A program made the translations under genes and the position numbers. DNA of 59,448 nt from a bacterium (lineage in GTDB: Bacteria; Electryoneota; RPQS01): contig JAHJDG010000148.1 of the NCBI GenBank assembly GCA_018812265.1, forward strand, positions 1 to 59,448, written 5' to 3'. Under the pieces are notes generated by a model, which saw only the letters and a list, made by a program, of their open reading frames with translations, was not told the DNA's origin and made no database searches. How positions within the stretch are numbered: position 1 is the first letter of the stretch; every line of letters starts with the position of its first letter. Shown piece by piece: positions 1 to 59,448 of this stretch.

Positions 1-1083
1 AGCGCCGCGCGAAACAACTGCGTGCCTACGCTTGCCGAAATGTCCCGCGCGGCTTTGAACGTGCTCCGTCATGCCGATGATATGAACAACGGTATCTTTC
101 TCATGATCGAGGGCGGAGCCGTGGATTGGGCCAATCACGCCAACCAGATGGGCCGCATGATCGAGGAGATGAACGACTTCAACGCGGCGGTCGGGGCGGT
201 GATTGCGTGGATCGAAAGCAACAGCGATTGGCAGGAAACGCTGCTCATCGTGACCGGCGATCATGAGACGGGCTATCTGTGGGGGCCGGGCTCCGGTTCG
301 CCCGCGACGTGGAATCCGCTCATTGACAACGGCCCCGGAGCGCTGCCCGGATTCCGCTACTACTCGAACACTCACACCAACAGCCTGATTCCACTCTTTG
401 CCAAAGGCGTCGGCAGTCCGTGGCTAATCGAGTTCGCGACCGGCAGCGATCCCGTCCGCGGCGCGTATCTCGACAACACCGACATTGCCCGCGTGGTCTT
501 CGGCTACTACGATTGCACACTCAATGTCGAACTGCTCTCGTTCTCCGCCGAGTTCATGGGAGAGAGCATCGAGCTCCTCTGGACGACGGCCAGCGAACAG
601 GACAACGACCGCTTCCTTCTCTCGCGTAATGGCGTGGTCATCGCGAGCGTTCCCAGTCGGGGCAATTCCGCCACGCTGCAGCACTACGAGTGGACCGACA
701 CCAATGTGCTTTCCGCAACAGAGTATCGTTACACGTTGACCGCCGTGGATATGGACGGCGCGCAATTCGAGCTGTCCGCGTCTACCGTCTCCACGACTCC
801 CGGCGGCTCCGGGATCGCCCACGACTATGAACTCGGCCAGAACTATCCCAATCCCTTCAATGCCGTCACCAGCATTCCCTTCACACTTGCCGAGGGCGGC
901 CGGGTTACGCTGAGAATCTACAGCACGACCGGACGGCTCGTTGCCACCGCCGCCGATCAGACCTTCGGCCCCGGCCGGCAGCACGTGAGTTTCGATGCCC
1001 GCGACCTTGCGAGCGGAGTATACATCTACTCCGTCGAATCCAACGGCTTCACCGCCCGGCGAAAGATGGTCCTGCTGCGATAG
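1..1083 (+). CDS. Alkaline phosphatase, C-terminal part, with T9SS sorting domain (5' partial)
   Basis: The frame is open from base 1, so the gene starts before the window; about 360 residues are visible. The metal-site motifs of the PhoA-type alkaline phosphatase family are present: IEGGAVDWANHAN near residues 36-48 (Glu, Asp and His ligands), GDHETG near residue 86 (Asp-His pair) and THTNSLIPLFAKG near residue 130 (third His). The product would release phosphate from phosphomonoesters outside the cell. After the enzyme domain come an FN3-like segment (LLWTTASEQDNDRF) and a CTD starting at NYPNPFN and ending KMVLLR, which predicts T9SS export and surface attachment or release. The family is clear; substrate range is not. 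Confidence 0.9.
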   Translation, partial: SAARNNCVPTLAEMSRAALNVLRHADDMNNGIFLMIEGGAVDWANHANQMGRMIEEMNDFNAAVGAVIAWIESNSDWQETLLIVTGDHETGYLWGPGSGSPATWNPLIDNGPGALPGFRYYSNTHTNSLIPLFAKGVGSPWLIEFATGSDPVRGAYLDNTDIARVVFGYYDCTLNVELLSFSAEFMGESIELLWTTASEQDNDRFLLSRNGVVIASVPSRGNSATLQHYEWTDTNVLSATEYRYTLTAVDMDGAQFELSASTVSTTPGGSGIAHDYELGQNYPNPFNAVTSIPFTLAEGGRVTLRIYSTTGRLVATAADQTFGPGRQHVSFDARDLASGVYIYSVESNGFTARRKMVLLR

Positions 1084-1109
1084 TCGTTCACTGCACGGCA
1101 AGAAAAAAG

Positions 1110-1137
1110 AAAGGGTGCACGTCATGTGCGCCCTTTT
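1110..1137 (+). terminator. Rho-independent terminator after the alkaline phosphatase gene
   Basis: AAAGGGTGCAC pairs with GTGCGCCCTTT (one G-T wobble) around a 5-base loop, followed by a short T run. It lies 27 bases after the stop codon. The opposite-strand glycosyltransferase also ends nearby, so it may serve both directions. Confidence 0.75.
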
Positions 1138-1220
1138 CGCGGATGCAAACGGCAGCTTGCCGCTATCGTTTTCCGACATTGCCGAGGCGATCCGTCGTCC
1201 CCCCCTCGCGTTTCACGGGG

Positions 1221-2339
1221 TCATTCACACCGGCGCAAGGCTTTGTCGAGCGCCGCCTGAAGATCCGCTTGCCAGGCGTTGCTCTCCAACAGATCGAAGT
1301 GCCGTACTCCATCGTGATGGCCGAACAGCACCGGCGAAGTCCCTCGAAACATCGCGATCGTGGGAACACCCAGCGCCACCGCAAAGTGCTGCGGTCCGCA
1401 ATCGGGAGAGATCAACACATCGCAACAGCGTAGCACCGTGGCCAAGTCCCATACGGATCCGTGCAGACGATGAATCGGGAGATCGAGATCTCTGGCAAGA
1501 GCGGCTTCGGCAATTCCCGCCAGCAGGACGACTTTGCCGTGATAGTCGTGGACGATCATTTGCCCGATCCGCCGGATCCATTCCGGCGGAATCGTCTTGA
1601 AGGGTAGATCTCCCGATTTCGGCCAAACCCCGACCAGCGGACCACTCGCAGAGCCGAGCAGAGTCTCCCGCGTATGCGCCACACGATCCATGAACCCGCT
1701 CGGGACGGGAAGCGTGGCGTGCAGCGATGCGTCGGCCGCCGGAATGAGGTTGCGTATCAACCAGAGCTGTGTGGCGGCATAGGAAATGCGCGTGTGATCG
1801 AAGCCCGCCGTCACAAGTCTCCGCTTGTCGAGAGGAAATCCGAGCTTTATCGGCGCTCGGGCTATCTTCGTCAGGAGTCTCCCCGTGATCGAGGCGTCCC
1901 ACGGGTGGGACGATTCGACGACCAGATCCCACCGCTGCCGCCGATAATTCGCCAACCACCTTGCCGCTGTGCGCGGCTTCCGCAAAAAATCGCGATGGCG
2001 GAAAGGAATCACCTCGTCGGCGAGCGGACCGGGGAAAAAGAGATCCGCCACCTCGGCAGCCAGAACCAGCACCACGTGCGCGTCGGGATAGGCCCCGCGC
2101 AGGGCCCGCAAGAGCGGCGCGATCATCACGAGATTCCCTAATCGGCGATCCTGCCGAATGATCAGGATTCGGCGCAGCGAGTCGGCGCGAGCGGAATCCG
2201 ACTCTCTGAGTTCGAGCAGTAGGCGAGAAATGAACTGGAACAAGTGAACTACGCCTTGGAAATAGGGGCAAACGAAAAACGCGGGACCCAAGCAAGAGGC
2301 CACAAGATGGAAGATACGCATTCCAATCCATTGTGGCAA
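1221..2339 (-). CDS. Glycosyltransferase family 9 (heptosyltransferase-like)
   Basis: A 372-residue protein. RILIIRQDRRLGNLVMIAPLLRAL (from about residue 57, shown here in two parts: RILIIRQDRRLG and NLVMIAPLLRAL) is the N-terminal Rossmann strand and loop of GT9 enzymes of the ADP-heptose:LPS heptosyltransferase type. The C-terminal ISPDCGPQHFAVALGVPTIA segment is the family's sugar-nucleotide site, where members usually read D(S/T)GPxHlAaAlg. Such enzymes build lipopolysaccharide core or other surface glycans at the inner face of the cytoplasmic membrane. The first 55 residues are more hydrophobic than usual for the family, so the true start could be the Met at 2321 or later. It stands alone, convergent with the phosphatase gene. 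The sugar donor and acceptor cannot be read from the sequence. Confidence 0.85.
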   Translation of the reverse strand: MPQWIGMRIFHLVASCLGPAFFVCPYFQGVVHLFQFISRLLLELRESDSARADSLRRILIIRQDRRLGNLVMIAPLLRALRGAYPDAHVVLVLAAEVADLFFPGPLADEVIPFRHRDFLRKPRTAARWLANYRRQRWDLVVESSHPWDASITGRLLTKIARAPIKLGFPLDKRRLVTAGFDHTRISYAATQLWLIRNLIPAADASLHATLPVPSGFMDRVAHTRETLLGSASGPLVGVWPKSGDLPFKTIPPEWIRRIGQMIVHDYHGKVVLLAGIAEAALARDLDLPIHRLHGSVWDLATVLRCCDVLISPDCGPQHFAVALGVPTIAMFRGTSPVLFGHHDGVRHFDLLESNAWQADLQAALDKALRRCE

Positions 2340-2508
2340 GACCGCTATCTGCGCGGCCCTCTACGACCCCGAACCCCGGAGGAGCCGAAGAATCCATGAG
2401 CGATGAAAACCGTCAAGCCACGACGTTTTCTGGTTCTTGGTCGAAGCGGGACAGTCGCTCGTTCATCGCCGAGCGGGGACTGTGTCCTTGCCGGAATCTC
2501 ACCTGCTT

Positions 2509-2649
2509 GTCATTCTGAGGGTCGCTCCTTTTTCATTGTGTCATTCTGAGGGTTGCTCTGCGACCCGAAGAATCTCAGCCCGCTTGCTCAGACCGGACAG
2601 ATCGAAGCCCGGCAAGTAAGCTGAGATTCTTCACTTCGTTCAAAATGAC
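2509..2649. repeat. GTCATTCTGAG / GAAGAATCTCAG inverted-repeat element
   Basis: GTCATTCTGAG occurs at 2509 and 2540. GAAGAATCTCAG follows at 2567, and the inverted forms CTGAGATTCTTC (2621) and AAAATGAC (2642) close the element. A related single unit is at 7017-7045. Several copies in the window and no coding content suggest a non-autonomous dispersed repeat. Confidence 0.7.
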
Positions 2650-2809
2650 AACCGTGAAGGTCCGCCGAGCCGGGATTGTATCCCGGCCGGAATCGCACCT
2701 GTCTGTCATTCTGGACACCGCGTGCCAATCCAAGTACTTGCCGTTCAGAGAAGGACAGCGCGGGCGTCCAGAATCTCCCTTCCGATTTCTGATTTCAGCT
2801 TTCAGATTT

Positions 2810-2935
2810 TCACTTCAGCAGCACCATCTTCCTCGTCTCCGCCCTCCCCATTATCTCAACTCGTGCAAGGTACACTCCCGACGGCAGTCCGCTCGCATCA
2901 AACATTTACCGATGTTCTCCGACAGTTGCAATTGA
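2810..2935 (-). pseudogene. Orphan remnant of a T9SS C-terminal sorting domain
   Basis: The minus strand reads FDASGLPSGVYLARV, then EIMGRAETRKMVLLK and a stop at 2810-2812. That is the last 31 residues of a canonical CTD. Just upstream the same frame gives TVGEHR, a TAA stop and MFDA, so the usual (A)GxHxVxFDA motif is interrupted by a nonsense codon. No protein body precedes it; farther upstream the frame is unrelated. This looks like the 3' end of a lost exported-protein gene, now overlapped by the upstream region of the plus-strand glycosidase gene. Confidence 0.75.
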
Positions 2936-2988
2936 CCGGGCTGAGCCGTACCTTATTCAGGAATGCGGTTTTGATTCCGGGAGTCCCC

Positions 2989-4320
2989 ATGAAATTCTTG
3001 AAAATCAATTTGATACCAACGGCCCTTGCGATACTGCTCAGCACCGCGCCCCTTGCCGTGGCCGACACCACCACCGTCCTGACCTTTAATCAGGAGTTCA
3101 TCAACTGGGTGGATCCCCACGTCGCCACCTTCGCCTTCCCCGAGGGCGGCCCGCTCTACTCGCAGATCACGCTGCGCATGGAGATCGGCTGCCCCGGTTC
3201 GCCCGGCGATTGCGACCCGTGGGATCGTCTTGGCCAGCTCCACGTACGCGTCCCGACCAGCGACAGCACCTACCAGCGCTATGAAATCGCCCGCTTCATT
3301 ACTCCCTACGACATCACCGGCGGCGGCGGGCCGGGGACCTGTTCGTGGGAGTTCGACGTCACCGATTATCAAACACTCCTCCACGACAGCGTCACGCTCA
3401 GCGTTTACATCACGACGTGGATCGGCGGCAATCGCGGCTGGCTCATCACCGCCGTGTTCGAGATGATCGAGGGCGCGCCCGATCCGGAACCCTATCTTGT
3501 CACCAACCTGTGGGACGTCGGGTATCTGGTCTACGGCGATCCGGACAACCCGCCCGAAAGTCACATCGAGCCCGTGGCGATGGTAGCCGACGAATCCACC
3601 GAGATGATCAGAGTTCGCGTCACCTGCACCGGCCACGGGCAGGGCAACACTCACAACGCGGCCGAGTTCTCGCAGAAGTGGCACTGCGTGTGGATCGGCG
3701 CCGCCGATTTCCAGCACGATCTCTGGCGCGACGACTGCGAGCACAACACCTGCAGCCCGCAGGGCGGAACCTGGCGTTACGACCGCGCCGGCTGGTGTCC
3801 GGGCGATAAGGTAGAGCCGTGGGACAACTCCTACCTCGATTTCTCGCCCGGCGAGACGATAGATTTCTACTATGAAATCGAACCCTACGAGAACTTCTGC
3901 CGCCCCACCAATCCCGAATGTGTGAGCGGTGTGACCTGCACCGACTGCAACTACAACTCGACCGGCCACACCGAACCCAACTACTGCCTGATGGTGCAAG
4001 CGATTTTCTATCGCACGCCGCTTTCTTCCAACCCTCGCGAGCGGGCGGGGGTGCCCGCTGAGATCGAACTTCTGCAGAACTATCCCAATCCCTTCAATCC
4101 GCAGACGACCATTCGCTTCACGCTTCCGTCACCGGGAATCACGCGCCTCGCCGTGTACAACACCTCCGGGCAGCAGGTCGCGCGGCTCGTACAAGATTAT
4201 CTCTCCGCCGGACCTTACGAAGTCACTTTCGACGGAAGCCATCTGACCAGCGGAGTGTATTTCTACACTCTCGATTTCCGCGGCACAAACACCACGCGCA
4301 AGCTGCTGCTGCTGAAATAG
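2989..4320 (+). CDS. Secreted peptide-N-glycosidase F-like protein with T9SS sorting domain
   Basis: 443 residues from an ATG preceded by CCGGGAG. Residues 1-25 form a signal peptide (MKFLKINLIPTALAILLSTA). Residues about 30-345 match both PNGase F domains: CDPWDR (75-80), an ITTW strand near 142, WxGHG-like TGHGQGN, AAEFSQKWHCVWIG with Glu226, FQHDLWRDDC, and the diagnostic RYDRAGWCPGD. PNGase F cleaves N-linked glycans from asparagine. Asp79 and Glu226 align with the family's catalytic Asp60 and Glu206 (alignment done by eye). The position of the third important acid (Glu118) appears to be Thr142. The CTD runs from NYPNPFNP (about 363) to KLLLLK. The protein is therefore exported, with glycoproteins outside the cell as likely substrates. 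Activity is uncertain because of the missing Glu. Confidence 0.85.
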   Translation: MKFLKINLIPTALAILLSTAPLAVADTTTVLTFNQEFINWVDPHVATFAFPEGGPLYSQITLRMEIGCPGSPGDCDPWDRLGQLHVRVPTSDSTYQRYEIARFITPYDITGGGGPGTCSWEFDVTDYQTLLHDSVTLSVYITTWIGGNRGWLITAVFEMIEGAPDPEPYLVTNLWDVGYLVYGDPDNPPESHIEPVAMVADESTEMIRVRVTCTGHGQGNTHNAAEFSQKWHCVWIGAADFQHDLWRDDCEHNTCSPQGGTWRYDRAGWCPGDKVEPWDNSYLDFSPGETIDFYYEIEPYENFCRPTNPECVSGVTCTDCNYNSTGHTEPNYCLMVQAIFYRTPLSSNPRERAGVPAEIELLQNYPNPFNPQTTIRFTLPSPGITRLAVYNTSGQQVARLVQDYLSAGPYEVTFDGSHLTSGVYFYTLDFRGTNTTRKLLLLK

Positions 4321-4340
4321 AGATGTAGTCCTAGTAGATG

Positions 4341-4369
4341 TGTAGGGGCGGCCCGGTGTGGCCGCCCTT
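4341..4369. repeat. GTAG-hairpin (REP-like) unit, also a possible terminator
   Basis: GTAG is followed by GGGCGGCC, a short loop and GGCCGCCC, then CTT and a T/C-rich tail. It lies 20 bases after the glycosidase gene stop. The same sequence recurs at 8489, 36391 and 36523 in the opposite orientation. Confidence 0.75.
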
Positions 4370-4404
4370 CTCGTTTCCCCTCGCTGACAATGGAAAATGC
4401 GTGA

Positions 4405-5916
4405 TTACGTTCGAGGCTGACCGGACTGTTGAGATTGGAGCCATTCTTCGATTTTCTGGGACGCGAACTTGACTCCGCCCACGCCGAAGGCAATGGCAAA
4501 CGCCACCGCCACCGCGCCGACTAAAATACCGAATGCGATCACCACGATTTCGGCGGCCAGTCCCGCCTGACGTAGCGCCATCGCACCCGCCATGACCAGA
4601 ATCGCAAGCCGCGCCACCATCGGCAGCAGCGCCGGATATTTCGTCTCTTTGGAACGCAGCGCGTTGGCCGCCAGATTAGCCAGATACAAACCGACGGTAA
4701 AGATCAAGACACCCAGAAGGACGTTGCCGATAAACACCAGGAATTGCTGCAAGAGTCCCGCCGCCAGATTGAAGTATAAGAGGTTCAGAGCTTCCAAGCT
4801 GGCGAACAGCATGATGGCTACGAGAATCACCGTGCCGGCGATCTCGGACAGCGTGCGCTCGCCCGCTTTCGGTTCGCGGCCGATGCCCAGCTTCACGAGC
4901 AGCGAATTGAATCCGATGCTCGTCAGCAACTCGGACGCCAATTTCGCCACCACGCGGCCGATGATATAGGCCAAAACCAGCAACAGCGCCGCGCCGAAGA
5001 TGTTCGGCAAAGCCAGCAGGATCGCATCCAGCATGTTGGAAGCCGGCCGCGTGAGCGCCTCCAGTTGCAGGGCATCCAGTGTTCCCACCAGAACGGGAAT
5101 CAACACCAGAATGTACACGATCAGACCGATGACGCCCGACAGCTTCCGGGTGCCCGCCGCTGCGCTAAGTCCCATCTTCTCGCTGAACTTGTCCACGCCC
5201 GCCGCCGCCAGAACGTTGGTCACGATCCCGCGCAGCAGGTGAGCAACGAAAAGCCCGATGAGCAGGATCAGCGCCGCCGAGACCAGATTGGGCAGGAATT
5301 CCAACGCCGGTGTCAGCATGCTCTGCACCGGCCCGAGCAGTCCATCGAGGGCCAGCGCGCCCAGAATCGCCGGCAGGAACAGCAGGAAGATCACCCAGTA
5401 CACCGCCGCGCTCAGCGGCCGCGCGAGAGCCACCGGTTCCCCCGAGTCGCGGTCAATCGCTCCTGTGACGCGCTCATCAATTTTGGCCGCCGTCAGCGCC
5501 TTGTAGACGATCGCCCGCAGAATGGTTGCCATGATCCAGGCCAGGATCAGCAGCAGTGCCGCGCCGATCAGGTTCGGCAGATAGGCGGTGACCTCCGCGA
5601 GCATGGCATTGATAGGCACCACCGCCATGGTTAGACTGAGAGTCTGGAAGAAGGCTACGAACACCAGCAGGATGAGCAGGTAGTACACGATCCGCCCCAC
5701 CATCCGCTCGGCCCGGACGGGCTTGGGCTGTCCGTCCCCGGACAACCATTTTCCCATGCGTTCATCGAGCTTCAGACGATGCAGGCCGCTCCGTACCAGC
5801 CCCGCCACCCCCAGCGCGGCCAGCCAGCCGATAACCAGCACGGCAATCGCCGCCAGGAGCCGTGGCCAGTAACCTCCGGCCATCTCCGCCATCTTCTCTG
5901 TGAATACTTCAAACAC
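4405..5916 (-). CDS. Multi-helix membrane protein of the mechanosensitive ion channel (conserved TM-helix / CmpX-like) family
   Basis: 503 residues. The start is GTG at 5914-5916 with GGGAGAA about 8 bases upstream; the nearby ATG is out of frame. It carries some 10-12 hydrophobic segments, in which a unit reading (I/L)GAALLLILAW(I/L)xxxxxRA(I/L)(V/A) recurs at roughly residues 110, 205, 300 and 380. Repeats of this TM helix define the CmpX-like branch of MscS-related proteins. These sit in the cytoplasmic membrane and are linked to osmotic or mechanical gating and cell-envelope stress. The classical MscS cytoplasmic beta domain is not evident, so channel activity is a family inference. It is a single gene, convergent with the glycosidase. 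Confidence 0.75.
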   Translation of the reverse strand: MFEVFTEKMAEMAGGYWPRLLAAIAVLVIGWLAALGVAGLVRSGLHRLKLDERMGKWLSGDGQPKPVRAERMVGRIVYYLLILLVFVAFFQTLSLTMAVVPINAMLAEVTAYLPNLIGAALLLILAWIMATILRAIVYKALTAAKIDERVTGAIDRDSGEPVALARPLSAAVYWVIFLLFLPAILGALALDGLLGPVQSMLTPALEFLPNLVSAALILLIGLFVAHLLRGIVTNVLAAAGVDKFSEKMGLSAAAGTRKLSGVIGLIVYILVLIPVLVGTLDALQLEALTRPASNMLDAILLALPNIFGAALLLVLAYIIGRVVAKLASELLTSIGFNSLLVKLGIGREPKAGERTLSEIAGTVILVAIMLFASLEALNLLYFNLAAGLLQQFLVFIGNVLLGVLIFTVGLYLANLAANALRSKETKYPALLPMVARLAILVMAGAMALRQAGLAAEIVVIAFGILVGAVAVAFAIAFGVGGVKFASQKIEEWLQSQQSGQPRT

Positions 5917-6231
5917 GGTTCATTCTCCCTTGCTAAACCTTCGGGAAAAGACTCACAAGTCCCGGTCGCTGTCAGCGCCCGTCGAAGGTGCGTGGAAGCG
6001 AAGGAAACTCATTTTACAGCGCAAAGCCCCGCTCAATTTCCCGCGCCGCCGTGTTCTACTGTTGTGGGAACCCGATACTACGTGCCGCCACCCATCGCCA
6101 TTCTATATGATAAGGGGGAATTTCTCAAAAGTCAAGGTGTTTCGAGGCTTACCAATTGAACACCGATAAAAAAACGAGGCTGGTTCACCACCTGCCCATC
6201 GTTCGCTGTGCAAGAACAGAATCACGATTGG
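5917..6231. other. 315-base intergenic stretch, nothing recognised
   Basis: Contains the upstream region of the minus-strand channel-like gene and the downstream end of endonuclease III. Overlapping short plus-strand open frames have no homology I recognise and no ribosome binding site. No clear hairpin or promoter is visible. Confidence 0.5.
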
Positions 6232-6885
6232 TCATTCACTGTCTTCCACTCCGGTTTTCGGACAGTCTTTATCGAGCGGACACTCGGAACACTTGGGTTT
6301 GCGGGCGTTGCAGATTTTGCGGCCGTGCCAGATCATCGCGTGACTGAAGAGAATCCAATCATCCTGTGGAATGAGTTCCATTAGATCGTGTTCGATCTTT
6401 TCCGGGCTTTTTTCCTCGGAGAGTTCCATACGGCGGGTCAGCCGCGAGACGTGCGTGTCCACGACGACGCCGGTGGCAAGTCCGTAGGCGGTTCCGAGAA
6501 TCACGTTGGCGGTTTTCCTTCCGATTCCCGGAAGCTTGATGAGCTCCTCCATGTCCTTGGGAACCTTGCCACCGAACTCTTCATGGATCGCTTTCGAGAA
6601 TCCGATAATTGATTTGGCTTTGTTGCGGAAGAATCCCGTGGAGCGGATGTCTTCTTCGAGTTCGGCGGGATTCGCATCGGCGAAGGCGCGTGGTGAGCGG
6701 TACTTTTTGAACAGATCGCGGGTGACTATGTTCACCCGTTCGTCGGTGCACTGCGCGGAGAGAATGGTGGCAATGGCGAGTTCGAACGCGCCTTGATGAT
6801 TCAGTGCGCAGGTCGCTTGGGGATAGGTCTCGAACAGGATTTCCGTCACGCGCTGCGCGCGCTTCTTAATGGAAGATGATGGCAT
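6232..6885 (-). CDS. nth: Endonuclease III (base-excision repair DNA glycosylase/AP lyase)
   Basis: 217 residues from the ATG at 6883-6885; the frame also has a TTG at 6930, but that extension covers a heptamer repeat and is hydrophobic and unlike the family. The helix-hairpin-helix LPGIGRKTANVILG contains the catalytic Lys, and VDTHVSRL contains the catalytic Asp. The C-terminal CNARKPKCSECPLDKDC fits the C-x6-C-x2-C-x5-C ligands of the [4Fe-4S] cluster. The enzyme removes oxidised pyrimidines and nicks the abasic site. Length matches bacterial Nth (about 210). It is a solitary gene flanked by repeats, so its promoter probably lies within 6886-7150. Confidence 0.95.
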   Translation of the reverse strand: MPSSSIKKRAQRVTEILFETYPQATCALNHQGAFELAIATILSAQCTDERVNIVTRDLFKKYRSPRAFADANPAELEEDIRSTGFFRNKAKSIIGFSKAIHEEFGGKVPKDMEELIKLPGIGRKTANVILGTAYGLATGVVVDTHVSRLTRRMELSEEKSPEKIEHDLMELIPQDDWILFSHAMIWHGRKICNARKPKCSECPLDKDCPKTGVEDSE

Positions 6886-6950
6886 GGAAAGCAAAGGATG
6901 AAGGATGAAAAAGTTAAGCGAGAGAAGCAAACTGCCGGTTGCATCTACGG

Positions 6951-7006
6951 TGGGCAGATCAGAGACCTGCGGCTACGGAACAGGACACGATGAATCGTGT
7001 CGCTAC
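6951..7006 (-). repeat. Two GTAG-hairpin (REP-like) units
   Basis: Read on the minus strand, the first unit is GTAG then GACACGAT-TC-ATCGTGTC (perfect 8-bp arms, 6981-7006). The second is GTAG then GCAGGTC-TCT-GATCTGC (one mismatch, 6951-6976). Both keep the GTAG although the arm sequences differ. A heptamer pair, GGATGAA at 6896 and 6903, lies just beside them. Confidence 0.7.
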
Positions 7007-7016
7007 AAACCGTTCT

Positions 7017-7045
7017 GTCATTCCGAACGAAGGGAAGAATCTCAG
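7017..7045. repeat. Single GTCATTC...GAAGAATCTCAG element
   Basis: GTCATTCCGAACGAAGG followed by GAAGAATCTCAG is a shortened copy of the element at 2509-2649. It lies in the 266-base gap between endonuclease III and the next gene, which otherwise holds only REP-like units. Confidence 0.65.
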
Positions 7046-7151
7046 CCCCCGTGCCGCGCTCACTTCGCCCGATCCGATAAACACATCACCCCGCAAGCAA
7101 CACACTGCCGTGTGAAACTAACAGATTCGCGGGGGCGCACGCAGTGCAGAG

Positions 7152-8438
7152 CTACTTTCGGCCGAGGCGGGGCCGGAATTTCACAAGAAAGAGATCGGTC
7201 GGACGATGGCATATAATTGGAAATTCCACGTTATCGTACATCATCGGGCCGTCAGGCCAGGTCCGGCCGGCGATGACCAAGCCGCCATCCGGGGCGAGGG
7301 TCATGGCGATACCTTCGCGAGCTTGCTTGTTCTCAAGTTCTGATGAAAGCGGTTCGTTTGCCATAATAATCGAGCGGCGAGGCTGTCCTTTTGTTGACAA
7401 CACCTCGACCCAATATCCATCATCAACGTTGTATTCTTGCGGGTGTTGGCCCGTGAACGCGATGTCTTTGTCGGGGAGTTCAATGCAACTTCGTATTTCC
7501 GAATCTCCCAGATTCTCGAAAGACCGGGACCAGAGGGAATCGCCGTTCGCCGTAAGCCGCATAAGAGAGGCTCGTCCGAGAATCATATAATCTCCGTTTG
7601 CCGCAGGTGCGAGATCCGCGACGAAATTCCAATCGGCGAAGTGTTTATTCCAGACGATGATGCCGAGGCTGTCGGTTCGCACGACCGAGAGGCCTTGAGC
7701 GTTGCTCTGGCCCGTCGTTCCGGCGAAGATAATACCGAAATCTTCCGTCATCTCGGCATCAATCGTGTACCCGGCATCGGCTCCGAGTTGCGTTTCGCCG
7801 TAGGACCTTCCCCATAGTGGAGTACCCGCGGAGTCAAGCTTCACGATATGGAAATAGGCCGGTCCGTTGTCAGGATTGACGGCGGTACGCAACAGCACAA
7901 GACATCCGCCATCGGGCGTATCGCGAATCGGCCCGGCGGTGTTGTAGTGATGCACACGATACATACGAGTCCACAGTGTATCGCCGGACGCATCGAGCCG
8001 GAGAATCCATACTTGACTTAGGCCTTCGCCCAGCGATTGGATCGTGGCGGAAACCAGACAGCCGCCGTCCTTCGTCGGCCATACGTCCTCCGCCTCGCTC
8101 CGGGAGCCGCGACGGAAGAACTTCCTCCACTGCGATTCTCCGGTCTCGTCGGTCTTCAGGACAAACGCTGTTTGAGAAACATTGTACACACATCCGAACG
8201 TTCCGGCCACGATGAAACCGCCATCGGCCGTCGTACGGATAGCGGAAGGATCGAGGCAGATACTCCCCTCGCTAAACGAGTCCAGACGCGCAAATCCCTC
8301 GCCCTGTTGGATTTCCCACGTCTGAATCGCTTTAGCGATCTCTGAGCGACTGATGGTTCGGGTCCACAGTGTGTCGGGTTTACCCTTCGCAAGCGCGAGA
8401 ACGGGAAAAAGGAGGAGAACGAAAAGAAGGCGGTTCAT
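7152..8438 (-). CDS. Exported propeller-like protein without sorting domain
   Basis: 428 residues with a signal peptide (MNRLLFVLLLFPVLALA). The rest consists of repeats of about 50-60 residues with GGGxxxxG cores: TADGGFIVAGTFG, TKDGGCLVSATI, TPDGGCLVLLRT, APAANGDYMILGR and APDGGLVIAGRTW, alternating with DSSGDTLWTR-type segments. This is the delta-60/propeller-like pattern of many FCB surface proteins. Its closest relative in the window is the protein at 54065-55459, which shares these repeats but ends in a CTD; this one ends at FRPRLGRK with no CTD. It may stay in the periplasm, use another export route, or have lost its tail. Function unknown. Confidence 0.7.
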   Translation of the reverse strand: MNRLLFVLLLFPVLALAKGKPDTLWTRTISRSEIAKAIQTWEIQQGEGFARLDSFSEGSICLDPSAIRTTADGGFIVAGTFGCVYNVSQTAFVLKTDETGESQWRKFFRRGSRSEAEDVWPTKDGGCLVSATIQSLGEGLSQVWILRLDASGDTLWTRMYRVHHYNTAGPIRDTPDGGCLVLLRTAVNPDNGPAYFHIVKLDSAGTPLWGRSYGETQLGADAGYTIDAEMTEDFGIIFAGTTGQSNAQGLSVVRTDSLGIIVWNKHFADWNFVADLAPAANGDYMILGRASLMRLTANGDSLWSRSFENLGDSEIRSCIELPDKDIAFTGQHPQEYNVDDGYWVEVLSTKGQPRRSIIMANEPLSSELENKQAREGIAMTLAPDGGLVIAGRTWPDGPMMYDNVEFPIICHRPTDLFLVKFRPRLGRK

Positions 8439-8487
8439 TTTGCGGTGTTGAAGAGGGGTGACGAATGAATGTCATACAATCCGTGTG

Positions 8488-8560
8488 GGGGCGGCCACAC
8501 AGGGCCGCCCCTACAGATCAAGGTGTCGAGCGAAATGGATATGGCAGGCCGTGCCCCTAC
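8488..8560 (-). repeat. Pair of GTAG-hairpin (REP-like) units
   Basis: On the plus strand, GGGCGGCC-ACACA-GGGCCGCCC ends in CTAC (8511-8514). A second unit with GGCAGGCCGTGCCC also ends in CTAC (8557-8560), four bases before the stop codon of the next minus-strand gene. The same two units, in the same order, are at 36391-36451. Confidence 0.75.
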
Positions 8561-8564
8561 GGTG

Positions 8565-10673
8565 TTACTTCAGCAAGAGTAACTTCTCGGTGCGGACGAT
8601 ATTCGCCGCTTCGAGTCGGGCGAAGTACACGCCGGTCGGCAAAGCGCTACCGTCGAAGGAGATGCGATGCGTTCCGGCGGTCATCGGTTCGTCACGAAGC
8701 ACGCGGATCCGCCGTCCCTGCACATCGTAGATCGCGAGCCGCACTTCCGTCGCCCGCGGCAGGGAAGCGGCAATCGTGGTGACGGGATTGAACGGATTGG
8801 GATAAGCCGTCAACCCATATTCGCGCGCGATCGTTTCCGGTTCGATGTCCGCATGGGCGATGTCGAGGAAGAACACGCCGGTGCCGTTTTCGGCCTCGGT
8901 GATCCAGTGGCCGTCGGTGGCATGCACCCGCCAATAGAATGTGAAAATCTCATCCAAGACCGGAACCGGAATTTCCACGAGCTGGCTGGTATCGGCGGTC
9001 ACGAACACTTCATTGTACTCCGCATAGTCGGGCGACCACACCTGCAGCGCATAGGTGACGGGAGTGCCATCCGGATCTATCGAGTTCGACCAGACGAACT
9101 GAACGCTGGGAAACTCGTACCACGGATCATGGCTGCTGTCGGCGGGCAGAAGGCGCGAAAACGGGCCGGGAGCCTGACCGATAACGCCCGTTCCGTGCAG
9201 CGGCGCGAGCGTGACTCCTCCCGGACCGTTGTGCCGGATCTCGCACACGCCGTTGTATTCGCGGGGCATTCCCGGGAAAAACGTGATTCCCGGCTGAACC
9301 TGCTCGCCGGGCTGAATCTGGAAGGGAAAATGAACAAACTGGGCCGAGAACCCGAACGAACAGAAGGCCGTGTCAATCGCGAGCGGAGCGGTGCCGGTGT
9401 TGGCAATCGTCAGGAGCAGCGTGGAATCCGAACCGACCTGGACAAAGCCGAAGCGAAGCGTATCCGGCGAGATCGAAATCTGCGGAACATTGGCCAGCGG
9501 AGTCTCGCTGCGAAGGTGAAGCACTCCGTAGATGCTCGTGTTGCCGCCGGTGTTCATCACGGCGTGGCCGTAGCCGTCCGGGCCGATGCGCAGGCAGGGA
9601 TTGAAATGGTCTTCGCCGATCAATGCGTATCCCAGCCAGTTATCGGAAGCTTGCCGTACGAAGTAGTGGACGAAGCCGGTGTAGAGATTTCCGCTGGTGG
9701 CCATGACCAACATATGGGGAGTGCCGTTGCCATCGAGAGCCATCGTAGGATTGACGGCGCTCATCCGACCGGTCACGAACTCTGGCGGTGACCAGGTTCC
9801 TCCTCCCGGTTTCTGCATGTAGTATACGTGACCCGGCATTCCCCACCCGTTATCTCCGCCGATTGCCACGTGAATGTCGTAGCCGTCCAGAGCGATATCG
9901 GACGACAGGTCCTCCTGATTGGGAGTGAACAGACCCTCAATGGTCCAATTGGTGTCGCCCGGCGCACTGTTGCAGGCGTGCTCGATGTGATAGTCTTCGT
10001 AGCCACCGCCGCGATAGGTGATGTGGGCGATTCCCTCGGGCGAGACCGCCAGTTTGGGATCGGCACCGAGTCCGAACATGCCCAGATTGGTGCCCAGCAA
10101 GAGCTGCGGATCGGCTCCCCAGATGACCCGCATGTAGGCGATGTGGTACAAATCCACGAACGGTTCTTCGCCGATCCACGCCAGATGAACCATCCCGCCA
10201 TCGTCCACGTCAATCGTGGGACAGCAGAGAAAGATCGGTTCGGCGGCGGTAGTCTGATGACTCCACTCGCCTCCCGAGAGCAGGGCGCTAATGAGTTCCG
10301 AGTTCGCCTCGAAGGCGACGACCGGAACTCCCGATTCGGGCAGCACGGCCAGCACCGGAGTGAAGGCGATCTGCTGGGACGTGTTGACCGTATCCGGCGT
10401 TGGCTGCCACTGGCCGTTCGGGCGGGTGGTGTTATACAGAATCCACTTCCCGCCCGTGGGACCGGTGCGTTCCGACGTCCACACGGCATGCAGGAAACCG
10501 CTGTCGTCAATCTCCAGCGATTCGAGATTGGTGTGTCGCTGGAGAATGGTCGGGATTTCCAGCGTGTCAATGGAAAAATTGCCCCACTGCGCGGATGCGG
10601 CATGGGCGAGCAGGAGCAGGAAGACGCTCACGCAGAAGCGTCTCGCGGCCGATGAAAAAGAGAACGTTGTCAT
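8565..10673 (-). CDS. Secreted propeller plus choice-of-anchor D protein with T9SS sorting domain
   Basis: 702 residues from the ATG at 10671-10673, preceded by GGGGGTGGATC and followed by a signal peptide ending AHAASAQ. About six units with a (D/S)xxGxxHxxW-type core (SGFLHAVW, GGMVHLAW, EGIAHITY, DGYDIHVA, NGTPHMLV, DGYGHAVM) suggest a beta-propeller over the first 400 residues. Then come a choice-of-anchor D type Ig-like domain (ISPDTLRFGFVQVGSDSTL), an FN3-like domain around SIDPDGTPVTYALQVW, and a CTD from YPNPFNPVT to KLLLLK. The role is unknown; the architecture suggests a large adhesive or binding surface protein. Upstream in-frame Met codons at 10772-10778 fall in an octamer repeat and are unlikely starts. 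Confidence 0.8.
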   Translation of the reverse strand: MTTFSFSSAARRFCVSVFLLLLAHAASAQWGNFSIDTLEIPTILQRHTNLESLEIDDSGFLHAVWTSERTGPTGGKWILYNTTRPNGQWQPTPDTVNTSQQIAFTPVLAVLPESGVPVVAFEANSELISALLSGGEWSHQTTAAEPIFLCCPTIDVDDGGMVHLAWIGEEPFVDLYHIAYMRVIWGADPQLLLGTNLGMFGLGADPKLAVSPEGIAHITYRGGGYEDYHIEHACNSAPGDTNWTIEGLFTPNQEDLSSDIALDGYDIHVAIGGDNGWGMPGHVYYMQKPGGGTWSPPEFVTGRMSAVNPTMALDGNGTPHMLVMATSGNLYTGFVHYFVRQASDNWLGYALIGEDHFNPCLRIGPDGYGHAVMNTGGNTSIYGVLHLRSETPLANVPQISISPDTLRFGFVQVGSDSTLLLTIANTGTAPLAIDTAFCSFGFSAQFVHFPFQIQPGEQVQPGITFFPGMPREYNGVCEIRHNGPGGVTLAPLHGTGVIGQAPGPFSRLLPADSSHDPWYEFPSVQFVWSNSIDPDGTPVTYALQVWSPDYAEYNEVFVTADTSQLVEIPVPVLDEIFTFYWRVHATDGHWITEAENGTGVFFLDIAHADIEPETIAREYGLTAYPNPFNPVTTIAASLPRATEVRLAIYDVQGRRIRVLRDEPMTAGTHRISFDGSALPTGVYFARLEAANIVRTEKLLLLK

Positions 10674-10701
10674 GATCCACCCCCTGTTTGGTGTGTACTC
10701 G

Positions 10702-10733
10702 AAGAAGCCAAGAAACCAAGATGCCAAGAAGCC
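10702..10733. repeat. Octamer tandem repeat, four units
   Basis: Four adjacent 8-base units, AAGAAGCC, AAGAAACC, AAGATGCC and AAGAAGCC, lie in the gap between the two large minus-strand CTD genes, 29 bases upstream of the start at 10673. Confidence 0.7.
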
Positions 10734-10784
10734 AGAACCAGAAAAGCGAGAATACGATGTCGTGAAGCGCATGTCCATGCGGCG

Positions 10785-13700
10785 CTACTTGATCAGTACC
10801 GCCTTCATCATCCGCGTCTGGTCGTAGGCGGTGATGCGGAGGAAGTACAGCCCGCTGGGAAGATCGCTGCCGTCGAAGGTCAGCGTGTGCTCGCCCGGTT
10901 CGAGTTCGCCGTCGGCCAACAGCGCCACCACCTGCCCGAGGCGGTTATAGACGCGGGCGATGACTTCGGTGCGCGCGGGCAGCGACAGAGTGATCTGCGT
11001 CGCCGGATTGAACGGATTGGGATGCGGTTCGCTCAGCGCAAACCGCGTCGGCAACTCGGGAGCGTCGTCCGCCGCCAGAATCGTAATCGAAAAATCGCCC
11101 GCGCTTTCCACGTAGGTCTGGAAATCGAACGGCGTCTGAAGCCGAATCCGGCACTGAGCGGAAGCGGGAGCGGTCGGCGCCCACGTGTATTCGCCGTCGT
11201 TTACGGTGTTGGCCGAAATCGTTTCCCACGCGCCGCCGGGATAGGAGCGGTTCAATTGAATCCGCAGCGTTCCCACGTGCTCGGCGGCCGACCAGCGAAT
11301 GAGCGTCGGCGTTCCCACCGGAAGCTGCTCGCCGCCATTCGGAGACTCAATCGTCATTTGCGGGGCGCGGATCGTGAAACCGGCGTCCGATTCGTCGGCA
11401 AGCTCGGGGCGCTCGCTGGAGGTCAGCCGCAGCCGCGCGTTTTCGGAGGCCGGAAGTTGCACCGTCCATTGCACGGCGGAATCCTCCCAAACGTTGTCCG
11501 AGAGCAATTCCCACGCTCCATTCGGATAATCACGATTCAGTTCCAGCCGGAGGATTTCGGAGACCAGAAGCCGCCCGAAGCGCACCGTATCCCGGCGGCC
11601 GGTGAGGATCGTTTCGCCGCCGTTCGGCCAGAGCAGCGTGAGCGCAGGCGAGGAAATCCGCGAGTCGGTATTGGAGGTGTCGGTCTCGCCGGTGATGGTG
11701 TTGTGCGCGATGCGGAAGCGAACGTGCTCCGCCTCCGGCCCGGTCACCGTCCACGCTTGCTGGCCGTCGTTGGCGGTGGACGTGAACAATGGACTCCAAC
11801 TCGCGGATGGATAGCTGCGGTTGATCTCGATGGTCACGGTTCCGCCGAACGACACTCCGCTCCAGCGGAAAATAATATTCTCTCCCAACGGGAGGGTCTC
11901 GCCGCCATTGGGATAGAAGAGGGCGAGGTTCGCGCCGCCGGTGGGGACTTCCCACATTCCGCGGCCGTGGGTGGCAATGCGCAACACTCCCGTCACGCGC
12001 TGCAGGTCCATATCGTCCACCCGTGCGGCGGGCAGGCCTTCGCCGAGAATCGCCCAGGTCTGGCCGCCGTTGGTGGTCACGTAGACTCCGATGTCTCCGC
12101 CCGCGTAGAGCGTGGACGGCTCGCTGCGATCCACCACCACGTCCTGAAACGGCACGTCGGGGAGATTGCCCGAGATGTTCTGCCACGCTCCGCCCGCGTT
12201 GGTGGATTTCCAGACGTGACCGGTGCCGAAGCCCGACAGCGTGACGTACACGATATTGGGATCGAACGGATCGGGCACCACCCGCGTCACCCACGCGCCC
12301 GGTAGATTCCCGGTCACGTTCGTCCAGAGATTGGTGCCGCTGTCGTAGCGATAGACCGCGCTGCTCGTTCCCAGATACAGCCGTCCGGGAACGGTCTCCG
12401 AAACTTCCAAGACCTGCATGTTTCCCCCAAGGGACTGGCCGATGGTCTGCCAATTGCCGTTTCGGCCCTGATTGGGAGACTTCCATACCGAGCCGTTGGC
12501 GGTGGTGGTGTAGATGGTCAGATGATCGAAGGGATCGAGCACCATCGGCGTCACCCACGGCCCGTCGCCGTCAATACCGGGATTGATGTCCGAAAAATTC
12601 TGTCCGGCGTTGTCGCTGCGGTAGCGGTGGCCGTTCTGCCATTCGACGTAGATGGTGTTGTTGTTGGTGTAGTCCACCACGCAGTAGCCGCCGTCGCCGC
12701 CATAGATCGGATCATGGTCGGGGCTGCCCGCCCAGCGGAACGTGCCGTTGTCCTGCGTTCCGCCGTAGGCCAGAGCGGTGTCCAGCGTGGCGTTGCCCAT
12801 CGCGTAGTATTGGAACGTCACATAGCCGTTGCTCTTCTCCACCCAGTTCTCACCGAGATCCACGGACTTGAAGATTCCGCCGTCGGTCACTTCCCACAGC
12901 TCGTTGGTGTTGGTGGGATGGAATACGATCTCGTGGTGATCGGCGTGAATATAGTCGGGATGTCCGAAGTCGTAGTGCCAGCGCGAAAGCTGCCGCCAGG
13001 TCGTTCCCGAGTTCGTCGAACGGTAGAGATCGAGCCCCGACGAGAAGATCATGTTCGATTCATCGGGCTTGACGGCGATGGCCATGTCGTACCAGCCCTG
13101 CGAAGCGTAGTGGTTGGTCCCCGTCGTCGTCATCTGCGTCCAGGTCAGGCCGTTGTCCAGCGAGCGGAAGATCGCAATCATTTGCGAGCTGTTGTAGCTG
13201 AACGACCCGCACACGCCCGCGTACACCACCTGCGAATTGGCGGGATAGAACGCGAGCACGATGCGGCCGATGGAGTTCGCGTTGGGCAAGCCGGTGGAGG
13301 TTCGCGTCCAGTTTATACCGTTGTCGGTCGAGCGATAGACTCCGTTCTGGATATTTCCCCACGGATAGCCCGCGCCGCACAGCAGAATATCGGGATTCTG
13401 CGGGTCGCGTTTGAGCTCGTTGATGTTGCCGCTCAGAACTCTGGCGAAGGACTGGCCGCCGTTGATCGAACGATAGAGACTGTCATTCGTGGACGCGAGT
13501 ACGATCTGACCGTTGCGCGGGTCAATGTTCAGTTTGAGCACGGATCTTCCCGCGCCGTAGTTCCAGCTCAGGGCGGTCGGATTCCACGACTGGCCCGCGT
13601 TGGTGCTCTTGAGGAGTCCGATTCCCAAGACGGCGTCGCCGTTGAAGTAGCCTTCGCCGGTACCCAGATACATGACATCGGGATTCGTGGGATCCATCTC

Positions 13701-14168
13701 GAAGCAGCCGACCGCCAGATTGCTGAGCTGATCGGAGAACGGCAGCCACGATTCGCCGCCGTCGGTGGATTTCCAGAGTCCGCCGCTCACGGCTCCCGCG
13801 AACATCACCATTGGGTTATTGGGATGAAAGCGGATCACGCGGGTGCGTCCGCCGTGGTTGTAGGGGCCGAGGTTGGTCCACGGCTCGTCGAGGGTCATGC
13901 GTGGCATACGACCGCGCTGTTCGAGAGCCTGCCAGTAGGCTCCGGCGGGAACCAGTCCGTCCGGCCAGCTCCGCTGCAGCATGTCCCATTCGTAGCGTTT
14001 GAACGGTTTCCAGCCGTGCGCGCGCGGCCATTCGGCTTGCGAGTCATAGTAGGCCCGCCACGGTGCGAGCTGCTCGTTCACGTTAATCATCGTCTGCGGC
14101 GGCTGCGTCTGCGCAAGCGCGAGAGCCGCGACCGCCAGCAGGATTGTGAGTGCGAAAGTGCGTTTCAT
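10785..14168 (-). CDS. Sortilin-like Asp-box propeller protein with Kre9-like repeats and T9SS sorting domain
   Basis: 1127 residues from the ATG at 14166-14168, which begins the signal peptide MKRTFALTILLAVAALALAQ. Residues about 80-740 carry around ten Asp-box (BNR) motifs, including STDGGESW, STNAGQSW, SINGGQSF, STDNGINW, SLDNGLTW, STNSGTTW, SVDLGENW, STNAGGAW and TTNGGQTW. These mark sortilin/sialidase-type propellers. Three Ig-like repeats follow, each beginning PNGGE(T/Q)(L/I) and spaced about 95 residues, as in Kre9/KNH-like domains. The CTD runs from PHPNPFNPAT to MKAVLIK. No sialidase catalytic residues are apparent, so a binding or structural role is likelier than hydrolysis. It probably shares transcription with the gene downstream (112-base gap). 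Confidence 0.85.
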   Translation of the reverse strand: MKRTFALTILLAVAALALAQTQPPQTMINVNEQLAPWRAYYDSQAEWPRAHGWKPFKRYEWDMLQRSWPDGLVPAGAYWQALEQRGRMPRMTLDEPWTNLGPYNHGGRTRVIRFHPNNPMVMFAGAVSGGLWKSTDGGESWLPFSDQLSNLAVGCFEMDPTNPDVMYLGTGEGYFNGDAVLGIGLLKSTNAGQSWNPTALSWNYGAGRSVLKLNIDPRNGQIVLASTNDSLYRSINGGQSFARVLSGNINELKRDPQNPDILLCGAGYPWGNIQNGVYRSTDNGINWTRTSTGLPNANSIGRIVLAFYPANSQVVYAGVCGSFSYNSSQMIAIFRSLDNGLTWTQMTTTGTNHYASQGWYDMAIAVKPDESNMIFSSGLDLYRSTNSGTTWRQLSRWHYDFGHPDYIHADHHEIVFHPTNTNELWEVTDGGIFKSVDLGENWVEKSNGYVTFQYYAMGNATLDTALAYGGTQDNGTFRWAGSPDHDPIYGGDGGYCVVDYTNNNTIYVEWQNGHRYRSDNAGQNFSDINPGIDGDGPWVTPMVLDPFDHLTIYTTTANGSVWKSPNQGRNGNWQTIGQSLGGNMQVLEVSETVPGRLYLGTSSAVYRYDSGTNLWTNVTGNLPGAWVTRVVPDPFDPNIVYVTLSGFGTGHVWKSTNAGGAWQNISGNLPDVPFQDVVVDRSEPSTLYAGGDIGVYVTTNGGQTWAILGEGLPAARVDDMDLQRVTGVLRIATHGRGMWEVPTGGANLALFYPNGGETLPLGENIIFRWSGVSFGGTVTIEINRSYPSASWSPLFTSTANDGQQAWTVTGPEAEHVRFRIAHNTITGETDTSNTDSRISSPALTLLWPNGGETILTGRRDTVRFGRLLVSEILRLELNRDYPNGAWELLSDNVWEDSAVQWTVQLPASENARLRLTSSERPELADESDAGFTIRAPQMTIESPNGGEQLPVGTPTLIRWSAAEHVGTLRIQLNRSYPGGAWETISANTVNDGEYTWAPTAPASAQCRIRLQTPFDFQTYVESAGDFSITILAADDAPELPTRFALSEPHPNPFNPATQITLSLPARTEVIARVYNRLGQVVALLADGELEPGEHTLTFDGSDLPSGLYFLRITAYDQTRMMKAVLIK

Positions 14169-14260
14169 TGCCGGTCTATCCAAAAAGGAAATTGTGTTTG
14201 CTTTGTAGTGACACAACTTGTTGTGTCTCTTCTCCCGTGGGGTCGCTGACCCAGCCGGAA

Positions 14261-14344
14261 TTATCTCAACAACAGCAGCTTCTCCGTCGCCACGTACCCC
14301 GGCGCGCCCAGGCGGGCGAATGTCCCCTTCAGGTAAGGAGTGTT
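14261..14344 (-). pseudogene. Second orphan T9SS sorting-domain end
   Basis: The minus strand reads LKGTFARLGAPGYVATEK then LLLLR and a stop at 14261-14263. This is the last 20-odd residues of a CTD, where intact copies read SGxYFARLxA...xxEKLLLLK. The reading frame ends within a few bases of the stop codon of the Abi-alpha gene at 14351, with no protein body before it. It looks like a gene cut where the Abi-alpha segment now joins. Confidence 0.7.
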
Positions 14345-14350
14345 ACGGAT

Positions 14351-15199
14351 TCAATCGTCGTGCTCTAATGTTATTGGGCGCCCCTTGTACTCGGAATGTT
14401 CCCACACGCAAGCGAAACAAAAGTCGTATCCGAGGTTTGTCACCGCCACCGATTTTTGCACGATTTGAACATTGCGCCCTGGCGTTGATTCAATTGATTG
14501 TATAAAAGGTTGGAGATCGTTTGATTCTTCCAGGGGTCTATATACAGTCAGATCATATATCCACTTACTCTGTATTTCCACCAAGCCTAGCCGTTCAAGA
14601 TTCTTCAGATAAGTAGGCGCCAAGTCAGGTCTTTCGCATCCGGATTCGTGCCCAATCAAGGAAAAGTCTTGGAGTACCGCTGTATGAGCCGACTTTTTCT
14701 TAGACCCAGCATTGAGATCAATGACTGGGAGAAGCCCTTCTGAGTCTCGAGCAAATAGATGGATGATTTTGGCTTCATCAGGCGAAAGGTTCTTGATGAT
14801 TTCCACAAAGCATGGATGAGCCGCAACAGCCGTCCTTGAATCCATGGAAGTAGCCAGTAGCGTCGCGAACATTTCTCTAAGATTTTCGTCCACGCCAGCG
14901 AAGCGCAGAGCTTCAATTGCTGGTCCTGCCACAAGCGGGCTGGGAGTGATAATCCTGTCAGGCGGTACTTTGGCCAACTTCTCAGTAACCTTGGACTCAA
15001 TGAAACCAGCCACTCGTTCACAACTCCACACGATGGCATGAATTGGTACAAGAGCAGCCTTGACTGTTTTGTGGAGCGTAGTACCTACCTCGCAAACGCT
15101 CGGTTGCAGAAGGTCTTGGTAGACGGGAAATGCCTCTGCCAACCCTTTTATGGCATCTACAGTATCACGAATCTCCTTGCCTCCAACACTACCATTCAT
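14351..15199 (-). CDS. Abi-alpha (DUF4393) family protein
   Basis: 282 residues. The start ATG has AGGAGG 8 bases upstream. The centre is diagnostic: VPPDRIITPSPLVAGPAIEA, then LRFAGVDENLREMFATLLAT and SMDSRTAVAAHPCFVEIIK, LSPDEAKIIH. This is the Abi-alpha/DUF4393 core, a family named after abortive phage infection proteins and often found near defence or mobile genes. The mechanism is unknown. The gene is visibly richer in A+T than its neighbours and begins 12 bases after the radical SAM stop codon, so it is probably read from that gene's transcript. A decayed CTD end follows it directly. These points suggest horizontal arrival. A phage-defence role is inference from the family. Confidence 0.8.
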   Translation of the reverse strand: MNGSVGGKEIRDTVDAIKGLAEAFPVYQDLLQPSVCEVGTTLHKTVKAALVPIHAIVWSCERVAGFIESKVTEKLAKVPPDRIITPSPLVAGPAIEALRFAGVDENLREMFATLLATSMDSRTAVAAHPCFVEIIKNLSPDEAKIIHLFARDSEGLLPVIDLNAGSKKKSAHTAVLQDFSLIGHESGCERPDLAPTYLKNLERLGLVEIQSKWIYDLTVYRPLEESNDLQPFIQSIESTPGRNVQIVQKSVAVTNLGYDFCFACVWEHSEYKGRPITLEHDD

Positions 15200-15211
15200 T
15201 ATGGGTTCCTC

Positions 15212-15982
15212 CTATCTCGCAAAAAAAGCCTTCACCTTCACTCCCGTGTCCCGCGTCGTTTGGGCGGCGATCTCCTGCAGGCGGTCGGGCGGGACGAGCG
15301 AGATGCTCTGATTGGGGACGGGCCGGTCAATGGAGTACAGGTGGACCTCCACCGGCCGGAGCTGCGCGATCCGCCCCATCCACGCCCGCAGATCGCTGGG
15401 CGACGAGTTGGAAGGATTGCCGTCCACGAGGACCGTCTGAATGCGGATGTCCTTTAAAAGACTCAGCGAAAACATGATGTCGTCCAGTTCAATCCCCCGC
15501 GTGGGACGATTGATGGCCTTGAACGTCTCGGGCGTGCCCGCGTCGAGCTTCATGATGGGCAGGTCAATCAGCGGAATCACCTCCTGAATATCATCCCAGA
15601 TCGCTCCCGCCGAATTCGAGAGCAGCGCGATCTTGGCCTCGGGCCGGAGTTCATCGCGCAGCCGCTTGATCTCGCGCACGAGCGGGGCGAAATCGGGATA
15701 CATCGTCGGCTCGCCGTTGCCGGAAAACGTCACCAGATCGAAGTGCGTGGGCGAGAGCATCGCTTCCTCGACCGCCGCCACTACGTTTGTGAGCTTGGGC
15801 ATCTCAGCTACGTGGAGATCCATATCGAGGGTGCAGCGTCGCGTCACCCCGTAATGGCAATACACGCAGTTGAACGGACACAGCTTGTCCCGCGCAGGCA
15901 TCAGGTTAACCCCCAGCGATTTCCCGTACCGCCGCGAGTTCACGGGACCATAGAGTATCCCCTTCTGCATCGCCAGGAGCAT
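15212..15982 (-). CDS. Radical SAM protein (COG0731-like)
   Basis: 256 residues. CPFNCVYCHYG gives the C-x3-C-x2-C ligands of the radical-SAM [4Fe-4S] cluster. It is preceded by YGPVNSRRYGKSLGVNLMP, typical of small proteins often annotated as wyosine-synthetase-like (COG0731). FSGNGEPTMYPDF is the SAM-binding GGEP-type motif (here GNGEP), and LLSNSAG and MKLDAG follow. Such proteins use a 5'-deoxyadenosyl radical; the substrate for this subfamily is not established. Start choice is between Met1 and Met5; GGGAGAT lies upstream. It is divergent from the homocysteine methyltransferase gene across 272 bases and followed by the Abi-alpha gene. Confidence 0.85.
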   Translation of the reverse strand: MLLAMQKGILYGPVNSRRYGKSLGVNLMPARDKLCPFNCVYCHYGVTRRCTLDMDLHVAEMPKLTNVVAAVEEAMLSPTHFDLVTFSGNGEPTMYPDFAPLVREIKRLRDELRPEAKIALLSNSAGAIWDDIQEVIPLIDLPIMKLDAGTPETFKAINRPTRGIELDDIMFSLSLLKDIRIQTVLVDGNPSNSSPSDLRAWMGRIAQLRPVEVHLYSIDRPVPNQSISLVPPDRLQEIAAQTTRDTGVKVKAFFAR

Positions 15983-16254
15983 CTTCCATCTCCCATCCGG
16001 CTTGTGCCCTTGCCTTTGTGAGTGGAAATGGCTAAACTGCCATTGACCCTATGGGTTAAGATAACCAATCCCTGCCCGAAAGGCAACGAACGGCCACTCC
16101 GACCATGAGGCGGAACTACTCCCAAAGGGCATGGGGCAAGACCCATTCCAAGACGAAAAATCAACGGCTTGCCTTTTGTACCTTGAGGTAGATTGGCGCA
16201 ATCGCTGCACACATTGCAGAGTGAAGTGTTACCACTATGCACTGGGGAGGCGAC

Positions 16255-17145
16255 ATGAGTAAAACCGAACAAACCCGGCGGCCTTTGATCTTGGATGGGG
16301 CCTTGGGGACCGAGCTCGAGCGGCGCGGTTTCGTGGCCCGGCTGCCCCTGTGGTCAGCCTGGGCGCTCATCGAAGCTCCCGATCTGGTCAAGCGCATTCA
16401 CTGTGACTATGTCCGCGCGGGAGCCGAGATCCTCACCGCCGCCACCTTCCGCACCACCCGCTACACGCTGGCCAAGGAAACCCTGACCAGTTGGGCCGAG
16501 GAATTGACGCATCTGGCCATCCGGCTGGCGCGTGAAGCAATCGGCGAAAGCGAGTCTCCGCCCGGCAGCGCAACTCCCCGAGTGGCGGGCTGTATCGCGC
16601 CGCTGGAAGACTGCTACGAGCCGGAACGCGCGCCGTCGGACGAGATTCTCCGCCGCGAGCACACCGGCACGGCCGGGCTGCTGCGCGAAGCGGGGGCGGA
16701 CTTGATTCTGGTGGAGACGCAGAACACTGCCCGCGAAGCCGTCATTGCCACGGAAGCTGCGTTGGCCACCGGATTGCCCGTGTGGGTGTCGTTGATGCCC
16801 CGCAGCGGCACGGGACTCTTCGGCGGAGGCTTGCTGGTCGAGGCCGCGCGAGCCGTGCACCGGATGGGCGCGGAAGTGGTTCTGGTGAACTGCGCTCCTC
16901 CCGCGATTATCGCCGCCGCCTTCCGCACGCTGCGGGAGGCGTTGCCCGAGGCCCGGCTGGGAGCCTATCCCAATTTCGCCCACGTCGGCGGCGCACCCTG
17001 GGAGTTCACGGCGTCGTCTACTCCCGGCCAATTCGTCGAATGGACTCGCCCGATTCTGAATCAGGCGGCGGTTCTCGGCGGTTGCTGCGGCTCAACGCCG
17101 GAACATATCGCGGCCCTAAGTCAGGCACTTCAATCGCAATCCTGA
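16255..17145 (+). CDS. Homocysteine S-methyltransferase family protein
   Basis: 296 residues from the ATG at 16255, preceded by GGGGAGGC. The upstream in-frame ATG at 16237 would place this ribosome site inside the gene. The N-terminus ILDGALGTELERRG is the family signature. Zinc-binding cysteines are in VNCAPPAI and in the C-terminal GGCCGSTPEHI. The family moves a methyl group from S-methylmethionine, betaine or methyl-folate to homocysteine to make methionine. There is no cobalamin or folate domain, so an MmuM- or BHMT-type small enzyme is likely; the donor cannot be read. A lipoprotein gene starts 20 bases downstream, so the two are probably co-transcribed. Confidence 0.88.
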   Translation: MSKTEQTRRPLILDGALGTELERRGFVARLPLWSAWALIEAPDLVKRIHCDYVRAGAEILTAATFRTTRYTLAKETLTSWAEELTHLAIRLAREAIGESESPPGSATPRVAGCIAPLEDCYEPERAPSDEILRREHTGTAGLLREAGADLILVETQNTAREAVIATEAALATGLPVWVSLMPRSGTGLFGGGLLVEAARAVHRMGAEVVLVNCAPPAIIAAAFRTLREALPEARLGAYPNFAHVGGAPWEFTASSTPGQFVEWTRPILNQAAVLGGCCGSTPEHIAALSQALQSQS

Positions 17146-17165
17146 AAGACAGTAAGGATATACCC

Positions 17166-18113
17166 ATGAAAAAAGCTCTTGCAGCATTGATTGCCATAAC
17201 ACTGCTCATTAGCGGCTGTTCGGTGATCCAGAAGCTTACGGAAGGCAGCGGGTCGTCCGCCACTACCGCCGAGGGCTTCGGCACGTCGCGCCAGAGCGAT
17301 CTGGCGATCACTCCGGTCGAAACATCAGCCACCGTCGAATGGGGCGTGGTGCGCGAGATCCCCATCGAGGTGACGTGGGCGGCGGGACAGAAATTCGCCG
17401 TGCAACTGGCAGCGGCCGCCGAGACCCCCGAATGGCTGGGCGTGGAGTTCGTGCCGGCGATTATCGAGCCGCCGGGACGCAGCATCTTGCGCGTCAATCC
17501 GACGGTGGCGGATGCCACTCTCGGGGAGACCATGCTGGTCATCGAGGCCTCCGCCTACGGCATGAGCGAACCGGTCCGCCAGAAGATCACCCTCGACGTG
17601 CGGCGGCAGTCGGGTGACTTCGAGCACCTTGAAGCGGCCCCGCTCACCCGCGAGTGCCGCAACGTCTGCGGCAAGGTGGACAAGGGAGTGCTGACCTTCT
17701 ACGACATCCTCCGCGAGAAGGATCAGGAATGCAGCGACGATGCCAAGCTGCCCGCTTCGCAGCAGATCGGAATCCAGAATTTCGGCCTGGCTTCCCCCGG
17801 CTATGGATTCGGTCGAACCTGCCGTGTGGCGGCGATTTTCGAGCGGGGCGGGACGCTGAGCTTCTTCAATCTCGGACTCACTGGCAAGCTTCCGCGAGGC
17901 GCGCTCATGCTCAGCGTGCGGGGAGCCACCGATGGCTGGCTTTCGCCCGACAACACACTGGCCGTACTCAAGGTGTCGGGCGGTCTCGTTCCCTATGACG
18001 TGGTCACCGGACAGATGCTGGCCCGCTCCTGCCGGATCACGCGCGATCCCAGCTATTTAAGCCTGGCGGGGATTTCGCTTACCAGCGACAACTGTCAGTG
18101 GGAGGTGAAGTAA
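17166..18113 (+). CDS. Lipoprotein of unknown function
   Basis: 315 residues. The ATG has AAGGATA 6 bases upstream. MKKALAALIAITLLISGC is a lipoprotein signal peptide with a LISGC lipobox, so the mature protein is anchored by Cys18. A low-complexity linker (SGSSATTAEG) is followed by a beta-rich domain with four cysteines (RECRNVCGK, DQECSD, GRTCRV) and two near the C-terminus (RSCRI, DNCQW), which could form disulfides outside the cytoplasm. No family recognised. It lies 20 bases after the homocysteine methyltransferase gene, but that context does not explain its role. Confidence 0.75.
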   Translation: MKKALAALIAITLLISGCSVIQKLTEGSGSSATTAEGFGTSRQSDLAITPVETSATVEWGVVREIPIEVTWAAGQKFAVQLAAAAETPEWLGVEFVPAIIEPPGRSILRVNPTVADATLGETMLVIEASAYGMSEPVRQKITLDVRRQSGDFEHLEAAPLTRECRNVCGKVDKGVLTFYDILREKDQECSDDAKLPASQQIGIQNFGLASPGYGFGRTCRVAAIFERGGTLSFFNLGLTGKLPRGALMLSVRGATDGWLSPDNTLAVLKVSGGLVPYDVVTGQMLARSCRITRDPSYLSLAGISLTSDNCQWEVK

Positions 18114-18124
18114 TACTCGTCTAA

Positions 18125-18150
18125 GGGGTGACTCTGGAGAGTCACCGCCG
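18125..18150. repeat. Hairpin repeat of the GGTGACTC type
   Basis: GGTGACTC-TGGA-GAGTCACC followed by GCCGGG. It lies 13 bases after the lipoprotein stop and may end that transcript. Almost the same unit, including the CCGGG flank, is at 39371-39398; relatives are at 36648 and 36688. Confidence 0.7.
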
Positions 18151-18248
18151 GGTGTAATACTCCTTCGCGATGAGGCGGCATGCTCCGCCGTGCCGCGAGC
18201 CGCGCCGCAGAGGGAGCGGGCGAACCAATCGGAGAAACGACAAAACAG

Positions 18249-18280
18249 AAGCCCCGTCCCGAAATCTCGGGACGGGGCTT
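18249..18280 (-). terminator. Terminator of the H1-like/SWIB gene
   Basis: A perfect 14-bp stem, AAGCCCCGTCCCGA with TCGGGACGGGGCTT, around a 4-base loop. On the minus strand it is followed by CTGTTTTG. It lies 24 bases after the stop codon of the H1-like/SWIB gene. Confidence 0.8.
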
Positions 18281-18303
18281 TGATCTTCCGACGAAAAGCC
18301 GCC

Positions 18304-18864
18304 TTAGGCCTTCTTCATGTGGGCCTGGAGGAGCTTGTTCATCTCGAACATGCTGACGACGTTCTTGCCGAACAGGGCCTTGAGCCGGGGATCGGTGTTG
18401 ATCATGCGGCGGTTGACCTTGTCCTGCAGGTTGTTCTTCTTGATGTAGTCCCACAGCTTCTTGGTAATTTCCGTACGCGGCATGGGACGATCGCCGACGA
18501 CCGCACCCAGCACGGCATCGGGGGCCATGGGGGCCATGAAGGCGGGATTGGGTTTCCGCTTCACTTTCGGCTTCACCTTCTTGACGACTTTCTTCTTAGC
18601 CGGCTTCTTGGCTGTAGCCTTCTTGGCGGTGGCTTTCTTCTTGGCGACTTTCTTCTTGGCCGGCTTCTTGGCCGTGGCCTTCTTGGCGACTTTCTTCTTG
18701 ACGACTTTCTTCTTGGTCGCCTTCTTGGCGGTGGCTTTCTTCTTGACGACTTTCTTCTTGGTCGCCTTCTTGGCGGTCACTTTCTTCTTGGCGACTTTCT
18801 TCTTGGTCGCCTTCTTCGCCGTGGCCTTCTTCTTGGGGGCCTTCTTGGCGGTAGCTTTCTTCAT
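18304..18864 (-). CDS. Histone H1-like protein with C-terminal SWIB/MDM2 domain
   Basis: 186 residues, start ATG with AAAGGAGAG upstream. Residues 1-105 are almost only Lys, Ala and Thr, built from KKATAKK / ATKKKVVKK units as in the tail of eukaryotic histone H1 and bacterial Hc1/HctB-like DNA compactors. Residues about 107-186 (MAPDAVLGAVVGDRPMPRTE, then ITKKLWDYIKKNNLQDK, and MINTDPRLKALFG) match the SWIB/MDM2 fold, including the KKLWDYIKKNxLQD helix. It likely binds and compacts DNA in the nucleoid. Strings of near-identical codons in the repeats could change length by slippage. It has its own promoter and terminator. The domains are clear; the biological role is inference. Confidence 0.88.
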   Translation of the reverse strand: MKKATAKKAPKKKATAKKATKKKVAKKKVTAKKATKKKVVKKKATAKKATKKKVVKKKVAKKATAKKPAKKKVAKKKATAKKATAKKPAKKKVVKKVKPKVKRKPNPAFMAPMAPDAVLGAVVGDRPMPRTEITKKLWDYIKKNNLQDKVNRRMINTDPRLKALFGKNVVSMFEMNKLLQAHMKKA

Positions 18865-19393
18865 GGGACTCTCCTTTACGGGTTAACGGTTCACTTGATG
18901 GGTGAACTTCGGCTCACATGGCTGAACAAGGGGTACGGCCCACACTGCTCAAGCAGCGGGCCGGTAGCCGTCGCTCGCAGACCCGGCGATCCCGTCACGG
19001 AGGGGGCAATTCGATCCGGGCGGCACGGTGAGTAAAGCGCCGGCAGGGTTCATTCGCGAACGCATCCAGAGAACATGCCGCAATCAATACGCTAATATAA
19101 TCAAGCGACACTCTCTCTGTCAAGACTTTTCCGTCTGAAATGACACATTTTCTTTTTTAGGCGTTTTGCCCTTCATCGCAGGCAATTTCTCAGTTACTCT
19201 CCGGCGTCTCGACACTGCTCAGGTGCCCGCTCAACTCTCTCTCGATACTCAACTTGAATCTTCAAACAGATCGCGCCACGCTGCTGGGAGAATCCGCCCG
19301 CAACGGCTTCTCCGCCGTGCTTTCCCTATGAAAAATGGGAAAAAAGAGAGGCGTTCGTGCTGTGGAATCCGCCCGATACCATGGTGAAGAAGA
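18865..19393. other. 529-base gap: leader and promoter of the H1-like/SWIB gene
   Basis: Holds a sigma70-like promoter at 19094-19123 and then a GC-rich leader of about 220 bases before the H1-like start at 18864. No gene or known riboswitch is recognised in the leader. Beyond the promoter, 19124-19393 shows no supported gene. Confidence 0.55.
19094..19123 (-). promoter_or_regulatory. Sigma70-type promoter for the H1-like/SWIB gene
   Basis: On the minus strand, TTGACA (19118-19123) and TATATT (19094-19099) are separated by 18 bases. A start site near 19087 would give an untranslated leader of about 220 bases, long enough for regulation after initiation. Confidence 0.7.
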
Positions 19394-19915
19394 CTACGAA
19401 TTGCCCCCGTCTCCGCTACTGCGCAGGACGAGTTCCAGCTCGATCTCGTCCCGCAGCGGAATGCCGCCGATTCCCACCGTCGGAATCTCCGGTTTGAGCT
19501 TTCGGGAAGCGTCCAGCGCTCCCGGATAGACCGCTCGCAGCACGAAGCCTCTCTTCTGATAGAACCGTAAGGCGGGAAGATTGTCGTTGGTCGTGATCAG
19601 CCACAGCCGGCGGCAACCGGCCCGCCGGGCGGTTTCGACGACGGTTTCGACAAGCTTCTTGCCGATTCCCACTTGTTCATCGAGGCTGTTCAGGGTCACG
19701 ATCTCACCCTCCGCTGCCTCCAGCCGGTAGGTGATGAGTCCGACCGGTTCACCGCCCCGGCGGGCGATGAATCCCGGCAGATCGTCGGCGTGATGGATTC
19801 GCCCGCGCGTCACGACTCGCGGCGAACCCCAATGCTCAGTCAGCACCAGAGTTGCCCACGGCCGGAAGGCTGCCGACAGCGGCTCAATCCGGAAGGTCTC
19901 TTGGGGGGAATTCAT
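19394..19915 (-). CDS. GNAT-family N-acetyltransferase
   Basis: 173 residues. The acetyl-CoA pyrophosphate loop is seen as EQVGIGKKLV (Q/RxxGxG/A) following the strand GEIVTLNSL near residue 75. LWLITTNDNLPALRFYQKRGF supplies the family's motif B (N-x-x-A-x-x-F-Y-x-x-x-G-F). These cytoplasmic enzymes acetylate amines or protein N-termini; the substrate is not deducible. It is divergent from the PabB-PabC gene across about 140 bases. Confidence 0.85.
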   Translation of the reverse strand: MNSPQETFRIEPLSAAFRPWATLVLTEHWGSPRVVTRGRIHHADDLPGFIARRGGEPVGLITYRLEAAEGEIVTLNSLDEQVGIGKKLVETVVETARRAGCRRLWLITTNDNLPALRFYQKRGFVLRAVYPGALDASRKLKPEIPTVGIGGIPLRDEIELELVLRSSGDGGNS

Positions 19916-20057
19916 AGGCCGAATAGTCGGACAGGTTGTAAGTACAATCGGCGGAGAACTGCGAGCGGATGATACACAAGATTCCCTGTCAGGTCATGGC
20001 GTTTGTCATGGACGGATTACGCTCGGAAAATTGTCCTAAAATACGTAACTTGAGCCC

Positions 20058-21893
20058 GTGACGCAAGCCCCGATAACATCTCCTGCCGACTCACCGATTA
20101 CGGCGTGGATTGAACTGCCGCCCGACGCACGTCGTTTCGGTACACAATTCGTATTTGCCCGCCCTATCGAAGTCTGGCAGGCCGACGAGATCACCGATGT
20201 TCGATCAGCGCTCACTCGTGTGGCCCAAGCTCAGTCGGCAGGGTTCTATGTGGCCGGATTCGTTACCTACGAAGCTTCGCCCGCCTTCGACTCCGCGCTC
20301 GTCACTCCGTCCAGAAGCCCTTTGCCGCTGGCGTGGTTCGCGGCTTTTCGGGAGCCAACGGAATGCCTTCCGCCGCCGGCCGTCGCGCTGCCGCCGCCGT
20401 CGGAGCCCGTTCTGCTCACCACCGAAGCCGAGTATTCGCAGTCGGTTCGCCGCGCGCTCGAACACATCCGCGCCGGCGACATCTATCAGGTCAACTACAC
20501 GGTTCGTGCCGATCTGGACCTGACGGGATGCGACGGCTATTCGCTCTTCCGCGCGCTGCTCGACGCGGTTCCCATGCCCCGTTCCGCTTACATAGACACC
20601 GGGGAAGCGCAGATTGTTTCGCTGTCTCCCGAGTTGTTCCTGCGGCGGGTCGGAGACGTCATCGAGTCGCGCCCCATGAAAGGCACCGCTTCCCGGCGGC
20701 CTTCGTGGCCGGAAGACGAAGCCGCGCGGCTGGCCCTTGCCGCTGACGAGAAGAACTGTGCCGAGAACGTCATGATCGTAGACCTCATGCGCAACGATTT
20801 GGGTCGCATCTGCCGGGCCGGAACGGTAACGGTCCCCGAGCGGTGGCGGGTGGATCGCTTTCCCACTGTCCATCAGATGACCAGCCTCGTGCGCGGCCGG
20901 CTGGAAGTGGGGACATCCCTGTTCGATATTTTCGCCGCCACCTTCCCGCCCGGTTCGGTGACGGGCGCGCCCAAAGTGCGGGCCTGCCAAATCATCGCCG
21001 AACTCGAATCCGAGCCGCGCGGCATCTACTGCGGAACCATCGGCCTCTTCTTCCCCGGCGGCGACTTTGAACTCAACGTCGCCATCCGCACGCTAACAAT
21101 TCATCCTTCATCCTTCATCCTTCATCCTTCGGCAGTCCTCGGCATCGGCTCCGGCATCGTAGCCGACAGCGATCCCGCCGCCGAGTGGAAGGAGACCCTG
21201 CTGAAAGGCCGGTTCGTCGCGCGGCGGGCGGAGCGGTTTGCGATCTACGAGACGATCCGTTATCAACCCGGCGTGCCGTTCGAGGACCTGCTGGCTCATC
21301 TCCATCGGCTCCGCCAATCCTGCTTCTACTTCGGCCGTTGCTTCCCGTTGCGTCGAATTGTCGCCGACCTCCACACGTTGCGGCGCGCGCTCGATGACCG
21401 CCCGGCCCGCATCCGGCTCGACGTGGAGGACGAGGATGTTCGCCTCGAAATCGAACGGATCAATCTTACGTGGCCGGAAGAGGGCATGATTATCCAGCTC
21501 GCCGATGAGCGGCTTGATCCCGAAGATCCCCGGCTCTACCACAAGACCACGCTTCGTCCCGAGAAATACCACGCGCTGGAGAAAGCCCGGGCTTGCGGCG
21601 CGTACGAGTGCCTGTTCCTGAACATGCGCGGAGAGATCACCGAGGGCGCGCTCAGTAATATCCTTCTGAAGATTGGCGGGCAATGGCTGACCCCGGCGCT
21701 CGGGTGTGGCTTGCTTCCCGGAGTGTGGCGGGAGAAACAGCTTCGCCGCGGTCGCTGCCGGGAGGCCGTGCTCACGCCCGGCGATTTGGCCGACGCTGAG
21801 GAAGTGCGAATGATGAATGCCGTGCGAGGGGAGGGAATCGTGCGGCGGGTGATCGCGTCCGACGGTAGTGTAGTCTACGAGGCGGCTCACTAA
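20058..21893 (+). CDS. pabBC: Fused aminodeoxychorismate synthase component I and aminodeoxychorismate lyase
   Basis: 611 residues from a GTG start; no in-frame ATG precedes the conserved region. Residues 1-370 are the chorismate-binding PabB part: SPELFLRR, SRPMKGTASR (the Lys of PMKGT marks aminodeoxychorismate synthase rather than anthranilate synthase), DLMRNDLGRI, and PPGSVTGAPKVRA. Residues about 380-611 are the PabC part, a class IV PLP aminotransferase fold with YHKTTLRPEKY (PLP lysine) and ITEGALSNI. Together they turn chorismate and ammonia into 4-aminobenzoate for folate; a separate glutaminase (PabA) is needed and not seen here. A tandem heptamer codes HPSSFILHPS inside the PabB C-terminal loop just before LGIGSGIVADSD. 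A terminator follows the stop. Confidence 0.92.
   Translation: MTQAPITSPADSPITAWIELPPDARRFGTQFVFARPIEVWQADEITDVRSALTRVAQAQSAGFYVAGFVTYEASPAFDSALVTPSRSPLPLAWFAAFREPTECLPPPAVALPPPSEPVLLTTEAEYSQSVRRALEHIRAGDIYQVNYTVRADLDLTGCDGYSLFRALLDAVPMPRSAYIDTGEAQIVSLSPELFLRRVGDVIESRPMKGTASRRPSWPEDEAARLALAADEKNCAENVMIVDLMRNDLGRICRAGTVTVPERWRVDRFPTVHQMTSLVRGRLEVGTSLFDIFAATFPPGSVTGAPKVRACQIIAELESEPRGIYCGTIGLFFPGGDFELNVAIRTLTIHPSSFILHPSAVLGIGSGIVADSDPAAEWKETLLKGRFVARRAERFAIYETIRYQPGVPFEDLLAHLHRLRQSCFYFGRCFPLRRIVADLHTLRRALDDRPARIRLDVEDEDVRLEIERINLTWPEEGMIIQLADERLDPEDPRLYHKTTLRPEKYHALEKARACGAYECLFLNMRGEITEGALSNILLKIGGQWLTPALGCGLLPGVWREKQLRRGRCREAVLTPGDLADAEEVRMMNAVRGEGIVRRVIASDGSVVYEAAH
21100..21127 (+). repeat. 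Tandem heptamer TTCATCC x4 inside the PabB-PabC gene
   Basis: Four exact head-to-tail copies of TTCATCC lie in the coding frame, giving the unusual HPSSFILHPS insertion. Seven is not a multiple of three, so gain or loss of one unit would break the frame before the lyase half. The same heptamer, inverted, is present twice at 6896-6909. Confidence 0.85.
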
Positions 21894-21917
21894 GTCTGAC
21901 AATTTCTTTGAACAATC

Positions 21918-21957
21918 ACGCGGCGATTCTCGATGGAGTCGCCGCGTTTCCTTTTTA
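21918..21957 (+). terminator. Rho-independent terminator of the PabB-PabC gene
   Basis: ACGCGGCGA pairs with TCGCCGCGT across a 12-base loop and is followed by TTCCTTTTTAT, 25 bases after the stop. Confidence 0.85.
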
Positions 21958-22647
21958 TCAAACCGAAACCATGATGGAAGAGCCTATCACAGAGTGCGAA
22001 ACACAGTAAAGTGAAGTGGAACTTTAGCTTCGTGTTCATCAAGCATGACGTCGCGAGAGGCATGGTCTTCTTTCGTGCGTTGCAGAATGCAACACCTCTC
22101 CGTAGGGTGTTTGCAGAACAAGGTCTGGCGAACGCAGCGGATCCATCAAGAAAAGAGAGGAATGAGAGAGGCGGCCTTGCGAATCGGCAGGTATGGTTAG
22201 TATATTTCGCGCCGACCTGATGCGACGGCATCGGAAGAGTATTCGCACGAGCGGTTCACTTCGCGCAAGTTTAGTTTTCTTTTAAAAGAATACGATTGCC
22301 GGAAAAGAGTGGGGCAGGCGGATTGTAGATCAGCAAAGTACCGGAACTTGGAGTATCGCTTGAAGTTTGCGAATCCAACCGCAACAGGATACTCCTGCGG
22401 ATCGGCCGCAATCCAATCCGCCCGAATCGCTGTAGCAAGTATGCTGACTATAGTGAAACTACTCTCGCTATGTATTATTCAGGGAGGTGGCGAATTTCTA
22501 TCAGCCTATTTTCAACTCTCGGAGACGATGCGTTGCTCTCCCGAGAGGGAACGTGTAACTTGTGCTGGTCATGTTGAAGGACATGACGCACGACTCGTAT
22601 TTTCGCGTCTTAGAGAATAGATACACACGAAGGAAGAAGGAGGAAGG
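21958..22647. other. 690-base gap before the exported-protein block
   Basis: No gene supported. 22075-22140 holds two small palindromes, GTTGCA-GAA-TGCAAC and ACACC...GGGTGT, which resemble intergenic repeats and account for the short open frames on both strands. The rest is moderately A+T-rich and presumably carries the promoter of the 22648 gene, but no box is convincing. Confidence 0.5.
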
Positions 22648-25311
22648 ATGAGAAGGCTAACTGCGATTTTGACGGCGGTTTTGCTTCTGAGCTTCACCGC
22701 AACCGGATGGGCGGACGAGTTCTGCGCGGATGGACCCAATGCGCCGCGCCTGTACGAACTGAAGGGGCAGATTGATGACTTGAAGGGCGCCGACCAGTAC
22801 GATGTGCCGATCTGGACAGAGTTCCACGAGTTGCTTGGCGGTGCCAATCGTGGCGGTGGCGGAAGTCTTGATCAGGGCGGCGACACCTTCGCCGATGCCA
22901 CGGTGATTCCGGGCCTGCCCTATGACGTGACCGGGACAACCTGCGGCTACGTCAACGACTATCAGCCCTACTGCAACAATACGAATTCGCGCGGCCTGGA
23001 CGTAGTCTATGTGTACACCCCTGCCTTGAACGTGTACGTGGATATCAGCTTGTGTGATCCCTACACGAACTACGATTCCAAGCTTCTGCTCTACCGCGCT
23101 TCGGACAACGAGCTCATTGCCTGTAACGATGACGGCTGCCCGGGAAGCTTGTCTTCCCTGCTTATCAATCGCTATCTGGCGGCGGGCGAGACCTACTACA
23201 TCGTGGTAGACGGCTACGGCACGGGCACTTGCGGTGTCTACCGCCTGCAGATCACACGTTCGGCTTTCGGTGCCTGCAACCGTTTGCAGGATGGGATCGT
23301 GGACAACGGTAACAATACCTTCACGTTCCGGCAGACCACCGACGAGAACAGTTCCTCACCTTACTATGAGGGACCCTTTGATGTGCCCGACAGCGAATGC
23401 CGTGACGATGCCGGTTTCGGCATCTACAGTTGGTTTGACGGCGACTATGGGTGGAAGCACCACTGGCCCGACTGGAACAATCCCAATTTGAACGTGCACT
23501 CGGTTCGGGTGGTCATTTGTTCCTACGACATTGACGAGTACACCTGCAACATCGAGAATCCCGGTCAACCCGAAGAGTGCGAGCTCGACCACATCTTCGC
23601 GGACGGTTCGCTCCAGAATCCCGAGTGGCTGTCCGGCGACAACAATATCTGGACCTCCACGACGTTTGACGTCGCTCCGGCCGCGCTCCTCGATAACGGC
23701 TGGCTCGACATGTTCATAGACATTGACGTCCACAACGACGACTGCTCGTGGGCGACCACTCTCGAATGGGCGCAACTGGTGGTGGTGTATTCCGTGCAAC
23801 AGCAGGAAAATCATCCGCCCTACACGCCCACCGGTTATCATTATCCCGATTGTGTGGATGAGACCACCGACCAGTGCGTGGTGGTGACCGGTCCGAACCC
23901 GCCCGATCCCGACGGCGACAATGTCACCTACCAGTATCGCTGGTTCGTCAAGAACTCCGGCACCGGCGGCGGTTTCGTGAACGATGAAGCGAATCCGCTG
24001 TTCCCCTTCGATCATACCGGTTCCTGTGTGCCGGCGGCGCACAGCTTCCCCGGCGATCAGTGGAAGGTACAGGTCTATGCGGTGGACGAGCACGGCGCAC
24101 TGTCGCTCAATCCCTGGATTGTCACCTTCCCCGAGGTCATCGTGGACTGCGGCGAACCCTGGCCCTTCAGCGAAGTGGACATGGGCGACCTGGCGATGTG
24201 CAACTACCCGACGCTGGTCAACAATCCCGGCCACGGGCTGTCCGGCATCGCTTGGCTGGGCGGGAACGTCAGCGGTGAACTCGCGCCGCTTACTCTGGAC
24301 AACGATATTTTCGACGACGGTGTAGTGCCCATCGGGATCTACTGGACTCCCTGCCAGGTGGAATCCGTAATCGTTACGGTGACCGGCGGCCAGAACTATG
24401 GCGACTACATCGCGGAAAACGGCCTGCTCTATCTGAACGCCTGGAAAGACGGCAACCGGGACGGCGACTTCTGTGATCGTGTCCCCTGCATCGGTGCGGT
24501 GGCGGACGAGTGGATCATCCACGACATGCTGGTCACTCCCGGCGTCTACCGGATTGGCTTCATGGATCCGGGGATTCGCGTGGAAGAGCATCGCTACGAT
24601 GCCATCATGCGCTTCCGCCTGACCAGCCGTCCCGTCGGCCGCAATGGCTTCGGGCTGATAGACACCATCGCCTGCTCCACAATGGGCTGCGGCGTCTTCG
24701 CTATGGACTTCCTGGGCGAGGTGGAAGACCACATCTTCGCAGACCAGCAACTCTTCGTCGAACTCGGCAGCTTCGATGCGGTCGGCGAGAGCGATCTCAT
24801 TCGCCTGCGCTGGAGCACCCGCAGCGAAGCCGGCAACGAGAGCTTCGAGATTCTCCGTGACGGCGCGAGAGTCGGCGACGTCGAAAGTCTGGGCGATTCG
24901 CCCACCGGCCACAGCTACGAGTGGGCGGACTACGGCGTGGAAAACGGCGTAGTCTACACCTACACGTTGGTCAGCGTCAACCTCGATGGCTCGCGCGCGA
25001 CGCTGGGAACGGTGTCGGCTTCCCCGTCCGATCACGTCGGTGCGGTGACCGAGTACGCGCTGTATCAGAATTACCCGAACCCGTTCAACCCGGCCACCTC
25101 GATCGCTTTCGATCTGGCCGAAGCGGGCCATGTGACCCTCACCATCTACAACCTGCAGGGTCAGGAGATTGCCACCATCGTCAACGGACAGATGGCGGCG
25201 GGCGCGCATACGGCGGTGTTCGACGCGTCCGGCTTGCCGTCGGGCATGTACTGGTACAAGCTGACAGCCAACGACTTCACGGCCGTCCGCAAGATGATGC
25301 TGATGAAGTGA
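22648..25311 (+). CDS. Large secreted GEVED-domain protein with T9SS sorting domain
   Basis: 887 residues; ATG with AGGAGGAAGG directly upstream; signal peptide 1-22 (ends ATGWA). Residues about 70-195 look like a bacterial pre-peptidase C-terminal (PPC) domain: DTFADATVIPGLPYDVTGTT, LLLYRASDNELIACNDDG, YLAAGETYYIVVDGY. A cysteine-containing middle region follows. From about 511 (VDMGDLAMCNYPTLVNNPGH) to 692 (LGEVEDHI) is a GEVED-type beta domain, then an FN3-like unit (703-795) and a CTD from NYPNPFNPAT (808) to KMMLMK. The last 370 residues are close paralogues of the next two genes. Probably a surface adhesin or matrix protein; no catalytic motif is seen. Confidence 0.8.
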   Translation: MRRLTAILTAVLLLSFTATGWADEFCADGPNAPRLYELKGQIDDLKGADQYDVPIWTEFHELLGGANRGGGGSLDQGGDTFADATVIPGLPYDVTGTTCGYVNDYQPYCNNTNSRGLDVVYVYTPALNVYVDISLCDPYTNYDSKLLLYRASDNELIACNDDGCPGSLSSLLINRYLAAGETYYIVVDGYGTGTCGVYRLQITRSAFGACNRLQDGIVDNGNNTFTFRQTTDENSSSPYYEGPFDVPDSECRDDAGFGIYSWFDGDYGWKHHWPDWNNPNLNVHSVRVVICSYDIDEYTCNIENPGQPEECELDHIFADGSLQNPEWLSGDNNIWTSTTFDVAPAALLDNGWLDMFIDIDVHNDDCSWATTLEWAQLVVVYSVQQQENHPPYTPTGYHYPDCVDETTDQCVVVTGPNPPDPDGDNVTYQYRWFVKNSGTGGGFVNDEANPLFPFDHTGSCVPAAHSFPGDQWKVQVYAVDEHGALSLNPWIVTFPEVIVDCGEPWPFSEVDMGDLAMCNYPTLVNNPGHGLSGIAWLGGNVSGELAPLTLDNDIFDDGVVPIGIYWTPCQVESVIVTVTGGQNYGDYIAENGLLYLNAWKDGNRDGDFCDRVPCIGAVADEWIIHDMLVTPGVYRIGFMDPGIRVEEHRYDAIMRFRLTSRPVGRNGFGLIDTIACSTMGCGVFAMDFLGEVEDHIFADQQLFVELGSFDAVGESDLIRLRWSTRSEAGNESFEILRDGARVGDVESLGDSPTGHSYEWADYGVENGVVYTYTLVSVNLDGSRATLGTVSASPSDHVGAVTEYALYQNYPNPFNPATSIAFDLAEAGHVTLTIYNLQGQEIATIVNGQMAAGAHTAVFDASGLPSGMYWYKLTANDFTAVRKMMLMK

Positions 25312-25378
25312 CCTACGCACCACGCATGTCATCCTGAGGCGGCTCCGCCGCCGCCGCAGGATCTCTGGAAGATAGTAC

Positions 25379-25418
25379 GGTTTTCGGGGGCGGCCGACTG
25401 AGGTCGCCCCCGAAAACC
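25379..25418. terminator. Long perfect hairpin after the first GEVED gene
   Basis: GGTTTTCGGGGGCG and CGCCCCCGAAAACC form a 14-bp stem with a 12-base loop. No T run follows on the plus strand, so it could be a terminator, an RNA-stability hairpin or a dispersed repeat. A GTCATCCTGAG-like fragment lies just before it. Confidence 0.55.
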
Positions 25419-25532
25419 AAGGTCTTAGTCGCCTGCGGGAAAGCGACGGCGGACGCTTCCCGCAACGGACGAAGGTTTTCGAACGCGACATGTGTTGATA
25501 CAAGGATGATAGGCTTAGGGAAAGGATAGAAG

Positions 25533-26732
25533 ATGATTCGTGCGCTATTGCTGATGTTGTTGATGGGGTGGGTCGTCGTGTCGCCGGCAGTGGCTGCCCT
25601 CGATATGGGCGATCTCCCCGCGTGTGGTTATCCGACGCTGTTTGCGAATCCGGGACACACGATTTCGGGGATTGCCTGGCTTGGCGATTGCATAACCGCG
25701 GAGACCAGCCCGCAGACTCTGGATGGAGATGCTTGCGACGACGGAGTCACGTTCTTGAATTCTCCGTGGTATCCGTGTACTCCGGTGCAGGTTCAGGTGG
25801 TCGTGACGCCCGGTCCCATCTACCCGAACTGGACCGGCACGCTCTATCTCAATGGATGGAAGGACGGCAACCGGGACGGCGATTTCTGCGACACCCTGTG
25901 TGGCGGTGCCGACGATCCGAACGGCGCGCCGGAATGGATAATCCAAGACGCTCTCGTAACGCCGGGGATCCACGTGTTCACCTTCCCGGATCCCGGCGTG
26001 CTCGATCAGGGAGTCTACGAAGGGATTTTCCGTTTCCGCCTCAGCCAGCTTCCACTCGGGCCCTATGGATTCGGTCTCTTCCAACCGGGCTTTTGTCCCG
26101 ACATGTGCTTCGGCACGTTCGCATTCGACACCTGCGGCGAGGTCGAAGACTACATTATCGAGGACCTCCAACTGGCGGTCGAGATCAATGACTTAATCGC
26201 CATTGCCGGAGACGGCGAGGTTACGCTGAACTGGCGCACGGCGTCCGAATTGCAGAACGACCGCTTTGAAATCGAGCGCGACGGGAACGTGGCGGCGCTC
26301 GTTCCGTCGCGGGGGAACACCCCATCCGGATTCGACTACGCCTTCACCGATCGGGGTCTGGAGAACGACCGACGTTACGAATATGCGTTGTATTCGGTGG
26401 ACCTGACGGGGACGCGCGAGCTTCTCCGCACCGCTTCGGTGGTTCCGATGGGGTCGCACGCTGCTCCGACGGAATACTCTCTGCACCAGAACTACCCGAA
26501 TCCGTTCAACCCCAGCACGCAGATCGTCTTTGATCTGAAGGAGCAAGTCTGGGTGAAGCTGCGGGTCTATGATCTGCAGGGCCGTCAAGTCGCCGAGCTG
26601 CAGGATGGAGTGTTGCCGCAGGGCCGCCACACGGCGAACTTCAACGGGTCTACCCTGCCCACGGGACTCTACATCTGCCGCATGCAGGCGGGCGACTTCG
26701 CCTCTGAAATCAAGATGCTGCTGATCAAGTAG
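25533..26732 (+). CDS. Secreted GEVED-domain protein with T9SS sorting domain (second copy)
   Basis: 399 residues; GGAAAGGA upstream of ATG; signal peptide MIRALLLMLLMGWVVVSPAVA. The mature protein starts almost at once with the GEVED-type domain (DMGDLPACGYPTLFANPGH at about 25, CGEVEDYIIEDL at about 202). Then come an FN3-like unit (TLNWRTASELQNDRFEIERD) and a CTD from NYPNPFNPST (about 320) to KMLLIK. It lacks the PPC and middle regions of the preceding paralogue, and its FN3/CTD part has diverged more from it than the third copy has. Four cysteine pairs in the GEVED domain are shared by all three copies. Function unknown; surface role inferred. Confidence 0.82.
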   Translation: MIRALLLMLLMGWVVVSPAVAALDMGDLPACGYPTLFANPGHTISGIAWLGDCITAETSPQTLDGDACDDGVTFLNSPWYPCTPVQVQVVVTPGPIYPNWTGTLYLNGWKDGNRDGDFCDTLCGGADDPNGAPEWIIQDALVTPGIHVFTFPDPGVLDQGVYEGIFRFRLSQLPLGPYGFGLFQPGFCPDMCFGTFAFDTCGEVEDYIIEDLQLAVEINDLIAIAGDGEVTLNWRTASELQNDRFEIERDGNVAALVPSRGNTPSGFDYAFTDRGLENDRRYEYALYSVDLTGTRELLRTASVVPMGSHAAPTEYSLHQNYPNPFNPSTQIVFDLKEQVWVKLRVYDLQGRQVAELQDGVLPQGRHTANFNGSTLPTGLYICRMQAGDFASEIKMLLIK

Positions 26733-26768
26733 GGATGGGCGCGGGGGGAGACCACATACAAATGATGT

Positions 26769-26791
26769 GGGGCGGACGGCGCGTCCGCCCC
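26769..26791 (+). terminator. Terminator-like hairpin after the second GEVED gene
   Basis: GGGGCGGACG-GCG-CGTCCGCCCC followed by GCAGCGTTTTC, 36 bases after the stop. Confidence 0.65.
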
Positions 26792-26931
26792 GCAGCGTTT
26801 TCGGGAGCCGCTACGCGATTTAATAGATTTGGTATCCTTTCGGCGATACCCGCGCCGCCTCCCACGCGGTACGCCGATTGCTGTCACTGTTGCATGAAAA
26901 GATTTCGAGAACTCCAGTCGCGGAGGAAGAG

Positions 26932-28137
26932 ATGAATAGGTTGTTGATGGTTATGGTAGGCCTGTGCGCGCTGACGCTCGTCGGCTGGGCTCAGGGGGTG
27001 GATATGGGTGACCTGCCGGCGTGCGATTACCCGACGCTGGTGAATAATCCCGGTCATACGTTGTCGGACGTCGCTTGGCTGGGAGAGTGCATTACGGCGG
27101 AGGCGGCGCCTCAAGCTCTCGATCAGGACGGTTGCGATGATGGGGTGACGTTCCTCGGTGCGCCGTGGACTCCCTGCGCGCCCGCTCAAGTGCAAGTGGT
27201 GGTGACCGGCGGTTCGCTCTATCCGCTGTACCAATTGCAGAATGGGCGTCTCTATCTGAATGCCTGGAAGGACGGCAATCTGGATGGAGATTTTTGCGAC
27301 GTACTGTGTCCGGGAGCGGCCGGGCCCGGCGCGCCGGAATGGATCATTCGCGATTCCGTCGTCACGCCCGGCACTTGGCTGTTCACGTTCGTGGATCCGG
27401 GAGTTACGGATATCGGAGTGTATGACGGTGTGTTCCGCTTCCGCCTGACCGGCCAGCCGGTGGGGCCGGAGGGCTTCGGCCTGGTGGACAATATCGCCTG
27501 CCGGAACATGTTGTGCGGCAACTTCGGTTATGAGCATTTGGGCGAAGTCGAGGACTACATCATTACCGATCTGCAGCTCTTCGTCGAGCTGGGAACGTTC
27601 GACGCGGTGAGCGAGAACGGACGAATTGCGTTGCGCTGGAGTACGCGGAGCGAAGCCGGAAACGACCGGTTTGAGATTCTCCGGGATGGCGCGAGAGTGG
27701 GCGACGTCGAAAGTCTGGGCGATACGCCCACCGGCCACCGCTATTCATGGACCGACTACGGCGTGGAAAGCGGCGTAGTCTACACCTACACGCTGGTCAG
27801 CGTCAACCTCGACGGTTCACGCGAAACTCTGGGAACGGTGGCGGCATCACTATCCGATCACGTCGGCGCGGTGACTGAGTATGCGCTGTACCAGAACTAT
27901 CCGAATCCGTTCAATCCGACCACGACGATTGCTTTTGATCTGGCCGAGGCGGGCGAAGTGACCCTCACCATCTACAACCTGCAAGGTCAGGAGATCGCTA
28001 CGATCATTCGCGGTCAAATGGCGGTGGGCGCGCACACGGCGGTCTTCGATGCATCCGGCTTGCCGTCGGGCATGTACTGGTACAAACTGACGGCCAACGA
28101 TTTTACCGCTGTCCGCAAGATGATGCTGATGAAGTGA
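26932..28137 (+). CDS. Secreted GEVED-domain protein with T9SS sorting domain (third copy)
   Basis: 401 residues from the ATG at 26932, preceded by GGAGGAAGAG; the in-frame ATG at 26878 would add a non-signal extension. Signal peptide MNRLLMVMVGLCALTLVGWA. GEVED-type domain from DMGDLPACDYPTLVNNPGH (about 23) to LGEVEDYIITDL (about 203), then an FN3-like unit and a CTD from NYPNPFNPTT (about 322) to KMMLMK. From LFVELG to the end it is nearly identical to the end of the 887-residue protein, including FEILRDGARVGDVESLGD and FDASGLPSGMYWYKLTANDF. This indicates recent duplication or gene conversion. Function unknown. Confidence 0.82.
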   Translation: MNRLLMVMVGLCALTLVGWAQGVDMGDLPACDYPTLVNNPGHTLSDVAWLGECITAEAAPQALDQDGCDDGVTFLGAPWTPCAPAQVQVVVTGGSLYPLYQLQNGRLYLNAWKDGNLDGDFCDVLCPGAAGPGAPEWIIRDSVVTPGTWLFTFVDPGVTDIGVYDGVFRFRLTGQPVGPEGFGLVDNIACRNMLCGNFGYEHLGEVEDYIITDLQLFVELGTFDAVSENGRIALRWSTRSEAGNDRFEILRDGARVGDVESLGDTPTGHRYSWTDYGVESGVVYTYTLVSVNLDGSRETLGTVAASLSDHVGAVTEYALYQNYPNPFNPTTTIAFDLAEAGEVTLTIYNLQGQEIATIIRGQMAVGAHTAVFDASGLPSGMYWYKLTANDFTAVRKMMLMK

Positions 28138-28533
28138 CGCGAAGCATCATATCCCGTGAGCTAAGTCGCGGTGGAGAGTCTGATGACTCTCCACCGTTTC
28201 TATTGTGGAGCACCGATGTATGCCCGGTTCTGTTTTTCCGCTATCGAATCAGCTTCGGCTGAGATAGTCTGATCCGGCCCGGCGGGAGTCGCGGCTCCCT
28301 CCTCCGCAGCGTGGGGGGGGGACTGTTCTGGTCAGCCCTCTTATGATTACTCAAAACGGGTCAAGAATGCTCTTCCTATATGGAAAACAGTCATGTAGAG
28401 AACACGCTTCAATTTCGAGTCGGGCGCAAAAAGGGGTTGCACAAAGCTCAATTATTGGTTACTTTCCTATACTACGTCGAGCAAGTAGATTTACTATAGC
28501 AGGACAGAGAGAGGAAAGAAGGAGGATTTCACG
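28138..28533. other. 396-base gap between exported-protein genes
   Basis: Starts with the GGTGGAG-type hairpin at 28169, then a G-rich stretch with GGGAG-TCGCGG-CTCCC and a run of eight G. 28340-28530 is A+T-rich and probably carries the promoter of the next gene; a TATACT box near 28470 has no well-placed -35 partner. Confidence 0.5.
28169..28200 (+). terminator. Hairpin terminator of the GGTGGAG repeat type
   Basis: CGGTGGAGAGTC-TGAT-GACTCTCCACCG followed by TTTCT, 31 bases after the third GEVED gene. A close relative at 33078-33107 follows another gene. Confidence 0.75.
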
Positions 28534-31101
28534 ATGAAACGTGTTGTGATTCTTTTGATTGCGACCCTGATGGCGTGGCCCGCGTTCGCGGATATCAACG
28601 AGGGCTTTGAGACCTTCACCAACACCTCGTACGGCACGTACGACATCAACGGCTTCCACATCGTCAACGGTCTGGGTGACGCGACGTACCCGTACGTCGG
28701 CAGCCGGGACTGCCGGCTGCGTGACTCGGCGAGTCCCGATGCCCTCAACCAACCGTACTGCGAGTACATTGGCGTTGATGGCAACGGCAAGGATGGTGGA
28801 GTGGGCACGTTCAGCTTCTGGTATCGCAGCTGGGACGGAAGTCCCGCATCCGTCTACGATGTGACGTACAGCATTGACGGTGGTGCCCACCAATCGGCCG
28901 GCCAGATCAACACCACCAGCACGACCTACGCACAATTTTCCTACAACATCAACAGCACCTCGGACAACATCAAGATTCGCGTGCAGCGGGTATCCGGCGA
29001 GCGGCTGCACATAGACGAGTTCTACATTCAGGACAACGCCGCGCCGTCCGGACACGAGACGGATGCTCACGTAGCAGCGGGCGGAGCCGGCGCGCTGGCC
29101 ACCATCAGTTCTCTCGTGGACACTGAAGCCGAAGCTCAAGTGGTGATGACGTTCGACGTGCGCGATGACGGCGCGGGTTCCAGCAATGAGAACACGGTCA
29201 TCAACGGCGTGAGCATCGTTGCGGGCAGCGCCAATACCCTGAGCAATTGGACCCAGGTCATTGCCGGAGCCAAACTGACGGATGGTGTGAGCACGTGGAC
29301 GGGAACGGTTGCGGCGGGCGCGATCACCTTCACCGGCGCGCCGCTCGCCACGCTGCCCGACGGCGGTCCGTGGCAGACGTGGTCGCTGAGCGTTTGGCTT
29401 ACGACAACGTTACCCTACTACGCGGACAACGAGATTCTCGAGTTCAAGATCGGTCCGACAAACTTCGAGACCGACACCGCCGATGCAGGTTTCGATCCGG
29501 CGGACGTTCCGGTGGAGTCGGGTGACTTCAACAACCAGATTGACATAATGGCCACCGAACTCGGCATCACCACCCAGCCCCCGGCGACCGCGGCGGTCAG
29601 TTGGACTTTCACCGTGCGTGCGGGCTTCGCAGATGAGAACGGCGGCATTGACGAAGACTTCCCACCGGAAGATATCAGCTTGTCGGTGTCCAGCGGTATC
29701 GGGAATCTTTCCAGCGCTTCGGGCCTGACCAAGACCAGCAGCAATGGTCAGTCGGCCTGGACCGACCTGCTTTACGACGTCGCCGACGATGATGTCGTGC
29801 TGCAAGCGGTGTCTGCGACCTATCCCGGTCCGGCCTTAACGAATGCCTTTGACGTTGCCTCGATCACGGTGGATGCCTATCCGCTCTGCTGGGACGGCAA
29901 TGCCACCGATCAGGCGGTTCCGTTCGTCGTTCACATCAGTATCCGCAACTGGGAATCCGCCGCCGGACAGAATTGCTATGTGAAGGTATACGATGGCGGC
30001 AACAATCCGTTCCACTACACGGATGGCAGTGGCTGGAGTTCGAGTACGGCGTGGGCGGCGAAGCCCATCATCACCCTCGACGCTAATGGCGACTGGTCCG
30101 GTTGGCTGGCGCTGAAGAGCAAGGGGCTTACCAAATTCCGCCCGCGCGTGGCGCTGGTGTCGTCCACGTCCACCTATATCACCGGATTCGAGGTCCTCGG
30201 CACGATGGTTGATCTGACCACGACCGGTGTGGTGGTGGAAGATCGCGACGGGATTCGAAGCTACGGTACGCCCGGCAACATCATCCTCGTCCGTGGCGGT
30301 GGCGGAGCGATTCTCGGCTCGTGGATTATCGAGGACAACGGCTATCCGCTGGATGACGGCGGAAGCGCCATTGCCTCCGGTGGCTGGCGGCTGGCGATGT
30401 GCGACGTCTGCGAAGACGTGACCTTCGAGTCGTGGGCGCCTGCGAAGTGGCCGAACGGCTATGATATACCGAGTTTCTTCGACATCGTGTACGATTTCTG
30501 CCCGACTCCCGGCAGCGTGGTTGAAATGGATGACGTGCAGCTCCCCGTCGAGCTTCTCTCGTTTACTGCGACGGCGGGTGATCGCGCGGTTCGTTTGAAC
30601 TGGACGACGGCCAGCGAGACTGACAACGTCCACTTCCTCATCGAGCGGAACGGCGAGACGGCGGCGCGAATCGAGAGTCGCGGCAACAGCGCCACCGGCC
30701 ATGAATACTCATGGACCGACGAAGGTCTCGACAACGGCGCGACCTACCGCTACACGCTCCTTTCGGTGAGCCTGACGGGTGATCGCGCGGAACTCCAGAC
30801 CGTCGAAGCCACGCCCACCGAGAGCGCGGCGATGATTACGGAGTACGCGCTGTATCAGAACTACCCGAATCCGTTCAACCCGGCCACACAGATCAAGTTT
30901 GACCTGTTGGAAAGCGGCCTCGCGAGCCTGAAGGTGTACAACCTGATGGGTCAGGCGGTGGCAACGCTGGTGAACGCCACGCTACCCGCCGGAGCGCACG
31001 TCGTGTCGTTCGATGCGGCGAATCTTCCCTCGGGCTTGTATCTGTACCGCATCGAGGTGAACGGCTTCACGGCCGAGAAGAAGATGCTGCTGATGAAATA
31101 A
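28534..31101 (+). CDS. Large secreted protein with T9SS sorting domain, function unknown
   Basis: 855 residues; AAGGAGG 8 bases before ATG; signal peptide MKRVVILLIATLMAWPAFA. The first ~170 residues (INEGFETFTNTSYGTYDING, GTFSFWYRSWDG) resemble a jelly-roll domain of the choice-of-anchor/MAM-like type. Beta-rich, Thr/Ala-rich Ig-like segments follow (DAHVAAGGAGALATISSL; ADENGGIDEDFPPED), then a domain with WDGNATDQAVPF and WSGWLALKSKGLTKFRPR. An FN3-like unit (VRLNWTTASETDNVHFLIER) and a CTD from NYPNPFNPAT (about 776) to KMLLMK end the protein. Members of this architecture are usually annotated only as T9SS cargo. No catalytic motif recognised. Confidence 0.78.
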   Translation: MKRVVILLIATLMAWPAFADINEGFETFTNTSYGTYDINGFHIVNGLGDATYPYVGSRDCRLRDSASPDALNQPYCEYIGVDGNGKDGGVGTFSFWYRSWDGSPASVYDVTYSIDGGAHQSAGQINTTSTTYAQFSYNINSTSDNIKIRVQRVSGERLHIDEFYIQDNAAPSGHETDAHVAAGGAGALATISSLVDTEAEAQVVMTFDVRDDGAGSSNENTVINGVSIVAGSANTLSNWTQVIAGAKLTDGVSTWTGTVAAGAITFTGAPLATLPDGGPWQTWSLSVWLTTTLPYYADNEILEFKIGPTNFETDTADAGFDPADVPVESGDFNNQIDIMATELGITTQPPATAAVSWTFTVRAGFADENGGIDEDFPPEDISLSVSSGIGNLSSASGLTKTSSNGQSAWTDLLYDVADDDVVLQAVSATYPGPALTNAFDVASITVDAYPLCWDGNATDQAVPFVVHISIRNWESAAGQNCYVKVYDGGNNPFHYTDGSGWSSSTAWAAKPIITLDANGDWSGWLALKSKGLTKFRPRVALVSSTSTYITGFEVLGTMVDLTTTGVVVEDRDGIRSYGTPGNIILVRGGGGAILGSWIIEDNGYPLDDGGSAIASGGWRLAMCDVCEDVTFESWAPAKWPNGYDIPSFFDIVYDFCPTPGSVVEMDDVQLPVELLSFTATAGDRAVRLNWTTASETDNVHFLIERNGETAARIESRGNSATGHEYSWTDEGLDNGATYRYTLLSVSLTGDRAELQTVEATPTESAAMITEYALYQNYPNPFNPATQIKFDLLESGLASLKVYNLMGQAVATLVNATLPAGAHVVSFDAANLPSGLYLYRIEVNGFTAEKKMLLMK

Positions 31102-31157
31102 GCCTTTCCGCCGGGCAGGATATTCAGACCCCGTCGGAAACGGGCGATGACGATTCT

Positions 31158-31188
31158 GAAAGGGGCGAACCTAGGGTTCGCCCCTTTC
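31158..31188 (+). terminator. Terminator after the 855-residue protein gene
   Basis: GAAAGGGGCGAACC-TAG-GGTTCGCCCCTTTC, a perfect 14-bp stem 56 bases after the stop, followed by a C/T-rich tail. Confidence 0.8.
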
Positions 31189-31398
31189 TCGCCGCGTTTT
31201 GTGAAGATCTCGATCTTCTTGGATTCCATTAGAGCCGTTGCATCGTGTTTCGGAATGACCTATATTTGCCCGCGGTCATTTCGATGGCGTCGCACTCACA
31301 CCGAAAACGCGACATTTTTCACATAACGGTGAAGCTCAAGGTCTTGCTGAGGGGCTTCCCATCCAACTTCCTATAAAGCAAATGCGAGGAGAATGACG

Positions 31399-33042
31399 AT
31401 GACCCTGTCTTTGTCACGACGAGTTTGGCTCAGTGCGGTGCTCTTGACTCTGCTCGCCACGGGCGGCGCTTTCGGCGCGGATGCTCCCTACGGCGAGCAG
31501 AAGTGGGCCGCCGATTTCGAGGGCGAGATCCAATGGCAGCAATTGACCGACGCCGGTTATTTGGTAGTCTGTACGTCCACGGGTCTGTTTGGACTCGATC
31601 CGGCCACCGGCCAGCAGGCATGGGCGATGGACGACGTCCGTAAGCTGCCTGATGACTATTTCGAGATTCTTCCCGCGACGCAGTTCGCCCTCGTGACCAA
31701 AAAATCCGGCCCCCTCGGAGCGATGACGCAGGTCGTACTGGTGGACGTGATTGACGGGAAGTTGATGTGGACGTCGAAGGAGATGGGACTCACCAACACC
31801 AATGGCCAGTTCTACCTTCCGCAAGCGGGCGGTGTTCTATTCTTCGGCACCAACGAAAAAGGCAAGGCCACGTTCCTCCTGGCCGATCTGGTCACCGGGC
31901 AGCCGGTTTGGACCAGCCAGACGCTTTTCAAAGGTTCCAAAGGCCCCGAGCAGTTCACCATCCGTCCCGAGAAGAAGACCGGCCGCATGGGTATCGGCGG
32001 CAACCAGTATCCGGTATGGCTAAGCGACGGCACCTTCCTCGAGTTCATGTCGAAAAACGGACTGCGCAAAATCAACGCGAAAACCGGTGAGCAGGTGTGG
32101 GCGTCCAAATTCAAGTTCAAAGACGTTCCCGGACTGCGCAACGGCTACGGCCCGATGCTGCTGAGTCCCGATGAGAAAGTCGTGTACGTTCCCCACGATA
32201 ATACCATTGATGCGGTCAGCACGACCGACGGTACGCCGCTGTGGAAAAAGACTCCCAAGCTCATCAGTATGGCCACGCAAATGCAACTGACCGAGCAGGG
32301 ACTGGTCGTGAAGGGCGGCGGCGGTCCCAAGAACAAGCCGTTCATTACGGTACTCGATCCACAGACCGGCGAGACCGTGTGGAAGAAGCCGTTCCGCGAT
32401 CTTGCGGATGCCAGTTCGTTTGCGGTCAAGGACGGCAAGATTCTGCTCTATGCCGATCGCTCGATTTGCTCGATCAATATCGCCGACGCTGAAGCAACCG
32501 AAGTGGCCCGCAAAATCTCCTTTGAAGGCGGCGAAGTCCCCGGCAGTCTGCAATTGCTTGACACGGGTTATTTGCTGGTGTCCGATCAGAACGTCGCGCT
32601 CTTCGACTGGGAAGGTAATCAGGTTTTCCATTCCTACCACAAGGCTCCCGGCGCGAGCATGTTTTCCAAGATCACTTCCACGGTCGCCACGGCCACCGTC
32701 AATGCCATGTCGGCGGCGGCCGCCTACAGCGAGGCTCACTCGGAAGCGCAGGCCAGCGGCCACGGCTCGGCCAGCTACATGGTGGCCAGCAATTCCGTCA
32801 TGTCCCGCCGCTTCAAGGCCTCGGCCAGCGCGCAGAACTATCACTACGTGCTGACCAACGTAGAAGGCGGAAGTTCAGGCAGCCGCGCCAATGCCGGAAT
32901 CGTCAAGGTGGATAAAACCAACGGTCAGGACGTCCGCCGCGTAGCCCTCGGAACCAAGAAGCCCGAGTACGAAGTGGACCCCATTGACAACCAGCTCTAC
33001 TTCATCGAGGACGGAAAGAGAATCATCTGCTACGATCTCTAA
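31399..33042 (+). CDS. Exported PQQ-like beta-propeller repeat protein
   Basis: 547 residues using the ATG at 31399, which is 7 bases after GAGGAG; the ATG at 31393 is only one base after that site. Signal peptide ends TGGAFGA. Repeats with the PQQ-type propeller blade signature cover the protein: LVVCTSTGLFGLDPATGQQAW, VVLVDVIDGKLMW, LLADLVTGQPVW, LRKINAKTGEQVW, IDAVSTTDGTPLWKK, ITVLDPQTGETVWKK and ICSINIADAEA. About eight blades are likely. It has no CTD and no visible metal or PQQ ligand set, so it is more likely a periplasmic or outer-membrane scaffold (BamB-like fold) than a dehydrogenase. Residues 420-470 carry an Ala/Ser/His-rich insertion. Confidence 0.8.
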   Translation: MTLSLSRRVWLSAVLLTLLATGGAFGADAPYGEQKWAADFEGEIQWQQLTDAGYLVVCTSTGLFGLDPATGQQAWAMDDVRKLPDDYFEILPATQFALVTKKSGPLGAMTQVVLVDVIDGKLMWTSKEMGLTNTNGQFYLPQAGGVLFFGTNEKGKATFLLADLVTGQPVWTSQTLFKGSKGPEQFTIRPEKKTGRMGIGGNQYPVWLSDGTFLEFMSKNGLRKINAKTGEQVWASKFKFKDVPGLRNGYGPMLLSPDEKVVYVPHDNTIDAVSTTDGTPLWKKTPKLISMATQMQLTEQGLVVKGGGGPKNKPFITVLDPQTGETVWKKPFRDLADASSFAVKDGKILLYADRSICSINIADAEATEVARKISFEGGEVPGSLQLLDTGYLLVSDQNVALFDWEGNQVFHSYHKAPGASMFSKITSTVATATVNAMSAAAAYSEAHSEAQASGHGSASYMVASNSVMSRRFKASASAQNYHYVLTNVEGGSSGSRANAGIVKVDKTNGQDVRRVALGTKKPEYEVDPIDNQLYFIEDGKRIICYDL

Positions 33043-33077
33043 TCGCGCAAGCGAATTTACATTTCCACGAATGGATC

Positions 33078-33107
33078 GCGGTGGAGGGTCTTCAGACCCT
33101 CCACCGC
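33078..33107 (+). terminator. Hairpin terminator of the GGTGGAG repeat type
   Basis: GCGGTGGAGGGTCT and AGACCCTCCACCGC pair over a minimal loop, 35 bases after the propeller gene. The core and the preceding ATCGCG/GTCGCG flank match the hairpin at 28169. Confidence 0.72.
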
Positions 33108-33198
33108 TTGTATGTTACTGGCATGAACAGTTGACTTTCCGATTAGGGAGTATTAATATATCCAAGTGACCTTTGTGCTATCAGAACGGAACGTCACC

Positions 33199-34539
33199 AT
33201 GTATTTCACCGCACTATTACTCGTAATTGTAGGACTATTTTCCACTTTCGCTAACGCCCGTACCAGCTTTCGGGGCTACTCCGGCGCTCCCGGCCACCAG
33301 ACCTGTGCCTCAAGCTGCCACGGCCAAGCGGGAGGAAACGTGACCGTCAGCGGATTCCCGGAGGCCTACACCCCGAGCCAGTCCTATCTGATTACGATTC
33401 AGAGAACGTCCGGCAACTCGATCAATCAGTTCAACGGCTCGGTTCGGGCAGGTACCGGTTCCACCAATGCCGGTGTGATTACCGCTGGAACTGGTACGGA
33501 GGTCTACAACGTGACCGGGGAAACCAATGGCGTGCATCTGTCTTCCAGTAATCAGACCTCGGCGACGTTCAACTGGACGGCTCCCGCCGCCGGAACCGGA
33601 ACCGTGCAGCTGTACGTGGGGGCCTATCAAGGCACCTCCTACAGCAGCGGGCTGAATACGACGATCGTTCAAGTTTCCGATGAAGCCATGTCGTTACCGG
33701 GGCCGGCTACGAATCCCAATCCCGCCGATGGTGCGGGTGGAGTACTTCCCGAGGCGGTGCTATCCTGGACGGCAGGTTCGGGAGCCGTAGCGCATGCCAT
33801 CTATTTCGGGATGACGAGTCCTCCGGATTTGGTAACGATTCAGGTAGCCACCAGCTTTGATCCGCCCGGCAGCTTACTGCCCGGTACGACGTACTATTGG
33901 AGAGTGGATGAACGGAACGCGGTAGGAGTAACCTCGGGAGACGTCTGGCGGTTCACCACGTTACCCTTGCCGGAAGCAGCTACCAATCCCACTCCCGCCG
34001 ATGGTGCGATAGATGTCCCCCGCAGTACCGCGCTGTCGTGGACGGCGGGTTCGGGTGCGGAAGTTCATCACATTCGCCTCGGACCCAGTAGTCCACCGCC
34101 CATTATTGATAGCACGATTGCTACTGTTTACCAATTCATGGAACTGCTTCTGCCGGACACGCAGTATTTCTGGCGGATTGACGAAGAAAACGGCGCGGGA
34201 ATTACCGAGGGAACGCGGTGGTCGTTTCGCACCGAAGTTGCCTCCTCCACCGGTGACCGAGACGCGCTCGCACCGCAGGAATTCTCGCTCGGTCCCGTCT
34301 ATCCCAATCCCTTCAACGCCCGCCTGACGGTTCCCTTTGTCCTGCCCAAGTCGGCGGATGTGATTCTGACCCTCTGGGACGTGACGGGCCGGCAAACGGC
34401 GGTTCTTGCGGATGGCTATTTTAATAGCGGAGCGCATCGTGTGGAGTGGTCGGCGGCGGGCGTCGGCAGCGGAATCTACTTCCTGAGGCTCTCGGCCGGA
34501 GGGCAGACCGTCGCGGCTAAGGTCGTCGCGCTCAAGTAG
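33199..34539 (+). CDS. Secreted Reeler/choice-of-anchor V protein with CxxxCH motif, FN3 repeats and T9SS sorting domain
   Basis: 446 residues using ATG 33199, which opens the signal peptide MYFTALLLVIVGLFSTFANA; an upstream GTG at 33166 lacks one. After the signal, FRGYSGAPGHQTCASSCHGQ carries C-x3-C-H (about 36-41) at the place where choice-of-anchor V proteins have a C-x2-C-H haem site. The reeler-like beta domain continues to about residue 165. Two FN3-like repeats, both beginning ATNP(N/T)PADGA, span about 170-350, and the CTD runs from YPNPFNAR (about 368) to VVALK. It could carry a covalently bound haem outside the cell if the variant spacing is accepted. Function unknown. Confidence 0.8.
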   Translation: MYFTALLLVIVGLFSTFANARTSFRGYSGAPGHQTCASSCHGQAGGNVTVSGFPEAYTPSQSYLITIQRTSGNSINQFNGSVRAGTGSTNAGVITAGTGTEVYNVTGETNGVHLSSSNQTSATFNWTAPAAGTGTVQLYVGAYQGTSYSSGLNTTIVQVSDEAMSLPGPATNPNPADGAGGVLPEAVLSWTAGSGAVAHAIYFGMTSPPDLVTIQVATSFDPPGSLLPGTTYYWRVDERNAVGVTSGDVWRFTTLPLPEAATNPTPADGAIDVPRSTALSWTAGSGAEVHHIRLGPSSPPPIIDSTIATVYQFMELLLPDTQYFWRIDEENGAGITEGTRWSFRTEVASSTGDRDALAPQEFSLGPVYPNPFNARLTVPFVLPKSADVILTLWDVTGRQTAVLADGYFNSGAHRVEWSAAGVGSGIYFLRLSAGGQTVAAKVVALK

Positions 34540-34562
34540 TTGCGGAATTCAACGAAAATCAG

Positions 34563-34594
34563 ACCGGACTGTGCAATCACTGTCCGGTTTTGTT
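34563..34594 (+). terminator. Terminator after the choice-of-anchor V gene
   Basis: ACCGGACTGTG-CAAT-CACTGTCCGGT (one T-T mismatch) followed by TTTTGTTATATT, 24 bases after the stop and 28 bases before the next start. Confidence 0.82.
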
Positions 34595-34621
34595 ATATTA
34601 CCGGAAACAGGGAGTGACCGG

Positions 34622-35455
34622 ATGCTCGTCGGCGCGCACGTATCGGTGGCTGGAGGGCTCGATCAGGCGTTTCGCTGGTATCAGGAGTTCGACTGCGAAA
34701 GCCTGCAGATCTTCACCAAGAGTCAGCTTCAGTGGAAGGCTAAACCGCTCGAGCCTGAAGAAGTGATGTCTTGGCTGGAAGCTTGGGAGCTTGCGGACTG
34801 GCCGCCCTGTTTCGTGCACGACAGCTATCTCATCAATCTCTCCAGTCCCGACGAAGCGCTGCGGAAAAAATCCGTGGATGCGTTCGTAGATGAGCTCGAA
34901 CGCGCGTCGCTCTTGGGTATTCCGTGGGTAAACACACACCCCGGCTCACACAAGGGCGCGGGCGAACAAATTGGACTCGATAACTGCGTGCGCTCGCTGA
35001 AAGAAGTGCTCGAACGAACGGAAGGCATCGGCACGGGGATTCTCCTCGAGACAACGGCGGGACAGGGCAACGATCTGGGCAGCAAGTTCGAGAATCTCGC
35101 ATATCTCTTGGAGAAAACCGACGGCGGCCAGCGGGTGGGAGTGTGCTACGATACCTGCCACGGTTTTGCGGCGGGCTACGACATTCGCACGGCGGAAGCC
35201 TACACGGCAACTTTCGCGCGGTTCGATGAGCTGATCGGCCTGCGTTTCCTGCACGCCTTCCATCTGAACGACTGCCGCTTTCCGCTGGGCAGCCGCCGTG
35301 ACCGTCACGCGCCCATTGGTAAGGGGGAGATCGGCCCGCAAGCCTTTCGTCTCCTGATGAACGATCCGCGTTTCGAGCTGCATCCCGGCATCACCGAACT
35401 CCCCGATGACGTCACGCCACAGAGTCTTGCGCGGCTCAAGAATTTTCGCCAATAG
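34622..35455 (+). CDS. nfo: Endonuclease IV (AP endonuclease)
   Basis: 277 residues from the ATG at 34622, with GGGAGTGA upstream. It begins MLVGAHVSVAGGLDQAF, the family N-terminus. Zinc ligands are in place: HVS (first His), NTHPGSHKG, ILLETTAGQG (Glu), YDTCHGFAAGYDI (Asp and His), FHLNDCRFPLGSRRDRH (His/Asp/His) and ITELPDD (C-terminal Glu). It cuts 5' to abasic sites in base-excision repair, acting after glycosylases such as the endonuclease III encoded at 6232-6885. Length is normal. A short lipoprotein-like gene follows after 20 bases. Confidence 0.95.
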   Translation: MLVGAHVSVAGGLDQAFRWYQEFDCESLQIFTKSQLQWKAKPLEPEEVMSWLEAWELADWPPCFVHDSYLINLSSPDEALRKKSVDAFVDELERASLLGIPWVNTHPGSHKGAGEQIGLDNCVRSLKEVLERTEGIGTGILLETTAGQGNDLGSKFENLAYLLEKTDGGQRVGVCYDTCHGFAAGYDIRTAEAYTATFARFDELIGLRFLHAFHLNDCRFPLGSRRDRHAPIGKGEIGPQAFRLLMNDPRFELHPGITELPDDVTPQSLARLKNFRQ

Positions 35456-35475
35456 AAATATTTCGAGGGGATATT

Positions 35476-35772
35476 ATGACCGCCCGCACTCTGATCGCTA
35501 TTGCCCTCGCTCTCGTGATTCCGGTGTGCGGCTGCGGGCCGGCGAACAAATTTTCACGGCAAAGTGAAGGCGATGAAGTAGCCGGACGAAAAGGCACAGA
35601 GATTTCCTGCACGGGCGGACATGGTGTTCGCCCGTTTGCATGGCAGCATGTCGAAAAGATTAATGTCCTGACGATGCTAGCGAGTCTACTTCCGAGTGAG
35701 ACTCCAGAGTGCGGTGTAGATCATTGCGCGGATGATTGCAGCAATGATGTTTATCATCAGGCAGAAATCTGA
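35476..35772 (+). CDS. Small putative lipoprotein, possibly decayed
   Basis: 98 residues. The ATG has GAGGGGATATT upstream, and MTARTLIAIALALVIPVCGC is a lipoprotein signal with VCGC lipobox. After about residue 30 the sequence (SEGDEVAGRKGTEISCTGGH and on) is of no recognised type, and the last 29 residues overlap a membrane-protein-like frame on the other strand. Either this is a real short lipoprotein or only the N-terminus of an older gene survives. The start is well supported; the C-terminal part is doubtful. Confidence 0.4.
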   Translation: MTARTLIAIALALVIPVCGCGPANKFSRQSEGDEVAGRKGTEISCTGGHGVRPFAWQHVEKINVLTMLASLLPSETPECGVDHCADDCSNDVYHQAEI

Positions 35773-35898
35773 ATGCCCATGACAGAGCACGAATAACAGT
35801 TCTGCTCCAATTTCAAGGGCGAGATGAATCAGGAAATGACGAATGACCATGGTAATAGCGGAAGAGGGACGAAGGAGGCGAGACCTTGATTGAAACAT
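35686..35898 (-). CDS. Small putative membrane protein
   Basis: 70 residues. From Met17 the frame reads MVIRHFLIHLALEIGAELLF, VLCHGHSDF and CLMINIIAAIIRAMIYTAL: two hydrophobic segments separated by a His/Cys turn. That composition is unlike a chance antisense frame. The initiator may be ATG 35898 or 35850; neither has a strong ribosome site. No family recognised. It overlaps the 3' end of the small lipoprotein frame, so at most one of the two C-termini is probably real. Confidence 0.4.
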   Translation of the reverse strand: MFQSRSRLLRPSSAITMVIRHFLIHLALEIGAELLFVLCHGHSDFCLMINIIAAIIRAMIYTALWSLTRK

Positions 35899-36606
35899 AG
35901 GGAGGTCCTCGTTGGTGGGGATTGGCTGTCACCGCGGATGCGGCGACAGGAGGGATGACAACTTAGACAAAGCATGAGGAAACCTCACGCCCGGTCGTTT
36001 TGGTGGGCTTCGAATAGACTTCAAGGATATTGAGAGGAGTTGAGGGGCGAACGAGGATAGACGAGCGCGTCGAGCGCACTAGTCAGAGGGTGGTTGATTG
36101 CGAGGTATGGTTGCGGAGTGGAAAAAGCCGAGGACCGGCAGGCAGGAAATCAGATGCAATCATAATATAGGGAATTTCCGCCCTAAAATCAACACCGAAG
36201 GCAGCGGAATTACGAAACGCACCTTGCAACAAAAGAGCAGAAAGATGCGACAATTCGCACGTCATCTCTGCCGAAGGACGGCACGATACATACTAACAAT
36301 ATTTAATTCCAGTTTTGTAATAGGGAGAGGCGTGGTTTACTCAAGGTATCCTCGCGGTGGCGAGTCTCATTGCCTACTTGCTACGAGAACGGGCGGCCAC
36401 ACAGGGCCGCCCCTACAGCGGAAATGGATACGCCGCGAGGGGTGCCCCTACCCCTCGCGGCATGTCTCTTGGCGGACGGGCGCGATAAATCGGCCCCTAC
36501 AGGGATTCATTCATCAGGAAGCGCGCGGCCACACCGGGCCGCCCCTACAAATCTGCAATAACTGGTCGGCGGTCTTTGGCTGCCGATCTTTCGTTTTCGA
36601 TCTCCG
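35899..36606. other. Repeat-rich gene-free region
   Basis: No gene supported. 35900-36360 is unremarkable apart from moderate A+T content. 36391-36548 is a cluster of four GTAG-hairpin units. A plus-strand frame of 184 codons across this region is made of repeat translation (for example GRPHRAAPT twice) and is rejected as a gene. Confidence 0.6.
36391..36548 (-). repeat. Cluster of four GTAG-hairpin (REP-like) units
   Basis: CTAC ends (plus strand) fall at 36413, 36448, 36497 and 36545, each after an inverted repeat: GGGCGGCC...GGGCCGCCC, CCGCGAGGGGTGCCC, GCGCGATAAATCGGCCC and GCGGCCACACCGGGCCGC. The first two repeat the order seen at 8488-8560; the third is identical over 23 bases to 55970-55992. 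Confidence 0.78.
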
Positions 36607-36641
36607 CTACAATTCTTTCGACCGCACGACCATCATCTTTT
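36607..36641 (-). pseudogene. Detached copy of the aldehyde dehydrogenase 3' end
   Basis: The minus strand encodes EKMMVVRSKEL and a TAG stop. This is exactly the last 11 residues of the aldehyde dehydrogenase at 37764-39203. The 35 bases differ from the gene end at only three positions, all silent. No dehydrogenase body precedes it. It lies about 1.16 kb from the intact end, with the unrecognised A+T-rich gene between the two copies. Confidence 0.8.
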
Positions 36642-36645
36642 CCCG

Positions 36646-36715
36646 GCGGTGACTCTCAAGAGTCACCACTCAGCAGCCATGACTTCGGACGGGGGCCTCT
36701 GGAGAGGCCCCACGG
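36646..36715. repeat. Two adjacent hairpin repeats
   Basis: GGTGACTCT-CA-AGAGTCACC (36648-36667) and GGGGCCTC-TGGA-GAGGCCCC (about 36690-36710). They share the CTC-TGGA-GAG or near-identical loop side with the units at 18127 and 39373 while the outer arms differ in a compensating way. They sit between the detached dehydrogenase end and the cassette gene. Confidence 0.65.
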
Positions 36716-36762
36716 GGACAGAGTAGAGCTGTCAACTCAGATATTCTCCCAATTCCTGTCCG

Positions 36763-37728
36763 CTATTTCGGCCCATGCACTTCCGTAGCAAATACCCGAT
36801 CCATTGCCTCAAAATAGCTATTTTGCAGGCTCAACTCCGGGCCTATCACTGGTCTAAATTCATAGGGAATAGCTGCCGTTGCAAGCACTGGTATTTCTCT
36901 ATCAGTGGAAATAGTCTGCGCAGATAGAAATATACTGCGAGTCTTGTCACGTCTCCCTCCGGTGATCGGATCTTTGACAGTGTGGTATATCACGTGTCGA
37001 ATATTCATCGCGCGTGAAGTGTTTCTAAGATCGGCGATGAGATCTGAGGCGTGCTTCACGGGTTTCTCCAACTTGTGTGATAAATATTCCTCATGCTTGA
37101 TTAGATGGCTTGCATCCACCATCACTACACCATATTCTGCTGATGATTTCTCAATTTGCTTTGCCCCATCAGTGATTGTCTTAGCCTGTTGATCACGGTT
37201 CTTAGAATAGAGCACTTTGCACGCAATTCCCCAATCCACTGTATTAAAACGAGCACGAAAATCAGGCGCTTCCATCCTGACATTATCGCAGAAAACAGAG
37301 AAAATGCTGGCACAAATTAGTTCCCAATACAGATTGTGTCGAGTATTCGAAAGCGTGCGGTTGCCAAAGAAAAGAGGAACAGGAAGGCATTTGCGGAGAT
37401 GCGGTAATAGCCACTCATAATCGCCCCGGGAGCTTGCAGCAAAAACTGCTTTCACAATGAAGCCAAGGCTAATCGTATCGCACAGAAGAGATAATGACTC
37501 GTTTTCAAGTGATTCACTTCCAAGTTTCTTGAATAACGTTTTCGCTTCATTTCTTCTGGAAAGGAGCTGCGTTATTGGCCATGTGGATTGCATATCTATT
37601 CCGTTATTATGAAGAAACCACTCGATCCAAGCGACTGACGAGTCAAAGTCTATCGTGAATTCGGAGACCATATTTGACGATGGATCTCTCATAGATGCAT
37701 TGCCTGGAGATAAAATATGGTTGTTCAT
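36763..37728 (-). CDS. Unrecognised protein, possible PD-(D/E)XK-type nuclease fold
   Basis: 321 residues from the ATG at 37726-37728; the frame is open further upstream only because it runs through the dehydrogenase gene in another frame. The gene is clearly richer in A+T than its surroundings. I do not recognise a named family. One region fits the pattern of PD-(D/E)XK nuclease-like proteins: YWELICASIFS (Glu136), EAPDFRARF (Asp156), DWGIACKVLYS (Lys171), GAKQIEKS (Gln191), then a strand VVMVDASHLI. However, the expected acid before xK is Ala169, so activity is doubtful. With the duplicated dehydrogenase end on its far side, it looks like the cargo of an inserted cassette, perhaps a defence gene. 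That function is speculation. Confidence 0.6.
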   Translation of the reverse strand: MNNHILSPGNASMRDPSSNMVSEFTIDFDSSVAWIEWFLHNNGIDMQSTWPITQLLSRRNEAKTLFKKLGSESLENESLSLLCDTISLGFIVKAVFAASSRGDYEWLLPHLRKCLPVPLFFGNRTLSNTRHNLYWELICASIFSVFCDNVRMEAPDFRARFNTVDWGIACKVLYSKNRDQQAKTITDGAKQIEKSSAEYGVVMVDASHLIKHEEYLSHKLEKPVKHASDLIADLRNTSRAMNIRHVIYHTVKDPITGGRRDKTRSIFLSAQTISTDREIPVLATAAIPYEFRPVIGPELSLQNSYFEAMDRVFATEVHGPK

Positions 37729-37763
37729 GATCTCGATTCCAATCCTTAAGAAAATGGAGGGGT

Positions 37764-39203
37764 CTACAATTCCTTTGACCGCACCACCATCATCTTTTCG
37801 ACGAGCATGTCGTGCAGCGTGAAGGGGATGCCGCCGATTCCGAAGCCGGCGTGCTTGTAGCCCGCGAACGGCATCCAGTCCACGCGAAACGCGGTGTGAT
37901 CGTTGACCATCACCGCCGAGGCCTTGATCCGCGAGTAGCAGCGCAGCGCGGTGTCCAGATCGCGCGTGAACACCGCCGCCTGAAACGCATAGGGCACGCC
38001 GTTGGCGCGGCGGATCGCGTCGTCCAACTCGCGGTACGGATAGACACACACCACCGGCCCGAACACTTCGTCGCGACTGACGCGCACCGAATCCGGCGGA
38101 TCATAAATCACCGTGCAGGCATAGCAGGTCTCGCCGATTTTCTCGCCGCCGCAGAGAATCTTGCCGCCGCTCTTCTTCGCTTCCGTCACCCACTCATGCA
38201 CGCGCATGACTTCACTCGTGCGAATGAGCGGGCCGACTTCGGTATCGGGAAGAATCGGATCGCCGACTCTCAGTTTCTTCGCGCGCTCGACCAAACGATT
38301 CGCAAATTCCTGCGCAATGGATTCGTGCACGTACACCCGCTGCACGGACACGCAGACCTGCCCCGCGTGATAGAATCCGCCTTTCGTGATCAGCGGCAGC
38401 GCGTCGTCAAGATCGGTGTCGGCGGCCACGATCACCGGAGCCACCCCGCCGTGTTCGAGGGCGTAGCGCGTGCCGGGAGCGAGCTTGCGCTGCATCGCCC
38501 AACCCACTTCGGCGCTGCCGATGAACGTAACGAACGCCACGCGCGGATCGCCGTACATCTTCTCGGCCACCGCGTGACTCTCGCATACCGCTCCCTGACA
38601 CCACTCCTCCGGCAATCCCGCCTCGCGCAGCATTTCGACGAATCGCAAACACGAAAGCGGTGTGTCGCTGGCCGGCTTGACCAGCACCGGACAACCGGCC
38701 GCCACCGCCGGAGCCACCTGATGTGCGATCAGATTCAGCGGATGATTGAACGCACTCAGCGCCACCACGACCCCGATCGGTTCCTTCTGCGTGAAGGCAA
38801 GACGATTCTTCGAGGCCACGCTGACGTTCATGGGAATCACCTTGCCCGCTTCGGTGCGCATGGTCTCAATACAGATGCGAATACTGTCCACCGCCCGCAC
38901 CGCTTCCACCTTCGAGTCCATGAGCGGCTTGCCGCCTTCGCGCGCCGCTTCCAACGCCAGCGCGTCCACGCGGCTCTTCATGATCTCTACGAGTCTTTCC
39001 AGTACCGCCAGTCGCTCGGGAAGCGGCAGCCAGCCGTCTTGGTTCTCGTAGAGCGCGTACGCCGTCGCAAGAGCCTGTTCGATGGCGGCGGCATCGGCTG
39101 TTTCGCAGGTGGCAATGTGCCGGCCGTCATAGGGAGCGCGAACCGCGAGCGGTTTTCCCCGCGTGGTCGCTCCGGGAATCATCAAGGGATAGTTTTCGGG
39201 CAT
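37764..39203 (-). CDS. Aldehyde dehydrogenase family protein
   Basis: 479 residues; AGAGGAGT upstream of ATG. Conserved NAD(P)-aldehyde dehydrogenase elements are present: FNHPLNLIAHQVAPAVAAGC near 155, VLVKPASDTPLS, FIGSAEVGWAM (cofactor loop), LEHGGVAPVIV (general-base Glu, usually LELGG) and GGFYHAGQVCVSVQRVYVH (nucleophile Cys in GQVC). The C-terminus is VEKMMVVRSKEL. It oxidises an aldehyde to an acid in the cytoplasm; the similarity pattern fits the broad lactaldehyde/succinate-semialdehyde/GAPN branch, and the substrate cannot be given. The last 11 codons are duplicated at 36607-36641. It ends 36 bases before the start of the cassette gene on the same strand. Confidence 0.9.
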   Translation of the reverse strand: MPENYPLMIPGATTRGKPLAVRAPYDGRHIATCETADAAAIEQALATAYALYENQDGWLPLPERLAVLERLVEIMKSRVDALALEAAREGGKPLMDSKVEAVRAVDSIRICIETMRTEAGKVIPMNVSVASKNRLAFTQKEPIGVVVALSAFNHPLNLIAHQVAPAVAAGCPVLVKPASDTPLSCLRFVEMLREAGLPEEWCQGAVCESHAVAEKMYGDPRVAFVTFIGSAEVGWAMQRKLAPGTRYALEHGGVAPVIVAADTDLDDALPLITKGGFYHAGQVCVSVQRVYVHESIAQEFANRLVERAKKLRVGDPILPDTEVGPLIRTSEVMRVHEWVTEAKKSGGKILCGGEKIGETCYACTVIYDPPDSVRVSRDEVFGPVVCVYPYRELDDAIRRANGVPYAFQAAVFTRDLDTALRCYSRIKASAVMVNDHTAFRVDWMPFAGYKHAGFGIGGIPFTLHDMLVEKMMVVRSKEL

Positions 39204-39370
39204 GGCGGATACTCCTCTTTCGCTATGCGGAGAATGTAACCAATCTGCCCGTGAAAAGCAACCGTAAGACAGTAAACGAATCCCCGCCGGGAGGGGCGGG
39301 GGTTCTTATTGAACGGCGATCCGCTTTGTCTATGTCTTTTTCGGGCACCCGAGGACGGGTGTCTCGGCGA

Positions 39371-39398
39371 GGGGTGACTCGGGAGAGTCACCACCGGG
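39371..39398. repeat. Hairpin repeat of the GGTGACTC type
   Basis: GGTGACTC-GGGA-GAGTCACC followed by ACCGGG; matches 18125-18150 over stem and flank. It lies 37 bases after the TauE/SafE-type gene's stop (minus strand) and may end the thirteen-gene transcript. A second GC-rich hairpin, CCCCGCC...GGCGGGG, is at 39282-39301. Confidence 0.68.
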
Positions 39399-39434
39399 AT
39401 GAGTATTACATTTCCCCATCCAAATTATTTTGCC

Positions 39435-40115
39435 CTAATGGCAGCAGGAATGGCCGGTGGTGGCGGCCATGATTCCCATGATACCCCGCCAGATGAGCAC
39501 GGCTCCCGTTAGAACAAGAATGACTTCGCCCGCGAGAGTACCGAACTTGCTCCATTTCTGAGGGATGGCGCGCATGATCGCCCCGACGCCGATCAGCGCC
39601 GGCGAGGTTCCGATGCCGAACGCCTGCATGAGAGCCATTCCCGCGATAGGCTCGGCGGCGGCGGCGCTGCGCGCGACCATTGCATAGAGCAGGCCGCAAG
39701 GAAGTAACGCCGCGCCGATTCCCAGAAACAGCGGGGCGCGCGGGCCGGTCTTCATCGAGAATCTGGCCAGCGCAATCGAAAGCGTGCTCACGCCGCCGGT
39801 CGCGAACTTCATGCGCGCGAGAACGATGACGACGATCATGAGCATACCACCGATGATGGAAATGTAAGCGGTAGCGCGTTCAAGAACTCCGGCCGCAACG
39901 AAGGCGGCTCCGACGGCGCCCGCGAGCAGCCCGAGTACGGAGTAACTGCCCAGTTTGCCGACGGCAAAAAGCCACGGCCCCCAGGCGGAGGCGCGCGCAT
40001 ATTGCGAGCGACAGCCGAGCGCCACGATCGGCCCGCACATGCCGATGCAATGCAGCGAGCCGAACAGTCCCGCCACCAACGCCGCTCCCAAGGCTCCCGC
40101 GAACTCGGCACTCAC
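39435..40115 (-). CDS. Sulfite exporter TauE/SafE-type (DsbD-like) membrane protein of the cco cluster
   Basis: 226 residues from a GTG one base after the FixH stop, with GGAG 8 bases upstream; a TTG five codons earlier overlaps FixH. Six hydrophobic segments; GLFGSLHCIGMCGPIVAL near residue 16 and ALLPCGLLYAMVARSAAAA are the family marks, with a Cys in each of two helices. The C-terminus HSCCH could bind metal. Members next to cbb3 oxidase genes are thought to help copper handling or assembly in the cytoplasmic membrane. That role is from context; transport of sulfite is not implied. Last gene of the thirteen-gene run. Confidence 0.82.
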   Translation of the reverse strand: MSAEFAGALGAALVAGLFGSLHCIGMCGPIVALGCRSQYARASAWGPWLFAVGKLGSYSVLGLLAGAVGAAFVAAGVLERATAYISIIGGMLMIVVIVLARMKFATGGVSTLSIALARFSMKTGPRAPLFLGIGAALLPCGLLYAMVARSAAAAEPIAGMALMQAFGIGTSPALIGVGAIMRAIPQKWSKFGTLAGEVILVLTGAVLIWRGIMGIMAATTGHSCCH

Positions 40116-40116
40116 C

Positions 40117-40617
40117 TCATTTCTCCACAAACAGATTCACGCGTTTCTCGAGTATCCGCCGATCGCGTTTCAGTTCTACGTAGGCCTCCCAGGCACCGTG
40201 TGCGAGGGGTTGCGGAAGAAAGACGAGATAGCGTCCGCTTCCCACGAATTGAATCGGGAGAGGTGCGACGTCGAGCCGCTTATCCGACGGGCGATAGAAA
40301 CCGACTTCCCCCGCCAGAGAATCAGCCGGAGTTCCGTCGGCTTCGGTGACGGTCAATTCCACCAGCGGCATGTCGGCCTGTTCCACAGGAAGCGGACGCA
40401 CCGACACATTCCAACCGCTGGCTTCACCAGCCGCCTGCTTTTCGGCGATTTCGCGAAGGTTGTAGCCTTCCGCGTAGTAGTTCTCGCTGACGAGTTGCGG
40501 ACGGTTCTGGAACGCGAGCGTCACAAAAGCAATGTTAATGGCGACGAAAACCACGAATACTGTGGCCAAACCGAGCGGCCAGGCGCGTTCGGCATTCAAG
40601 AGCGTTTTCATGTTCAT
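40117..40617 (-). CDS. ccoH: FixH-like cytochrome oxidase assembly protein
   Basis: 166 residues from ATG 40617 (alternative ATG 40611; a GTG at 40665 overlaps the CcoG stop as GTGA and would add 16 residues). One N-terminal membrane segment (WPLGLATVFVVFVAINIAFV) is followed by VSENYYAEGYNLREI, the FixH hallmark, and a periplasmic beta domain with VGFYRPSD and AHGAWEAYVELKRD. FixH acts with CcoG, CcoI and CcoS in cbb3 oxidase maturation. Position between CcoG and the TauE/SafE-type gene agrees. Confidence 0.85.
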   Translation of the reverse strand: MNMKTLLNAERAWPLGLATVFVVFVAINIAFVTLAFQNRPQLVSENYYAEGYNLREIAEKQAAGEASGWNVSVRPLPVEQADMPLVELTVTEADGTPADSLAGEVGFYRPSDKRLDVAPLPIQFVGSGRYLVFLPQPLAHGAWEAYVELKRDRRILEKRVNLFVEK

Positions 40618-40661
40618 CGTAATCTCGATCCGTTGGAATTCATCTCTTGCGCTTGATTTCT

Positions 40662-42083
40662 TCACTGAGTCGAACGGCGAAGCGGTCCCAGAAACACCGT
40701 CTTGGTACGGGTAAGCACAGAATCTCCATTTAGCAACCGAAATACGACCGGCGTTTCCGACGCATTGATTTTGTCTTTCGGGAGAAGAACAAACGCTTCA
40801 GTGCTGATGCGTCCGCCGGGCGGAACGGCGAACGGTTGACCGGGAACGATTAATTCGATATCGGGATGTCCGTCTACATCAATCGTGATCGTTTGCTCAA
40901 ACGCTTCCGAATTCGTGACGTGCAGCGTGAACAGATTGCGGACGCGGCCGTCTTCCTGAACCAGATAGGGAACACCGGCCGCGCGCGCAACCGTCAGTTC
41001 CACACGATCGCGACTCATGACGCGGGTCGTGAAAATCACGAGGAGCAGGATCATGATGACGGCATAGACGACCACGCGCTGCCGGACAACGCGACGCTTG
41101 CGGCCCGCAAGTCCGGTCAAAGAATCGTAACGAACCAGGCCGCGCGGACGACTGATACGATCCATCACCGCATCGCAGGCGTCAATGCAGGCGGTGCAAC
41201 TCACGCATTCGAGTTGCAGGCCGTTTCGAATATCAATTCCGGTCGGGCACACCTGCACGCAACGTTTGCAGTCAATGCAATCGCCGCGACTTTCCCACGA
41301 CTGACCGGGGCGGAACATTCCGCGCGGTTCGCCGCGCCGGGGATCGTAGCCGACAATCAGCGAGTGATCGTCGAGCATCACCGCCTGAAAGCGCGCGTAG
41401 GGACAAAGAAACGTGCAGAACTGCTCGCGGAACCACGCGAAGTTCCAATAGGTGAGACCGGTGAGGAGGATCGTCGTCACCAGGCCCGCCGGATGTGCTA
41501 CATCGCCGCTCAGCATTTCGATCATGCCTCGCGGGCCGATGAAGAAGGCGACGAATCCGAGCGAAAGAATCGCCGAAACGATCAGAAAGACGGCGCTCTT
41601 CGACATTTTATTCGTCCAATATTCCGCGTTCTTGGGGCCGTCGTCGAGCTTGCGGCGCTTCATGGGCGAGCCTTCAATCCGGCGCTCGAGGCGGCGGAAT
41701 ATCCCTTCCAGAAATACCGTCTGCGGACACGCCCATCCGCACCACAATCTTCCGAGCAGCGCCGAGAAGAAGAACATCGCTACCGCCGAGATGAGCAGCA
41801 GGAGGGCAAGCAAGTACAGATCGGTGGCCACGAAGGTCGTGCCGAAGATGCTGAACCGGCGGGCGGGCAGATCGAACCGCAGAAACGGTTGACCGTTCAC
41901 GTTTAGCCACGGCGCGCCCAGATAGAAGAGAAGCAATAGGGAATAGACGATGTTGCGCGCTCGGTCAAAGCGGCCGTGCGGTAAATCGGCATAGACCCAT
42001 TTGCGCCGTCCGCCTTCTCCGACCGTAGCGGACGCGGCGGGCGACTGAGTCTCCGGCGTTTCGACGGTGTTCGTCACCGGCAA
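40662..42083 (-). CDS. ccoG: Cytochrome c oxidase accessory protein CcoG (FixG)
   Basis: 473 residues. Start is TTG at 42083, directly after the CcoP stop, or GTG at 42077; GGGAG lies in the end of CcoP. Membrane segments flank CGWACPQTVFLEGIFRRLER near residue 125. A two-cluster ferredoxin domain follows: CIDCKRCVQVCPTGIDIRNG and ECVSCTACIDACDAVMDRI (about 265-310), then another helix and a C-terminal Ig-like FixG domain. CcoG reduces Cu(II) for delivery to the oxidase copper site. Length and order match the family. Confidence 0.92.
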   Translation of the reverse strand: MPVTNTVETPETQSPAASATVGEGGRRKWVYADLPHGRFDRARNIVYSLLLLFYLGAPWLNVNGQPFLRFDLPARRFSIFGTTFVATDLYLLALLLLISAVAMFFFSALLGRLWCGWACPQTVFLEGIFRRLERRIEGSPMKRRKLDDGPKNAEYWTNKMSKSAVFLIVSAILSLGFVAFFIGPRGMIEMLSGDVAHPAGLVTTILLTGLTYWNFAWFREQFCTFLCPYARFQAVMLDDHSLIVGYDPRRGEPRGMFRPGQSWESRGDCIDCKRCVQVCPTGIDIRNGLQLECVSCTACIDACDAVMDRISRPRGLVRYDSLTGLAGRKRRVVRQRVVVYAVIMILLLVIFTTRVMSRDRVELTVARAAGVPYLVQEDGRVRNLFTLHVTNSEAFEQTITIDVDGHPDIELIVPGQPFAVPPGGRISTEAFVLLPKDKINASETPVVFRLLNGDSVLTRTKTVFLGPLRRSTQ

Positions 42084-42701
42084 TCAGCTCCCGGTGACCG
42101 CCGAGTCGGGTGCCGCCGCTTCTTCAGTTTCCGTTTTCGGCGCGCGCATGACGGCCATGTCGAATTTCTCGCCTTCCGGCTTTTTTCCGGCAATTCCCTC
42201 CGGCAGTTTCTCGTCCCACATCGAGACTACGTACTCAGCGAGGTTGTTGATCTTGCGATCCCCGAGAATGGGTCCCCAGGCCGGCATGCCCTTGGCCGCC
42301 ACGCCACTCGTAATCACACCGCGGATGCTCTCCTCCGCAGCTCCGTGGATCCAGTACTCGTCGTGCAGATTCGGCCCGATGCCGCCTTCGCCATAGGTTC
42401 CGTGACAGCTCACGCAAAAGGTCTTGAAGTATTTTTTCCCGGCGGCAACCGGATCCTTGTCAAGCTCGCCGGACGCTTCGAGTTCGAGTTCCCGCAGTTC
42501 CTGCACGCGAGCGGCATGGGCTACCGATCGGTCAAGTTGCGTCTGGGGCAGGAACTTGAAAACGTGAACCACCGGAACGTACACGATACTGAACAGAATG
42601 GCGAAATAGAAAATTCCCAGCCACCACTTGGGAAGCGGATTGTCTTCCTCGTTAATTCCGTCGTAGTCGTGATCGGGCAACGTACCGTGTGGACCGGTCA
42701 T
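42084..42701 (-). CDS. ccoP: cbb3-type cytochrome c oxidase subunit III (CcoP), monohaem
   Basis: 205 residues. The N-terminus has the CcoP motif GINEEDNPLPKWWLGIFYF and one membrane helix. There is one cytochrome c domain with CVSCH (about residue 95) and a Met ligand candidate in KGMPAWG. Canonical CcoP has two c-type haems and about 290-310 residues; this one has a single CxxCH, so it is a short monohaem form. The C-terminal 35 residues are an acidic, low-complexity tail. Its ATG overlaps the CcoQ stop by 4 bases (ATGA), which implies coupled translation. It passes electrons from a soluble donor towards the fused CcoNO. Confidence 0.9.
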   Translation of the reverse strand: MTGPHGTLPDHDYDGINEEDNPLPKWWLGIFYFAILFSIVYVPVVHVFKFLPQTQLDRSVAHAARVQELRELELEASGELDKDPVAAGKKYFKTFCVSCHGTYGEGGIGPNLHDEYWIHGAAEESIRGVITSGVAAKGMPAWGPILGDRKINNLAEYVVSMWDEKLPEGIAGKKPEGEKFDMAVMRAPKTETEEAAAPDSAVTGS

Positions 42702-42919
42702 GAGCGTGTCCCTTCCGGTTCGGACAATCCGACGGCATGTTCCGTATGAATATCCATCCCATCTCCGTTATCGAGCGGCAATCGGCTCGGATAGTCGAAA
42801 CGGTCTTTGCGCCCGCGATAGGTCCAGACAATCACTCCGATGAAAACGACAAAAAACAGCACCAGACCGATGAGCGGGCCAATCGCTTCCCCGAGATTTG
42901 TGATAACGTCTTTGATCAT
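42698..42919 (-). CDS. ccoQ: cbb3-type oxidase small subunit CcoQ
   Basis: 73 residues: one membrane helix ([20 protein letters not shown]) followed by [20 protein letters not shown], the FixQ/CcoQ pattern. It overlaps CcoNO by 4 bases and CcoP by 4 bases. CcoQ stabilises the assembled oxidase. Confidence 0.85.
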
Positions 42920-45072
42920 TTTTCCCCCGCGAGCAGGTTGGGTCGCGGTATTTTGCCCATTCGCTCGAGATAGGCGATGAGCGCGATCACTTCCTTGTCC
43001 TGCGTGCCTTCGTAGCCTTCGGCCTCGAGCTTCGCGGCGATGTCGGCGGCTTGCGTTTCGAGATCGGTCCGCGCATGAATAATGTCGTCATCGGAATAGG
43101 GCACGCCGAGCTTGCGCATTACGCTCATCTTCTTTTCGACATCCGGAGACTCGAGCTTGTTTGCGAGCAGCCACGGGTAGGGCGGCATGATCGAGCCCGG
43201 CGAAGTTGAACGCGGATTCTGGAAGTGCAGATAGTGCCACTGAGGCGGATACTTGGGACCGACCCGAGCAAGGTCGGGGCCGATCCGCCGCGATCCCCAT
43301 AAGAACGGATGATCGTACTCGAACTCGCCGGGTTTGGAGTAGTCCCCATAGCGCAACACTTCATCGCGCAAGGGGCGAATCATTTGCGAGTGGCAGTTGT
43401 TGCAGCCCTCGCGCAAGTAGAGATCGCGGCCTTCAAGTTCGAGCGGCGTGTAGGGCTGGGCGGCGGATGCATAAATCGGCACGTAACTCTTCGGCATCAG
43501 GAGCGGGCCGATCTCCACCACACCGCCGACTCCCACCGCCATCAGTGCGAGTATGCTGAAGGCCAGCGGTTGTCCGGTGAGGAGGTGATGCCAACGCGTG
43601 CGCGGCTCCGGGGCTTCGGGTTTGAGCACGGCCAGTGACGGCGCCTGCGCGGTCTCGTCGGCCGGAACTTTCGCTCCGGCACAGGTCTTGATGAGGTTGT
43701 ACACCATCAGCAGCAGACCGCCGAGATATAGAATTCCGCCCAAGAGCCGCGTATGATAGAAGGGCAAAATGCGCTGCGTGGTCTCGATGAAATTGGGATA
43801 GAACAGAAGTCCGTCGGCGTCGAAGGCGCGCCACATCAGACCCTGCATGATCCCCGCAATCCAGATGGGGATGATGTAGAGAAGTATGCCGATGGTGGCA
43901 ATCCAGAAATGCAGGTTGGCCAGATTGCGCGAGAAGAGTTCCCGTCTCCACAAGCGCGGCACCATGTAATACATGATGCCGAAAATCATGAAGCCCACCC
44001 AGCCGAGCGCCCCAACATGAACGTGAGCGATCGTATAGTCGGTGTAGTGGGTGAGCGAATTCACCGATTTGATGGACATCATCGGCCCCTCGAACGTGCT
44101 CATTCCGTAGAAGGTGACCGAGACGGCGAGGAACTTGAGAATCGGATCTTCGCGCAGTTTGTGCCACGCACCGCGCAGCGTGAGCAGGCCGTTCAACATC
44201 CCGCCCCATGACGGCGCGAGCAGAATCAGACTGAACACCATGCCGAGGGTCTGCGCCCAATCGGGAAGGGCCGTGTAGTGAAGATGGTGCGGTCCGGCCC
44301 AGATGTAAACGAAGATCAAAGCCCAAAAATGGATCACCGACAGGCGGTAGCTGAACACCGGCCGTTGCGCGGCTTTGGGCAGATAGTAGTACATCATGCC
44401 GAGGATGGGAGTGGTGAGCACGAATCCGACGGCGTTGTGGCCATACCACCATTGGGTCATCGCGTCCTGCACGCCCGCGAACACGGAATAACTCTTCAGC
44501 AGCGAAACCGGCAGCGCCAGCGAATTGACGACGTGCAACAGCGCGATGGTAACAATGGTGGCGATGTAGAACCACAGAGCAACGTAGAGGTGCCGCTCAC
44601 GGCGGCGGACGATGGTCATAAAGAAATTGACGCCGAAAATTACCCACACGCCGGTGATGAGCACGTCCAGCGGCCATTCCAGCTCGGCATATTCTTTGGA
44701 CGTGTTGTGACCGGAGAGGAGCGTGACGGCGGCCAGCACGATGATGATCTGCCAACCCCAGAAATGAATGCGCGACAAGACATCCGAGAACATCCGGGTC
44801 TTGAGCAGCCGTTGCGAGGAGTAATAGATCGCCGCGAAAATCGCATTCAACGTAAACGCGAAGATTACGGCGTTGGTATGCAGAGGACGCAGTCTTCCGA
44901 AAGTGATCCACGGAATGCCGCCGTTCAGCTGCCAGAAGGCCAGCTGCGCGGCCACCACCACGCCGACGAGCATGCCGACCACGCCCCAGAAGAAGGTGGC
45001 TTGCACGAAACGGCGGACGACGGCATCATCGTAGGCGAACGTTTCCAGTGAAGCGGCAGGATTGGAAGACAT
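42916..45072 (-). CDS. ccoNO: Fused cbb3-type cytochrome c oxidase subunits I and II (CcoN-CcoO)
   Basis: 718 residues in one frame. Residues 1-490 are CcoN, a twelve-helix haem-copper oxidase: [14 protein letters not shown] (haem His), [10 protein letters not shown] and [13 protein letters not shown] (copper ligands), [16 protein letters not shown] (haem His). Residues about 525-718 are CcoO: an anchor helix, then [20 protein letters not shown] (c-haem) and [10 protein letters not shown] (Met ligand). The fused form occurs in some FCB bacteria. It reduces oxygen to water with high affinity and pumps protons. Splice region [18 protein letters not shown] is a linker. Downstream CcoQ overlaps by 4 bases. 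Confidence 0.95.
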
Positions 45073-45100
45073 TCTTAGCCTCTACACAAATAGGTTCGAT

Positions 45101-45304
45101 TCACGGCGTGGGTGCGGTGCCGTGAGTGGAATTGTTGTCGTTGGGATTTCTGCTATTGGATTGCGGAGTGTCCTCCAGCAGCATGCGGTGGGCCGGAGTA
45201 TCGAGATCGTCGAATTGTCCTCGCCGCACTGCCCAGAGATAGAGAGCCACGAACACAAAAACCAGAAATAGCGCAAGCGGAATCAGCAAGTAGATAATGT
45301 TCAT
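45101..45304 (-). CDS. ccoS: cbb3-type oxidase assembly protein CcoS
   Basis: 67 residues: one N-terminal helix (IIYLLIPLALFLVFVFVALYLW) followed by AVRRGQFDDLDTPAHRMLLE, the CcoS signature. It starts 4 bases after the CcoI stop and ends 28 bases before CcoNO. CcoS is needed for cofactor insertion into cbb3 oxidase. Confidence 0.92.
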   Translation of the reverse strand: MNIIYLLIPLALFLVFVFVALYLWAVRRGQFDDLDTPAHRMLLEDTPQSNSRNPNDNNSTHGTAPTP

Positions 45305-45308
45305 TGTT

Positions 45309-47756
45309 TCAGCCCCGCGACGCGATCAGCACGACGGTCAGAGACGACAGGGGCATGAGGATCGCCGCCACCAGCGGTCCGACCTGACCCGTTATGGCGA
45401 GTGTCGCGCCGACCAAATTGTACAGAAGAGCGATGACGAGATTCACACGGATCACTCGCATGGCACGGCGTGAGAGACGAAGAGTTTCGGCAATAGATAG
45501 CGGACCACGAGAGGATGAAAGGAACACGTCGGCCGCATCGCGCGCAACTTCCGCGGAACCGGAGGCGGAGATGCCGACGCCCGCGCGGCTCAACGCGGCC
45601 GCATCGTTGACTCCGTCGCCAATCATTGCCACTCGTTTTCCCTGCCCGATGAGTTCTTCGACTCGCGCCAGTTTGTCTTCGGGCCGGACGCGGCCGCGGA
45701 ACTCCGTGACGCCCAGTTCTTGGGCCACGGCCGCCACCGCCTGCGGATGATCGCCGGAAAGGAGTTCGATTTCCAGTCTCGTTCGACGAAGTTCTTCTAT
45801 GGCTGCCAGCGCACCGTCACGGATACGATCTCCAAGACCCAAGACGGCTAAGGCTTCTCGGTCTCGCGCAATCCAGACGAGCGTATTTCCGGCCTGCGCA
45901 TATTCCGCAGCGAATTTTAAGAGAGCATCGGGCATGTATGTAACGCGATCGGCGATGAATCCCTCGGTACCGACAAGATACTCACGAGCACTAACGCGCC
46001 CTTCGATCCCCGCTCCCGCAATAACGCGGCATTCCTCGATTTCCATATTGTCAGTGGCGATCTGTTCAAAGGCCGTCGCAATCGCATGGCCAGAGTATTT
46101 TTCAAGAGCGGCGACGGCGCGACGAATTGCGAAGGCGTCTTCATCGGCAATGCTCGCGGCGAACTTTTCGCGGACGATGGTGAGTCGCCCTTCGGTGAGC
46201 GTGCCGGTCTTGTCGAGAATCACGTGATTGACCGACGCCAATCGCTCGACACCATCCTGCCCGCGAATGAAAATTCCGCGACGCGCGGCGCGACCCATCG
46301 CCATGCCGAGAGCCATCGGCGTGGCCAGTCCGAGCGCGCAGGGACAGGCCACCACCATCAGCGCGGCGGCATTCCACAGCGCTCGCGTGGGATCAATGAA
46401 CAACCACACCACGATGGTCAGCGCGGCCAGCGACAGAACAGCTGCCACGAAATAACTGGCGATACGATCCATCACTCCGGTAATCGGAGCGCGACGGGCG
46501 GACGCCTGCCGCACCATCTCGGCGAGCCGCGAAAGCTCGGTGGCTTCGCCGGTGGCCGTGGCGATCATTTCGAGTGGAGCACGCTCGACGACCGAACCCG
46601 CGAACAGCGTTTCCCCACGTTTTCGCTCGACCGCTCCTGGCTCTCCCGTCAGATGAGCTTCGCTGATCCACGCGCGTTCGCCGTCGAGCGTGCCGTCTAC
46701 GGGAATCGTGTCGCCGGGCAAGACCTGCAGGCGGTCGCCGTGCTCGATTTCAGACAGGAGAACCTCGCACACACCTTCGCTTTCTATCCGTCTCACGCTG
46801 CGCGGCGTGATCGCGAGCAGACTTTCGCCGGCATCGGCGGCCCATCTTCCCGCGCGCTGCAAGACCAGCCGTCCGGCCAGCAGCAGGAAGATGAGCATGG
46901 AAACGGTATCGTAGTAAACCTCGCCGCGATTCTGCACGGTGGCCGCAAGACTGATGGCGAAGGCAACGAGAATTCCGAGCGAAATGGGAACGTCCATGTG
47001 CAGCACACCGCGACGGAAGCCGTTCCACGCTCCGCGATAGAACGGATAGGCCGAGTAGAGCACCGCCGGAAGAGCGAGAGCCAGGCTCACCCAGCGAAAC
47101 AGCGCGGAGAATTCTCGCTCGATGCCGGTCACGTCACCGGCATATTGCGAAACGGCGAGGAGCATGATGTTTCCCGCCGCGGCTCCGGCCACTCCGAGGC
47201 GCGTAAGAAGCGAGCGCGTTTCGCGGCGGCGCGCCGTGGCTTCACCCCGTTCCATAATGGGATGAGGCGTATAGCCAAGTCGGTCAAGCGCACGAGCCAG
47301 CGCGCTCAGTTTGATTTCAACCGGATTGAAAACGATTTCGACCACCGACTTGCCGAGATCCAAATGGGCGAAGCGCGCGCCTTCGATCTCGAGGAGTACC
47401 TTCTCGACCAGCCAACCGCAGGCGATGCAGTGAACCCCGTCGAGATAAAACCGCACCAGCCACCCGCCGGCGGTGCGCGGCTGGCCCAAGCGTTTCAGAT
47501 AGTCGGGATCGTCAAGATACTCGAACGACTTGCCCGTAACTTTGGCTGGAGCCGTGCTGCGTTCGCCGTATTCCTTGCGTAGACGGTAGTAGTCCTCCAG
47601 ATTGCACTCGTGCACAATCCGATAGACGGCTTCGCAGCCCGCGCAGCAGAACTGTCTCTCCGCTTCCGAGACGATTCGAGTGCGCGGCACGGGAAGCCCG
47701 CAGTGAGCACAGGCAATTTCCCTTAGGGTCTGATTGAGAGGGGCAATCGCTGCCAT
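45309..47756 (-). CDS. ccoI: Copper-translocating P-type ATPase CcoI (FixI)
   Basis: 815 residues from ATG 47756, 8 bases after the lipoate ligase-like stop; an earlier in-frame Met lies inside that gene. N-terminal CAHCGLPVP and FCCAGCEAVY form the metal-binding region typical of FixI, then GVHCIACGWLVEK is an HMA motif. Eight-helix P1B ATPase core: ISEAHLTGEPG (actuator), ACPCALG (metal site CPC), DKTGTLTEG (phosphorylated Asp), GDGVNDAAALS (hinge). It exports Cu(I) across the inner membrane for the oxidase copper site. Gene order CcoI-CcoS-CcoNO supports the assignment over a general copper exporter. Confidence 0.93.
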   Translation of the reverse strand: MAAIAPLNQTLREIACAHCGLPVPRTRIVSEAERQFCCAGCEAVYRIVHECNLEDYYRLRKEYGERSTAPAKVTGKSFEYLDDPDYLKRLGQPRTAGGWLVRFYLDGVHCIACGWLVEKVLLEIEGARFAHLDLGKSVVEIVFNPVEIKLSALARALDRLGYTPHPIMERGEATARRRETRSLLTRLGVAGAAAGNIMLLAVSQYAGDVTGIEREFSALFRWVSLALALPAVLYSAYPFYRGAWNGFRRGVLHMDVPISLGILVAFAISLAATVQNRGEVYYDTVSMLIFLLLAGRLVLQRAGRWAADAGESLLAITPRSVRRIESEGVCEVLLSEIEHGDRLQVLPGDTIPVDGTLDGERAWISEAHLTGEPGAVERKRGETLFAGSVVERAPLEMIATATGEATELSRLAEMVRQASARRAPITGVMDRIASYFVAAVLSLAALTIVVWLFIDPTRALWNAAALMVVACPCALGLATPMALGMAMGRAARRGIFIRGQDGVERLASVNHVILDKTGTLTEGRLTIVREKFAASIADEDAFAIRRAVAALEKYSGHAIATAFEQIATDNMEIEECRVIAGAGIEGRVSAREYLVGTEGFIADRVTYMPDALLKFAAEYAQAGNTLVWIARDREALAVLGLGDRIRDGALAAIEELRRTRLEIELLSGDHPQAVAAVAQELGVTEFRGRVRPEDKLARVEELIGQGKRVAMIGDGVNDAAALSRAGVGISASGSAEVARDAADVFLSSSRGPLSIAETLRLSRRAMRVIRVNLVIALLYNLVGATLAITGQVGPLVAAILMPLSSLTVVLIASRG

Positions 47757-47764
47757 GAGCTGTG

Positions 47765-48436
47765 TCAAGTATTCGGCGTGACAGGCTCTTGTCCGGTCAG
47801 AGAAGAAAACGTCCGCCAAAACTCCGTTTCGATGCCATTTTGGAACGCGCTCAAATCAATCCGAAAGCCTTCCGCAGCCAGTGAGGTTACGAAGTTCGCG
47901 TGCGTGCGGTCTGCGCGATAGTCCGGCGTGCGGGGCGGATGCTTCAGGTAGCGTTCCATCAGGTTCGCTTCGCCCGCCGCGTTGATGACGGCATGATAGA
48001 AAACCAGTCGGCGATTGCGATAGATGGCCGTTCCGGCGATCTTACGGCCATGGCGGGCAATATCGGACGTGCCGGCGTGCTCCAGATGGGTGACTCCCTG
48101 ATCGGAAAGCGCGCGGATGATGGTACGATTGAAAGCCCGAAAATACTCCGCCGACTTCTGCTGCCGCTTGTGTAACACAACAAATGACACGACAATCATT
48201 TCCGGTGAAAGCACGACCGCGCAGCCGCCCGTTCCCCGACGAATCACCGGCACGCCGTCCGCGAGAATGTGATTTGCGTGAAGCTCCGCCGCCGGATCGG
48301 AACCCTTACCCATCACCACCATTACGCACGGAGGTACGAATACCATCGTACCGCTCGCTTCCACCTCGCTCTCCAATAACACTGCATCTGGGAGATCGTA
48401 AGGCGCAAAAACAACGTCGTGAGACGACTCGAACAA
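47765..48436 (-). CDS. Lipoate-protein ligase A family protein
   Basis: 223 residues from a TTG three bases after the lipoamide dehydrogenase stop; family alignment begins at once (VVFAPYDLPDAVLLESE). VIRRGTGGCAVVLSPEM is the RRxTGGGxVxH-type substrate loop, and ARHGRKIAGTAIYRNRRLVF with YHA contains the invariant Lys. These enzymes attach lipoate (or an octanoyl group) to the lipoyl domain of E2 proteins. It lies directly after the E1-E2-E3 genes, so loading that E2 is the likely job. The His of the usual GGGxVxHxxG loop is replaced (CAVVLSP), which leaves its exact reaction (ligase, octanoyl- or amidotransferase) open. Confidence 0.82.
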   Translation of the reverse strand: MFESSHDVVFAPYDLPDAVLLESEVEASGTMVFVPPCVMVVMGKGSDPAAELHANHILADGVPVIRRGTGGCAVVLSPEMIVVSFVVLHKRQQKSAEYFRAFNRTIIRALSDQGVTHLEHAGTSDIARHGRKIAGTAIYRNRRLVFYHAVINAAGEANLMERYLKHPPRTPDYRADRTHANFVTSLAAEGFRIDLSAFQNGIETEFWRTFSSLTGQEPVTPNT

Positions 48437-48439
48437 GAT

Positions 48440-49789
48440 TCAGATGTGAAGTGGTTTGCCGGAGGCTTTGTATCCCGCCTCGAGAACGGTTTCGCTGACG
48501 GTCGGATGGGCATGCACCACGCGCGTCAGATCGTCGAGCGTTCCCTCGGTTCGCATGCACATGACGGCTTCGGCGATCAAGTCGGTTGCCCGCGCGGCCA
48601 CCACGTGAACACCGAGAACCTCGCCGTATTTCTGGTCGGCGAGGATCTTCACAAAGCCTTCGATGTTTCCTTCGACGATGGCCTTGCTGTTCACGTTCAT
48701 GGGGAAATCGCCGCGAACGTACTCGATGCCCTGTCGCTTGAGCTCTTCTTCCGTGTAGCCGACGGAACTGATCTCGGGATCCATGTAAATCGTAACTGGC
48801 ATCCGCAGAGTATCCACCGCTTCCTTGAGACCGGCGATGTGGTTGATCGCGCAAATTCCTTGAGCGGAAGCAGCGTGGGCAAAGATACTCCCCGTCACGT
48901 CACCGACGGCATACACGGAAGGCACGCTGGTTTGCATGAATTCGTTGACGGAGATAAAACCGTTGTCCACATCGAGCGGTACGTCGTTCATTTGCGGGAG
49001 AACCGCCGTTCGCCGTTCGCAGTTAACGACCAGATCGCATACGATCACCTCATCGCCGACCTTTACTCCTTCTCCGTCCACACCAGTGAATCGGCTGCCG
49101 GTGAGCACGCGAATGCCCTGTTTCTTGAATCGGTCGGCAATGTAACTCGCAAGCGATTCATCCAAACGGCTGACAAGTTTCTGTTCCTCGGTCACTATCG
49201 TTACGGTCTTTCCAATTGTATGCAACATGCTGGCCATCTCGCAGGCTACCGTATCTCCACCGGCCACGATGATGCTATCCGGAATCTCGTCACGCGCGAA
49301 AAAATCATCCACCTCGACGGCAAGGTTATCGGGAAGCGCGGCGAAATGAGTGCGATTCGGACGGGAACCGGTGGCGATGATGGTTTTCTTCGTTTCGTAG
49401 GTTTCCTCGCCGACAATCACACGAGTTCCTCCCGCGAGTCGAGCTTCGCCCGAGATCACGTCCACCTTGTTCTTTTTCATCAGGAACTCGACGCCCTTGA
49501 CCAGCTTGGTCACGATGCGATCCTTCTCGGCCACGGAGCGTTTCCAGTTGAAGCAGACGGAGTTCTTGTCAATTCCTTCCACGCCGAACGCGGCCGCATT
49601 GAGCGCGCGATCATAGACGCGAGCGCTCTCCATGAGCCGTCGCGCCGGGACGCAGCCCCAGTTCAGGCACATGCCGCCCATTCGATACTTCTCGACAAGA
49701 GTCGTCTTCAGTCCGAGTTGCGCGGCGCGAATCGCCGCCACGTATCCGCCGGGTCCGGCGCCGATAATGATTACATCACAGGATTTCAT
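48440..49789 (-). CDS. lpdA: Dihydrolipoyl dehydrogenase (E3)
   Basis: 449 residues from ATG 49789, with GAGGAG 5 bases upstream; the frame extends upstream but without the family fold. FAD-binding VIIIGAGPGGYVAAIRAAQLG, redox disulfide GGMCLNWGCVPAR (C-x4-C), NAD-binding IIVAGGDTVACEMASM, and C-terminal HAHPTVSE with the active-site His-Glu pair. CVPAR replaces the more usual CIPSK. It reoxidises the dihydrolipoyl arm of E2 to make NADH. Ten bases separate it from the E2 stop. Confidence 0.93.
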   Translation of the reverse strand: MKSCDVIIIGAGPGGYVAAIRAAQLGLKTTLVEKYRMGGMCLNWGCVPARRLMESARVYDRALNAAAFGVEGIDKNSVCFNWKRSVAEKDRIVTKLVKGVEFLMKKNKVDVISGEARLAGGTRVIVGEETYETKKTIIATGSRPNRTHFAALPDNLAVEVDDFFARDEIPDSIIVAGGDTVACEMASMLHTIGKTVTIVTEEQKLVSRLDESLASYIADRFKKQGIRVLTGSRFTGVDGEGVKVGDEVIVCDLVVNCERRTAVLPQMNDVPLDVDNGFISVNEFMQTSVPSVYAVGDVTGSIFAHAASAQGICAINHIAGLKEAVDTLRMPVTIYMDPEISSVGYTEEELKRQGIEYVRGDFPMNVNSKAIVEGNIEGFVKILADQKYGEVLGVHVVAARATDLIAEAVMCMRTEGTLDDLTRVVHAHPTVSETVLEAGYKASGKPLHI

Positions 49790-49799
49790 GGGGACTCCT

Positions 49800-51122
49800 C
49801 TACTCCAGCAGCATGTTTGCGGGATCGGACAGATAGACCATGAGATCGAGCAGGAATCGAGAAACGTCGCCACCGTCCACGATGCGATGATCGGCGCTGA
49901 GCGAGAGCGGCAGGACGTGTCCGGGAACGATCTGACCGTTTCTTACGACGGGCTTTTCCATGATGCGACCGACGCCGAGAATCGCTACTTCGGGATAGTT
50001 GATGATAGGCGCGCCGTAGGTTCCGGCCAGCGAACCATAATTGGTGATACTGAAGGTGCCGTCGCGAATCTCATTCAGAGTCAACTTGCGCTCGCGGGCG
50101 CGCGCGGCCAGATCACCGATGATCTGGGCAAGCTCTATGATGCTTCTCTGGTCGGCATCCTTGATGACCGGAACGATCAAGCCGTCTGATGTATCCACCG
50201 CGATGCCGATATTAAAGTAGTTGCGGTAGATGACGCGGTTGTTCTCCAGATCGAGCCGGCAGTTCAATTTGCGATGTTTCTTGAGTGATAGTGCCACTGC
50301 GCGGATGATGAACGGCAGATAAGACAAGTTCACTCCACGCTCTACCATAGCCGATTTTTGCTCGCGGCGCAGCTCGACCAATTTGGAAATCTCGACCTCT
50401 TCGTGAGCCGTCATGTGGGGAGCCGTGAACTTGGACTCGACCATCCGCGCGATAATCGTCTTGCGAAGTTGGGAAAGTCCTTCGTATTCCACTCGCTCAA
50501 CGGGTGACGTTGCGCGCGATGGAGGTGCAATCGGCGACATCTCGCTTTTTGCGGGAATCGTAGCTCTGCGCTGGGATTCCGCAGCAAGTCGAACGTCTTC
50601 CTTCATCACGCGGCCGCCGGGACCGGTGCCGCGAATCGTAGCGATGTCCACACCGAGGTCCTTGGCCATGCGGCGGGCAACCGGAGAAGCCAGCACCTTG
50701 CGACGCTCCCCGGAAACAACGGTGCGTCCCTCCTCTATTCCCTCTCCCGTAGCGGGAAGGAAAGCATCGTCGTGCGCGACCTCGATCTGACCGACGACGC
50801 CGAAACCGGTTTCCTCGACTCCTTCCACGTGGGGACGCGAAGGAGCGGGTTTGCCGCGAGCCAGTTCGATCTCGTCGCCCTTGCCCTCGACTTCCAGCTC
50901 GGCCAGCACGTTGCCGACGTTGATGACCTGTCCGACTTTGCCGAACAGGTTCTTCACGACGCCCGTGCGCGGCGACGGAATATCGGCCACGACCTTGTCA
51001 GTCTCCACTTTGACCAGCGGATCGCCCTCTTTGACTGTCTGGCTCTTGGAAACGTACCACTCAAGGATTTTACCCTCGTGGATGCCTTCGCCGATGTCGG
51101 GAAATTTGAATACGAAAACCAT
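49800..51122 (-). CDS. Dihydrolipoamide acyltransferase (E2) of a 2-oxo acid dehydrogenase complex
   Basis: 440 residues from ATG 51122, with GGAGAGACCCG upstream. One lipoyl domain: FPDIGEGIHEGKILEW and VKVETDKVVADIPSP (the Lys of TDK carries lipoate). A linker leads to the E3/E1-binding domain (ASPVARRMAKDLGVDIATIR, then GTGPGGRVMKEDV). The catalytic domain ends LSADHRIVDGGDVSRFLLDL with the active-site DHRxxDG. It moves the acyl group to CoA. A single lipoyl domain and the partner E1 sequences favour a branched-chain or mixed-substrate complex over a classical pyruvate one, but this is inference. Confidence 0.93.
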   Translation of the reverse strand: MVFVFKFPDIGEGIHEGKILEWYVSKSQTVKEGDPLVKVETDKVVADIPSPRTGVVKNLFGKVGQVINVGNVLAELEVEGKGDEIELARGKPAPSRPHVEGVEETGFGVVGQIEVAHDDAFLPATGEGIEEGRTVVSGERRKVLASPVARRMAKDLGVDIATIRGTGPGGRVMKEDVRLAAESQRRATIPAKSEMSPIAPPSRATSPVERVEYEGLSQLRKTIIARMVESKFTAPHMTAHEEVEISKLVELRREQKSAMVERGVNLSYLPFIIRAVALSLKKHRKLNCRLDLENNRVIYRNYFNIGIAVDTSDGLIVPVIKDADQRSIIELAQIIGDLAARARERKLTLNEIRDGTFSITNYGSLAGTYGAPIINYPEVAILGVGRIMEKPVVRNGQIVPGHVLPLSLSADHRIVDGGDVSRFLLDLMVYLSDPANMLLE

Positions 51123-51132
51123 CGGGTCTCTC

Positions 51133-52110
51133 CTATGCCTCGAAGGCCCGTTTGAGTTCATAGTAGACGCGCTCAGGCGGGAAGAAATACAAATCCTCGC
51201 TCTTGGGAAGCGGCGGAATCGTGTCGTTGCCGGTCAGTCTGCGCGGCGGCGATTCGAGATAATAGAACGCCTGTTCGTTCACGCGGGCGATGATCTCTGC
51301 CGCCACGCCGAAGCTGCGGGGAGATTCATGCACGACCATCAGCCGCCCGGTCTTCTTGACTGACTCGACAATCGTCGCGGTGTCCAGCGGATAGATCGTG
51401 CGAAGGTCAATGAGTTCAACGGAGATTCCATCCTTCTTTGCTTCGAGAATCGCCTGCTGGCAAACGCGAATCATCGCGCCGTAGGCAACCAGCGTAACGT
51501 TCGTTCCTTCCTGCAGCACGCGTGCCTTGCCGATGGGAATGCGATACAGTCCGTCGGGCACATCCTGTTTGACGGCGCGATAGATCCGTTTTGGCTCCAG
51601 AAACAGCACCGGATCGTTCTCTTCAATTGCACTGATGAGCAAGCCCTTCGCATCATAGGGCGTGGACGGCATCACCACCTTCAATCCCGGCACGTGACCG
51701 TACACCGCTTCGAGGCTGTCGCTGTGAAGCTCCAGCGCGCGCACCCCATCGCCGTTGGGGAATCGCACCACCACCGGCATCGGTCGCTCGCCGCGGGTGC
51801 GATAGCGGAAACGCGCCAAATGGGAAACAAGCTGATTGAAGGCGGGATGCATGAAGCCGTCGAATTGAATCTCGACCACCGGCCGGAGTCCAGCAATTGC
51901 CATTCCCACCGCCGCTCCCACGATGGAAGATTCGGCGAGGGGCGTATCGAACACGCGCTTCGCGCCGTACTTTTTCTGCAAACCCTCGGTCGCGCGGAAC
52001 ACGCCGCCTCCCACGCCCACGTCCTCGCCGAACACGATCACGTTCTCATCATCGGCAAGTTTCAGATCGAGCGCGGACTTGACCGCCTGCACGAGCGTCA
52101 TCACGGCCAC
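51133..52110 (-). CDS. 2-oxo acid dehydrogenase E1 component, beta subunit
   Basis: 325 residues. Transketolase-like fold: VFGEDVGVGGGVFRATEGLQ near residue 27, DTPLAESSIVGAAVGMAIAG, RPVVEIQFDGFMHPAFNQL and FLEPKRIYRAVKQDVPDGLY, typical of E1 beta of pyruvate and branched-chain complexes. It pairs with the alpha subunit (start one base after the alpha stop) to form the thiamine-diphosphate enzyme. Ten bases before the E2 start. Confidence 0.93.
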   Translation of the reverse strand: MAVMTLVQAVKSALDLKLADDENVIVFGEDVGVGGGVFRATEGLQKKYGAKRVFDTPLAESSIVGAAVGMAIAGLRPVVEIQFDGFMHPAFNQLVSHLARFRYRTRGERPMPVVVRFPNGDGVRALELHSDSLEAVYGHVPGLKVVMPSTPYDAKGLLISAIEENDPVLFLEPKRIYRAVKQDVPDGLYRIPIGKARVLQEGTNVTLVAYGAMIRVCQQAILEAKKDGISVELIDLRTIYPLDTATIVESVKKTGRLMVVHESPRSFGVAAEIIARVNEQAFYYLESPPRRLTGNDTIPPLPKSEDLYFFPPERVYYELKRAFEA

Positions 52111-52111
52111 G

Positions 52112-53254
52112 TCAGCGGCCCTCCTTCCACTTGCGGAAGCTCTTCAGGCTCTCCGCCTGTGCTTCCAGCTCGGGAACGGTGCTCTCGAAGACGTGGGCAA
52201 AGATTTCGTCCACGGAGTTGGCTTTCCACTTCTCGGCTTCGGCAAAGTCCTCGTCCGCTTTTGCTTGAGCCTCGGTCTTGGCGTCCTCTTCGCGAGTCTC
52301 GTCCCATAGACCTTTCGCTTCGAGATATTTTCTCATACGGATCAGCGGATCGCGGGCTTTCCAGAGTTCTTCTTCTTCGGACTCGCGATACTTGGAAGGA
52401 TCATCGGAGGTGGTGTGCGCGCCCATGCGATAGGTCACGCCCTCGATCAGTACCGGGCCGCGACCGGCGCGGGCGTGACTGGCGGCTTCCTGCGTGGCGC
52501 GATAAACCGCGAGAAAATCGTTGCCGTCCACTTGAATGCCGGGCATGCCATAAGCGATGGCCTTCTGAGCGATGGTTTCGGATATCGTTTGCCGGGCGCG
52601 CGGATGGGAAATCGCATATTGATTGTTGTTGCAGAAAAAAATCACCGGGCAATGGAACACGGCCGCCCAGTTGAGCGCTTCGTGAAAATCGCCTTCCGAC
52701 GTTCCGCCGTCGCCGAAATAGGTGATGACGACTTCCTTGCGATTCCGGTAGTTGATGGCATGACCGATCCCCACCGCGTGCAGAAGCTGCGAAGAAATCG
52801 GAACCGAGGTCGGCAGCACGCGCACTCCCGGCGGATAGACGTTGCCGTATTCGCTTCCCGCGAAGTACAGGTACACACGCGAGAGCGGCACACCGCGCAC
52901 CAGCCATGCTCCCAGTTCGCGATAGGCGGGGACCATCCAATCTTCCTTTTCGAGAGTGATGGCGCTGCCCACGGCGCAGGCTTCCTGTCCGAGGCTGGGC
53001 GGCAGCGTGTACAGCCGTCCCTGCCGCTGCAAAGAAACCGCCTTGAGGTCGGCCACGCGCGCCAGCAGCATCATCTTGTAGGCATGGAGTAGCTTCTCGT
53101 CGGAAAGCTCGGGCATCCACTCTCCGCCAACAACCTTTCCGTTCTCATCGAGAATCTCCAGCCGTCGGCCACGGAGGGGATCGAACGCCTCGAAAAGCGA
53201 ACCGGTGGAAGGTTTTGCGCTTCGTCTTGTTGCAGTCTTTTGTTCAGCTGTCAT
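52112..53254 (-). CDS. 2-oxo acid dehydrogenase E1 component, alpha subunit (branched-chain-like)
   Basis: 380 residues. Thiamine-diphosphate motif GDGGTSEGDFHEALNWAAVF ending CNNNQYAIS. HTTSDDPSKYRESEEEELWK and RDPLIRMRKYLEAKGLW are closest in pattern to the branched-chain 2-oxo acid type, with the phosphorylation-loop-like TSDD. It decarboxylates the 2-oxo acid and acylates the lipoyl arm. First gene of the thirteen-gene minus-strand run. A TATTAT box near 53304 (minus strand) could be its -10, but no convincing -35 is visible. Confidence 0.93.
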   Translation of the reverse strand: MTAEQKTATRRSAKPSTGSLFEAFDPLRGRRLEILDENGKVVGGEWMPELSDEKLLHAYKMMLLARVADLKAVSLQRQGRLYTLPPSLGQEACAVGSAITLEKEDWMVPAYRELGAWLVRGVPLSRVYLYFAGSEYGNVYPPGVRVLPTSVPISSQLLHAVGIGHAINYRNRKEVVITYFGDGGTSEGDFHEALNWAAVFHCPVIFFCNNNQYAISHPRARQTISETIAQKAIAYGMPGIQVDGNDFLAVYRATQEAASHARAGRGPVLIEGVTYRMGAHTTSDDPSKYRESEEEELWKARDPLIRMRKYLEAKGLWDETREEDAKTEAQAKADEDFAEAEKWKANSVDEIFAHVFESTVPELEAQAESLKSFRKWKEGR

Positions 53255-53536
53255 TATTCATTAGTCCGTGGTTGTCGCAGTTGCCTGATCCTTCCCATTA
53301 AATATAATACGCCTCAAAGGGGATGTTTCTCCAGAATCCCAGAACAGAATATAAGTATTTGGAATGAATTACAAAAGCTCACATAGGGCCTGTCAGCTCC
53401 AATTCCCGCGAAGATGATGCAGTGATGAAGTTATTTGCTTAAATATCAATGTCATACAGATTGAATGGCGAGATCATGCCTCTCTGTAGGTCGGGGAAGA
53501 CTCGATTCTCGCTTTGCTGGTCAACAAGTTGATTTG
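53255..53536. other. Gap upstream of the dehydrogenase/oxidase run
   Basis: 282 bases, moderately A+T-rich, expected to hold the promoter of the E1 alpha gene. No gene, hairpin or repeat is convincing. Confidence 0.4.
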
Positions 53537-54055
53537 CTATAGGGCGAGTTCCTGCCTCGCCGACTTGTATGCCTTCAGAGTGGTCTCGTCGAAGCAGACG
53601 AAGACAACCCGCTCGATTGCGTCCGTCGAACCGAGGAACGCAGCGACTTCGCGAAGCGCGATTTGGCAGGCGCGCTCGACGGGGAAGCGATAGGCTCCGG
53701 TGCTGATGGAAGGAAAGGCGATGCTGCGGATTCCGTTCTCGACCGCGAGCCGGAGCGAGTTCCGGTAGCAGCTTGCGAGAAGTTCGTCTTCGCCGCGTTT
53801 TCCGTCCTGCCAGACCGGGCCGACAGTGTGGATCACGAATTTCACGGGCAAGTGATAGCCGTTGGTGATCTTGGCTTCGCCGGTCGGGCAACCGTTCAGC
53901 GCGCGGCACTCCGCGAGAAGTTCCGGCCCGGCCGCGCGATGAATCGCTCCGTCCACCCCGCCCCCGCCAAGCAAACTCGTGTTGGCCGCGTTGACGATGG
54001 CGTCCACGGCGAGCTTCGTGATATCGCCGTGGAGGATTTCGATGCTTGTTTCCAT
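53537..54055 (-). CDS. Macro-domain protein (ADP-ribose / O-acetyl-ADP-ribose hydrolase type)
   Basis: 172 residues, the length of single-domain macro proteins. [39 protein letters not shown] and [20 protein letters not shown] are the MacroD/YmdB-type ADP-ribose pocket, including the NAAN and GGGVDxAIHxxAG loops, and [14 protein letters not shown] binds the distal ribose. Such enzymes remove ADP-ribose from proteins or deacetylate O-acetyl-ADP-ribose. No sirtuin or transferase gene is nearby. It ends the minus-strand pair with the exported protein upstream (10-base gap). Confidence 0.92.
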
Positions 54056-54064
54056 TTTTGTCTC

Positions 54065-55459
54065 TTACCTCAATAAGATTGCCTTCCGTACAAGATGGAA
54101 TCCGTCGCCCGTCATGGCAATGAAATAGACTCCGCTGGCGCAATCTGCACATTGCCAACTCACAGAGTGCTGCCCAATCGCAAACATATCATCGGTAATG
54201 GTTCCGACCTCGCGTCCCAGAATGTCATGCGCACGAATTGTGACTCGCGATGTTCGAGGAATCTCGAACTCCACTCTTGTTACGGCATTAAATGGATTGG
54301 GAAAGCTCGAAAGCAAGATCGATCTTGACACAGGTGTATAGTGTTCATGCTCTGTTCTTAATACTGAAGCGGTTCGGATCACCCAAATATCCTCGGAGTG
54401 TTCTGCAATGGTCGCCTTGTAGCCGGCCATTACAGCTCCTCCTTCCGAATCTAAACACATCCCACGACAATCCTCCTGTTGCGGGGTACCATAAAGTCCA
54501 GACCATATTAAATATCCATTCGGATCGCACGCCGCCAGTAGAAAGCTACCACCCGTGCTACCTCCGAAAAGGATGCTGCCGTCATCTACTTCCACGACAG
54601 AGTAAAAAAAGGCGGGTCCCAGTTGCGGATATGCTCGCGTCCAAAGCGTGTCTCCTGACGAGTCAGTGCGCGCAGCATACGGATTGAAGGTAAATGCATC
54701 TCTGGTTTGAGTACCCGCAACGATAAAGTCCCCATCTGCGGTTTCATTTACAGCATTCAACCGCTCAGCCAAGTTGCCTGCGCCAAAACTGTTGTTCCAT
54801 TGCACTATTCCTTCACCGTCAGTCTTTGCTATGTACGCTTGATAATTCTCCGAGGCAACAGTCAGAAACCCGCCTTCACTCGTGGAAACCACGGCTCCGC
54901 CTTTGTAGATTCCGGGACTTCCGAATGACTGTACCCAAAGGGAGTCTCCATCTGCAGTAAGACATGCCAATCTGAGGTATGAGCTCGGAATAGCATCGCC
55001 TACAATCAACACCGCGATACGTCCGTCAATCCCCTCAGCAATGCTCATTCCGGGCTCACTGTAGGGATCTGAAATGCATGTGGACCATTGTACTTCGCCG
55101 TTGCTGTCCACCTTGGCAAGCGCAACACATGATGGCACATTGCTCTCGCCCGTCAAGATATATCTCCCGTCGGTAGCAGGGAACACAGCTCCTATTCTGT
55201 AGAATGGTGCAATACGATGCAGCCAAAGTTCCTGACCATCGTCATTTAGTCTGAGAAGTAAACCACCATCAGTACTGTCAGGTGCACGCCCCTCCCCTCC
55301 TATCATGAAACCACCATTTGGCACGCGGGCAATACTGTAAGCCGCATCGTTAATCGAACTGGAATATGTGTAGGTCCACAACGTGTCTGGCGGCTGGGGC
55401 TGGGCAATAGCGATCCCGAAGAACATAGTAATGAAGATGACAACAAATGCTGTTCTCAT
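54065..55459 (-). CDS. Secreted propeller-like repeat protein with T9SS sorting domain
   Basis: 464 residues from ATG 55459 (CCGAGGG upstream; earlier Met codons give a basic non-signal extension). Signal peptide MRTAFVVIFITMFFGIAIAQ. Repeats with GGxxxxG cores (NGGFMIGGEG, DGRYILTGES, EGGFLTVASE, DGDFIVAGTQ, DGSILFGGST, GGAVMAGYK) and LWxxxF/Y strands match the protein at 7152-8438. The CTD runs from FPNPFNAVTR to KAILLR. The gene is somewhat richer in A+T than its neighbours. Surface location inferred; activity unknown. Confidence 0.8.
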   Translation of the reverse strand: MRTAFVVIFITMFFGIAIAQPQPPDTLWTYTYSSSINDAAYSIARVPNGGFMIGGEGRAPDSTDGGLLLRLNDDGQELWLHRIAPFYRIGAVFPATDGRYILTGESNVPSCVALAKVDSNGEVQWSTCISDPYSEPGMSIAEGIDGRIAVLIVGDAIPSSYLRLACLTADGDSLWVQSFGSPGIYKGGAVVSTSEGGFLTVASENYQAYIAKTDGEGIVQWNNSFGAGNLAERLNAVNETADGDFIVAGTQTRDAFTFNPYAARTDSSGDTLWTRAYPQLGPAFFYSVVEVDDGSILFGGSTGGSFLLAACDPNGYLIWSGLYGTPQQEDCRGMCLDSEGGAVMAGYKATIAEHSEDIWVIRTASVLRTEHEHYTPVSRSILLSSFPNPFNAVTRVEFEIPRTSRVTIRAHDILGREVGTITDDMFAIGQHSVSWQCADCASGVYFIAMTGDGFHLVRKAILLR

Positions 55460-55500
55460 GGATGCCCTCGGTTTCATCGCCACAAACGAGCTTGGATGGT

Positions 55501-55917
55501 TTACTCCCCCATCACCTGCACGAACACTTTGCGCGTACGGGCGCGGTTGTCGTGGTCAATCACCACGATCTGCTGCCACGTGCCGAGAACGAGCGCGCCC
55601 TCGTGAACGGGAACGGTGATGCCGGGGCCCATCATGGTGGCGCGGATGTGCGAAAAGCCGTTGTCGTCGCCCCATGTTTCGCTGTGGCGGGTGCGCATCG
55701 TGTGGGGCGCGAATTTCTCCAGTTGGTCGCGCATGTCTTCCGTGAGTGCTGGCTCGAACTCGATGGTGGACACTGACGCCGTCGAGCCGACTACGAACAC
55801 GCAGGCCAGACCGGAGCGAATCCCGGCTTCAGTGACGATCCTCTGCACGTGCCCGGTGACGTCGTGGATGTCGGAAAAGCCGCGCGTGCTTACGGAAATG
55901 TATTCGCCGTGGATCAT
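55501..55917 (-). CDS. yjbQ: YjbQ/UPF0047 family protein (secondary thiamine-phosphate synthase)
   Basis: 138 residues, normal for the family. GITVPVHEGALVLGTWQQIV then VIDHDNRARTRKV is the signature, with the conserved HxGxLxLGTWQxI and DxDxxxRxR segments; the N-terminal VTGHVQRIVTEAGIRSG also fits. YjbQ proteins have weak thiamine-phosphate synthase activity in vitro; their true role is open. Stands between an exported protein and a REP-like unit. Confidence 0.93.
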   Translation of the reverse strand: MIHGEYISVSTRGFSDIHDVTGHVQRIVTEAGIRSGLACVFVVGSTASVSTIEFEPALTEDMRDQLEKFAPHTMRTRHSETWGDDNGFSHIRATMMGPGITVPVHEGALVLGTWQQIVVIDHDNRARTRKVFVQVMGE

Positions 55918-55969
55918 GGTGTGTTCCTTCGATTAAAAAGGCGGATGCAATCTCACCCTATATTTCAGA

Positions 55970-55993
55970 GGGCGCGATAAATCGGCCCCTACC
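55970..55993 (-). repeat. GTAG-hairpin (REP-like) unit overlapping a stop codon
   Basis: On the plus strand GGCGCGATAAATCGGCCC followed by CTAC (55989-55992), identical over 23 bases to 36478-36500. Read on the minus strand, the TAG within GTAG is the stop codon of the beta-helix protein gene. Confidence 0.75.
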
Positions 55994-57167
55994 GTTTTGC
56001 AGAAGGACCGCCGGTGAGGCCGATGTGGGAGCGAGTGCCGTCGCGATTGGAGATGGCCGGATCGCCCGCATTCAGCGCCGGAGAACTTTTGTCGAGACGA
56101 AAACTTAATGTATCAGAGAACAGCGGATCGGTGAAAAGGAAACGTGTTGAATCCTGTCCGAGTACGTCTCCCGCCGCGTTGTCCCAGACAATGTTGTGCG
56201 AAACCGTCCATCCGGCGGTGTCGCCTTCCTGATTCCAGAATCCCACGCACGGGCAAACCCACTCCTTCCGCCAGCCGTTGAACGCGGAGATGTTGTTCAC
56301 CATCCGCCCGCGCGTGCCCGCGTTCCAGACGGCCATGCCGCAGTTGCCGTTGCGGGCGGATACATTGTTCTCGGCGATCATCGTGCTTTGCCCCGAGGTA
56401 ATGATCCCCCAGCCGAGATTATCGCAGACGGCATTGTTGCGGGCGATGACGGTAGCCGTGCCGAACGAGCCGATGCCTTTCCAGTAGTTAGAGACGCGAT
56501 TGCGCAGACAAATTGCAGCGGCATCCCAGGTCACGCCGATGCCCGCGCCACGACCCGAATCTATCACGCAGTCGCTAATCACGGCCTGCGCGCCGCGATA
56601 GAGGGCGATTCCGTCCCACGAGTTATTGACAATCGTGCACTGCTCGATGCGGGCGTCGCTGCCTTCGCGGAGCATGATCCCGCCGATGCCGACAATCGTC
56701 GAGTCAATATAGTCGGTGTTGTCGGCGATCAGGCAGCGGCGGATGACGGCGCGTGAGTTCTTCAGCACGATTCCCGCGTCGGTGGCCGCGCCGTCCGGAT
56801 CACGCTTGCCGCCGGTGATCGTCAAATTCTCGATCACCGATCCCTGAGAATTCAGGAGCAGGAGCCCGTAACCCGCTTGCGTAACCAATACGGTCTTCTC
56901 GGCGCTCCGCCCACGCAGCACCAGCCCTTTGGCGTCAATCACGAAGCCGCGCGTAGCTTGAACTCTGGTTTGATGCTCGGCGCAGTTGCCGCAGGTGGCT
57001 TCCACGAACGTCGCGGCGCGCGCAACATACCGCCCGGCGGGTAGAATCAGCGTATCGCCGTCCACCGCCAGATTGATCGCCTCCTGCAGATCGCCCTCGA
57101 CCAGAACCGTCTCAGCAAACGCCCCGCAGAACAGGCTAACCGTCAGGAAAAGCACGAGGAAACCCAT
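55989..57167 (-). CDS. Exported right-handed parallel beta-helix repeat protein
   Basis: 392 residues from ATG 57167, which starts the signal peptide MGFLVLFLTVSLFCGAFA; an ATG at 57206 would add 13 residues. DLQEAINLAVDGDTLILPAG is the typical entry to a NosD/pectate-lyase-like beta-helix. About ten coils follow with (I/V)xx(N/C)xxxxNxxxGI patterns (CTIVNNSWDGIAL, CVIDSGRGAGIGV, NAVCDNLGWGIIT, NVSARNGNCGMAV). It ends SPALNAGDPAISNRDGTRSH, the usual end of such helices, and stops at SAKR with no CTD. The stop codon lies inside a REP-like unit, so the tail may have been lost. Carbohydrate or surface binding is likely; no lyase residues identified. Confidence 0.75.
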   Translation of the reverse strand: MGFLVLFLTVSLFCGAFAETVLVEGDLQEAINLAVDGDTLILPAGRYVARAATFVEATCGNCAEHQTRVQATRGFVIDAKGLVLRGRSAEKTVLVTQAGYGLLLLNSQGSVIENLTITGGKRDPDGAATDAGIVLKNSRAVIRRCLIADNTDYIDSTIVGIGGIMLREGSDARIEQCTIVNNSWDGIALYRGAQAVISDCVIDSGRGAGIGVTWDAAAICLRNRVSNYWKGIGSFGTATVIARNNAVCDNLGWGIITSGQSTMIAENNVSARNGNCGMAVWNAGTRGRMVNNISAFNGWRKEWVCPCVGFWNQEGDTAGWTVSHNIVWDNAAGDVLGQDSTRFLFTDPLFSDTLSFRLDKSSPALNAGDPAISNRDGTRSHIGLTGGPSAKR

Positions 57168-57379
57168 ATGAGGGCCGGAAGTTGGATAAGAATGAAACAT
57201 GCCCATAAGGTACGAGTCCGGGCGGTGAAATTCAAGCGACCCGCTTCAGCTCTTCCTCCTCTTTCGCCCTTTCTTCCTCCGGCCCCTTGCTTTTGCTGGC
57301 ATTAGGCGGTAAATTAGTTTTATGTGATGAAATGGGTCAGTGCTGCATTACCACCGCAAGCTGAGAAGGAGAAACCACC

Positions 57380-59448
57380 GTGCACACTGTGATGAAGGTT
57401 GTTGTTCTGCTTTCGATTGCACTCATGATGGCGCTGGGGGTTCAAGCGGAGGAGTACCGCCACCACAGCCTGGTGAAGGTCATGCCGGGATCGGAGGCCC
57501 GGCTGCAGGAATTCTACAAAATCGCCTCGCGTCTGGACGTCGTTCCCGGCGAAACCCGCGAAGAACCCTACGTGGTCGCGCTGCCCGAAGACCTCGTGCT
57601 GCTGAGCCGGTTCGGTTTTCCCTACATAGTCTTGCACGAAAACATCGAGCTATTCTACGCGTCGCGGATGAACCTGCCGCTGGAGACCGACAGTCTGGGC
57701 GGGTATCATACGTACCATGACATCATGATGTACATGGACTCGCTGGAAACGATTGACACGCACAACATCATCGCTCCCCGCTGGAGCATCGGGCAGAGCA
57801 TCGAAGGTCGTGACATCTGGGTGACGAAGATCTCCGACAACCCGACCGCGGACGAGGATGAGCCGGAGGTGTTCTACAACGCGATGGTCCACGCCCGCGA
57901 ACCGGCCGGCATGGAAGCCGTACTCTACATGATGCGCTATCTGGTAACCAACTACGGAACCAATCCCACGGTTACCAACCTTGTCAACACGCGCGAACTC
58001 TATTTTCTGCCGTGCGCGAATCCCGACGGCTACGAATACAACCGGCAGACCAATCCCAACGGCGGCGGCATGTGGCGCAAGAACCGCCGCGACGGCATCG
58101 GAATTGATCTCAACCGCAACTTCGACGCGGCCTGGGGCTTGGACAATGACGGTTCCACCTCCTATGCTACGTCCGGAAACTACACCTATCGCGGCCCGTC
58201 GGCATTTTCCGAAATCGAAACGCAGGTCTATCGGGATTTCGTGAATTCCCGTCAGTTTGCCTGCGGAATTGACTACCACTGCTATTCGAATGTCATTCTC
58301 TATCCGTGGGGCACAGTCTATTACGACGGCGACGGACTCTGTGAAGACAATGCCGCCTATGAGATGATCACCGACTCGATGCAATACTTCATTCAGCAAG
58401 TCAACGGTGTTATCTATCAGACGGGGACGGTGTGGCAACGTCTTGGCTACAACGTGAACGGCGGCAGTTTTGACTGGGAATACGGCGAGCAAATACGACA
58501 CTGGAAGATGATGAGCGTGACGACCGAAGTCGGCAGCGCCGCCGACGGTTTCTGGCCGCCGCAGAATCGCATCTACCCGCTGATCACGGAGAATCTTCCC
58601 GCGAATCTGTTCATGGCCCGCATCGCCGATCAGTTCCAGCCGCCGACCTATGCCGCTTCCCGCATCGGACACTGCCAGAGCGAGTGGAACGGCGATGCCG
58701 ACGGTGTGACCGAGCCGGGTGAAGGCTTGGAACTCTTGGTCACGCTCAAGAATCTGGGCCGCTGGACGCTCTCGAATCTGCACGGACAGCTCACGACCGC
58801 TGATCCGTACGCTATCGTGGTGGACGGCGAGGCCGACTGGACGATCTTGAATCCCATCGCCACGGGTGAAAACACCGCCGAATTCCAAGTCTCCGTTTTG
58901 GGAACCTGTCCGCCCGAGCACCAGATTCCCGTCTCGCTGCGTCTGACCGCGACCGGTGGATTCGATACGACGTTGACGTTCAACGTAACGGTCGGCCGCA
59001 GCATGTTCGACGACAACGTGGAAGGCGGAACGAACGGCTGGACAACCGGCGGACTCGGCAACCTCTGGCACATCTCGACCGCCCGTTCGCAGTCTCCAAC
59101 CCACAGTTGGTTCTGCGGCACCGACGGCGGAACGTACTCTGCCAGCATGGGTTGCTGGCTGCAATCACCCACGTTCATCGTCGGACCGGGCGAACAGCTT
59201 GAGTACGATCAGTGGTACGACATCGAGTCCGGCTACGATGTCGGCTATCTCGAAGTCAATCGCGGTTTCGGGTGGATTCAGCTCGGTCTACCCACCACCG
59301 GATCATCCGGTAGTTGGCAGCACGTCACGCACGATCTGGGCGCTACCTGCGCCGGAACTGCCGTGCAGGTTCGCTTCCGCTTCGTGACTGATGGTGCCGA
59401 CAATCGCGAAGGCTGGTACGTGGACAATATTCAGGTCGGTCCCGCTCC
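57380..59448 (+). CDS. Secreted M14 zinc carboxypeptidase (3' partial)
   Basis: Runs off the window; 689 residues visible. Start GTG 57380 has AGAAGGAG 8 bases upstream (alternative ATG 57392). Signal peptide MKVVVLLSIALMMALGVQA. A short pro-region precedes the peptidase domain, which begins near GYHTYHDIMMYMDSL (about 115). NAMVHAREPAGMEAVLYM has the HxxE zinc pair, DYHCYSNVILYPWG the third ligand His, NPDGYEYNR and RKNRRDGIGIDLNRNF the substrate-binding Arg/Asn, and MSVTTEVGSAADGFWPP the catalytic Glu. This is the carboxypeptidase T branch, which trims C-terminal residues from peptides. Ig-like and jelly-roll domains follow from about 430 on; a CTD probably lies beyond the window. Confidence 0.92.
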   Translation, partial: MHTVMKVVVLLSIALMMALGVQAEEYRHHSLVKVMPGSEARLQEFYKIASRLDVVPGETREEPYVVALPEDLVLLSRFGFPYIVLHENIELFYASRMNLPLETDSLGGYHTYHDIMMYMDSLETIDTHNIIAPRWSIGQSIEGRDIWVTKISDNPTADEDEPEVFYNAMVHAREPAGMEAVLYMMRYLVTNYGTNPTVTNLVNTRELYFLPCANPDGYEYNRQTNPNGGGMWRKNRRDGIGIDLNRNFDAAWGLDNDGSTSYATSGNYTYRGPSAFSEIETQVYRDFVNSRQFACGIDYHCYSNVILYPWGTVYYDGDGLCEDNAAYEMITDSMQYFIQQVNGVIYQTGTVWQRLGYNVNGGSFDWEYGEQIRHWKMMSVTTEVGSAADGFWPPQNRIYPLITENLPANLFMARIADQFQPPTYAASRIGHCQSEWNGDADGVTEPGEGLELLVTLKNLGRWTLSNLHGQLTTADPYAIVVDGEADWTILNPIATGENTAEFQVSVLGTCPPEHQIPVSLRLTATGGFDTTLTFNVTVGRSMFDDNVEGGTNGWTTGGLGNLWHISTARSQSPTHSWFCGTDGGTYSASMGCWLQSPTFIVGPGEQLEYDQWYDIESGYDVGYLEVNRGFGWIQLGLPTTGSSGSWQHVTHDLGATCAGTAVQVRFRFVTDGADNREGWYVDNIQVGPA

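Follow-up and report, generated by a model that had tools for sequence, protein, structure and literature searches.

Integration at the 3' ends of coding genes, e.g., icd, is established. For displaced 3' ends of effector genes in Vibrio, homology-facilitated illegitimate recombination has been proposed (PMC5361080), and descriptions of this type of recombination exist for competent bacteria and for conjugation in E. coli (PMC3240628). Moreover, restriction genes have been reported to insert with a long duplication of their target (Nobusato et al. 2000, cited in PMC3031569 and PMC3874152). Here, we describe a locus in which the 3' end of an aldehyde dehydrogenase (ALDH) gene is present twice with a single gene in between. 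The scar at this locus is real and was most likely left by a recombination that brought in a gene; on the evidence available, the mechanism is an ordinary one.

The window, i.e., the whole stretch of DNA analyzed, comprises 59,448 nt of contig JAHJDG010000148.1 from assembly GCA_018812265.1 (Bacteria; Electryoneota; RPQS01), a poorly sampled lineage. The whole-genome assembly (G000) amounts to 3.5 Mb and is divided into 235 contigs, many of which terminate in a dispersed repeat; its contamination is 2.88%. The relevant features are as follows.

35526..35637, plus strand: second gene relic, in which a T9SS-sorted gene has left its degraded 3' end together with the terminator (match in genome G034)
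36607..36642, minus strand: relic of the ALDH 3' end, displaced, differing at three silent sites and overlapping the repeat core by 2 nt (TC)
36641..36720, no strand assigned: core of a repeat with two hairpins (GGTGACTCTCAAGAGTCACC and GGGGCCTCTGGAGAGGCCCC), located 3' of the insert gene (dispersed-repeat match)
36763..37728, minus strand: insert gene, 321 aa, lineage-restricted, ATG at 37728, tentatively a PD-(D/E)XK-like protein
37729..37763, minus strand: spacer of 35 nt from the ALDH stop to the start codon of the insert gene
37764..37799, minus strand: functional copy of the duplicated gene end (sequence comparison)
37764..39203, minus strand: ALDH gene, 479 aa, intact, ending in EKMMVVRSKEL and stop (Pfam Aldedh, E=1e-126; open reading frame; orthologues)

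The two ALDH ends form a direct repeat (36607-36642 and 37764-37799); they are oriented alike and identical at 33/36 positions. The match breaks off immediately past the stop codon at one edge and at the first E codon at the opposite edge. Read on the minus strand, both 36-nt copies are GAA AAG ATG ATG GTS GTG CGG TCR AAR GAA TTG TAG and translate to EKMMVVRSKEL followed by stop. The repeat with its three silent differences had been claimed in the original prediction, and it holds over 36 nt: GTG/GTC, TCA/TCG and AAG/AAA are silent in three of three cases, for which the chance with random substitutions is p = 0.005, or 0.008 with transition bias. Because all differences between the ALDH ends are silent, both ends descend from functional copies, and the displaced end thus derives from a functional gene copy. 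The original prediction had gone further by specifying a different functional allele rather than a fresh duplication. The functional source stands, but an incoming allele and a tandem paralogue are not distinguished by these data. Within the window, the next best 36-mer matches the ALDH end at only 21/36 positions. Across all 3.5 Mb of the assembly, the gene end was recovered at E<=10 in just two places, both in the window. Therefore, the repeat is not a common dehydrogenase motif, which had been raised as a possible refutation.

The stretch between the two ends is 1,121 nt long, and the relic sits 1.16 kb from the functional ALDH end. The original prediction placed an A+T-rich gene of unknown family here and saw no integrase; both descriptions are accurate. 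The sole gene between the ends (36763-37728; 321 codons) has a G+C content of 0.442, compared to 0.628 for ALDH and 0.587 for the window, and matches no integrase family. It lies head-to-tail behind ALDH on the same strand, a placement in which read-through from ALDH would be possible. Not all of the stretch is foreign, however: positions 36641-36720 are a copy of a short repeat dispersed in the organism's own genome.

Orthologues of the ALDH, 61-73% identical, are encoded in seven genomes of the family (G027-G032 and G035). Wherever the 3' end of such a gene is readable, it is followed by unrelated sequence and never by the insert gene; G032 has both an ALDH and an insert-family gene, at separate loci. 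Because the insert gene is absent behind the other readable ALDH genes, its juxtaposition with ALDH is lineage-specific. In genomes with two ALDH matches, these are on different contigs, and the second is just ~33-36% identical. G034, the one genome of the same genus in the comparison, gave no ALDH match, the flanks of the other family genomes are too diverged for alignment with the window, and the region downstream of ALDH had no significant homology with G035. In G032 (L078:3628-4848), the ALDH orthologue directly precedes a different gene, which has no Pfam family and whose product starts approximately with MQALSDILEL.

At the left junction, the double hairpin is the 81-nt core of a genome-dispersed repeat. 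A dozen copies in the genome match over most of its length, in addition to many shorter palindrome matches; no other full-length copy in the genome exceeds 86% identity to the core in the window, and similar cores, 78-80% identical, are present in the family genomes G035 and G036. The core shares only 2 nt (TC) with the ALDH relic. Thus, relic and resident repeat join at an essentially homology-free junction. Such a junction, in which a resident repeat abuts the relic, fits illegitimate joining and also a donor of the same lineage. The complete repeat is MITE-like, has a length of ~170 nt and carries the terminal inverted repeats TAGAGCGCATCCCAAAAACATCAGAGGGGAAT / TAGAACTCATCTCAAAAACAACAGACGGGAAT. 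It is present on G000 contigs C217, C186, C179, C178, C169, C145, C55, C44 and C213 (L003-L008, L045, L046 and L048); positions 36641-36720 of the window have the core alone. Because nearly identical MITE-like copies are found at many contig ends, this repeat probably breaks the assembly. Another repeat, REP-like (GGGCGGCCACACAGGGCCGCCCCTACAG), is found at 36391-36418, 36523-36550 and 8489-8516; it is genome-dispersed and is present in G034 too.

The fragmentation into 235 contigs, the 2.88% contamination and the many contigs ending in a repeat would suit an assembly artefact in which two strain variants had been joined via the repeat. However, a 2-nt overlap between relic and repeat, together with core identities of at most 86%, would leave an overlap assembler with little shared sequence for joining, and we consider a misassembly extremely improbable.

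In the explanation that we favor, and to which we give about an even chance, incoming DNA of a related strain recombined homologously within ALDH, and an illegitimate join at its other end displaced the native 3' end. The donor DNA, from a related strain or species, would have consisted of the 3' part of the donor's own ALDH allele, the orphan gene and the trailing double-hairpin repeat. Homologous recombination inside ALDH would have brought this DNA into the chromosome, and its far end would have been joined without homology, i.e., with the 2-nt TC overlap, to the final 12 codons of the ALDH gene already present. This resident gene would in this way have acquired the donor 3' end and a new gene behind it, with its own last 36 nt stranded 1.16 kb away as the relic. 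This explanation accounts in one step for the diverged functional end, the abrupt repeat junction, the A+T-rich gene and the relic. Against it, illegitimate joining is rare, and duplication followed by deletion yields an identical end product. The order of events is inferred, as are a single event, its direction and a homology-facilitated illegitimate mechanism.

The main rival begins with a tandem duplication of ALDH, with the orphan gene between the copies, followed by silent divergence and a deletion in the distal copy that began at the hairpin repeat and spared just the final 12 codons. Three observations are in line with this rival. First, the genome retains several tandem paralogues with near-identical 3' ends. 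Second, palindromic repeats can promote deletions. Third, the same intergenic region contains a second truncated gene end, of which G034 has an intact version. This remnant of a T9SS gene (35476-35637) matches G034:C163 with 84% identity over 113 nt, where the intact gene encodes 349 aa, and its downstream noncoding sequence is collinear with G034 for ~780 nt, up to the REP-like repeat at about 36390-36418. The T9SS truncation is a deletion scar 1 kb from the left junction of the insert, and positions 35526-35637 are more simply explained by a second T9SS gene that has been truncated. A second insertion behind the T9SS gene, consisting of nfo (34571-35455) and with 35526-35637 as its displaced end, was considered and dropped, as a T9SS gene and nfo are also neighbors in G027. 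However, duplication and deletion require three or four separate events, i.e., duplication, gene entry, divergence and deletion, and no tandem copy of the ALDH type is listed in the family genomes. We therefore regard this route as a serious contender that is nonetheless somewhat unlikely.

When 771 kb of the genome (~22%) were scanned for gene ends that recur at most 8 kb downstream, with at least 33/36 matches, four pairs including ALDH emerged. Two of the others are tandem paralogues, and the third lies in the window's own array of T9SS-type paralogues. This array (24427-31101) has near-identical 3' ends at 25311 and 28137, as tandem duplication or gene conversion would produce. The 771-kb scan gave no sign of a genome-wide mechanism of gene-end displacement.

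A direct repeat of a gene 3' end flanking an insert is also found in tyrosine-recombinase elements, and the original prediction had proposed an element that enters at the 3' end of the gene and carries in a copy of this end with it. Such a site-specific integrative element would be small or decayed, with its attachment site in the ALDH 3' end and its integrase supplied in trans or lost. Consistent with this proposal, the repeat stops at the stop codon, as an attachment site would, the differences are silent and the cargo is A+T-rich. Moreover, three non-Xer or partial tyrosine recombinases are encoded elsewhere in the genome. However, inverted-repeat symmetry in the 36 nt does not exceed what chance would give (4/9 matches in the best 9-nt dyad, p 0.93-0.98), the attachment-like site has no further occurrence in the genome at E<=10, the insert lacks an integrase, one flank of the insert is made up of a resident host-lineage repeat, and the other members of the cargo family have no flanking duplications. 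The insert also has no terminal inverted repeats (best 10/20), and a degenerate DNA pattern of the ALDH end matched nothing in viral contigs. Two checks within this genome, along the lines suggested in the original prediction, were no more favorable: with the gene end in just two places, no other cargo lies between two such ends in this genome, and the genome search for an integrase acting on this target gave five tyrosine recombinases, two of them Xer-like, all on other contigs and none near the locus. An integrase-type element is, thus, possible but unsupported, and we consider it distinctly unlikely; a duplicated gene 3' end alone is no proof of an integrase element. Nor does the locus fit a transposon insertion: there are no terminal inverted repeats, and the duplication is 36 nt long and diverged rather than short.

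The insert protein matched no family in Pfam, NCBIfam, PADLOC or PHROG, and no relative was found by sequence in the PDB. Relatives are encoded in two of 39 genomes of the phylum, G025 (36% identity over the aligned part) and G032 (30%). Among 84,980 species genomes, a single-sequence query found no relatives and an alignment query found two, at the same G025 and G032 loci; none were found in viral contigs, phages or plasmids. The three known members are 26-36% identical and are encoded at unrelated loci; neither relative adjoins an ALDH gene or has flanking duplications around its locus. Invariant residues in the three members are W136-E137-L138, P156-D157, W167-G168, C171-K172 and Q192-x-E194, in the conserved motifs W-E-L, P-D-x2-A-x-F-x4-W-G, C-K and Q-x-E. 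Predicted secondary structure elements comprise a helix (130-145), two strands (158-162 and 165-173), a helix (179-195) and a strand (200-206), i.e., the order alpha-beta-beta-alpha-beta, compared to alpha-beta-beta-beta-alpha-beta in the PD-(D/E)XK core. The PD and the K are invariant, while the acidic residue before C-K is Ala, Ala and Glu across the three members. Both structure models are poor (mean pLDDT 48 and 47), and the first-ranked Foldseek match, EcoO109I, is not significant (E=0.033, TM 0.2). On this weak evidence, the insert protein may resemble a PD-(D/E)XK nuclease, which we treat as a lead only. Altogether, three proteins are known from the family of the 321-aa protein, which has not been assigned a function. 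In G025 (L042:344-2535), a gene whose product has HSDR_N and DUF5655 domains precedes the insert-family gene on the same strand, at a distance of 86 nt, and the two could possibly constitute a two-gene nuclease pair.

The nuclease lead bears on whether the insert gene could itself be mobile. It might encode a self-mobilizing restriction- or homing-type nuclease that cut near the ALDH end and was copied in with flanking target DNA. The conserved E...PD...(A/E)CK...QxE pattern in its alpha-beta-beta-alpha-beta context and the first rank of EcoO109I, weak as it is, point in this direction, as do the long target duplications reported for restriction genes (PMC3031569). However, the support for a nuclease fold is poor in both model confidence and Foldseek score, the acidic residue of ExK is replaced by Ala in two of the three members, the relatives in G025 and G032 are not at ALDH ends, and no methyltransferase partner was seen beside the insert gene in the list of open reading frames at 33-43 kb or in a Pfam scan of part of the neighbors. 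We consider this origin very unlikely. An integrase-free one-gene mobile unit, whose rare nuclease-like family would be directed at conserved genes and would replace their 3' ends with a version carried by the unit itself, seems to us a slim prospect at best.

How, then, does the locus compare to the described systems? With restriction-gene insertion (Nobusato et al. 2000, cited in PMC3031569 and PMC3874152), it shares a possibly nuclease-like gene between long direct duplications of resident sequence. It differs in that the copies are diverged, the nuclease is putative, no methyltransferase was seen and the reading does not come from a two-genome comparison. Elements at icd of E. coli and at similar genes likewise exchange a gene end for a near-identical version that differs at silent sites, and they strand the native end beyond the insert; unlike these elements, the ALDH locus has no integrase, no attachment-site dyad and no second use of the site, and a resident repeat forms one flank.

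The T6SS effector modules of Vibrio (PMC5361080) share the conserved upstream part of a gene, a new downstream gene and the old 3' end behind the insert. Here, the steps of scar formation are reconstructed from one genome instead of a strain series. While the Vibrio relics are 3' regions of effector genes with immunity genes, the relic described here comprises the last 12 codons of a housekeeping enzyme, next to an orphan gene. The ALDH locus is a clean example of a single gene added behind a housekeeping gene with no visible mobile-element machinery.
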